Assembly: GCF_000003815.2 (NCBI RefSeq)
Contig: NC_049981.1
Span: 17,965,041 to 18,029,040 of the forward strand
Direction: 5' to 3'
Length of the DNA: 64,000 bases
Source of the DNA: Branchiostoma floridae
Taxonomy: Eukaryota; Chordata; Leptocardii; Amphioxiformes; Branchiostomatidae
Shown piece by piece: positions 1 through 64,000 of this stretch. The translations under genes and the position numbers were made by a program. Each line of letters starts with the position of its first letter. The stretch's first letter is position 1. The notes beneath the pieces were generated by a model, which saw nothing but the letters and a program-made list of their open reading frames with translations, was not told the origin of the DNA and searched no databases.

Positions 1-2280
1 GCAAACATTACAGGATTTCCTGCAAGTTTGCCTAAAGGTGAACATTGTTCAAGAAATCTTGAAATTACTAGTATCGGTGACAGGTGACGTTGATAACAGC
101 AATGGTCCTATTGTGAGGTGCATATGGGTCTACGTAATCAGTGATTTTTTTAGTTAGGGTGAGGGCGATAGAAGGACCTGTTTTTAGCCAGTACAGACCT
201 CAGCAGAGGTCTAATGTCAAAATTCAACCTCCGCTTAGAGAATAACAATGACCTGTTTCAATCAAACTGCATGGTAGAAAAAATGGCTGAGGAAAACTAT
301 CAATCATACAGAACGTTTCAAAGTCTCTTTAAATGTGCACTCTCACTGCACATGGGGTACGCTTGTGGCATTGCTGCGTTCGTTCACTGCGGTACTGTTG
401 TGTTAATTGCGTTTCTCGATTAAATGAACATGTTATTGGAAATCGCGGCGTATTAAAAAATCACTGCAAAATGATGAAAATGCCCCAAAATGAGATACGT
501 AAAGAAAGGATTTCCTTTATGATGATGAATTATATGTTACATATGTGGTTAGCAACCTTGAAAGACTTTTACAGAAAAACAAAGGACCCAAATTAATGAA
601 CGGACACAAACCGTATACCAGATTTGACTCCATCGATTATGTGTTTTGCACCATGTATGTGTAGTGATGTATGTTAATAGGTTTATCAAACAATTTTCAA
701 ATTTGTCAAATGAAAATGTTTTATATTTCATACGTTTTTGTATGACGTGGAGTATTTTCATTGTCGGCGGATAGCTGTCAGTCTATCATATCTGTAGAAA
801 TTGAGAAGAAAACATGGCTTTATGGGTCCGAATGACTGCAAGTTTGGTGTTCTATCGGCCGGAGGCTACCAGCAATGATTAGACTGCTTGTAACGCAAAC
901 GCAAAGGCGAACGTTATCATCCAACATAAACGTTTCTTTTCCAACGTTGTACGACAGTCTGTTTCTCCACATCTGTAGGTTCATGAGTCGATAACCAGTT
1001 ACTCATTTGGTGTTTTCAAGTATAAAATACTGACCTAATTCTCATCAAATAAACATAAAGACACTTTTAAGTTAGTCTGAATACGGATACAAGTTAAGTT
1101 TTGTTGAAGTCGTAGTGCTGCAATTGAATCAAAACCCACCTGTAAAATGATTAAAGAAATGCATCCAAAATAGCTTTTCGGTGTTAAAATGATGTTAACA
1201 TTTGATACTTGGTGAAAATAGGCAAAATGTAACCTTGATACTGTTGATGGCATATTGCGGGCACTGGTGGGGCACTGTTGGGGCACCTTTGGGGCACTGT
1301 TGGGGCATCTTGCCACTTGAGTTATTTTTTAACTTAAAAAAAAACACGTCGCGCTTGCAACCGGCACCTCTAGGTTTGCTTGTGGCATCTCTAGGTTTCG
1401 CGGAGGCACCTCTAGGTATCGTGAAGGTACATCTGCGTTTTCGAACGCAGCAATACCGCAAACGTGCCCCAAGGGCAGTGAGAGTCTATCTTAAGATTGA
1501 GTCTGATTCCCATATCTTCTTCAGAGGCTTGACAGCAATGATAAAAAAAGAACCAGCATAAAACTCCGTGTATATCAGCGTGAGCTGTGACAACCACAGG
1601 TTATAATTTCTAACTTGTTCAGAGAAAACGTTTTAAAACTTTGGATGGTGTGTGTGCTTGTTGTTAAGGAATTGAGAGTTATGAACTTGTTTAGTCTGTC
1701 TTACACCGCGATTTGGCAGAGTGGGTGACGCATATTGAAATAAATCAAGGCTGACGCAAACGACCAACTTGGAAATCAGTCAGGCTTGTGGGTGGAAAAT
1801 CCTTTTTTGTCATATAATGGCTTTTGTATATAGATAACTAGATAGCATTGCATGCTGCTTCCTATTCTACTTATCTCTCACTAATTTTCTCCTACTTAAG
1901 CATTACCATACTGACCTATCACGCCTTTTGTAACAATCAGTTAAGCTTCCTTAAGCTGCTTCTCCAGCCTTCGTCAATAGCCTTTTCAATACCTTCGTCC
2001 GCACGCAACCATTAACGTGAGTAGATTGGAGGTCTGTTGAGACCACGGCAGTTCTGACTCCGCCGCTAGGAGTCGCTGCCCCAGGGACTGTTGACATAAG
2101 TAGCTACTTATCGGCTTACCGTAGGATTACCGTCGGATTAGCACTAATTGAAGGATTAACTATTCACCGAAAATGTATCGGATTAAATATGGCTTCGTCT
2201 TGGTCAATGTTGATCAACTGGATATATTGTACGCAAGTGTAATGTTGCATACAATACCGATGACGTGGCATTACCCTGTT
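1..2280. other. Intergenic DNA, no gene seen
   Basis: No exon with coding character and matching splice signals was found on either strand. Positions about 340-425 resemble 12054-12140 (shared GTGCACTCTC and TTCGTTCACTGCG blocks), so both are probably copies of one dispersed repeat. Positions about 1255-1420 hold short imperfect GC-rich repeats of GGGGCACTGTT and GGCACCTCTAGGT type. Confidence 0.5.
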
Positions 2281-2301
2281 GGATAAGTATTTACGGTATC
2301 A

Positions 2302-2372
2302 TATATAAGACGGGGAGCCCAGTATGATTCACCACCAGTGTATCAGAATCACAACAATACGTCAACATGAAA
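2302..2372 (+). promoter_or_regulatory. Orphan TATA-box-like core promoter
   Basis: TATATAAG at 2302-2309 is followed about 60 bases later by an ATG at 2367 in AT-mixed sequence. The reading frame from this ATG closes after six codons and no convincing splice donor rescues it. It looks like a core promoter without a recognisable gene, either a relic or a first exon I cannot extend. Confidence 0.2.
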
Positions 2373-2899
2373 TGCAAGATCTTGTAGCAGAGTTGATGGG
2401 TTAATGGGCGTTACATCGCAGTACTCCTGCGCGCGCAACCTGTGGTCTCACTTGTATACAATAGGAGGGGGGCAGGCGAACCTTGAAACCCTGAAATTAA
2501 CTCCCTGAATTATGTATACCATACATGTCATCAGTCAGTAATGAGGCTGATTGTAAGCTTCATTTAATAAACTAGACAAAGATACTCGGCATGACACGCT
2601 TTCTGATAGTATATGTCCTGTATCCCTGATCCAATCCATCAAGAAAGATTTCCCGTCCGTCTTGGTTAGTGTCACGTGCACCAACAACAATTAAACCGAC
2701 GACGCATTTACACGCGTCACCAGGTTTTTCACCACGCCGAATCGTCAAACCAGTTTTATCTTTATGACAACAGGCACAGCGCGTGCTTTTACCAAACAGT
2801 GATTTAAAGCAAGAGTGTTTTTTCTGAACAGACTCTAAAAGCGCTGACGAATTCCCTGAATTTGCAAGAGAATGGCAAATTGTTCTCTGTCTTTAAGGG

Positions 2900-3420
2900 G
2901 GATTCAAACTCATAATGTGAACGAAAGTCTCGACGTCCCTGCATTTTCAATCATTACCTTCGCCAAGAAGGTTATATTTTCGGTCTCATGTTGTGTCCCT
3001 ATATGTAGGTCAACAGCATATAACTCGAGAAGCTGTTTATGCATTTCTATGATATTTGGTATTTGAGCAGCGGTTGCGGAAAGGAAGGTCGAGTTCAAAA
3101 ATGGTTGGTGTAACCTATTTCCGTCAGGACGGTAGTGGGCCGAATGTGTGCGTCCGCTTTCTTGTGAACAGCATAACTCGAGAAGCCTTGAATGGATCCT
3201 GATAATATTTGGTAGGTGGGTAGGGGTCAGGAAAACGAAGGACAAGTTTGATAATGGGCCCCCTAGCGGCTTCCTGAGGTACTGCAGCAAAACTTAATAT
3301 ATGATATCTCATGTTCTGGACATGATGTGGTCATGATTTTGAGTGGGAGATAGCCCTTGGGGCAGAGAGTACGTGCTGTGAGTTTGGACTCCCTAGCGGC
3401 TTTTTTGGAACTTCAGGCAC
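2900..3420. repeat. Interspersed repeat family A (CTCGAGAAG family)
   Basis: Blocks such as ATAACTCGAGAAG, GGTAGGTGGGTAGGGGTCAG and CCCCCTAGCGGCTTCCT recur here, at 25660-26300, at 26570-26750 and, more diverged, at 41060-41400. Copies keep the block order, so this is one dispersed repeat family rather than chance similarity. No terminal repeats or coding domain were recognised. Confidence 0.7.
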
Positions 3421-3479
3421 CGATTTCCTTGTTGATAACATGTTGACGGATCATCGCGATTTTAGGAATGAGTAATGAC

Positions 3480-3712
3480 TTACATAATGTAATACAAATT
3501 ATGCAAATCAACAGCTAATTTGCATAATTAATGAGCAGAGTTCATAAATCCATGCCAACAGCATATAACTCAAGAATCTGTGTATGGATTTTCATGATAT
3601 TTGGTATTTGAGTAGCGGTTGTAGAAAGGAAGGTCGAGTTCTAAAATGGTTGGCGCAGCATTTTTCGTCAGGACGGTAGCGATGCAAATCAAAAGCTAAT
3701 TTGCATAGTTAA
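3480..3712. repeat. Interspersed repeat family B, left part, interrupted
   Basis: Motifs AATTTGCATAATTAATGAG and TTCATAAATCCA with CATATAACTCAAGAA recur at 4680-4800, 5480-5620, 5660-5800, 26390-26600 and 55970-56080. This copy is broken after TTAA at 3709-3712 by the inverted-repeat element at 3713-4678 and resumes on the other side. Confidence 0.6.
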
Positions 3713-4678
3713 ACACCCGAGTGGGGTCCATTTGGACCCCAGGCGTAAATTTTGTTGTGCCATTTAAACACTTTTGATATGAGGAAAAAATCCTTCCGTT
3801 ACTTTGTCGGTCAATATCTGCTATACCTTCTCCAAAGTTTTTACGAAGATTGGTACAATAATGTGGAAACTATAAAGAAAGTCTGGGTTCAGTCCGTCTG
3901 GGGTCCAAAAGGAACCCAGCAAAAATGTACAGCTTTTAAAAGAAACTTTTAAGACTAACTCCTTAAGTACTTATCGTATGACCACCAAACTTTCAGAAGA
4001 TACTAAACATGTGAAACTAAATCCTCACAAAAACTTTTGTGTCATCACCATATAATATGACGACATTGTGACGTTATTTAGCTAATAAGGGCAGCCATCT
4101 TGGATGACGTCATAAAAGTAGCATAAATTATAAATTTTGAATCATGAAAATTACATTGAATTTCATAGAATTGAATTGTTGTAAGAAAACAAGTGTAGTT
4201 TACCAAGAAAACCTTGTTTAAATCGAAATTGGCAAATTTTGGCCAAAAAATGCCTGTCATAATTCCGTTGCCATGGCATCCCCAAAAAATGATGAAGTTA
4301 CTTTATTGACACAAAAGTTTTGCTAATAATATTTTGTGATAAATTACTAAGTTTCGTAGCTTTAGCACCGGTCGTTCATGAGTTATGCGACATAAACGGT
4401 GCTAAAGGCCTCAAAATTCCCCTCTCTGGTCAGCATGGGTTTAGTGCAAAATGTGGTCCTTCTGTTGTTTTGCATAAATTATGATGATGATGAGATAGAA
4501 TTAGCAACACCTTAACATCTCAAAATATTCTTCTTACATTGATGAAGCAATGTGTGTACAATGATCACTGATAAGAATTGGAACTGAGATTTTATGAACA
4601 AAACACTTTGGGGTCCGTTTGGACCCCACTCGGTCATTTTAGTCGCCAAAAAGGGTCGGGTGCTTGAGGGTTATATGG
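3713..4678. mobile_element. TIR element nested in repeat B (TTAA flanks)
   Basis: The left end ACACCCGAGTGGGGTCC and an internal GGGGTCCATTTGGACCCC palindrome are mirrored near the right end by GGACCCCACTCGG and GGGTCGGGTGC. The element is flanked on both sides by TTAA, and repeat-B sequence continues outside it. TTAA targets are typical of piggyBac and Kolobok transposons. No transposase is present, so it would be non-autonomous. Exact ends are uncertain. Confidence 0.45.
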
Positions 4679-4679
4679 T

Positions 4680-5810
4680 TAATGAGGAAAGTCCATAAAT
4701 CCACTGAATTCCATGATAGGACTTTCAAACTTGTCACATATGAGGTTGAGAAAGAGAAATGTCCGATACATATTAATTATGTGAATGACGACCTCATTCA
4801 CGTAATCAATGCGAAAACATGAACATGTATGTAGATAGCCTAATGTCTCGGACCGGAGTTTCTTTTACGATTTCGGAGGTTGGCGGACAGCCTCAGGCTG
4901 AAGGACTACAGTTCCGCTAGGAAACGTAGGACGCGAAACTTAATCAATATGGTGGAAAGCCGTTTACTGCCTCTTTCCGACAAACCTATTGGTATCGTCT
5001 GTTGCCTCTTTATTTTGGGTAGAATATGTAGTAAAATTCTAATTTTGGACCCAAAAACTATCATTTTTTAACACTTTTTTGATCGAAGCTGCTTGGAAAA
5101 AACTAATTTTCCCAGGATAACGGCCTACGTGGTAGAGAAATCAAATTCTTCATGTTTTTGTAAAATGAAAATAAAAGACTTCCATATGATAACTTTTTTG
5201 TAATCTCCGATGACGTCATTTCTCGAAATCACATGAAAAACGCTGCTATTTGGGTCATAAGGCGAAAAAATCGCTTCCCCGTTGCAGCGGCCTAATACAA
5301 AAATGGTCTCGCTGGCCGACCAACTACTCCTCGCACAAAAATAGTACAACCCACGGGCTTTTCAGGAAATACGACAAATATATGCTCAGCTATACGATCA
5401 CCAAGCAACAGGAAGCAAAAGTTAGGGAGACAACAGCGCACTTCCGGCCTATTACACCACCCTTCCGCCAAATTAACAGCATATTTGCATAATTGATAAA
5501 AGTTTACAAATCCACTGCATTCCATTATAAGGCTTTCAAACTTGTCACATATGTAACTGAGAAAGAGAGAAATGTCAATACATGTTAATTATGCAAGTAA
5601 TGAGAAAATAAAGACGTGTTGACGGACCGTCATGAATTTTGGTATGTAGATAGCCTAAGTAATGCCATGCATGATGCAAATCATCAGTTTTCATCAATTT
5701 CCATAATTAATGAGGAAAATTTATAAATCCAATGCTGTGCGTGATAGGACTTTCAAACTTGTCACATATGCAAGAAAGTGAGAAATGTCAATAGACACTT
5801 GGCCAAAGCC
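4680..5810. repeat. Further copies of interspersed repeat B
   Basis: At least three partial copies are visible by the recurring blocks TTAATGAGGAAA, TCATAAATCCA/TTATAAATCCA, ATAGGACTTTCAAACTTGTC and GAGAAATGTC, at about 4680-4800, 5480-5620 and 5690-5810. The material between them shows no coding character. Confidence 0.55.
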
Positions 5811-6149
5811 CCCTATCATCATTTACTGTTCTACCAGGCCGGAGTCTGGCAGAGACTACATGATTTTGACAAAGCACTATGAAAGTTGTGCTGGAAAGTA
5901 TCACAACAGTGTACATATTTTTTTTTACTTTTAACTGACAATCGCCTCGCACGTCAGGTCGACAGCGCTGTAGACATTTAATTGGGGGGGGGGGGCAACT
6001 ATGTATACAGGCACTGCGGGTAACAATGGATTAATGGGAACTGCCTCGCGTTTGGAAAGACCTGTGTAAAATCTTGTGTTAAGTTTTATGTCTTCTGATG
6101 AATGGAAAAGTAGCCTTTTAACCAACAACTCACGAATTCCTGTTTAGAT

Positions 6150-6250
6150 ATAGAATACAACACGGTGTATTCCGCATCACCCGAGGTGCCAGCCCGACCG
6201 CGGGTCGGATCGCCCGACGGCCGAAGGCCCGGAACACCCGTATCGAACGT
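6150..6250. repeat. Isolated GC-rich block, probable repeat fragment
   Basis: About 80 bases of very GC-rich sequence (CCGAGGTGCCAGCCCGACC and neighbours) sit abruptly in AT-rich DNA and contain CGACCGCGGGTCG-type palindromes. No splice-compatible reading frame was found. I read it as a dispersed repeat fragment. Confidence 0.3.
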
Positions 6251-7074
6251 TTTCGCGTCAAAGGTATGACATAAATCCAACTTACTCTATATCAAAACTT
6301 ACTCCATCCTAGCAGCTGTAAATGAGGAACCATTTATAGTTCAGAAATGAAAATTGGCATGCAACCTATAAACATATATGTGTAATTTCAACCTCATACA
6401 GTAATTTTCAGTGGGTCAGATTTAGAGGAACTGGTCGTCTGACAAGCTTACAAGGGTGTGGGCATCTTGAAATCAACTCAGTTGCTCATTAAGTGATCGA
6501 GCTCAAATTCAAAAATTTTAATCTCAAAGGGGACATATGCCTCTACCTTACTACCAAATTTCAACTCAATCGATTAAAAAATGAATCTGTTATGAAACTA
6601 TTTGCATTACTTTCTGACTCACCCTCGTAGCAGTATAATGATTATGAATGAATGAGTATCGACATTTCTGGCCAAGGTAAAGTTTGCACGAAGATTTTTT
6701 TTACTTTGTGCTACCGAACATCTGCTTCTCCCAGCCGCCAAGCCACGTAGTAAATCGAACACGAATCGAACCGTTTTTATTTGCAGTTCGAAGTGTTCCG
6801 CGGTCCCTAGCAACGTCGTTGCTAAGGAAAGGCTTGTCGCGTGACAGTTGGATGAAATTTCACCCGACTTAAACAGCTGTTTTAAACCTATTTGGCGGCC
6901 ATTTTACAAAGATTGCGTTATATGTACAAGAAGGGAACACCATGTGCTCTCTGTATAAACCGTTTTGGGGGGATTTTACGGCAATTAAAGTTAGTTTCAT
7001 GGTCATATTTGTTACATAGTAAAATTAGCAAAATGGCGGTGCCGTACGGGGCAAAAATTTCGACGAATTTCACA

Positions 7075-8470
7075 TTGACGGCATTTGCATTACGCCCTCG
7101 ATTCTATCTTTAATGACTAGTGAATTAGCTTTGTCGAATCTTCAACTACAACTCATGTAAAGATCCTGTTGGTTTGAAAGTTGGAAAGGTTTGAAAGTCC
7201 ATGTCTATCGGGGTCACCTTATCGACTGTTTTACGCGCAAATATTGCAAGTTGTCGGGTGTAGCTGATTCGAGTACAGCTGGCTTTTTAACACAAGTTGC
7301 GGTACCGATGCACATCCCCGGTATTGTCAGAGGACGCATACGGAATAAAACAGTGTTGAGACGGACTGAATTAGCAAATGCTACATTGGTCTTACGGCAA
7401 CTAGGACGCAAATCCGGCGGTGCGTGTCTGGCGCGGGCTCCGTGGAACGGGCGTGGACGCAAGGGCGGAAGCGTTCTTTTTTGAATGCCTCTGATGAGGT
7501 GCCCTCGCGCGAATGGGAAAAAAGCCTATTACTACCACGAAATGGATAGCATGCCATATACCGACTGAAAGAAGAGAATTCGGACAATTCTGTGCACTAA
7601 ATTTTCCGTTTATTTTCAAATCTGTCACAAGATAAAAAAGCGGTGGAAATTGCACTAAAATCAACTGATTTCAGGTTATAAAATCAAATGGATACAGCTA
7701 GACAAATCTGTTAAAAATCCAAAGGAGAGAAGTGAGAAGCTTTAAAATTGTATATGCGATGAAATGTTGAATATACATAGTTGTAAGCTCAAGCAGCAGG
7801 CTTTCTTGTGAGTAGTCCCAACACCCGGGGGTCATGGAACGTAGAACTGTCCCAAAACGGCGCGCGGTTCGCTACGGTAGTCAGTTAGAACTTTTGAAGT
7901 TATATTTATATCATCTCGGATTGGCATATCAACTTGAAAGTTGGAATTTATATACGGGTGACCACTGTTAACTTGGTTCCGGTCAAAGATTCGATATCTA
8001 TGGGACGAAGACCTGTCCAGAGTCGATAATTACTGAAAAAGTCAAATCGGGCGCGTTCTATTCTGGAGTCAAAATTATGACATGACTCCGCGCGGATTGG
8101 CGGCATTTGCATTACGCCCTCAAAATCTATGATGAGTCTTATACCGACAGAAACTACAATGTTTGCTCTTTCTTGATGTCCCAAATTCCTGTTGGTTTGA
8201 AATCTACAACAGTTAAAAAATATGAGGTGAAATTACACGAAAATCACGAGATTTCGGGCCGTATTATTGACGGGAAAACGATAAACTATCGGTTCAAAAA
8301 TCCACAGAGATAACAAATGAGTCTAAAATATTGTAAATAACTTGACATTAGTAAGATAAACGGTAATGTACTCCTGCGATAAGCTTTCTTGAAGGGGCTG
8401 TTGACGCCCGAAGTCATGGAACGGACTACTTTCTCTCGCGGAAGGAAAATAAAAAAGCCTCGAACTCTCG
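7075..8470. repeat. Diverged direct duplication of about 1 kb period
   Basis: GGCATTTGCATTACGCCCTC occurs at about 7081 and again at about 8101, each followed at similar distance by CCTGTTGGTTTGAAA. AAGCTTTCTTG or GGCTTTCTTG followed by GTCATGGAAC recurs at about 7800 and 8380. Order and spacing are kept, so this is a diverged tandem duplication. The longer open frames here match no family I know. Confidence 0.4.
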
Positions 8471-8668
8471 ACGTGGCGTGGCGGCTGTCTCCGGCCTTAA
8501 ACTTTACACTTAAACTCAAATAATGTTGACACGCCACTTGAATATGCGTACAAGTGTGAACGGGGCTTTACGGTTCCCATTATCCTTGTATTTTCCTACA
8601 GCTATCGGCAGACACAAGAAAAAATAGACAAGAATCCAACAACTAAGCGAAATGGCAGACAAATTAGA

Positions 8669-8674
8669 TTTATT
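8669..8674 (-). terminator. Candidate poly(A) signal of the Lys/Arg-rich gene
   Basis: AATAAA reads on the minus strand about 540 bases beyond the stop codon at 9215. It is the first canonical hexamer I noticed downstream. Usage is not shown. Confidence 0.3.
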
Positions 8675-9214
8675 GCTATGTAGTGTATAAAGTGTCAGGG
8701 TAGTTAAGACTGCTTTCACGGATTCTCGACACATCTTAGTTTGTTTACATTTTTGGTACAATGAATGTTGTGACTTTGATGTGTAGATACAAATATAGTT
8801 ATTTCGGTCTAGAAACTTCGTTCCTTTGACCAAGTCTCTACGGCAAGTCTAACACCTTACTGCAGCACATGGCTTTTTATCTGATTTACGACCAGAGTTA
8901 AATTTGATAAAAGATGTAGGTTTGGGTACAGGTGGCGATAACGACTTTGAAGAAACTTTGACGCATTGCTGATGCCACACGTTCCTGCTAAAAGTGCAGA
9001 TTAAATGACCTAAACGATCGGGGATGACTTGTTTAAATGTCGTTTCTTACTAAAATATCACATTGTCAAGTTAAGGACGAGCTACTATATGTGATCTTTC
9101 TCGTCTGTGTATGACTGGGTGCTAAAATTGGTTGTAACATGCACTAGATGTTGTATTGTTAGGCTTATATCTTAGCCGGATTTTCTGTAGTCTGCCATCT
9201 CCTTTACAGTGGCT

Positions 9215-11427
9215 TCAGGGCCAAGTCGGCCACCTTGATGGCCGGTTGTTTCCCCTCGTGCGCTGTCGTCTGCGGGGCTTCGTGCGCTGTCGTCTGCCGG
9301 AAGTACGGTCAGGCCTCGTGCGCTGTCGTCTGCCGAAAGTACGTTCAGGCCTCGTGCGCTGTCGTCTGCCGGAAGTACGGTCAGGCCTCGTGCGCTGTCG
9401 TCTGCCGAAAGTACGTTCAGGCCTCGTGCGCTGACGTCTGCCGAAAGTACTTTCAGGCCTCGTGCGCTGATGTCTGCCGGGAACATTTTCTGGCCTCGTG
9501 CGCTGACGTCTGCCGAAAGTACTTTCAGGCCTCGTGCGCTGACGTCTGCCGATGGTACCTTCAGGCCTCGTGCGCTGGCGTCTGCCGAAAGTACGTTCAG
9601 GCTTCTTGCGCTGACGTCTGCCGATGGTACCTTCAGGCCTCGTGCGCTGACGTCTGCCGAAAGTACGTTCAGGCTTCTTGCGCTGACGTCTGCCGATGGT
9701 ACCTTCAGGCCTCGTGCGCTGTCGTCTGCCACGTTCAGGCTTCTTGCGCTGTCGTCTGCCAAAAGTACGTTCGGGCTTCTTGCGCTTCGGTTGTCTCGTC
9801 CGAGGTATTTTTATGCGCTGACGCCTGGCAGAAACTTCTCCGGGGCGTCGGCCTTGACGTCCAGCTTGATTCTTTCTGCCTCCTCTCACTCTACCTGTCT
9901 CCGGGGGCTGTCGCGTACCAAAAGCACCTGTAGGCTTCGTCCGCTGGCCTCTGTCTCGCCGGCCACCTTTCCCCCGTCCGAGTCCCCATCCTAAAGCCTT
10001 CTTTCTTTGCTTTCGTTCTTTCTTTTGCATCCTGGGGGAAAACTTGGCATTGCGAGATTTCGCGGGAGCTCCCCATATTCCCTGGGGAGATTTCTTCGCC
10101 TTTCGTTCCTTCGTGGTCTCGACTTTCTTCCGCCGGGCATTTTTCTTCGCCTTTCGTTCCTTCGCGGTCTTCACTTTCTTCCGCTGAGCATCTTTCCTCT
10201 CATCTGTTTTTCTTTCCTTTACTTTCTTCTCATTTTTTCTCTGTTTCTTCTCCTTTTTTTTCTGTTTCTTCTCCTTTTTTCTCCGTTTCCCCTTGTCAGT
10301 TTCACTTTTCTTCTGTTGTTCTTCAGCAGCGGCAGTCTCTTCGACAGGCATTCCTTCTTCATCTTCTTTCTCTCCTTCTTCTTCAAGGTTGCCTAGGCTG
10401 TTCTCTAAATCATACTCCAGCTCTTTCTTCTCCTTTTTCCTCTGTTTCTTCTCCTTTTTTCCCCGTTTTTTCTTCTTTTTTTCCCGTTCCTTCTCCTTTT
10501 TTCTCCGTTTCCCCTTGTCTCCTTCTTTCTCTCCTTCTTCTTCAAGGTTGCCTAGGCTGTTCTCTAAATCATACTCCAGCTCTTCCTCAAGATCGTTTTT
10601 CAAACTTTCAGCATTCTTAGCCTCCAGATGTAGACTATCTTCTATGTCTTGCAGCACGCCATAGTCTTCCTCAATCATCTTCTCTTGTTCTTCAAGCTGT
10701 TCTTGTATAAGGTCCTGTTCTTCCTGTTCCTCAATTTGCCGTTCTTGCAACTCACTTAGCTCATATGCCACACTTTGTTCTTCTTGTGCAAGATATGGTT
10801 CCTCGACTAGCTCCTCTTCAGTGGGTTCCAACTCTTCCTCTTCGGCCTCAACCTCGCGACTCTTCTGCTTCTTTTTCTTCTTTTGCCTCTTTGAAGGCTC
10901 TTCCCCTTCCGTTTCCTCGCCTCCTTTTCCCTTCTTGCTTTTTCTTCCACCCTTTCCTTTCTTTCCATCATCTTTTCCTTTCTTGCCGTTTGCTCCTTCT
11001 CCTTCAGTTTCAAGCTCCTCTTCAGTGGGTTCCAACTCTTCCTCTTCGGCCTCAACCTCGCGACTCTTCTGCTTCTTTTTCTTCTTTTGCCTCTTTGAAG
11101 GCTCTTCCCCTTCCGTTTCCTCGCCTCCTTTTCCCTTCTTGCTTTTCCTTCCACCCTTTCCTCCTTTTCCTCCTCCTTCTCCTCGTTTTCTGTCTTTTCC
11201 TCCTCCTCCCTTTGCCTCCTTCTTGCTTTTGTTTCCACCCTTTCCTCCCTTTGCCTCCTTCTTGCTTTTCTTTCCACCATTTCCTCCCTTCTTGCTTTTC
11301 TTTTTATCCTTTCCTCCCTTTTTTTTCTTTTTTGCTCTTCTTTTGCTCCTCTTCTTCCCGACGGCGTGTGAATCCGGTCGTTTAGTATCAAATGACTCAT
11401 CGTTTGGAGAAATCCACAATTGATTGT
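9215..11427 (-). CDS. Exon 3: Lys/Glu tracts and Arg-rich repeats
   Basis: Acceptor CTGCAG|ACAATC, then NQLWISPNDES in frame with exon 2. The exon is 737 codons including the TGA stop. Composition moves from Lys/Gly through Glu/Lys to Arg/Pro/Gln. The exon contains a 204-nt duplicated block and a 36-nt array. Confidence 0.8.
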
Positions 11428-13324
11428 CTGCAGCTACAACACAAGAAGTAAAAATTTAACTAGAGAGGTTACATTTGCAAGCAAATGCACAAAGTTCACC
11501 TTCACGTGGTCTAACCTAAGAAACTACTATTCTGTTTGATCTTTTATACTAAACACATTCAGACCAGCCCCTCCAGAGTTGTCCTGCCATTTGCTTTATT
11601 ACGTAATCGAACAGCAAAGGGTGTCTGCTACTTTTCCCAGTAACCATTGTGATAGCCGTCTGGTGCAGGTCATTGATGTTATTTCTTTGGAAAAAAAGAA
11701 GAAGCGGAGCAAAAACAATGTGTCTCTTTCGTGAATAAAGATAACAAAGGCCTTCAACTTTTTAAGACGAGTGATCAAGCAAAAATGAAAAAAAGTTTTT
11801 TTAGAAAGGTGACAACATTTTTCAACGAATCGACTTTTAGCCCCGATAACGGGAGCGTACTCACTATGTTCTATCAGTCCGTCATCCGTATGATGTGAGT
11901 CCCTGTAGTTTGCTGGATGGTGGGTAGGAAGCGCTTGTAACTCAGCTGTCCCTGGAGTGCCGTCATCATCGGTGTGGTTACTGATGGGGACGGGGCTATC
12001 AGCTGTCGCGTCTTTCTGCTACAAGTCACAGATAGAGGGAAAGTGTTTCTTAAGGTGCACTCTCATCGGACGTAGGGCACGCTGGCGGTATTGCGGGGTT
12101 CGTTCACTGCGTCACTGTTTTGTTATTTTCTCCGATTTTTTACAATTCAGATATTGCGTAATACGTAAAAGTATGACATAGAAGACGACAAAATACACAA
12201 CAAGTAAGAAAATTCGTTCTTTATCTCTGAAATGCATGTAAACAAGGATAATTGCCTCTGTACGTTTGACTGTAAAATCTTGGTAGAAATGACTGATCTA
12301 CTTTACTTCGTCCTTCTTATTTTCTTGGCACGGTAAGCCCCAGAACGTGTGGACGCCTGTCAATATTATAATGATCGGTGCAAAATCCAGTTTGATTTAA
12401 CACTTGATTTACTTTATTTTACTTGACGTATGTCTATCACTGATTTTCAGTTCTCCCTATGTTTGCTTTCTGTTAGTTCAAAGTTATAATTTATTGTATA
12501 TTCCTGTTGCTATATCTTGTATTGTTTTATTATGGACTCCAGGAAGACTAGTGATTTATCACTAATGGAGATCTCAATAAACCAAACCAAACCAAAATCC
12601 AGTCCACTGATTTTTTTCAGGTCCATTTTATCGGACTGGTCCAAGAAAAAAACTGTTTTGCACTTGTATGAAGTACTGGTACCCACCCCTAGTTTAGATT
12701 ATAGACTAACTGTACTGGTGAAAATGAATCATTCTGAGGGTGACGGCGAACCCCCTTAGCAGCAAAATGTTTTAATACCGTTTCAAATTGTGAAAAACAA
12801 TATCATTATAATGATATCATTACCATGAGTAATAAATCACTTTGTTGTGTTTCCGATTACGACGCTGGAAAAATCGCCGTCTGTAGGTAGATATTATTTT
12901 ATTTTTCATTTCTATTTTCAATTTCGGCCGAATACATTTTAGCAGTGTAAAACTAATGGACGAGGCACTGGTACTTTCAACATCATTGAGTAATCATACA
13001 AATATACATTGAACAAGAACAAGTATATTGATGAAGTGAACAAAGAAGTACAATATTTACTACACATTTTTTAATTCTAACATCTGAAGCCCTAATCTGA
13101 TGTCAGCGTTAAGCACAGGAAGTTTGTTTTGCATTTCATATCAAATGTCAGGTTGAATATTCTGTTCCTTGTCAGCAGCGGCCGACTAAAAAGCTAGGGT
13201 CATACCGGACACCCCGTCCCCCTTCCGTGGTGTTAGTGTCTGAACTAACCTGAAAGTTGACCTCCGAAGCAGACCAGGACGCGAGACTGAAGAGGATCAG
13301 CCACAGAACCGCCGAGTCCCGCAT
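9215..13324 (-). CDS. Secreted Lys/Arg/Glu-rich low-complexity protein
   Basis: Three coding exons are joined: 13250-13324, 11865-12015 and 9215-11427, about 812 aa. Exon 1 encodes a signal peptide (hydrophobic AVLWLILFSLASW, then SAS). Exon 2 is acidic and His-containing, with one N-glycosylation sequon (NHT). Exon 3 runs through Lys/Gly tracts (GGKGGK, KSKK), two near-identical 68-residue blocks with SKRQKKKKKQKS and long Glu runs, then a C-terminal array of about 14 units of RRQRTRPERTFG type. No enzyme domain is visible. Splice sites are GT-AG and the phases fit (0, then 1). The product is not recognised; a matrix, mucus or mineral-associated protein is only a guess. Signal peptide, exon phases and a GGKGGK tract are shared with the plus-strand gene at 21490-30800. 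The 3' end is uncertain, and further downstream exons are possible. Confidence 0.75.
9265..9800 (-). repeat. 36-nt coding tandem array (12-aa Arg-rich units)
   Basis: About 14 units with a 36-base period encode RRQRTRPE(R/S)TFG variants. Because the period is a multiple of three, several other frames on both strands also stay open; those frames are by-products. Unit-to-unit identity is high, pointing to ongoing expansion or homogenisation. Confidence 0.9.
10809..11163 (-). repeat. 204-nt internal duplication inside exon 3
   Basis: Two near-identical copies begin at about 10809 and 11013, offset by 204 bases (68 codons). Both encode KSKKGKGGEETEGEEPSKRQ followed by a Lys run and EVEAEEEELEPTEEEL. 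The similarity suggests a recent in-frame duplication. A second, shorter duplicated block (YDLENSLGNLEEEGEKE) occurs near 10380 and 10540. Confidence 0.85.
11428..11864 (-). other. Intron 2 of the Lys/Arg-rich gene
   Basis: GT-AG intron of 437 bases between exons 2 and 3. Nothing else was recognised in it. Confidence 0.65.
11865..12015 (-). CDS. Exon 2: acidic/His-containing exon
   Basis: The exon is open for 50 codons plus one base, from acceptor CAG|AAAGAC (or TAG three bases upstream) to donor CATA|GTGAGT. Its phase 1 end joins the next exon in frame as Asn. Reads KDATADSPVPISNHTDDDG and onwards. Confidence 0.75.
12200..12691. mobile_element. Truncated hAT copy split by a LINE insertion
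   Basis: Sequence on both sides of 12392-12593 aligns in order with 14050-14290 (TTGGTAGAAAT, ACGTGTG.A.GCCTGT, TTTTTTTCAGGTCC) and ends in GGTACCCACCCCTA, the terminal repeat of the intact element. The left end is missing. Confidence 0.65.
12392..12593 (+). mobile_element. Non-LTR (LINE-type) tail insertion with 10-bp TSD
   Basis: This 202-base insert is flanked by identical AAAATCCAGT at 12382-12391 and 12594-12603. It ends in ATCTCAATAAACCAAACC, an oligo(CAAAC) tail after a polyadenylation-like hexamer, as in 3' ends of CR1-like elements. It is heavily 5' truncated and non-coding. Confidence 0.75.
13250..13324 (-). CDS. Exon 1: signal peptide exon
   Basis: The 25 codons read from ATG at 13324 through a hydrophobic core to a phase-0 donor (CAG|GTTAGT). 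Charge pattern (Met-Arg-Asp, hydrophobic stretch, small residues) fits a cleavable signal peptide. Confidence 0.8.
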
Positions 13325-13865
13325 TTTCAAACGTTACCGTCAGCTCATCAGTTCAACATCACAAACACTCCCACTCCAGTTCTCATCCAACCCAGACTCG
13401 TGGATAACCTGGTCACTCTGGGGTCGCAGCAACAAACTCACAGTACAGAGACAAATATTTTGACTACAATGAAAGTACAGTGACTTCTAAGCAGTGTAAC
13501 TTCTCATGCATAAGCAACAAACCGAAGACCAAAAACGATGCTTATTCGATGATTACATTTGAGTTGCAGCGTTGTCGTTCTATGGAATGGGGACGTTTTA
13601 GAACGGGCTTTCCACAAAGCGAAACAAAGAGACAATGCTCGACTTGTTCCATGCGTTCTACCTATCTCCAAACAGAAGTAAAGACCCGGCTCATTATTGC
13701 TTGTATACACAAATTATGAATGCTCATCGTCTTTTGTATCATACTTTTCGTTTATTCCCGGCACTGCACCAGTTTGGAAATGTGCCCCAAGCATTGCTCG
13801 TGTTTTTGCAACATTTGGTAACGAAAACGTTACGTCTTTCTAGCTTTGCATCCTTGCTTGTGAGA

Positions 13866-14293
13866 TAGGGGTGGGTACCGGTACAGAAAATTCAGGTCCA
13901 GGTCCGGTTCTGGTCCAGATGATCAGGTCCAGGTCCGGACCTGAACCTGATTCAGTATGACTCATACCAATGGTCCATTTCACTACAAAGAAATCTGTTT
14001 GGTGGAGTATTAGACTTACACTGGCGTTTTAAAACCCTACAACGCTACCTGCACCTGTAGGATTGGCTTTAAAACTTGGTAGAAATTACTATAAACTCTA
14101 CTCTACTTCACTCTTGTTATTTTCTTCCACCTGCAAGCGCCAAAACGTGTGAATGCCTGTTAAAATAATCTGTTAATGTTCTAATCGGTCCAACATCCGG
14201 TCCACCTATTTTTTTTCAGGTCCGTTTTTTCTGGACCGGTCCAGTAAGAAAAACCGGTTTTGTACCGGTACGCTGTACCGATACCCAGCCCTA
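13866..14293. mobile_element. Non-autonomous hAT element with 8-bp TSD
   Basis: Terminal inverted repeats TAGGGGTGGGTACCGGTAC and GTACCGATACCCAGCCCTA bound a 428-base element. Perfect 8-base direct repeats TTGTGAGA flank it at 13858-13865 and 14294-14301. Eight-base duplications and TAGGG-type ends are typical of hAT transposons. No transposase frame is present. Confidence 0.85.
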
Positions 14294-14449
14294 TTGTGAG
14301 ATATTAATACCCACGCGGATAAGTCGCTCGAGGTTATTCTATTGTTTTTTTTCTTCTATTTCAGTGGTACTACGGCTTATTCTCACTTTCATCTCGTTCT
14401 AGCTAGTTGAAAGTTGAAAGGCACACCGCCAGAAAAACGTACTAACCGT

Positions 14450-14535
14450 TGAAACACATGAGATCATGTGGTACAATTGGTGTTGGGCTCAGAAACTAAA
14501 CGGTCCCAGGTTCGAATCCTGCCATGTAAACACCT
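14450..14535 (+). other. tRNA-like / SINE-head relic
   Basis: GGTTCGAATCC at about 14508 is a perfect Pol III B box, with an A-box-like TGGTACAATTGG about 35 bases upstream. The flanks do not form a clean acceptor stem, so I take it as a tRNA-derived SINE relic and not as a functional tRNA gene. Confidence 0.35.
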
Positions 14536-14590
14536 ACTACTGTCAGAACTCTTATAACGCATTGTTCACACAACAAAAACTATTTAGATA

Positions 14591-14596
14591 TTTATT
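14591..14596 (-). terminator. Candidate poly(A) signal of the GST gene
   Basis: AATAAA on the minus strand about 500 bases after the GST stop codon at 15093. Usage is not shown. Confidence 0.35.
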
Positions 14597-15092
14597 TTCT
14601 TGCTTCAAAAATAAAGGAACGGCACACATAAGCGACTGTAGCTAGCTTGAAAACACACCGTGTCCGTCGAGTGTGTACACATGTTGGCCCTAGAAATTTG
14701 CAATAGCACAATCACAAAATGCGGGAATCTAGCTGTGATATAACGCCGGTTGACGACTGTTACACTAGAAAGCTAACATTTGCGACCTACTACATGATGT
14801 TACCTTCACATAGCCTAACAAACTACTATTCTGCTCATTCTAACTCAAACACATTCATATATACGATGACCAGCCCCTCCAGCTCTATCCTGCCACTTGC
14901 TACATGCACATTATATTGTCGAAGGCCACAGACTGCTACTTAACCAGTAACCATGGCGTCAGCCGTCTGGTCAAGGTCATTGACAATATTCGCTTGTAAC
15001 GAAAGGAGACGAGGAAGAGACACGAAGCAAAAACAGTATGTTTCCCTTTTATAAAACGTGGAGTAAAATGTGCGCGATTTGAAGATTCGTCT

Positions 15093-15303
15093 TCACATCA
15101 TGCTGTTTCCTTCAAAAGGAACGCACCTGTCGGAATTAAAGTATGCCGCCAGGTTGGGTCGGGCGGACAGGCGGGCCTTGAAGGCTTTGAGGAGGGGAAT
15201 GGAGTCGTTGGACGCCCAGGCCTGGGGGAACTGTGACTCTGTAGCCCGCAGGACGTGCAGCAGACCCAGGTCCACATATGTCAGCTTGCCACCTATCACG
15301 AAC
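15093..15303 (-). CDS. GST exon 4 (C-terminus)
   Basis: Acceptor CTGAAG|GTTCGT joins phase 2 to give Gly, then [18 protein letters not shown]. It ends [10 protein letters not shown] and TGA at 15093. Confidence 0.9.
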
Positions 15304-16146
15304 CTTCAGCAAGAAAAGGGTAGAAGGCGACAAGTTAGATATTCAACAATGTGCTCCGAAGTGTAATTTAGAAAACGGAGGATATGTAGATACAATGTAT
15401 AACGTTACTGTTACGCCCGCTGTTTCCGAAACATACAATGTATGTATCGCCACAATAAAAGAAGCCCATCGTCGGTAAATTGTGCGATGTGTGTGACTAG
15501 GGCTTTACTGACATTTTGTGCTCCAAATGCCGTGCTGAATTTAACATGACCCTTAGGCCTAACATGTTGAATGAGCCTTAGTGCAAACTTTAGATTCATA
15601 CTTGAGATACAGAACTTTAATGAGAACATAAAAATACGGTGTAATGCTGACAGAAAATAAACTGTCATGACAACCCTTTACCCCTGGATACCAAAGCTCT
15701 TGTTAACGTTACACAATCAAGTGTTTTATTCAAGACTAGCGTTTTGTAGTCTGCAGTAACACGAACTACATTGTCCGGGTTCCAAACGTAACTCGTAAGG
15801 TATTTACAATTTACATAGATAGGTAACGTTACATGTACATGTATTTCATATGGTGTTTGCTAGTTTGCAATGCGATCCCAAGCATAATGCATCTTGTGCA
15901 CACTTACCCTTGTCCGTCATTGTTGGCTTTCAGAGCTGTCTCTAGATGCGTAAGCCAGCGCGGCAGGCGGGTGGCCACGAACCTGTCGATGTAAGGCTGA
16001 GTCTCCTCCTTCTGCGTATAGTAAGATTCCACAGGGTTCCGACCGTGGAAAGCCAGGCGTCCTGCGACATCGAGAAGGCAAAGACATGTGGTACAGAAAA
16101 AAGCATTATACTTTGCAAATGTTGGGGAAACAGCCTAGAGCGGATT

Positions 16147-16204
<58 letters not shown>

Positions 16205-17552
16205 TTTGTGGGCGCGTGTGTATTTGTGTCTGTGTGAGGAGTCTGTGTGTGTGTGTGTTGGGGGAGGGGGGGGGGGCTGGTGCGTGCGTGCGTGTGTGTG
16301 TGTGTGTGTGTCTGAATGTGTGGGTCTGAAACTCTCTTCTGAAGTTTACCATCATACACAGCATAATTCCTCACCTTCGGCTATGAAGTCGTGAATGGTA
16401 ATGTTCAGCTGCTGAGCGCGCCACTGGTCTTCCTCAGACTCTGGCCACAGACCGAACTGCTTCCCCAAATAACTACAGATAACCGACGTCTGGGACAACC
16501 GGAACTTTCCTACCGTTGAAAACGATAAGATGAAGCGGTTAGGACACAAAAATGAAACTAAAAAGAATGTGGATAAACTTGAAAAAGCTTCGATATCGTT
16601 GTTGAAAGACATTCTTTAATTTCGTAAATGGGCACATTTTTTCGGAGAGCCCTTTTCTTTCCTAAGCTACCTTCAATCTTCTACGTACATGAGCCACGTT
16701 GATTTGATAATATAACTGAGCTCCGCGCGCACATCAATTTTCGTTTCTAAAAAAAGTTTCAGCCACACTGTAAATCTTACACAGTAGCTGCTAAATGACC
16801 AAATATACAACGTAAACTAAAAAAAAAGGAGATCGGAATACAAACACTGTAGTAGATTACCAAATTAAGTAGATTACCATAGTCAATTCCAAAATCAAAG
16901 AAGAAGATTTGAATGGATACTCTGCAAGCAGAGGTTCGGCGTTTTCATCGGGTTTCCTATTTTTCGGTCGCGAGACATTAAGAAAGCAGTACAAAATTGA
17001 AAGCCCGATAAAAACATCAGTGAGTAGTGAATTAACCAAAATGATGACTGTATTGTTCGGCATACCATACTTCGTGTGTTTAGTTATTTATTTCAACTTC
17101 CTGGCCACTTAGATGTCATACTGAATGCAACTGTTTTTGTCAAACTTTTTTATTCACACATAATTGAATCCCATATAAATGAATCAACACGGCTTTATTG
17201 TAAAATTCTTGGTGAGACCAAGATAAGGAACAAATTGACTTCTAGCTATACAATTTAATTCATTGTAAACAAAAAAGACTTATATATTTCATAAAATAAA
17301 CATGCGGTCAAAAATATCGACTTTTTCTATTTTCTTACCTCTCTGAATCATGGGCGGGGCAAAGGCGTAGAATCCTTTTTGTTTTTCAGTGAAAAACAGC
17401 TTCTTTAGGACCTCAAAGTCGTTGACCTCTCTAAACTTGACGCCAGCCTCCTCAAAGATGAGTCTGACGAACTCCCCTCTCCCCGGAAATGGTTTCACCC
17501 CTGGCGGACATCCCCAGTAGTACAGCACCCATTCTGGCTCTTCGGATGACAT
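15093..17552 (-). CDS. Glutathione S-transferase-like protein
   Basis: Four exons (17339-17552, 16375-16509, 15908-16061, 15093-15303) join in phases 1, 1, 2 into a complete 237-aa protein, a normal GST length. The N-terminal thioredoxin-fold half has WVLYYWG, then [17 protein letters not shown] and the cis-Pro region FAPPMI, followed by [13 protein letters not shown], the glutathione-binding Gln-Thr (or Gln-Ser) stretch. The C-terminal helical half has [14 protein letters not shown] (the conserved Tyr/Asp helix-capping region) and [11 protein letters not shown]. GSTs conjugate glutathione to electrophiles in the cytosol; substrate is unknown. The VLYYW tyrosine is a candidate catalytic residue. 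A non-coding 5' exon is likely, because TTCTGCAG is an acceptor 15 bases before the ATG. The wording around LWPE and the C-terminal VPF resembles a bacterial/fungal GST group more than the classical alpha, mu or pi classes. Confidence 0.88.
15304..15907 (-). other. GST intron 3
   Basis: GT-AG intron of about 600 bases. No further feature was recognised. Confidence 0.7.
15908..16061 (-). CDS. GST exon 3 (helical domain)
   Basis: Acceptor TCGCAG|GACGCC, donor CAAGG|GTAAGT, phases 1 to 2. Encodes [19 protein letters not shown] and [17 protein letters not shown]. Confidence 0.9.
16150..16318 (+). repeat. (TG)n microsatellite in GST intron
   Basis: An uninterrupted TG run of about 27 units begins at 16150, followed by interrupted TG/TGCG stretches and a poly-G patch to about 16318. 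It lies in the intron between exons 2 and 3. Confidence 0.97.
16375..16509 (-). CDS. GST exon 2 (LSQT / YLGK)
   Basis: Acceptor CGGTAG|GAAAG, donor CGAAG|GTGAGG, phases 1 to 1. Encodes [20 protein letters not shown], the end of the N-domain, and the start of the helical domain. Confidence 0.9.
16510..17338 (-). other. GST intron 1
   Basis: GT-AG intron of about 830 AT-rich bases. Nothing else was recognised. Confidence 0.7.
17339..17552 (-). CDS. GST exon 1 (N-terminal thioredoxin fold)
   Basis: 71 codons plus one base, from ATG at 17552 to donor AGAG|GTAAGA (phase 1). Includes LYYWG and [10 protein letters not shown]. Confidence 0.88.
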
Positions 17553-17605
17553 GGCGATGTTTGACCTCTGCAGAAAATAGATTTATCGTTTTATTAGGAA
17601 ATGTT

Positions 17606-18343
17606 ACTCATTTACACCTGAACCGAGTGGGGGATGTGTGTCAAATGCCTTTTGCATGTAGCAGAAGACAAATCTGTCTTTGTTTTAATGAGAGGTCCGG
17701 CGTACATGAGTCCGCTCGCTACAAGGCAAAAGCAGCTATGATTCCTGCAAGTCACGATTAGGAAGAAAGGGTACACGCTGTATAACCCCAATGGTGCTGT
17801 ATAATACCCCCTTTCCACTAGGACGGCGCTCTCACTGCACTCTCTCTGCGACCTCAAATTTGACATATCGCTCAACGAATTTTATAGAAAAGAATCGAAT
17901 TTTTTACACTTTCTGTGTTTTGTTGTCTTTCCAGTCACACTTTTACGTTTTGTGTGGTATACCTAGTGTGAAAGCTAAGGTTACAGATATCCTACCTAGG
18001 TCGCAGTGAGAGCGCAGCGCGATCGCCGTCTAGTGGAAAGGGGGCTAACAATGTATGATGTATGTCTCCGCTTCTAACTACACGATTACCGTGACTTACA
18101 ACTTTAGCTTAGGCCCGTCCCATTTTTCAGCTATGCCGCTGGACTAATATTTAACTACTAGAATAAAGTTGCAAGTCACGATAACATGGACTCATTTACA
18201 CCTGAACCGAGTGGGGAATGTGTGTCAAATGCCTTTCGCATGGTAGAAGACAAATCTGTCTTTGTTTTGACGAGAGTTCCGGCGTAAAACAGTCCACTCA
18301 CTGCAAAGCAGAACCAGCTATGATTCCTGCAAGTCACGATTAT
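17606..18343. repeat. Direct repeat pair flanking a MITE
   Basis: About 155 bases at 17606-17760 recur at 18188-18343 (shared CATTTACACCTGAACCGAGT, GACAAATCTGTCTTTGTTTT, CAGCTATGATTCCTGCAAGT). The phrase GCAAGTCACGAT also appears between them. The inverted-repeat element at 17807-18044 lies between the copies. Confidence 0.75.
17807..18044. mobile_element. Short TIR element (MITE)
   Basis: The left arm starts CCCCCTTTCCACTAGGACGG and the right arm reads CGCCGTCTAGTGGAAAGGGGG, an imperfect inverted match extending about 45 bases (also GCTCTCACTGC / GCAGTGAGAGC). The 238-base body has no transposase. No clear target duplication was found. Confidence 0.8.
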
Positions 18344-18349
18344 CATGAC

Positions 18350-20040
18350 TTGCAAATCGCAGTACACGTAGGACCACACATATTTAACTAGTATTGCCTT
18401 CAAGTTGTCATTTTATCCAGCCAACCGTGATAGCATTCAGAATCACTTCCATTGTCCACAGTACACATGAATAAAAATGTTACCAAAGATAATGAAGACA
18501 GAAATTTTTATGTAAAATTGAAAAATGTATTTTGTTGATATATTTGAGACAAGCGGTTGAACTACTTTGTACATGTACCATGGCCTCTGCCGGGCTCCGC
18601 GGGTCGCTGGTCCAATCGTAGACATTGAGGGATACTATCATAGGCCTAGGGTAGTCTGCCGACCAGAGGACGTACGTGGGTCACATACTATCTGCTATAA
18701 CCATACCTCAATCCTAGCGTTGGTTCTAATCAGACCATTCACTCTAAAAAAATACCAGTACTCACTGTTAGGGCCCGACCATCAGCGGTTCTTCACTGAG
18801 CGTGGCCTTTTGCTGAACTCAAACTGAGTGACGGGACAGGGGCGTGTCTGTCACACAAGGGGAGGGGCTACGAAACCTTGACATGCGCACGTCGTGCACC
18901 TAGCGTGACATCAGCGCGCTCATTAATTTTCGCCTGATTTCAGAAAAAAAAGAAGACATTTTTTCTTCTTTGGAGATGGTCAACATGACGGCAAATTACC
19001 AATATGAGCAGATATGTTGTGGTTGAAGCCTAATGATAAATCGTAGAAGTGAAACTAGTTAGGTAACCATGACTGTAGTTGTAGAAATGAAACTAGTTGG
19101 ATAGTTGCAAAAGTGGCATTAAATCCATGAGTGTAGTTGCCAACTTGGTAAGTGATACCAGTCTACCACAGATATGACTTTACTACACCAGCTCACGTCT
19201 TGAATATAGGAACTAGAGTTCGGGGACCTCATACCTCCATGAAATATTTATTGCTTTTTTGTGGATGGTATGTATGTTTATAGTCGGTTGTATTTGAGAT
19301 GAATGGTTATAAATGTTATGGGAAAGTAGTGGTGTATTTATTTAATGACACAGAGGATGTCCATCTGATTAGTAATTATTGAAATGTGACACTTAATTGT
19401 GTAATGTGCGTTTAAGAGGTCGACGGCATATGGTAGCGTGGTGTTCCTTAAGCTTGATGTTTGGCATTTAAACTGTCTAAGGTTGTCAGCATTATTGAGG
19501 TTCGACTATGTGCCTCAGAGCAGTGTGGTGGGAGGAAGTTGGGAAACTCAGAAAGAAGAAGGGATGTGGCCAACCTTAGTCAGATGGTGATTTGATTTTC
19601 CACCAATATGTCATAACATCAGCTGTCACACTTTCCTCTGACAGCCCTACACCGCCTGTAAGATGAATACTTGGCACCAACCCCGTCTGCTAAAAAACAA
19701 GTACCATTGGCTACGAAAGAGACAACAACTGTCCCTTATCGTAACAAAATCAGAACATCTGTATCGCCCATAAAACTTCTGACACCCAACCCATCTAAGA
19801 TGAGAGGACCTAATGGCATTTTAATCACCATGTCACTCAAATCAGCAGTACAGTATGTGAGACATCCATACCTGTTAAGCATTACCGTTAAATGTACCTC
19901 AACTTCTTAAAATTATACTTACGCTTCACATCTCCATGATATCCTAAGCAGACATAAATAAAACTAATTATCATATTAAAAAAACTCGGGGTTCCCCAAT
20001 CAGCTATCATACAAATCACCTCACTATCTGCTTGGAGCTA
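18350..20040. other. Intergenic DNA upstream of the GST gene
   Basis: No coding exon recognised. A GT-donor-like CAGTGAGTACT on the minus strand near 18765 could belong to a non-coding first exon of the GST gene. The stretch at 18830-18930 is more CpG-rich than its surroundings, as a promoter might be. Both are weak indications. Confidence 0.3.
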
Positions 20041-20049
20041 AGCCCATTT

Positions 20050-20580
20050 AAAGCATGATGCCTGTTCCAATATATCGCAGATATAGGGGTTATTACATCG
20101 ATTATAACGACAGATACGGGGCCCAAAATTTAATCACTTCCAGCTATCATCACACCCCACCAACACATCAAGTATGAAACCAATCCACCCAGCCGTTCTT
20201 GAGTCGAGGCTATCGTTTCCCCCAAACAGTTGTTCAAACAGTTGTTGTCAACTGATCCCCAAAAACATATGTTCATGGCTATCACTGGCGAAACAAATCA
20301 CTTCACCACCTGCTTTGAGATAAGGTGATTAACAAAGAGGGAAACCACGATGCCTGTTCCAATATATCGCAGATATAGGGGTGATTTCTGATATTATTAC
20401 ATCGATTATAACGACAGATACGGCGCCCAAAATCTCATCGATTCGAGCTTTCAACACACCCCACCAACACAACAAGTATGAAACCAATCCATCCAGCCGT
20501 TCTTGAGTAATCATCTACACAGACAGAGACACATAACAGAAAATATAACCTCCATTCCATGACATTTCATGGAGGTAATG
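20050..20580. repeat. Two-copy dispersed repeat with palindromic end
   Basis: About 175 bases recur at 20056-20230 and 20350-20515, with shared blocks GATGCCTGTTCCAATATATC, TTATAACGACAGATACGG and AATCCA.CCAGCCGTTCTTG. The second copy ends in a hairpin, CCTCCATTCCATGACATTTC and its inverted partner GAAATGTCATGG/ATGGAGG. No coding domain is visible. Confidence 0.65.
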
Positions 20581-20599
20581 AATGCCTCATTGGCGGTGA

Positions 20600-21480
20600 C
20601 GCCATGCTTTGTCCCTTTAATTCTTGTTACCTCGTTGAAAACGTCTATTTTGGAAATGTAGCCATCGATTAAGGTGTTTATTTTGACATGTAACGTTATG
20701 CTTTAACTGTGTTTTTGTATTGTATTGTTCAATGTTTGATTGTTTTGTTAAATATTCTATTTTTCGTGCTGTACAAGCTGCGGCGAGGATAACGTTATAA
20801 GTTACCGCTTTGTCTTGTCAATTTATTTGTATTTGGTGTTTTGTGAACTAGAAATGACTATTTCCGATGTTGACTGCCCTTGGGAAATGCCTTTTCTCAC
20901 TCGACTCAGGCGCAAATGAGTGCCTGGCTTCGGTTAGGGACGCCGCGTGGAGGTCCCGTGTTTCAGAACAGCAACACACTGAGCAAGTTGAAGAATCCAC
21001 AACACTGGGTAAAAGTAAATAAAATATTAGGGATTCATCCCTGTGTGAATGGATCAAATAAATTTTGTACCGTTCAGACACACCTGGTGTGTTACGCCAT
21101 GATGGGGTTTGCCGAATAAGTAAACAAACAAGAAAAATGGCCGCACAGAACTCCGCGTTCCAAAGTTCTTTTGATCGCTCGACAGTTGGGCAAAACTTTG
21201 AAAAAGTGACCTATTCTTCCTTCACTTGTAAAGATCATTGCAGGTTTACAAGACGTTGGGAGAACAGAAAAGCTTTCACTATAAGTGTTTTTGACAAGAT
21301 TTAAACTGCTTCATGGTAGAGTCCAACCCATGTTCTAGAAGACGACCCCAGTTGCAGCCGTCCGTTATTATTAGAACGACTCCATGGCGTTCTCTAGAAC
21401 GGGTCACCAATGGCAACACGTCCTTTGAGTAAACACTAGCTGCAGGTGTACGGCCGGAAAGATGTAGAGAAGACAACGAC
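20600..21480. other. Upstream region of the plus-strand anchored-protein gene
   Basis: No exon recognised before the ATG at 21490. Around 21332-21400 there are several inverted TTC/GAA arrangements (TTCTAGAA, CGTTCTCTAGAACG), resembling heat-shock-element spacing. No TATA box was found close to the start. Confidence 0.3.
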
Positions 21481-21489
21481 GTGTTGAAG

Positions 21490-21567
21490 ATGAAACCGAT
21501 GTCGGTTGTCTGTTTGCTGATCGTCTCGTGTATTCTCAGCGCACCGTCACACGCAGAGATCGCACAG
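21490..21567 (+). CDS. Exon 1: signal peptide
   Basis: 26 codons from ATG to donor CACAG|GTAGGG, phase 0. MKPM, then a hydrophobic core and SAPSHA, a good signal-peptidase site. Confidence 0.85.
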
Positions 21568-24500
21568 GTAGGGTTAACGTTGTTTCAAGACATGGCGGTT
21601 GGGTCTTAGCACACTTTAGTGCTAGTGTATCATTAGCACAGTTCGTCACTTAAGTTAAGTGTATTAGCATTAGCACGCTATGTCCACACCGCCGCCGGTA
21701 ATGTTTCGTGGCGAACGTGATGAGGCTTTGTGACTCGGGGTGTACTTTCTTTTTCGATACTTGTACAACATGTATATGTTCAATCATTCATCACGATACT
21801 ATCGTACATTTGTACTTAAAAAAAAATTGCTCTATACACGTTTTAGCTTGCCAAATCCCTAAAAAGTAATGAAACGCTGGTATATGGTATCAACGGGGTC
21901 AGCGATATGACGACAGCCGTACGCGTTTCAAATGACGACAACTGTACGTTCCGGCGCGCCATTCTCGAAAAGCCAACAAGGCCGTGAAACTGTATACCGT
22001 ATTGGATCAAGTCATTAACTTTAACTCCCAACAGCCGTGTTTAGAATTTGTTCATGGCCAAAAAACAAACTTAGGCCCCGTTCATGATGCAAAAAATGAA
22101 ACGGTTCTATCGGTTACTATCGGTTAGGCCAGCTGAAACATGATAAGTTTTGTCATCATGGACGGTCCGAAACGGATATGAAGCGATAGGAAACGGTTTG
22201 TTCGGAACCTCCTCGCGAGGTAGTATTGAAACGGTTTCTTCGTTATCCGGAATTGCGAATTTGCATCATGAACGCAAAAGCGGCGCGATCCGTTTTGCAT
22301 CCGGGCATGTGCGTTCATATTTGGTGGCGCCACGGGGGAAAAGTACAATTTTTAACCTGTCATTCGGCATTTCGGGTGTTTCGGCCGCGTTTTCAATCGT
22401 ACGATTCGTTTCTATAATCGGGCCGCCTCCTGGTCGACTGAGGAGCTAGCAGTCCTGATATCGCAATGGGAATGTGTCAGGAGATCCAGTGGAAATGTCA
22501 TAGCATGGCATATATCGGGACCACAATGTTTTCAGAGGCATTTCCAAGGTCATAACAGAACCCAGCTTCGAACTCAGTAAGACATTGGTTCAATTACGAT
22601 CAAAGACCAATAATCTGACACAGAAGTACAAGTTTGGGCAAGATCACAATAACCTCAGGGGTCAGAGGTCGCATTACCTTGCCTCCTAAAAGGAACTGAA
22701 ACGGTTTGCAAGTTTGCATCGTGAACGCAAAATGCAAACCGTTTCCTGTCGTTTGCTGTCGGATTTCCAGGCCTAACCGATAGAACCGTTTCATTTTTTG
22801 CATCATAAACGGGGCCTTATTGTATTTCTTAACCTAATTTCTGACCCTTTTCTTATGTGGCGTTCATCATGAACGGAAGACGACAGACGAGGAAGCCAGC
22901 ACCGAAAATGAGAAGTATTCACTTGAAACGACTAGTGACTCAAAAGAGCCCACTATTGATCTGTATGAGAAACACAGGGACGGAGTGGACGTTACTCTAA
23001 CAAGTATTCCAATACCACATGGTAAGTTACATGTATCATTCACCAAGAAGGCTATGTTTTTCGTTAACGTTACCGTTTGTGGCTTCCATACCTCCGGGAA
23101 AGGATGGTCACCTTCTGACGGAAGGTTTTGAAATTGTCCGTATTGGTTGTTCGCAGCTGTATCTCACTATCGGTTCGGTGGATCATAATGTTCAGAGCTG
23201 TAACGTTATCTGCGTAATGTTATGTGTCATGTAACGTTATATGAGTTCTGATCAAGTCATCATGTGTGCTGGACTGACGTCAGAGGTGCATTTAGGGGGT
23301 GGGGTGTGGGTGTGAAGTGTAGTGCCATCCTAAATGTTTTCAATTGCATCGATTTTTCCTGATGTGGAATAATCCGGAAGTTATATACTATTATAGCAAA
23401 TAGTGACCAATTAGCGGTGACACTGTTGCGTCTTTTTTTGCGATTGAACAGCTGACGTTTCGTGTGGTTATAGGACAGCGGTAAACGAATTCGGTCTATA
23501 TCCCACAAAACAACGGAGGCTTGTATCCTTCGGACACTTGTTTGTGGTTTAAGACCATGCCTCAAGAAACTCTTGAAGGATTGTTATGAAGTTTGGTATG
23601 GGCACCCCACCTTTATGCGAGCAACCAAACAGGCCAGTCACTTGAAGCGGTCCATATCGAATCTTTTTATTATATAAACCACAAAACAGTAGTGTCAGGA
23701 TTAAGTGTTGTACCAGGTTTAGAAAGACATGAAAATGTTACCTGAATCCGGGTCTTGCACAATGGGTTGCGGTCGCATTTGTCTCGTCACGAAAATGCAA
23801 ATGAGCAAACGCCCGATTTCACGACCACGAAATTGGAATATGACCTGACGTTGCGACATTGCACGTGAGTTGCCCAATCCCGGCACGCGAGGAAGCCCAG
23901 GACAGCGATCGTGCCCCACGACGTATGTCTATGATTCTCAAACTGACAACATACAATTGAAGAATCGCTGGGAAAAATGATGCCCCACGACGTATATTTA
24001 ACGTTATGTCTATGATTCTCAAACTGACAACATACAATAATTGACGAATCGCTGGGAAAAATGATGCCCCACGACGTATGTCTATGATTCTCAAACTGAC
24101 AACATACAATTGACGAATCGCTGGGAAAAATGATGCCCCACGACGTATGTCTATGATTCTCAAACTGACAACATACATCAGTTCTGTCATATCTGATTTC
24201 ACATCTGACAGTGCTACCGTAATGATGTGAATATGTGACATATGACAATGCGAAGAACTTCTGTCATCTGCCCTACTATGATGACCTAAAATATTACACC
24301 AAGTCAGGTTTTTAATCTAACATCTGACATTGGTCCTTACACCAAGTCAGGTTTTTAATCTAACATCTGACATTGGTCCTTGCGCCATGTCAGATTTTTA
24401 AATCAGATTTTAGATTGAAATAATCTGACTGTTTGAAGACGAATGTTTGATGTTTGATTCAAAAATCTGACAGTGCTACAAAAAGTGTCAGATGTTAGAC

Positions 24501-27500
24501 TAGAAATCTTACATTGGGAGGATGATTGTCAGATGTCAGACAGGAAATCTGACAATAATATGAAAAATGTCAGGTGTTAGATTAAAAATCTGACATGGCG
24601 TAAGGACAAATGTCAGATGTTAGATTGAAAACCTGACATGGTGTAAGGGCCAATGTCAGATCTTAGATAAAAAAACTGACACCGGTTGTAAGGACCATTG
24701 TCAGATGTTACTAGATTTAAAATCATAGTAGGGCAGATGACAAAATTAGTTCTTCGCATTGTCATATGTCACATATTCACATCATTACGGTAGCACTGTC
24801 AGATGCGTCAATTGCATGTTGTCAGTTTGAGAATCATAGACATACGTCGTGGGGCATCATTTTTCCCAGCAATTCGTCAATTGTATGTTGCCAGTTTGAG
24901 AATCATAGACATACATCGTGGGGCATCATTTTTCCCAGCAATTCGTCAATTGTATGTTGTCAGTTTGAGAATCATAGACATACGTCGTGGGGCATCATTT
25001 TTCCCAGCAATTCGTCAATTGTATGTTGTCAGTTTGAGAATCATAGACATACGTCGTGGGGCATCATTTTTCCCAGCGATTCGTCAATTATTGTATGTTG
25101 TCAGTTTGAGAATCATAGACATAACGTTTATACGTCGTGGGGCATCATTTTTCCCAGCGATTCGTCAATTGTATGTTGTCAGTTTGAGAATCATAGACAT
25201 ACGTCGTGGGGCACGATCGCTGTCCTGGGCTTCCTCGCGTGCCGGGGTTGGGCAACTCACGTGCAACGTCGCAACGTCAGGTCATATTCCAATTTCGTGG
25301 TCGTGAAATCGGGCGTTTGCTCATTTGCATTTTCGTGACGAGACAAATGCGACCGTAACCGCACAGTGCGTCAGGTACGAACCAAATGATGGCAGCTACA
25401 GTGACAGTACAGTACTAAGATCACTTCCGGGTTAGCTCCCGACCTTGCCCCGACAGCCAGTGGCGGCGGTAGTCGAACCCTCCGCCCGATCTTTGGTGCC
25501 AGCCGTGTCCCAACCATTTTACAACCACCTGTGGTACACTCCCATCCATCGCTTCTAGCCGCAGTCACTGCCGACTCCCCTGATTCCCAAACGATTGCCA
25601 ACTCTCTCATGATCAAGGCTCAAAATGGACCTAGCTGATGACAAGCGATTTTCCAAGTGCCGGGGTCATGTTTTTCTCTTCGCCAAGAAGAGTATGAGAT
25701 TGCTTGACTTGGGTCTGTATGTAGGTCAACAGCATATAACTCGAGAAATTGTGGATGGAACTTTGTGATTTTTGGTAGGTGTGTAGCAGTTGTCGAAAGG
25801 AATGCCAAGTTGGAAAACGGTTCACCTGGCGTTTTCCTACGGTACTGCAGCGAGCTTGGTATGTTTTTTTGCGGTTTGTTTTTGGCAGCATAAGTCAAAA
25901 TCCAGCTGGGCGATTTTCACGAAACTTGGTAGGTGTGTAGCGGTTTTGGAGAGGAAGGTCAAGTGCGAAAATGGTTTACCTGGCTCTTACCTATGGTGCT
26001 GTAGCGGGATTTGTATGTAAGTGCGTTTGTCTGTAAGCAAGATAACTCGAGAAACCTTGAATGGATCCTGATTATATTTGTTAGGTGGATTGGGGTTAGG
26101 AAAACGAAGGTCAAGTTCGATAATGGGCACCCTAGTGGCTGTCTAAGGTACTGCAGCAAAACTTTTAATTTTGGCACTTCGTGTCTTGGACATGCTGTGG
26201 TCATGATTTTTGAGTGGTAGATAGCCCTTAAAACAGAGAGTAAGTGCTGTGAGTTTGGACCCCCTAGCGGCTTTTTGGGAACTGCAGGCACCGATTTCCG
26301 TTCAAACTTTGGACGAGGATAACTTGAGAACGTGTAAACAGATCATCAGGATTTTCGGTATGTAGATAGAATGAGTAATGACTTATACAATGTAATATTA
26401 ATTATGCAAATCAGTAGCTTATTTGCATAATTAATGAGGAAAGTTCATAAATCCATGCCAACAGCATATAACTCAAGAAGCTGTGTATGGATTTTCATGA
26501 TATTTAGTATTTAAGTAGCGGCTGCGGAAAGGAAGGTTGTGTTCGAAAATAGTTGACGTAGCATTTTCCGTTAGGACGGTAGCGGGCCGAGTGTGTGCGT
26601 CCTTTTGTTTGTGGAATGCATAACTCGAGAAGCCTTGAAAAAATCCTGATGATATTTGGTAGGTGGGTAGGGGTCAGGAAAACGAAGATAAATTATGATA
26701 GTGGGCCCCCTAGCGGCTTCCTAAGGTACTGCAGCAAAACTTATTAACAGAAATAAACTGTGCTCTATATATCTCATTTTGACCTATATCTATGGACACA
26801 GCTGTTATACAGATGGTTTGCTGGAGGACGCCCTTACACTGGGGACAGTCATGAAATTCTGATTGACCAGGGATGCTACCAGGTCATCTGTCAGGTCACA
26901 GTCTGGTTTTGGTAATGTTTGTGTGTTTGTGAGGAACAATAAGACCTTAAAGTCTTAAATAAAGGCATGATTATTTGGCGAAGAGATGGGTTCGTTGAAC
27001 TCTAGTTTTTAAATGAAAATGATCCACTTTATGTTGTAAACACCATGATAAAGAGATCAATATTTTGCTTCAATAGGAATTCTAGGTTTTCTCCAATTAT
27101 ACAGTGTCTCTGGTTGCATCCGTTGTGTGAAGGTTGGGGGAGTAATAGCACAGCTTCTGGTAGTCACCTCGTTTGGGAATAAAGTTAGAAAAGATTTAAT
27201 TCGGGGGCAAAAGGGTTGACTGTGAGATTTTTTCTCACTCATTTGATTTGATATAGGCATTTTGTTCCATTTGTGAACATCTTTAGGTCAAAATTGTATA
27301 TTTAGAATATTCATAATAATTATAATTTATATATTTGTATATAATCGAATGACCAATTATTCGGTATAGGTGTGCCTTGAACAATTGCCCATAGAACGTC
27401 ATTGACACTTTTGCCATACATTACTTCAAAATGATTAATTTTGCTATTTGGTGTCATACTTATACCAAAAATGAACCTTTTGGGCTACTGTGCCCTGGAA

Positions 27501-30500
27501 TTACAGCTGAATAACCTGAAACTGGGGATACACACGTAGGGGTGCCCGTTGGACTTCAGTCAAACGTTTTGGTAACACATTACCTAAAGATGAGTTTAAA
27601 AATTTTACGATTTTTTTTATCATTCCTTAGATCAAAATGTACACTTTTGGCTTCTGTGGAAAGTTAGTAGGGGTGCCTTTATACTAGCAATTTTTGTCCA
27701 TTATTAAATTAAGAAAAAATGTACATTTTTGGCATCTGCATCATTAACCAAATGACCTGAAACTTGATATAGAGATATGATCGATATATGCCCATAGGCC
27801 TTTTGTTTTCAAAACAATTTTGGCATACACAAGTGATTTAATTTTTTTGCCAACAATATCTCTTGGAAGAGTCCATCTTGAATGCGGTTCAAGATGGGAA
27901 AACATTTTTGACTGGTGTGGTCTTAGAAACTGTTAGGCTACAGTTAGGCTTTTTGGCTACAGTAAATTTTGCTCAGTCTGTCTCAAATGGTATTTGACAC
28001 AGGGTGCCAATGGAGGAGTCCGTTCTTGCATGGGGTATTTGAACTCTTTGACTACAGGGATGGTGGAGGTGTCTTCTTGGAATACTCCATTATGGGTGCT
28101 GTGAAAAAGTCCATTCTTGCATGGAGGGTCAAGTTGGAAAAGGTCAATTTGGACTGGAATGACATTGCAAGAGTTCAGACTTTTGAAATATTCCATTTTT
28201 CCACGGGCGATTATGGAATGGTCCATTTCTACATGATAAAGGAGATGGGGGAAATATGATGTATTTGCTTACTAATGTTGCCCTTCTGGTTTGTGCAATT
28301 TTCTTCCAGTATTCTACATAAAAACAGTTAACTGCTGTGTAGAAATTTCCAGACAAGTCAAGTGTTCTAAAAGTTGGATTTTTATCTGCTTTTGTTCATC
28401 TAGCATCCGATGGTTCACTGCAACCATTGCCAGAGCCCTACCAGTTACAAGCAAGTGACTCAAAATCAGTTGGGGAAGAAGAAAATGTGGCAAAGTCAAG
28501 AACAAAGAGGGCAAAGAAAGGAGGAAAGGGAGGAAAAGGAGGAAAGAAAAACAAGAAGGGGGGAAAGGGAGGAAAGGGAGGAGGAAAGGGAGGAGGAAAG
28601 GGAGGAAAGGGAGGAGGAAAGGGTGGTAAGGGAGGAGGAAAGGGAGGAAAGGGAGGAAAGAACCAACCAGTAGAAGAAGAGCCAATGATGGAAGAAGAAC
28701 CACCGATGGAAGAAGAGCCACCGATGGAAGAAGAGCCACCAATGGAAGAAGAGCCACTGATGGAAGAAGAGCCACTGATGGAAGAAGAGCCACTGATGGA
28801 AGAAGAGCCACTGATGGAAGAAGAGCCACCAATGGGGTATGTAAACGAAGAAGAGATTGAGCCAATGGTGGAAGAGGAACCAGTAGTAGAGCCTATGTTT
28901 GAAGAAGAGGCAGCACCAGCCAACATATATGAGGATGAACTTAGAAATAACAGAGAAGATTACAGACAGGAGTTGATCGAACACGAGGAGCCTCCTATCC
29001 AAGGTGATTATGAAGAACCACCACCTCCTCCACCACCACCTCCTCCACCACCACCTCCTCCACCAGAACCCATCCAGCCTCCAGTCGTACGGCAGCCACC
29101 GCCGCCACCTCCTCCTCCTCCTCCACCTGCACCTGCACCTGCACCTGCACGTGCACCTGCACCACCAGCTCAAGAGGAGTACTTTGAGCCTGAACAGGAG
29201 AACATGGACATGATAGATGTGGAAGAACAACAGCCGGGTGTGATTGTCAATCAGTACGAGAGCCCAGGTCCTGGAGAGACCTGGAACCAGCCTCCCCCCG
29301 GCCTGGCACCGTTCCAGATTCAGCCTCATGCGGGCGCCCAACCTCCACATGACAACTGGCCAAGTCCGGAGGTTAATGCACCAGAGCCCGGCCTTGCACC
29401 CCAGATAGTTTCCCCAGGCAGTGAGTCAGCTCTGTACGACACCCAGAATCCATTAGGACCATCTCCGGGGGTTGCTCCTCTGCATCCCGGGGTAGGACAG
29501 CCTGCGTCGTACGACAACAGTCAGAGTGCCTGGGTCCACGGTCCCGAGATTGTAGAGCCACACCACACGTCGTCAAACGTGTTCCCACATCCCGAGGTCT
29601 CAGGCCCTGAGATCCTGCCAGTTCCTGAAGTGGGCTTGAGTCCAAACCACCTACAGCCTGGATCATACGAGCCAGAAATGGGTCCAAACCCGTACTCTCA
29701 AGACCAACCATCCATAATAGTGGATCACACCTTGTTCAATTCTGGCGGTGCCGGAATGGTACCGCATGGTGAAGCCCTGCCAGCCGAGAGTTTTGCACAC
29801 GAGCCCGCCTGGTCAGGAGAGGATTTTCACATGGCAAATGGACAGGGTTTACCACATGACCATCACCCAGGCCATATTGGGGGTTTACCACATGACCATC
29901 ACCAAGGCCAAATTGAGGGTTTACCACATGACCATCACCCAAGCCATATTGAGGGGGAACCACATGGCCATCACCCAAGCCATATTGAGGGGGAACCACA
30001 CAACTATCAAACAGGCCTTAGTGAGAAGGAAGATTACTTCCAATTGAAAGAGGCGGCAGACAAGAATGAACTCCTCCAGGTAAATCATCATTTTGTTCTA
30101 ACCTTCACAGAAGGGAAACATATTGTTTTTGCTCCATTTCTTCTTCTTCTGTTCCAAACAAGTAAGGTCAATAACCTGGACCAGACTGCTGGAGGTGTTA
30201 CAGACATTGTAGCAAGTGCCAGGACATAGCTGGAGGTGCTAGTCACCATATATATGAAATTGATAAATTCAGAATGTGTTTTGAGTAAGATTAAACAAAG
30301 CAGTACTTAAATTAAGCTGGACAAAATTAAGGTTAATGTTATTTATTTGCTTGCAAATGTTACCTTGTTAATTCTGTCATCCTCTGTACATTTGTAGTGT
30401 AGGTGGTGAAGGTTTTACATGTATCTTACATTGCATCAGACAGGAGAAAAAGATCCAACTTAAAAGTACAACAGTTAATGTAGTTGATTCAGAAATGCAT

Positions 30501-30800
30501 TTCATTGTCGTGACAGGCCTGCAGTTGCATGATTTGGGTTGGCCTTGTATGTTACTGCTCTTTTTCCACCTATTTACATTATAGAAGCTGAATGAACTGG
30601 AGGATGAAGTCTCTTCTCTGCAACATGAAGACCAAGGCCATGGGAACTTTCCATTTGGCAATATGAAGTCAGAGTCAGATGAATATGAAGAAAGCATTGG
30701 CGATGAAATGAGTGCATCAGTGAACATCTTCTGCTTCCTCTCTGTGAAAACTCTGGTCCTTGTGACAGCTATATTATCCGTGTTTCTGCACATCATGTGA
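21490..30800 (+). CDS. Signal-peptide, low-complexity, C-terminally anchored protein
   Basis: Four exons (21490-21567, 22880-23021, 28404-30079, 30585-30800) join in phases 0, 1, 0 into a complete 703-aa protein. In order: signal peptide (SVVCLLIVSCIL); acidic exon; TKRAKK then a GGKGGK tract; nine or so six-residue MEEEP(P/L) units; two polyproline runs; a Pro/Gly-rich stretch with repeated PSPE/PGLAP/PHPEV phrases; five 12-residue units of GLPHDHHPSHIE type; a short Leu-heptad coiled coil spanning the last junction (ELLQ|KLNELEDEV); and a hydrophobic C-terminus ending FLHIM with no cytoplasmic tail. That end fits a GPI-attachment signal or a tail-less membrane anchor at the cell surface. 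An AATAAA follows 15 bases after the stop. No catalytic domain or known family is recognised. The His repeats could bind Zn or Cu (inference). Confidence 0.85.
21568..22879 (+). other. Intron 1 of the anchored-protein gene
   Basis: GT-AG intron of 1.3 kb, more than half of which is the TIR element at 22073-22817. Confidence 0.75.
22073..22817. mobile_element. TIR element in intron 1
   Basis: Left end AGGCCCCGTTCATGATGC with AAAAAATGAAACGGTTC is mirrored at the right by GAACCGTTTCATTTTTTGC and ATCATAAACGGGGCCT. Terminal repeats span about 50 bases. Internal AAACGGTTT phrases also recur. No transposase frame was recognised. Confidence 0.85.
22880..23021 (+). CDS. Exon 2: acidic exon
   Basis: Begins after ACGGAAG with TTDEEASTENEKYSLETTSD and ends IPIPH plus G at donor CATG|GTAAGT (phase 1). 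A pyrimidine-rich tract precedes the acceptor. A second AG seven bases later would shift the frame. Confidence 0.8.
23758..25368. mobile_element. Long foldback element with tandem-repeat arms
   Basis: Two arms of about 530 and 640 bases are inverted copies. The outer ends share GGTCGCATTTGTCTCGTCAC and TTTCACGACCACGAAATTGG. Each arm carries tandem units of about 62-77 bases (TTGAGAATCATAGACATACG, CATCATTTTTCCCAGC): four units on the left, six on the right. The centre (about 24290-24725) is made of TCAGATGTTAGAT/ATCTGACA-type short inverted repeats. No transposase is present. Open frames through the arms are by-products of the repeat. Confidence 0.9.
25660..26750. repeat. Repeat families A and B, several copies
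   Basis: Blocks ATAACTCGAGAAA, GGTAGGTGTGTAG, AGGTACTGCAGCAAAACTT and CCCCTAGCGGC (family A) alternate with AATTATGCAAATCAGTAGC and TTCATAAATCCATGCCA (family B). The A-B-A order mirrors 2900-3700. Confidence 0.7.
28404..30079 (+). CDS. Exon 3: GGK, MEEEP, polyPro and His repeats
   Basis: Acceptor TTCATCTAG|CATCCG joins phase 1 to give Ala, then SDGSLQPLPEPYQLQ. It carries nearly all the low-complexity modules and ends ELLQ at donor CTCCAG|GTAAAT, phase 0. Confidence 0.88.
28515..28830 (+). repeat. Coding GGK and MEEEP(P/L) tandem repeats
   Basis: 28515-28665 is a GGAAAG-type purine repeat encoding Gly-Gly-Lys. 28687-28830 is an 18-nt repeat encoding MEEEP with Pro or Leu, eight to nine units, nearly identical in DNA. 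Confidence 0.92.
29846..30025 (+). repeat. 36-nt coding array of His-rich 12-aa units
   Basis: Five units with an exact 36-base period encode G(L/E)PHDHHPSHIE variants, the last one degenerate (PHNYQTGLSE). Each good unit has four to five His. Confidence 0.92.
30080..30584 (+). other. Intron 3 of the anchored-protein gene
   Basis: GT-AG intron of 505 bases. If it were retained the frame would run on for about 50 residues to a stop near 30229, giving a protein without the C-terminal anchor. Confidence 0.75.
30585..30800 (+). CDS. Exon 4: coiled coil and hydrophobic C-terminus
   Basis: Acceptor TTACATTATAG|AAGCTG. Encodes KLNELEDEVSSLQHED, an acidic stretch, then FCFLSVKTLVLVTAILSVFL, ending HIM and TGA. 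The continuous Leu heptads across the junction support the splice. Confidence 0.85.
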   Translation, partial: KLNELEDEVSSLQHEDQGHGNFPFGNMKSESDEYEESIGDEMSASVNIFCFLSVKTLVLVTAILSVFLHIM

Positions 30801-30814
30801 GAAATAGTTCACAC

Positions 30815-30820
30815 AATAAA
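30815..30820 (+). terminator. Poly(A) signal of the anchored-protein gene
   Basis: AATAAA begins 15 bases after the TGA at 30798-30800. It implies a very short 3' UTR. Confidence 0.6.
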
Positions 30821-30965
30821 ATAACATTGTCATTGTGAAGTGTTTCAATGAATGTTTTCTACAGACTTTCTTACATGACATGGCAATAATCTCTTGTAAA
30901 AACTGAGCGGACAAGTTTGAAATTGTATGAAACAGCAGGAAATAAAATATAGCCCGAGTGAATGT

Positions 30966-32558
30966 GTTGGTACACGGGTTGGCGGAAACGGCTGCCCGGT
31001 CGGTCGGCGGAAACCGCTGCCCGGTTCGGTCCTGAGGTTGGTTTTGGGGGTTTCCAGTATTGCATACAGTAGTGTAAGTGAAGTAAACAAAATGCCTACT
31101 TAAATATTCCATAACGGTTGTTAGATGTAATGTTCAAAGGAAGCTGGCCAAATTACTTATCTTTTGAAAAAAAATTAATTTGACATTTCTTGGTAAGATT
31201 GTCCCATTCCCAGCTGCTACTATTCGAACGTCCCCCAGTACAGAACGTCAGAAGTTTGCTACGTCAAGGTTGTACAGGGTGGCGGTCCTTTGATCTAGTA
31301 TACCATATGTGCCGCGGGCGCCAGCGACAAAATCAATCAATTTTGACAGCACTATCGCACCGAGCTGTCTGACATGTCCGAGGAGAAACTATCACTAAGA
31401 ACTGTAAAAGAATTCAAATTTAGTTAAATCAATACTAAAATGTACATTTACAAACGCATGGATTCAATTTTTTTGTGTCAGGTTCTGGTTTAAACTAATG
31501 TAGTCAATTATATATTAATTATGTACAATGTTTTCACATAATTTTGTTACTTCACACGAAAACGGCTCCGCCGTAGTCTTTCCTCCCCGTAAGCAAACTT
31601 GTCATCGAACATTGAATTCTTGAAAGATAAAAATGGTGATTTCACCAGTGTCTGAAGATTTCCCCCACAGCAATTCTTTGATTGATCCCGATACTATCTT
31701 CTCACATGTCGGAAATGATAAGATAATAAAGATAATAAAGATTTAACCAATGATTTAATAAATGTGTTCGTGGTCAAAGCACTGAAAGTCAGCATAATCC
31801 CATCCAGTCTCAGTTCGGCAGAGCGGCTAGAGCCCAAATAACACCGCGATAAACAACGTGGCCATGGTCGGCTCGAGAAAAATTCTTAGTTAGCAATTAA
31901 TCTTCAACACGAATGACTCATACTCTGATCAATAGCCACATCTTATTTGTCTAAAGCTATTCCGAAGAACAAGTAATAATTAAGTTTACTACTGTCCCCT
32001 AGGCCTATTAGAAGCGCCTCACACATATCCATGTGGCCACACGCACTGCGTATTTGGGGTCAACGACCTAACGTTAATGTGCGCTGCATGGAATGCCGAA
32101 AACTTCCGATGAATCAAATCAATCCAACCTATAGTTTCCCATTCCAGAGTATACGAATATAAAACTAGTGTTGGGAATTACATTTTTGAAAAGAAAAAAA
32201 AAAATCAAGGCGCAAATCAGTTCTTACGGTGAGGACACGGCGCGGCTCATTATCGACCTTGCGTTAATGAGCTGGTAGCACCGAAATCTGGTGTTCACCG
32301 AAAACGTGTACAAAGTTCGAAATTTCGCCGTGTTTGTGTTTTCGAATTTCCGAAATTACGGTAATGTTTACGATATTAGCGCTACTGTAAATTGTAGGGT
32401 CAGCCTACACGAGAAATGCACTTAAATTACTGCTGCGATAGCAAGCCACTTGTTTACATTTGGTATACTGGAAACCCCCCAAAACAACCTCCGGACCGGA
32501 CCGGGCAGCCGTTTCCGCCGACCGACCGGGCAGCCGTTTCCGCCAACCCGTTGGTACA
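30966..32558. mobile_element. 1.6-kb element with about 95-bp inverted ends
   Basis: The left end (GGGTTGGCGGAAACGGCTGC repeated with CGGTCGGTCGGCGGAAACC, then GGGGTTTCCAGTAT) is mirrored by 32462-32558 (TATACTGGAAACCCCCC, then GGGCAGCCGTTTCCGCC twice, AACCCGTTGGTACAC). Each arm has an internal GC-rich tandem duplication. The body has no recognised coding domain. It might also be two separate inverted insertions. Confidence 0.6.
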
Positions 32559-32559
32559 C

Positions 32560-33270
32560 TTACTATTTCTCTTCAGACAGTTCTTGGTATTGTTCACCAT
32601 TTAGTGAAAAGTAGCACAAGTGGCAGCAAGTTGCCTTGCTGTTTCTGTAGCAAGATATATTTCATACAGGGAGGTGTGCTAGCATGTTCAAAGTACCTCC
32701 TTGAATACAGGACCCCCATCTAACATTACCTCTAAAAGAAAGGAGCAGATTAAAGTGAAATATTGATGACGGAACCCCGGATCTCTCAGTTATCAATGGC
32801 CCATTGAAACCAGGAGAACAACTTTGAAGCTGCTACCAGTTGAGCTGCAGGGACATCCCCTCTTCATCAAGCTACTTGATTACTCTTATGACAGACGTGC
32901 ACCTTTTTTTTTAATGTACATAAATACCATGTTGCATTGGGATAAGGGGCTAATATTTAGAAGAGAAACATTCTAATGATAGTAAGATTATGCCATGTAA
33001 TTTTAGTGTGATGTGCTAGGTGGCATGAGTGAAGAGAGAATATAATATGTTGTACGTTTCCTCCTCCAAGATGAATGCAATACATGCAATATGAGTCGAC
33101 TGCTCCATGTAACTTGCCTTGTGTTAGGGACGACTTGGTCACCTGCTTACCTTGCAGTACAGCCAGTAGGTACAAATATACCCATCTGAGTAATGACACT
33201 GTAACAGTTGTAACATGAACCTGCTCAAAGCACGTCCTCAAACACAGGACCCCCATTTTACATTCCTTCT
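32560..33270. other. Intergenic DNA, no gene seen
   Basis: No coding or repeat structure was recognised apart from two diverged copies of an AGCA.GT.C.AAGTACCTCCTTGAATACAGGACCCCCAT-like phrase near 32680 and 33225. Confidence 0.4.
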
Positions 33271-33280
33271 GTTCATACTA

Positions 33281-33683
33281 AGGCCACACCAATTTAATTT
33301 CTTTGTTCTCAGATTTTTTCAGAAAAATATTGGGGTGGTCAGTCGAGAAAAAAAAGGAAAAAAAAATTGCAAAAAGTCTGTGGTGAGCTTATTTAACACA
33401 GAAAAACAAGGTAAGTACTAGTAGTCAAGTTTTCAGTTTTTTATGGCATGATTTATCCAATGAATCTCTTCCTTTGATTTTATACTACTGTTCTGATCAT
33501 GTGACTGCAAAGAAGCGCTCTGATTGGTTTATCAGCAATATGTGTCCCTGGAATGGGGTTTTTTAAAGGTCTGCAATAGCAAAACCTATATTATTTTTCT
33601 TGGGACTAATTTTTTTTTTTTTTGCAAATCGGAAAAAATGGGTTGGGAAATCCGAGAACAAACAAATTAAATTGGTGTGGCCT
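33281..33683. mobile_element. MITE, AGGCCACACCAATTTAATTT ends, copy 1
   Basis: Left end AGGCCACACCAATTTAATTT and right end AAATTAAATTGGTGTGGCCT form a perfect inverted pair around 400 bases of non-coding DNA. The same ends bound 41549-42017. Confidence 0.88.
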
Positions 33684-33929
33684 AAGCTTGTCAAATTAGA
33701 TTTCGAGCTGAAACCACTGAAGCAGGATTCATGTGGCCCATCTGAATGCTCAAAGTCACATTGAAGCCGGCCAAACCGTGAACCACCTCCTAGAGGTGGT
33801 TTCGAGCCGGCTTACACAAATTGCGGTTCCAGTCTGAATGCCAAACAAAGTGACTTGAGCAGGCTTTATTTGCATATGGTGACGCCATGGGATTATATGC
33901 AAAATCAAGTACATCGTCTGTCATAACAT

Positions 33930-34339
33930 TAGCCTGGGTACCATCCGGAAGGCAGTTCGCTCCGGCGTTCATTATATACTACATACAGTCGCCTCTAGCT
34001 CTGACATTCATTATACACTATATACAGTCGCTTCTCTGTGTCTCCGTCTGGGAACGCGGACCATCTTAACGTCTGGAATCGTACAAAAAGTGGAAGCAGG
34101 CGCTGATTGGTCCCTACACATGACCGAATAATGGAATGGGTTCAATCGCTCGTTCGAACCGGTGTTCCAACACCGAACAAACTCTCTGTCCTGTTGTCAT
34201 CGAACGAGTGCTCTAGAACCCATTCCTTGATTCGCTCATTAACTGATTTTACCACCAAACGGTTTGAATGTGCATGTCTCCAGACGGATAGCAGAAGCGA
34301 ACATAGGAGCAAACTACTATCCGGATGGTACCCAGGCTA
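33930..34339. mobile_element. TAGCCTGG foldback element 1, 9-bp TSD
   Basis: Ends TAGCCTGGGTACCATCCGGA and TCCGGATGGTACCCAGGCTA are perfect inverted repeats. The flanks TCATAACAT at 33921-33929 and 34340-34348 are a perfect 9-base target duplication. The inner arms (CATTATATACT, GGTTC.ATCGCTCGTTCGAACC-like) are also palindromic. Nine-base duplications are typical of Mutator-like elements. No transposase is present. Confidence 0.88.
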
Positions 34340-34509
34340 TCATAACATTGTTTGACAGGAAGATTTTATACATTGTATGACTGGAACGTTCCATGCATAT
34401 GCAGACTCGAGTTCTCCTAGCAATAGTCGGGGACATTTATGTTCAGAGAAAGCTGAAGAGGACATAGAGAAATAAAACCATATACATGCAGGTAGCCGCC
34501 AAGTTAGCC

Positions 34510-34590
34510 AAGAAAGGGTAATGCTAGTTCGCCTTTATCCGTGGGGTAACCTATATCCGTTGCTTATTTAAGGTATCTAGGTTGGCTAAA
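34510..34590. repeat. Solo end of the 38.3-kb MITE family
   Basis: GCTAGTTCGCCTTTATCCGT followed by GGGGTAACCTATATCCGTTG matches the terminal repeat of the element at 38313-38532. Only one end is evident here. Confidence 0.55.
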
Positions 34591-35179
34591 TTGGCATTTT
34601 AACCTTCCATTGTTTTTTCATTAATAAATTAGGAAAGAATGGAGCCGTAACGAATATTGATAGATGGGCATGAAAGAATTCTAAATCTGATTTTTTTGGG
34701 GCCAAATTGATGACGTCATCAGGTTTTATTGCCCCTAATATTATTTTTCGATGAGAAAATACAGCACTTTGGTACATACCACTGCAATGAAACTATGTTT
34801 TTCGTGTGCATAATGATGAAAGCTACAAACTCATGGTTGCGCAAATTGATATCTATTAACGATCTGTAGTAATTGGAAAATATGTTTACATGCAATAAAA
34901 AAAGAATTAATCATTTTTTAATAATCAATTAATGAATCTCAGTACTCCAATTTTGAGTTATGTCAGTCTGGGGTAATTTCAATTTTATTTTAATGAGCAA
35001 CAAAATCACAAAGCTAAGTTTGGACATAATTTATTGTTGTGATATACATGTATATATTTCTATGTTCCTCAGTTCACTATGGATAATATCTTACATAATT
35101 TTCACTTTGTCATCACTCTTCTCTAATTATTTAGAGCTTTATGTCTTTGCACATTTACAATTTTCATACATCAAGATAT

Positions 35180-35747
35180 TAGCCTGGAATCCAGCCATGT
35201 TGTGCTTTGGTCGCTCCCCTAAGGTACGCTTCCTGCCAACAGGTCTGGTGTTCGTTACCATTTAAACGACCGGCATTTGCATATTCGCAGAGATTTTATG
35301 CAAGATTTCTGATTAACTGAATAATGGATGGTTCACTCACTCGTTCGAACAGCCGTTCCATTATCATCAACATGGCCGCCACATCAGACGTTCATAATGC
35401 CTGAACTACCCAGCAAATTACCCGGAATTTCTTTACTAAAACGAGCAAACAGAGACCTTAGAGGCTTTTCAATACGTAAAGGATGTTTGAGTAGCACTCT
35501 TGCCAATCGAGTATGGCAAGAGTTTGATTTATCAGATCGTTCCAATAGTCTCGAAGAAGATGGGTCATTGATGATAATAGAACGCCTGTTTGAACGAGCG
35601 CTTGAACCACCCAATCAGAAATCTAGCATAAAATCTCTGTGAATATGCAAATGCCGATCGTTCAAATGGTAACGAACACCAGATATGTTGGTAGGAAGCA
35701 TACCTTTGGGGAACGACCAAAGCACAACACGACTGGATTCCAGGCTA
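35180..35747. mobile_element. TAGCCTGG foldback element 2, 9-bp TSD
   Basis: Ends TAGCCTGGAATCCAG and CTGGATTCCAGGCTA continue as a long imperfect inverted repeat of about 170 bases (GCATTTGCATATTC / GAATATGCAAATGC, GGTGTTCGTTACCATTT / AAATGGTAACGAACACC). Perfect 9-base flanks TCAAGATAT lie at 35171-35179 and 35748-35756. The open frame inside is not a transposase. Confidence 0.9.
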
Positions 35748-35884
35748 TCAAGATATTACAGTATCTTCAGATCAGTTATTCAAATTGAGATACAGTGGAG
35801 GATATTTCAGTCACTTCCTTCTTTCTACATTGTATATATTGACTGAAGACAGGGCTGAGACTTTTTTCTGTTGCTATCTTTTTG

Positions 35885-35951
35885 TAGCCTGGAGTTCAGC
35901 CTTGTTGTCTTTAGCCGGCTCTCGAAGCAAACAAGGCTGAACTGCAGGCTA
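35885..35951. mobile_element. Minimal 67-bp TAGCCTGG foldback element
   Basis: Ends TAGCCTGGAGTTCAGCCTTG and AAGGCTGAACTGCAGGCTA form a hairpin of only 67 bases. Flanks ATCTTTTTG and ATCTTTTCA match at seven of nine positions, consistent with a decayed 9-base duplication. Confidence 0.7.
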
Positions 35952-35959
35952 ATCTTTTC

Positions 35960-36990
35960 ATTGTTCTTTACGTGGACATATGATTTTTAAGAGGGTGTTA
36001 AATGTGCCATAGCCAATCAGAAGGCTTATTATAGCGCTGTTTCAATTGTAACAGTGGTATTGACACTGGAAGGCATTACATTAACAGGACATTTATAGTA
36101 CTACTGTATGACATGGTAAAATGAAGACTGGAACTTAACAGGGAGGCCTTCAATTTCATACTCTGCTGACCACACTCTAAAACCCTCTCAAAAACACACT
36201 GAGTAAAAACCAAAATATCAATAGCAGCCTATAAAATCCATGGCGAATCCATGAAGAGTTAGTAAAGTCTATGTTGATTCAATAATAAGCCTTAGGATGA
36301 CATCTCCAAAACTGATGTAAGCATGTGAAAAAGTTATGGCAAGGAAGGTTGGCTTCATTATGAAATCTAAGTGGTTGGGAAGAATGACCAAGTTGAATTA
36401 CCAACAATTATAGATCCTGAATTTTTGATCCTTCACATTTTCTTCTTTGACTTTGGAATTGACTTCGGCAGTCTACAGCATTTAGTTTCCAATCTATGGC
36501 ATATATTTGCCCATTTAGCACCTGCTTTGTAGGATTTACAGTATGGTTGAAAACCTTTTTTCAGAAAAGGGAAGAAAATTGATGTGTGAGGGGATGTCAT
36601 CCATATACTAGTAATCAAATCAAGGTGGCCAAAATATCAGATCCTAATAGAACACAACAGAAGCTGCCACAGAAGTGATTATGCAGATTATACAATTCAA
36701 CAATCTATACATCATACCAGCATATTTGCTCCCAATATACATTGTATACAGAACATATTCATACAAAGCCAGATATACAAACATTAATTCTGCTTTGACA
36801 ATCAATAGTATTCACTACCTCAGCTATAAACATACATAATGAAGACGTACACTTTAAAACATTTTCAAAAAAAAGTTATGACGTTGTTTGGTCTGAGGGT
36901 TATGAAACATGATTCAAGTTTGAAGGTTACATATGTTAGGGGACCGTTCTTGTATGCAGAGCCTCACTCGTGGCCTATACTACATACATT
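35960..36990. other. Intergenic AT-rich DNA
   Basis: No gene, repeat structure or RNA gene was recognised. Confidence 0.5.
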
Positions 36991-36999
36991 TGTACCTTG

Positions 37000-37189
37000 G
37001 GGAGGTTCTGCAAAACTGGGCTGAGATTTCCACTTTTGTGGCCGACCTTTACCAGCTGCCAGCCAATCAGAGAATTGCCTCAAGTCCATATTTTGTTTAG
37101 GTAAAGCCAATTCTCTGATTGGTTACCAGCTGGTTAGAGGCCATGTCCACAATAGTACTAGTGGAAACGTCAGCCCAGTGAAGCTTCCC
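37000..37189. mobile_element. Short imperfect foldback element
   Basis: Left arm GGCTGAGATTTCCACTT, CCAGCTGCCAGCCAATCAGA and GAGAATTG is mirrored by CAATTCTCTGATTGG, TTACCAGCTGG and GTGGAAACGTCAGCCC. Arms are about 80 bases each around a 20-base spacer. No target duplication was found. Confidence 0.7.
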
Positions 37190-37199
37190 AAAGCTGTCT

Positions 37200-38300
37200 C
37201 CAGGACCTATCCTTCCGTCCTAGTACAGAAATTTAATGTTGGGAGAGAAAATAATTTTACCCCATCCGTTGCAAAAATGATATGAAACTATTGAAAATGT
37301 ACTTTCATAATGACATATATAACCAGGAAAATCAACAACATGGGCTCCAAAAAATGAGTGGGATGGGAAAAGAATGTCAAGCTGGAGACAGCCCTACCCC
37401 AAGGTATATTGTATTGGCCATGGGTAATGCTGGTCTTTCATGACAGGTACTTGTGAGAGACTTACCATGTTACTGCAGAGGTAGCAGCCTTGCATGCATC
37501 TATCTTGCATTGCTACACCTGCAGTTTCAGTACTTTGATAAGTGGATGGCTTGACTTAAACTTGACTGACTTTACAGATGTGACACTTTATAGCTATTGA
37601 TTGGAAACTACATTACCTGATACATTTTTTTTTGTGTTGGAACAAGCTGTAATTGTCTGAAACATGGAGTTTTCTTGACACTTATGCCAACAAACACTGC
37701 TATGACATAAGATTTTCTCAAATTTAACTTTGTAGTTCAACACCACATTATTCAAAATTACACCACAGATAGTGCAAGCAAGTTGTACTGGAGAAAGGGA
37801 ATGAACATACTTGAGGTTCAATGCTGGAATCAGGTTGGAGGAAGATTTGCAGACTGCCATTAGAACATTAATATATGCTGTGCACATTGTCCAGTTACTG
37901 TATTATGAACTAAATGATGTATTGTAGGCAACTGTTCTGTCCATGACTCTTAGTACCCTTGCTGAATCGCTAGATGGAGGCCTTCCGACTGGCTGTCTGT
38001 TAAGAAGCTGGTGTTTCCAATACTGTAGCATGACTATTGCGCTATCGCAAACTCAATAAAACTGCAAAAAAAAATTTCTCCTCACATGAAATGAAATGGG
38101 TTTTACAGTACAACATGGGATAGCTGTGCTACGTGCTACATTGTACATACAGTCATCATATATCAACGGACTAACGTTTCATTCTTCTACATGTATATGT
38201 ATAGGAGAACATACTATGGCAATCAGGTCCTTCCAGCTTATTCATATAACCCTCAAAATTTAGTTTGACCTGTACCTAACATTACTCCCTATCTCCAGAA
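37200..38300. other. Intergenic DNA, no gene seen
   Basis: Nothing with coding character or clear repeat structure was recognised. Confidence 0.5.
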
Positions 38301-38312
38301 TTCTGTACTTCA

Positions 38313-38532
38313 CGTTAACGCTAGTTCACCTTAATCCACGGGGTAACCTAGATTCATTGTTTTAAAAAATGGGTATTTAGAGATTTCCGGTCAACGACGT
38401 GGGTTTCAAATGTTAACATTTTCAAGATATTGCAATGTGAAATACATCCCAATGACTTAACGATCTCCAAATACCCTATTTTTATATACAACTGATATAG
38501 GTTACCCTACGGATAAAGGGGAACTAACGTTA
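38313..38532. mobile_element. MITE with CTAGTTCACC-type ends
   Basis: Left end GTTAACGCTAGTTCACCTTA, then GGGGTAACCTA and GGGTATTTAGAGAT, is mirrored at the right by ATCTCCAAATACCC, TAGGTTACCCTACGGAT and AAAGGGGAACTAACGTTAC. Total length is about 220 bases. No protein is encoded. Confidence 0.82.
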
Positions 38533-38539
38533 CATGTAA

Positions 38540-40330
38540 TGTAATTGTTTCAGCCAAACCAATATCACTTTATGTTAAATGTTGTTTCTTAAAAACTGAA
38601 GTACACTGTGCAGATTTTTCATAGTTAAGGTTTCTCCAACTTGAAAGGGTAAGTATGATATTTATTCACACTTGATGATATACTTTGTTTTCTGACTTTA
38701 ACCATCTTCTTAAGTACAATACCTAAGTTGACAGATCAGTCATCAAGAACTATGTAGTTACTTCATGAAAGTCATCAATATAATCTGTTAGCCAAAACGA
38801 CATGAGTATTCATATAATCATATAATTTGGTCAAATTTTGGCAGTTATTACTTCTCCTCTTACCGGTATCTATCATATTTGAAAAAAAAAATTGAACATT
38901 TGGTCACAAAGAAAGAGCAGCAGATGTTCGAGACTGTGAGGATTAACTGCAGTTGAAATTACATGCAGTTCTGTCCCACACATTTGGCCCAATAGTCCAG
39001 TTAGTAATAAATCTTGTTAACTTTATACCGTTAACTAGTAGAAGAATTTGAACCACACATACGGCATTCATCTCACAAACTGCCTACATGTATGTTGTCA
39101 TGCTCATCCATTAAGATTTCTCCCACAATGGAAGCTGTTTGTGTGGCTCAAATATGTCTAGTATTCAGTGAGGAGTTTAAGCCTGGGTCACAGTCAACAT
39201 ATGATGCAGTTCCCAAATGATTGAAGATAGTGCCGTACGTAGCAAGTTAGAAAAGCCCCCGGTGCAGGCCTAATGTGTGTATGTGACCAAGGCTTTAATC
39301 ACTGCACCTGGAATACAAGTTACATGTGAGAGACACGCTGTACAATGTGTACTGTTAATAAGATGCAGCAGAGGTGAATATCAACTTGTTGACAACATTA
39401 AATTTGTGCTAGTGATTAGCCAGACCTTCATATAATACACCTCACACAATTAGACTATTCAAGACATTTCAAGGTGATACTGTCAAACCTGGTCTCAGCA
39501 GCCACTCAAGGGACTGAGCAGAAGTCGGTTACTAAGGAGGAATGGTTGCTCCAGGTTGGCTGGATGATTGGTACATGTATGAGGCAGTTGGCTTATGCAA
39601 GTACATATTTAGGCCTAGCAAAAAATTGTGTTTCTGGTTACAACCCAGAAAAAAAGGGTCGGTAGGTCGGGAATCTTTTTTCTATTTTAGATCTCGGCCC
39701 ACGTGATCCGACAAATACAAACACTAGATTAGCAATTGAAATGCAATCAGGCACTGGCATGTTAAATATCATATAGTAATTATGTCAGATATGGACAAGC
39801 ACAAGTAATCAATAAACTGAACAAAAAAGAACAATATTTACTACACATTCTTACTGTTAAAAGAATTTAACTGTTAACAGTGTAACGCAGAACATCTGTT
39901 TTGAATTTCATAACAAAGATGTCAGATCAAAAATTCCAAGCCCTTTGCTTAAGCAGCTAACCAAAACAAAAAAGCAAGGGTCAGCAAGTTTTGGCTAGGG
40001 TTGGTCAGGTAACCAGAAACATAACATTTTTCTCCTAGACCTCACTAAGTTACATCGCTTGATAGGACTTGGCCAGCCCGTTAAACAGTTACCAGGCTAG
40101 CGCCTGCAGGGATCAACAATTTAATTTTAAAATGGCCGCTGCTAGACTGGGTGCCTCGATCGTTTCTTGAATGGGATGGGGACTGCAAAAATGTTGTTGC
40201 TTAGCAGGTGGTCTTCTTATGGGACTGTTTCAGTGTGGCTTGTGACTGCAGGTGGATGCCCGACCAGGTTTGACTGTACATATAACAACGTGACATATAC
40301 TAGTAGTGTACCTGTGGGGTCTTTTATTCC
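38540..40330. other. Intergenic / 3' region downstream of PHYHIPL
   Basis: No exon recognised. A minus-strand AATAAA at 38661-38666 could end a 1.7-kb 3' UTR of the PHYHIPL-like gene. A nearer one at 40323-40328 is only about ten bases past the stop. Confidence 0.35.
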
Positions 40331-40336
40331 TGGGCC

Positions 40337-54323
<13,987 letters not shown>

Positions 54324-57300
54324 GTTTTCCAACGATCGGTGCAGTTTGGGTATATATAAGGTTCTTCTTTAGCTTGTAGTGCGATACAGGTGGGATGGAA
54401 CCGCGTTGAGAAGACAGACAAGTTCCTCGGGAGACAAGCTGACCGCCCCCGCTTGGAACCAGGGACGTGTACGTCGCACTAATTCGATCCAGTACGTGAA
54501 GCCGATGCGATCCCGTGACCTCTGGGAAAATTGAACAGGTCGGCGGCGAAGGCGTTTCTCACCCTCGGCGTAGTTTGGTGAACTCTGAAATTTTCCGATA
54601 TGTGCAGCCGTGCACAGGCAAACACACAGTACACAGTCCAATGTCCCGAGTTCACATCCTAATCACTTTCACTGTTCAATGAAAAATGATTCGAGTTGTG
54701 CGGGGTTTCCACATATGGACTGTTGTATCACTCCGCCAAATTCGCCGGCCGCTGGCTCTGTGATGAGCTCGAGGGTCATGCGAGATGTATAATACATTTT
54801 TGTTTCTCGGAAATATTTTCACATCAAAATCTTGTAAATGAATATAAATCGAAGCATGCGAAGAGCATGTATCGTTGCATTTGAACGAACCTTCCTCAAT
54901 GGACGATTAAGAACTGTAACGTTAACGGTTCAAGCGGGAGGCATGTCGTCAAAGGGGGAGTGCCTAAAAATGAGATTATAACGTAATTAAAACCTCCTTG
55001 CTTTGATAATGGGGGGGGGGGTTGTCTAGAGGACAATAAAAAAAAAAGTTGGTAAAGTGGAGAGGGCCATGGAAACATTTTTCCAAAAACCGACCCTCTG
55101 ACGACCAATTTATTACCCCCTCAAAATATTGTAACGTTACAATGCCTTTACTAATACTTCAGCAGGTTGATCGGGTCAAACCATTTTGAAAGAAACCTGA
55201 GAGAGTGCATGCCCTGATGTTGCAATATTCTCTGCACAAGCTGCAACGTTTGCATACAAAAACTGCGTCATATCTATAACAAGAACATCTTCCCTAAACT
55301 AAAATATATATTTAGAAATATTAGGCTATCTACCTGTGTATTTCCACACTGTCTCAACAGACCGATTCCATAGCCACGCCCACTCCGTGGAAAACATAGA
55401 GTATAAGCGCAAAATAAGCGTAAAAATGCAAAGGTTCTGACGGATGTGTAAGCACTCTTTCATCGGTGGTGGGACCATAGTAATTGTCATGCTGTCATTG
55501 GTTAAACTCATAATTGTGATTGGCAGTCAGGATCACCAATATATCACCACAATGTAGCATCGCCTTGGCAAAGCACCAGTGGTCATCAGTCTAGCGGCAG
55601 TTAAGCACTACAGCTACAGCCAACTTCAGCACGTGACTTCAGACAGTAAGCCCATTTAGACGGGCGCTCTTTTAGTATCTGTGTTACAGTGAGAATCATG
55701 TTACTCCAGCTTCTATAGCTTCACTACATGATGTTTTAGCTCCCACTTTCTGACCGACCTCGCATTTCCTTGTCCGTGGTACTGAAATGAGTTTCCGTTA
55801 GAGCATATTTACCAAGGAGCTTTTATCATGCTTCCAGTCAGAGTAAACCATGGTTCAACTTGTTTGAATGGTACACAATGTAGATAGCTAATAGCTGAAC
55901 AGACTAATAGCGTTAAATGCTAAATAAATTTTTGGTATCTGGAGTGATGATTGACATAATTAAAGGCCCATTATTAAAATCAGAAGTTGATTAGCATAAT
56001 TAATTAGGAAATTTATAAATCTACTACATTCAATGATAGGACTCTCTAACATATGTAACAGAGAGAGAAATATCGCTAGATATCTTTAATGCAAATAAAG
56101 ACCTGACCCGCATCGCACTTGCAATAAGAAAATACTATAATTCCACAGTGGTAAATGATGAGAATTCCATGCTTGCAGCATTTAATAGGAAGTAAAGTAA
56201 AGGGCGACAGTATTAGGCATAAATAATGCAAAGCAGGGCCTCATGATTTATGAGGAAAAGGTAGAATACCATTCTTTCCTAAACAAAACTTCCATACTTT
56301 GAACAACATGTGTTTATTTGGGTATAGAATATGATTTAATGTATGCAAATGTGGACCTTGTTTTTATAATCCATGACAAGCATTTGCAATATGTCACTCA
56401 AAAAAGTTAACATCATTTGGCAAAGGTATGAGATTGTCAAACTTGGCCCTCAATGCTATACTCTTCTACTTAGAAATGATGTAGAATGTCATATCATTGA
56501 ATATCATTGTTGACTATAATACTAAGATGTATTGCAATTGATATTCAATAGCTTTAGATACATGTAGCATACATGTAGCTTTAAAGCTTCGTTATTATCT
56601 TTAAATTATAAAGTTTATGCATCACATATATCCACAGCTCACATGTATCAAGAGCATTTGAGAAGTTACATGTATCTGTGTCCACTTTAACTGTAATGGA
56701 GAATGTCATTCGGTTCTTCTAATGTTATCTTACAATTACTAATACTAATAGGTAGAGAAAGAATAGAGTGTTTGAGTTTTCTTTAGTTTGCAATTGAAAC
56801 AAATTGGCCGGCAAGCAGAATACAAAACAAGTATTTCTGTGGTCTTAGTTCAAGGTAAAAAGATTAGTGCAATAGATGCAAACATCAAACCACTGTGACC
56901 TTAAATGCATTTACAATAACATGACTAAGGATACATGTATAACACTACAGATGAAAATAGAATTACAATGCTGAAACTAGACATACAAATGTATACAGTA
57001 CAGAAATGAAGTGCAACTAAATGATATATCAACACAAATTCATAAAACAAAAACTAGTTGATGATGGTCATCAATTAACTTCAGCCTATGGCCTCAAGGA
57101 CGTGAAATCACTATGGTGGGCAGGTGGTTCCAGATCCACTTAAGCCATGTTCACACTGGTGTCTGGTGTTATCAATTTGCACTAGATCTAATCGTACCTG
57201 AAATTGAAACCCTCTAGGAATTGGGTGCTGAAACTTAAAAAATGCAACTATCAATTTCATTCCATCCAAACCAAACCAAACCACCCAACAGGTGGATTGG

Positions 57301-57902
57301 ATCAATTCAATCCTGAAGTGGCCTGCAGCTGTTCACCTTCGGGAAATCGGGCCTTTAAGGGAAATGATCACATAGATTTTGCAGAGTGGGCCATTATCTA
57401 TTACTTTACATTGTGTCGCTATCGATATCTTGATTTGATTGAAATTACAAAATATGTAACTGTGTAAGAGCTGACTTTCACCTCATTCTCTGGCTAAAAA
57501 ATGGTACAGGAATTTTCTGTTGTAAAAAGACTGTTCAATTCTAGCCACGCAACAGAGGTTGTGGTAGACCAAGGAAATCTTTGAAGGAGTGTGTTAAGAA
57601 GGACATCAATATATATGTGCGTCCTTGCCAGTGTGTACCCTGGCTGGACAGAGCTGCTTAAAAGTATGGTTTCAAGACAAGGAGACTGCTGCCAACCCCT
57701 GTGCTTGGGACCCATGCAGCAGGATAATCAAATACTGGATACTAATACTGCTAAAATCAGTCTAACATAAGCCCATGAATTTAGCCCAAAGCATAGTCAG
57801 CCTTCCTTAGCATAATACAAAGGTGGTCTTCCTGACCTTGGTATATAAAATATTCTTATAAACACCACCCCCCCCCCTTCCCGTGAAGGTAGAATTGACT
57901 TT
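54324..57902. other. Intergenic DNA between PHYHIPL and ALPK1
   Basis: Promoter side of PHYHIPL and 3' side of ALPK1. It includes a repeat-B copy at about 55970-56080 (GATTAGCATAATTAATTAGG, TTTATAAATC). No exon recognised. Confidence 0.5.
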
Positions 57903-58440
57903 TCAGGATGTCATTAGTGGTCTCTTCAACTTCAAAAGCCTACAGACTTTATTACATCTCGGGTGCTGCTCTCTCCAAAAAGCCTGGACCCCCCGGTCAC
58001 CTAGGTTACCTCTCCCGTATTTCTTTATCTCCTCCGAATGAATCTGAGGGTCTGTGAAGTATGTCACCCCCCTCCCGTCCACAGTGGTCCAGCCCTGTAT
58101 GTCTACTATCATCAACTTTTGCCCTGATGCTTCGTAAGTGAAGTGAGTGAACGCAGTTGCCAGTCCACTGTCCAGGACAGGGTGTTTATACTTTAGATTG
58201 TTGGTCAACTTCACAAAGTCCCCATCGATGTACGGCTCCACGTTGATGGTGAAGCTCTCGGGTTGGGAAGGGTTAACTTGAAGGGTAACGGCCGGAAGGT
58301 ACTGGATCTGGCCAAAGGCCTGCTGATGCCGCAGCTTGTGGTTGAAGACGGTGACATACTTGCGGGCAGTCATCTGGCAGCAGACGTCTTGGCGATACTG
58401 TTCATACGGTTTGTCCTTTTTGTATCTCTTTCCAACATAT
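57903..58440 (-). CDS. ALPK1: ALPK1 last exon (alpha-kinase core)
   Basis: Acceptor TATTTTTAG|ATATGT joins phase 2 to give Arg, then YVGKRYKK. It contains VEPYIDGDFVKLTNN, MIVDIQGW, YFTDPQIHS and GRGNLGDRG, and ends with TGA at 57903. Confidence 0.96.
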
Positions 58441-61400
58441 CTAAAAATAGATCGGTTACAATAAAAATGTGTGACACTGTATGGAAAAGTATATATTCTG
58501 AATGATTTGTACACTTTAGATTTTATACATGATACTAATGTACCTTATTTTTATACACAAGTATCAATCACAGTAAAAATTCAGATTCGGGACAATTGCA
58601 GATTGTCCTAGACCTGATTAGAATCAGGATATGTTGCAGGAAAATCCACAATTCTACTTTTACAAATTTTAATTGTAATCTGTCCTGGGACAAACTAGAA
58701 TCTATTCCAAAATTATTGCTTGCAATTAGGATCTATTCTTGGACAATGATCTGCACTAGACTATAGACAGGGTTAGAAAGCTTTGTTGAAAGTTACCTGC
58801 CCATAGCCTCCTCCTGGCTGATGTACTGGACAAAAAAAGCATCTCTCTGTTTCCCCTTCTTGTCATCACTAAGTAGGAGGGGGTCCCCAAGGTACACCAA
58901 GGTGTTCTCTGACTCCCACCTGTCATTGAATGGGTCATACTTGTGAAGCAAAGCCTCTGTAAAAGGACAAGCACAAATTAGCCCGGAAACCAATCTTACA
59001 TAAATATTGTCACACAAAAGGAGGAAAAGAGCAAGAAAGAAAGAGAGTGAAAAAGAGGGGAGGGAGGAAGGGAAGAAAGAAAGAAAAAAGAAAGGTAAGG
59101 GGTGAAATGACAGAGAAAAAGATGGTGAGTGAGTAAGATAGAAAGAGATGAACGTAGGAAAAGAGGGATCAATAACGTGATATTGAAAAGAAGCCCCTAG
59201 CATATTGCTTTATATTCTTTATTCGTTGCTATAGTTCTTTCATGAATATAAGATATCCAGATGGTAAGTAAGATCCACTTTATAAAAGCTACAGTAACTG
59301 AAGCAACTGGATAAGTTTTGGAAAACTTTGGAAAACTTATCCAGTTGCCTTTCAAAAGTTATCCAGTTACTTGAGTGACTTTTGCATTCTGTATGCTTTT
59401 TTTTTAAAGATTCACCTTGGAAAATGATGTAAAACTAGCTAGAATTAATAAGTTCTCTTGGGATTTCCAAGGGACACTTTTACTGGATACATTTTGGAAA
59501 TGGTCCAATGTTTCTGGTACCATCTACTACCTTTCATAAAAAACTAAGAATTGATAAGCAACAAGAAGATATTAAGTTTTAAATAGATGGTTCTACAAGA
59601 AAAAAAGTAGGCAACATCAAGACAAGGTTTATGCTAATGAATAAATTAGTTCCTGTTGTTCAAGTACAAGTTCTAATGTTGTTTTTTTTTTGGGGGGGGG
59701 GGCTGTAGGGCAGGGTCCCAAGTGCCTGGGATTGTTGGGCTTCTTTAGCTGCAGAACTTACTATGGACTCTTGTGACTGGTGACAAGTCTGCAAACATTT
59801 CATTCCATTTCTTCTGCTCTTCCGCAGACATTTTCCTTTCATGTCTGCTGTCACCAACATGGCTCAAACTGGTTTCATCCTTTCCAACGCCAATGTTTTC
59901 ATCTGACCCTACTTTTTCGTATGCCACATCAACAGTAGTTGCTGAAGGGTCAACGGTTAAACCCAGTGTGGTCATGGAAGGATCCACCGTGGAAGCTTGA
60001 ATGTGATGTTTGTCAACAGCTCGACATAGCCGGTCAACTTCTGTGGGAGGCTGTAGCCATTTTGCCTTTGTTTGGTCAACTGTAGTGGCTGAAGGATCTA
60101 CTGTGGACGATGAGCATATGTTGTCTTTGGGAACGTTTTTTCCAGCGGAGTTTGCTTCGTCCAAGTCAATGGTTGTGGCAGAAGGATCTACAGTTGATTT
60201 ATTGTAGTCACTGGTTCTGTCTTCATCCTCAGTGGTGTCAAACCCACTGTCAACTGTTCCCGATTTTTTTCCATTTTCGTCAACTGTCTGTGGGTTATTT
60301 TCTTCACCTGGCTGCCTTTGTGTTGTATGGTCGTTAGGCACAATGTGGTTGATTGACAAGGAATAAGACAGTGTTGTTTCTTTTGCTAAATCAGTGTTGT
60401 TGCCTCCAACTGTTTCCTGCAGTTGTGATGTGGACAGTAATGTTTCGAATACCTCCATAATGAGGTCTATCATCCTTTTCATTGACGATGTGAGAGACAA
60501 GTTGGTCTCCACAGCACAGTACTCTTCATACAGGTGCATGCACATTTTGGTCAGGTTGTTGCTCTTTTCCACTGCACCAGTCATCTCTAGCACCTGACAT
60601 GACTGGAACGAGGCACAGATGAATTCACACAACTGTTCTCTGCTCCTCAGGGCCTCCACACTTTCATGGGAATGTAGGCTTTCAGACAAGTTTGTCCTTG
60701 CTAACTGTAGGAACTTCTCCTTCTCTTGATCGTCTTGTATCTGCTGAGCACATAAGATGAGTACCTCACCAGCTCTCCTCTGTACAGGTACAACAGTTAC
60801 ACATGAGTAAGGAGCAGACCAGGAGGAACCAGTGGGTCCTGAAAATTGGGAGGACATCTGCGCTACATTACTATCCAGCAGGGGGTTTCAGGAATATATC
60901 TTGTGCATGCATGCAGCAGAGATGCTGCTAATATTTGTTTTGAACAATTTGTAGGCTAAATGGGAAACATCTTCAGCTTGGAATCACTTAAGCTGACGAA
61001 GAAAGACAAGAATGTCAAAGCTTCGGTGTGCATAAGAGACCAAGAGAGTAGCAGCTAGACACTACACATTTAACTTCCAGGGCTCATACATGTAGAATTC
61101 ATCTTATCCTGTCACACAAAATACTGATATTATGCTAGGAGACATAAATTATATGATCATGATTGTTAGTAAGTTGATTATTTCTTACATTTATTCATCC
61201 AGCCACTTCATAAACAGTTTCTGTAGCCTATTTAGCTTCAGTTAGCCAAAAACTTGCAGTGTTATACATGTACCCGATGTCTCGCGCAGAAGAGGGGGTC
61301 ATACTTTGACAGATGAGCAGCCTCCTCAGCTGCTCGGTACGCCTCTAACAGTGGGCTGTCTGCTTGTAGGGTGTACTGCTGCTTCAAAATCTGGAAGTCT

Positions 61401-63934
61401 AAACCATTTCAAGCAAATTATAATTCAAGTAAGGCCATGCAGATTAAAATTCATTAACTCACAGAATCTGATGAACTTTCATGCAAAAGATTCTTTGTTA
61501 GGTTTTCTACTGCAGAACGCTGTACCTCTGTATGATATGTTTTTGAACACATCCATCAGCAATCCCACACTGGAGGCGATCCCCTTCTTGTCAGGTTTGG
61601 GCAGCATTCTGAAGCCAATGATAGAGTCCAAAATCAAGGTGGAGGCATCGTACCACTGTCCTGCAAGAAGTATATACATGTAGTTGTGTTCAATAGTATC
61701 CCTGAACAGTTTCAGGTTGGTAAGTCACTGCATTACAAAGTTCTTTGTACACCAGTATTTTATTCAGGACCAACATTTCGGTCACCCTCTTTCACCTTCC
61801 ACCGAGAAGGTTTTTTTTCACGAATATCAAGTCTACCCAGTGCAATTACACAAAAATGTCTAAAAAATGTCCCAAACTAGCCGAAGCCTAACCACTTGTT
61901 GGAAAGTTAGTCAGTTTGATCTCTCACCAAGTTTCAGCTGGACCTGTCCCTTGATCTGAATGCAGACAGAATGAGCTATTGCTCTGTCAGAGTCACTTCT
62001 GTATGTCCAAGTCCCTGACATATGGAGAAAAAAGGTGTGATTTCAATCTTCAATTCTTGCTGAAAAAGACCATATATAATCCAAAAATATTATGATTAGC
62101 TAAAGAAACATCTTTTATTATACACCAGAAAAAGCTGAAACATGATATGCCAATGATGGTAAAAGGATAAGGTTTAGCGGTCAAACCTCAGCCTGAGGAC
62201 GAAGCATGGTGCTTTTTTGTCAGCTAGTAGTGCAATGCAGTTTATTGCTACAGCTTGCATGTTTAAGCCAAGCAGACAAGGTGAGCCCTACTCTTTTGGA
62301 ATAGTGTTTTGGATCCTTTTACGAGTTTGCAAAGACATAAAAATTTCATTTCTAGTGTTACTGACAGATAATGATGTTGAGAGACAAAGTTACAACCACA
62401 CTGACCTTTTTCCTTGTCAGGGCTCAGAACATCATCCAGAACTCTCTCAGCACCTTGAAGATCACCCGCGTTTGTTAACACCCTGGCTTTACGGATGACA
62501 ATCTGTACGTTTCAAGATCACATTGAACAGTTAGCAAAAGAAAAATTCATTTAGTGATGATGACAGCTTTGGATATACAGTTTTTAGAATTTCTTTCATA
62601 TGCATGTAACGGGGGCTGCCCTTATAAGATGCTCCCTGCCCTAAGATGCCACGGATTTTTTGCTTATCTTATTATGCATAAGTATGCCATGTTCGTTGCC
62701 ACTGACTATGATGATTAGAATGGTAAATAAACCAAGTCCAAACAAACAGCTATTTTTTCTATTAGAAAAATACTTAGTAATATTCACTTCCCCTTTTTTT
62801 TGAAGATAGGATTTTCACAATAATGTTGGTAGCGCCGAATCATTGTGGTCACCTGTTACTAGGTATCGGTGGCTCGTGTCCCTAAATATACAACCAGTAC
62901 AAAACAGCTACACAACTGTCATACACATAAGAAATAAAGCTTCACAAAACACTACAAATATTGGTATTCAAATGTTTGTTGAGCAGAAGACTGGCCATAG
63001 GAAAAACAACATAAGCATCACCGGTGTTGTTTTCCCGTAACATCTTAGGGTGGCCCCCGTTACCAGCCCTCTAATCTTCTACATGTATATCACCCTCCCT
63101 TAGCATGTCTTTCTGGGAGTGTGAACCCTGAATCTAATCAAGTCTTAAACTTTTAAGTTTGCTAACTGCAGAGTGCAACTAAAAATCAGCAAGTTCTGCA
63201 AAAATTCCTATGCAGAGATGAACCAACGTCCTAGAACTCTGCCTGGTTGTTTCTCAGCTTATTCACAATGCAGGTCCCACTATTGACCTGTCCTGCTTGT
63301 AAATATTAGAAAGCTTAGTACGTTATTTGGCTATTTAGTAGCCAGAGACTGCAAATTTCCAATATAAACTGTTTGTTTTTGTGCTAATAGTTTCTTTGTA
63401 TGTCTGGTTGACATCCAACAGATCTAAAATCTGGTGCCTGATATACAGGACTGTCAAAAGTGCTGTTCTCTTGCTTTTAAATATCAACAACCAGGCCTTA
63501 TTTGGCACAAGTTTTTCCTTTGGACAACTCAAAGGCCTCATAATTCTCTGATTGGATGACAGCTGGTAAGTGGCATCACCCACAATTATGTTGTGGAAAT
63601 AGGAATAGGCAGTTAAGCAGAGTAGCAGTTAAGCAGAGTACAAACCAGGCAGAGTTCTAGGACATGGGTTCATCTCTACGTAGGAGAATGACACTAATAC
63701 ACTGGTTAGGAAATGCTAAAAATTTCTAAATACATATTACAGTATGTAGATTTGTGAGTGTAGTCATTTTACCTGGGGAGGGACGGGTGTGCTTGGACTA
63801 TTTTGACGGATGTCATCAATGGCTTTAAGCAAACGAGGAGATGTACCCTGCCAAAAGGCATACCTGTCCAACAAGAACAGGATAGCAACAGCACGAGGGT
63901 AGCTCTTACACTCCACTGCTAGGTCTGCACACTC
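57903..63934 (-). CDS. ALPK1: Alpha-protein kinase 1 (ALPK1), 5' partial
   Basis: Eight exons join in frame into 773 residues: 63773-63934, 62406-62502, 61928-62014, 61526-61660, 61274-61398, 59762-60779, 58797-58956, 57903-58440 (phases 0,1,1,1,0,1,2). The N-terminal helical sensor domain matches vertebrate ALPK1 throughout (ILFLLDR, IVIRKARVLTNAG, GTWTYRSDSDRA, PKPDKKGIASSVGLLMDVF, YDPLF). A linker, shorter than in human, follows with four TVDPSATT repeats. The C-terminal alpha-kinase domain has GRYVGKRYKK (catalytic Lys), DIQGW, YFTDPQIHS and the Gly loop GRGNLGDRG. Vertebrate ALPK1 is a cytosolic sensor of bacterial ADP-heptose; it phosphorylates TIFA, which activates NF-kB. The first roughly 100 residues lie beyond the window. 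The gene looks intact, without stops or frameshifts. Confidence 0.95.
58797..58956 (-). CDS. ALPK1: ALPK1 exon (start of alpha-kinase domain)
   Basis: Acceptor CTTTTACAG|AGGCTT, donor GGCAG|GTAACT, phases 1 to 2. Encodes ALLHKYDPFNDRW, NTLVYLGDPLLL and FFVQYISQEEAMG. Confidence 0.95.
58957..59761 (-). other. ALPK1 intron with hairpin
   Basis: GT-AG intron of about 800 bases. It contains a purine-rich GAAAGAAAG tract at 59020-59110 and a hairpin at 59303-59348 (GCAACTGGATAAGTTTT and its reverse complement, 12-base loop). Confidence 0.8.
59762..60779 (-). CDS. ALPK1: ALPK1 large exon (end of sensor domain and linker)
   Basis: 339 codons plus one base, acceptor CTGTACAG|AGGAGA, donor CATA|GTAAGT, phases 0 to 1. 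The first 150 codons are helical and match the vertebrate sensor domain. The rest is a Ser/Thr/Asp-rich linker with TVDPSATT repeats, ending in a DLSPVTRVH stretch that leads into the kinase. Confidence 0.93.
60780..61273 (-). other. ALPK1 intron
   Basis: GT-AG intron of 494 bases. Nothing further was recognised. Confidence 0.8.
61274..61398 (-). CDS. ALPK1: ALPK1 exon (YDPLF)
   Basis: Acceptor ATGGTTTAG|ACTTCC, donor CATCGG|GTACAT, phases 1 to 0. Encodes LLEAYRAAEEAAHLSKYDPL with Phe following, the Phe295 position of human. The acceptor was chosen because it is the only one nearby that fits the phase. Confidence 0.85.
61526..61660 (-). CDS. ALPK1: ALPK1 exon (PDKKG)
   Basis: Acceptor CTTGCAG|GACAGT, donor CAGAG|GTACAG, phases 1 to 1. 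Encodes WYDASTLILDSIIGFRMLPK and PDKKGIASSVG; the Asp and second Lys align with human Asp231/Lys233. Confidence 0.95.
61928..62014 (-). CDS. ALPK1: ALPK1 exon (GTWTYRSDSD)
   Basis: Acceptor ATGTCAG|GGACTT, donor AACTTG|GTGAGA, phases 1 to 1. Encodes TWTYRSDSDRAIAHSVCIQI and KGQVQLKLG, very close to the human exon. Confidence 0.95.
62406..62502 (-). CDS. ALPK1: ALPK1 exon (sensor domain, VIRKAR)
   Basis: Acceptor CGTACAG|ATTGTC, donor AAAAAG|GTCAGT, phases 0 to 1. Encodes IVIRKARVLTNAGDLQGAER; the Arg-x2-Arg pair aligns with human Arg150/Arg153. Confidence 0.93.
62503..63772 (-). other. ALPK1 intron
   Basis: GT-AG intron of 1.27 kb. ATCTTAGGG and CGTTACC / GGTAACG phrases near 62610-62650 and 63040-63065 (GGGGGCTGCCCTTATAAG, GGTGGCCCCCGTTACC) are inverted to each other and may bound a roughly 450-base foldback element. 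No coding content was recognised. Confidence 0.6.
63773..63934 (-). CDS. ALPK1: ALPK1 exon (sensor domain, FLLDR)
   Basis: 54 codons, phase 0 to 0, acceptor TTTCTACAG|GAGTGT, donor CCCCAG|GTAAAA. Encodes CADLAVECKSYPRAVAILFL and LDRYAFWQG, and ends PSTPVPPQ. Earlier exons are outside the window. Confidence 0.93.
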
Positions 63935-64000
63935 CTGTAGAAAAGGATGTGGGATCAACTAAATGGCAACGTGTTGCACATAGATGATGTCGTACCCAAC

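Follow-up and report, generated by a model that had tools for sequence, protein, structure and literature searches.

Is the direct sensing of bacterial ADP-heptose by ALPK1 a property of vertebrates, or is it older? A 2025 paper (PMC12457700) states that neither ALPK1 nor TIFA is found in invertebrates. The locus that raises the question lies in a 64,000-nucleotide stretch of the genome of the amphioxus Branchiostoma floridae (C3:17965041-18029040, here called the window), whose last 6 kb carry on the minus strand the 3′ part of an ALPK1 ortholog that crosses the window's right edge. The 5′ exons, whose recovery had been proposed in a preliminary description of the window, were found in the adjoining 50 kb of the same genome, where the 10-kb segment L003 (C3:18029041-18039040) supplied two of them. 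The joined gene model has 10 exons, with 8 coding exons inside the window and 2 beyond it, and it encodes 853 amino acids followed by a stop codon (Table 1). All nine of its introns have GT/AG ends and their phases agree; the five sensor exons (3 to 7) have AG/GT borders throughout and splice in frame, and the Arg codon that precedes the YVGK kinase motif is split between exons 9 and 10. Exon 1 is the shakiest and least certain of them, as it was placed by phase, start codon and splice donor and not by similarity. Joining exon 7 to an acceptor near 60838 was rejected as out of phase by a hand count; the acceptor before 60779 that was used for exon 8 keeps the phase, and with it the protein aligns on to human residue 389. 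In the assembly searched (513 Mb, 431 contigs) the sensor query gave 8 matches, all of them exons of this same gene, and no second sensor copy was seen among the best candidates that this search scored (9 here). By this predicted gene model the amphioxus genome holds a complete ALPK1 gene and, for ALPK1, contradicts the absence statement of the 2025 paper.

Table 1. Features of the amphioxus ALPK1 locus. Plain numbers are window positions; prefixed numbers are positions in the segment of that name.
Feature	Position	Strand	Content
ALPK1 exon 1	L003:2546-2489	-	start codon, donor site, phase
ALPK1 exon 2	L003:589-408	-	F61 and Q67 equivalents, both identical
ALPK1 exon 3	63773..63934	-	R116 equivalent (FLLDR)
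ALPK1 exon 4	62406..62502	-	R150 and R153 equivalents (VIRKAR; human VIRQAR)
ALPK1 exon 5, sensor domain	61928..62014	-	GTWTYRSDSDRAIAHSVCIQIKGQVQLKL
ALPK1 exon 6	61526..61660	-	D231 and K233 equivalents (PDKKG); T237 to Ser
ALPK1 exon 7	61274..61398	-	Y254 to Phe, S277 to Glu; F295 equivalent kept (YDPLF)
ALPK1 exon 8	59762..60779	-	end of sensor domain; linker of STVDPSATTVD-type repeats in which T[VI]D occurs 9 times
ALPK1 exon 9	58797..58956	-	alpha-kinase region begins
ALPK1 exon 10	57903..58440	-	alpha-kinase core: YVGK (K1067 equivalent), DPQIH, stop codon
ALPK1-FHA intergenic gap	L003:2547-3222		676 bp
kB-type site	L003:2791-2800	-	GGGGATTTCC
kB-type site	L003:2881-2890, overlapping match 2882-2891		GGGGACTTCC
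FHA gene exons 1-3	L003:3223-3295, 6232-6300, 6986-8493	+	in phase, ends in stop, 549 residues
ORF inside FHA gene intron 1	L003:5071-5745	-	225 aa, non-LTR retrotransposon-like by eye; in Pfam, sub-threshold ALKBH8_N match only
Cadherin-like frames	L006:9293-9724, and nearby L006/L007 frames	-	upstream of ALPK1 by some 31-41 kb; one frame tested, E 7e-4, below Pfam's cut-off
Phytanoyl-CoA hydroxylase-interacting protein gene exons	40337-45634	-	PHYHIP_C 4.9e-77; fn3 exon 1.2e-5
Long repetitive ORFs, Lys-rich and Gly/Glu/Pro-rich	9215-11455; 28343-30229	-; +	perhaps low-complexity proteins
Repeat units (CCQFENHRHTSWGIIFPSDSSI translated)	23787-25338 (23787-24263; 24721-25338)	-; +	inverted-duplication-like

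The remaining features of the window are listed in Table 1 alongside the locus itself; Rfam gave no match at gathering scores over the window, and NCBIfam gave no match. The fluorescent protein mNeonGreen is derived from a lancelet. As a query it found 69 exon matches of up to 88% identity, which form lancelet-type GFP clusters on C4, C17, C14 and C3; in the PDB one of these exons (L041) matched lancelet-type fluorescent proteins, lanFP10A first (E 1.2e-30), and another (L043) differs from lanFP10A by eye at 1 of 61 residues. A vertebrate origin of the window is ruled out by these clusters. The Pfam GFP model found no match in this genome or in its 14 control genomes, which we read as a failure of the search on split exons.

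By phmmer against the PDB, the five-exon sensor fragment matches human ALPK1 (5z2c_A) with E 2.1e-45, and the full sensor domain is collinear with residues 41 to 389 of the human ADP-heptose-binding domain in 5Z2C (HMMER, E 2.6e-59); at E up to 0.001 the sensor query matched 2 distinct PDB sequences, both of them ALPK1. The amphioxus protein has the same order of sensor domain, linker and alpha-kinase as human ALPK1 (PDB 5Z2C, 8ZD3), but it is shorter (853 aa against 1244), contains nine additional residues, split over two sites, ahead of R116, and carries TVDPSATTVD-type repeats in its linker. Residue numbers used here are those of the human protein and were fixed by the published T237M and K1067R primers, which by eye translate to KKGLS[M]SLGIL and GRYVG[R]DYKE.

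Eight residues (F61, Q67, R116, R150, R153, D231, K233 and F295) are said to touch ADP-heptose in the human structure, a list given by the preliminary description and reportedly that of Zhou et al. 2018; the description saw six of them kept inside the window and placed F61 and Q67 outside. Alignment of the predicted protein with the sequence of the human sensor structure bears this out for all 8 of the 8 listed contacts: the six in the window are identical in the HMMER alignment to 5z2c_A, and F61 and Q67, both identical as well, were found in exon 2. Identity over human residues 41 to 295 is 108 of 255 columns (42%), and the hypergeometric P for eight contacts of eight arising by chance is about 9e-4 (3e-3 as the product of the residue-type identity rates). 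It might be argued that the contacts are kept for stability of the fold in a kinase with an unrelated input, since they sit by eye in well-conserved blocks and ligand binding is not readable from sequence; complete identity at the contacts against a 42% background (P about 1e-3), together with an FHA-domain gene that adjoins ALPK1 as it does in human, makes this highly improbable. A scan of a contig collection for bacterial relatives of the sensor, with a 109-aa piece, gave 39 pattern matches, none of them related. Since the gene is an ortholog, its listed contacts are conserved and the DNA comes from amphioxus, it follows at the level of sequence that the contact pocket is older than the vertebrates. 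The larger claim of the preliminary description, that direct sensing predates vertebrates, is partly supported: it holds for the ortholog and its pocket residues, which amphioxus has, while ADP-heptose binding by the amphioxus protein remains predicted.

Of the eight listed residues, R150 is the one that the published text consulted confirms, as critical for ADP-heptose binding by human ALPK1 (PMC11614533); the same paper makes T237, a further contact that the list does not include, a hydrogen-bond partner of the sugar. This specificity gatekeeper is Ser in amphioxus; Y254 is Phe, and S277, which that paper describes as strongly conserved among vertebrates, is Glu. In its experiments on human ALPK1, the substitutions T237A, T237M and S277F let human nucleotide sugars into the pocket, so that UDP-mannose and ADP-ribose activate the kinase, with the S277F effect ascribed to a bulky hydrophobic side chain, whereas Y254F and S277A are wild-type-like. 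A report cited in the literature describes activation of ALPK1 by UDP- and CDP-heptose as well. Since the residues that bind phosphate are generic and the specificity positions 237 and 277 differ in amphioxus, the pocket might be kept and yet serve another nucleotide sugar in amphioxus (UDP- or CDP-heptose, for example, or an endogenous one). The activation of the human mutants by UDP-mannose and ADP-ribose and the reported activation by UDP- and CDP-heptose fit such a change of ligand; however, Ser at 237 retains the hydroxyl through which T237 binds the sugar, in the human protein Y254F and S277A have no effect, and Glu at 277 is not hydrophobic, so that we regard another ligand as rather unlikely. 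From the kept Ser237 hydroxyl and the neutrality of Y254F and S277A, binding of ADP-heptose by amphioxus ALPK1 is likely, and its specificity may differ from that of human ALPK1.

The kinase half is also recognizable as ALPK1. In the PDB, the closest matches to the two final exons are ALPK1 kinase chains (E 3.6e-57 and 1.3e-56); eEF2 kinase (2.4e-20) comes next, followed by myosin heavy chain kinase A (6.9e-20), two proteins that share the alpha-kinase fold but match the kinase far more weakly, and the sensor query matches ALPK1 chains only. Pfam Alpha_kinase matches the amphioxus C-terminus with 2.6e-43. The catalytic lysine, Lys1067 in YVGK, was correctly described as kept, since YVGK is present in exon 10 and the K1067R primer fixes the numbering. 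A human ALPK1 construct of residues 959 to 1244 has been reported (PMC6718413). Genome-wide, the kinase search found one further place, on C13, which is an alpha-kinase (Pfam 1.1e-28) that looks eEF2K-like by eye.

Upstream of amphioxus ALPK1, a gene model with FHA domains faces it divergently, with 676 bp between the two start codons. Pfam recognises an FHA domain twice in its protein, with E 1.9e-14 for the model as a whole. A phosphothreonine-reading FHA domain is expected to have an Arg, an SRxH motif and an Asn; by eye the second domain, FHA2, keeps these, and FHA1 is without the full set. The human TIFA and ALPK1 genes are presumably also arranged head to head. Gene lists in two papers give the human 4q25 order as AP1AR, TIFA, ALPK1, NEUROG2. 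What is new here is an FHA-domain gene head to head with amphioxus ALPK1, where human has TIFA. This shared neighbour relation is our argument for the FHA gene as the TIFA counterpart, a candidate whose TIFA identity is not settled by its sequence; we infer that it would act as an adaptor. Other linkage is slight: AP1AR gave a single over-cut-off match, interrupted by one stop, on C3 at 15 Mb from ALPK1, and one of the two over-cut-off copies of DUF4605, which we take to be FAM241, lies on C3 at 7 Mb from it. Each of these placements alone is weak, as C3 makes up 34 Mb (about 7%) of the 513-Mb assembly.

The preliminary description looked to this genome for a TIFA with its N-terminal Thr, and none was found as such; what stands at the TIFA position is the FHA-domain gene. 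A tblastn search with human TIFA gave chance-level matches only, the best (E 2.5) inside the FHA gene, and neither the FHA neighbour protein nor its second module matched the PDB at E up to 10. When 1573 ORFs from 22 of 29 loci (L003 and L009-L029) were searched by phmmer with TIFA, the neighbour was fifth among the matches listed (3.8 bits, not significant), and first among them was the FHA exon of L015 (12.1 bits), which is presumably NIPP1-like. With a profile built from two TIFAs and one TIFAB, hhalign returned P 2-3e-4 for each of the neighbour's two FHA domains; 18 of 19 other FHA matches scored worse, although many of these make weak controls because they are short fragments of exons, and as L015 reached P 2.0e-4 the profile match is not specific. 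Aligned without gaps, human TIFA T9-G24 fits the protein best at residue 410, where TVDTPT lies directly before FHA2 (6 of 16 identical; 230 of 2000 shuffles reached 6 of 16 somewhere). Like TIFA (human 4YM4, mouse 6L9U) and TIFAB (8WWY), the amphioxus gene encodes an FHA protein beside ALPK1, and it has a Thr before its second FHA domain that is a candidate T9-like site; it differs from them in its 549 aa, its two FHA domains, its three TVD motifs in residues 1 to 60, and the absence of both a significant single-sequence match and a PxExx(Ar/Ac) TRAF6 motif at its C-terminus. The one PxExx(Ar/Ac) match elsewhere in the protein (PVESDD, between the FHA domains) is no commoner than chance, and TRAF6 and TRAF2 motifs overall are not above chance in it.

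The two proteins share the motif T[VI]D, a pattern picked after viewing the sequence, so that its values are descriptive. It occurs 9 times in the ALPK1 linker against 0.34 expected (a count that none of 20,000 shuffles attained) and 4 times in the FHA neighbour against 0.44 expected (P 8.5e-4), three of these within the first 60 residues. The human ALPK1 linker may still hold a DPDASTVDEEG stretch; a literature search for this human linker motif did not find it. The intergenic gap, for its part, contains two separate kB-type sites. The kB consensus is GGGRNYYYCC, likewise chosen after viewing the sequence; as a descriptive value, L003 as a whole has 4 matches where 0.59 are expected, a number that 2 of 200 shuffles attained. 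Of the 4, 3 lie inside the gap, two of them overlapping.

These observations bear on whether the FHA neighbour is an unrelated FHA protein placed there by chance, in which case only the sensor would be ancient and the amphioxus substrate would be something else. The low TIFA score behind that of L015, the slightly better profile P of L015 than of both FHA domains, the PDB result and the lack of the C-terminal TRAF6 motif all fit a chance neighbour. But FHA matches (E up to 0.01) number at least 21 in 513 Mb and two of these fall in this ORF, its position relative to ALPK1 is as in the human TIFA-ALPK1 pair, T[VI]D is enriched in both proteins, albeit as a motif picked post hoc, and the best T9-G24 match falls directly before FHA2. 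We consider a chance neighbour less likely than not, though by no means remote.

We conclude that amphioxus has an ALPK1 ortholog whose most likely role, judged from its predicted protein, is to sense bacterial nucleotide-heptose in the cytosol. The sensor and kinase matches in the PDB, the contacts kept throughout, the phased 10-exon model, the lack of a second sensor copy among the candidates scored, the Branchiostoma identity of the genome, the FHA gene placed head to head beside ALPK1 where human has TIFA, the AP1AR and DUF4605 matches on C3, weak as each is, the kB-type sites and the neutrality of Y254F all point this way; T237S and S277E, at sites where other substitutions shift the ligand specificity of human ALPK1, count against it, as do the partner's weak TIFA identity by sequence, its chance-level TRAF motifs and an ALPK1 exon 1 placed by phase and splice sites. 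The parts and residues are those observed above, and we infer the signalling steps that would join them. ADP-heptose or a close nucleotide-heptose would dock in the concave pocket by way of the conserved Arg, Lys, Asp, Gln and Phe residues and so free the kinase, which would phosphorylate threonines of its partner, in the N-terminal TVD repeats and before FHA2, and perhaps also its own TVD-rich linker. Once bound to these phosphothreonines, the FHA domains would polymerise, and the polymer would recruit TRAF proteins and switch on NF-kB. The two kB-type sites may let NF-kB feed back on the promoter that the two genes share. A bolder proposal, tentative and as a whole somewhat improbable, is that ALPK1 and its FHA substrate are an ancient, pre-vertebrate chordate sensor-adaptor pair, placed head to head on one kB-bearing promoter. 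Under that joint proposal the ancestral adaptor would have had two FHA domains, the TVD phosphothreonine motif would be common to kinase and adaptor, the activated kinase could itself seed the FHA polymer, and vertebrate TIFA would be a trimmed remnant.

Literature searches, which covered few subscription papers, returned for ALPK1 and amphioxus a single paper, with passages on TRPM channels, no co-mention among the matches listed for a loose query covering TIFA and amphioxus, and no TIFA or ALPK1 among the matches listed for gene order; amphioxus ALPK1 may well already have automatic database entries. The changes that amphioxus carries naturally at positions 237, 254 and 277, which are ROSAH disease positions, offer a test of what maintains the specificity of the pocket. 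Amphioxus ALPK1, together with the FHA gene at the TIFA position, likely pushes the origin of cytosolic ADP-heptose sensing back before the vertebrates, and suggests that this bacterial-sugar alarm system is older than they are.
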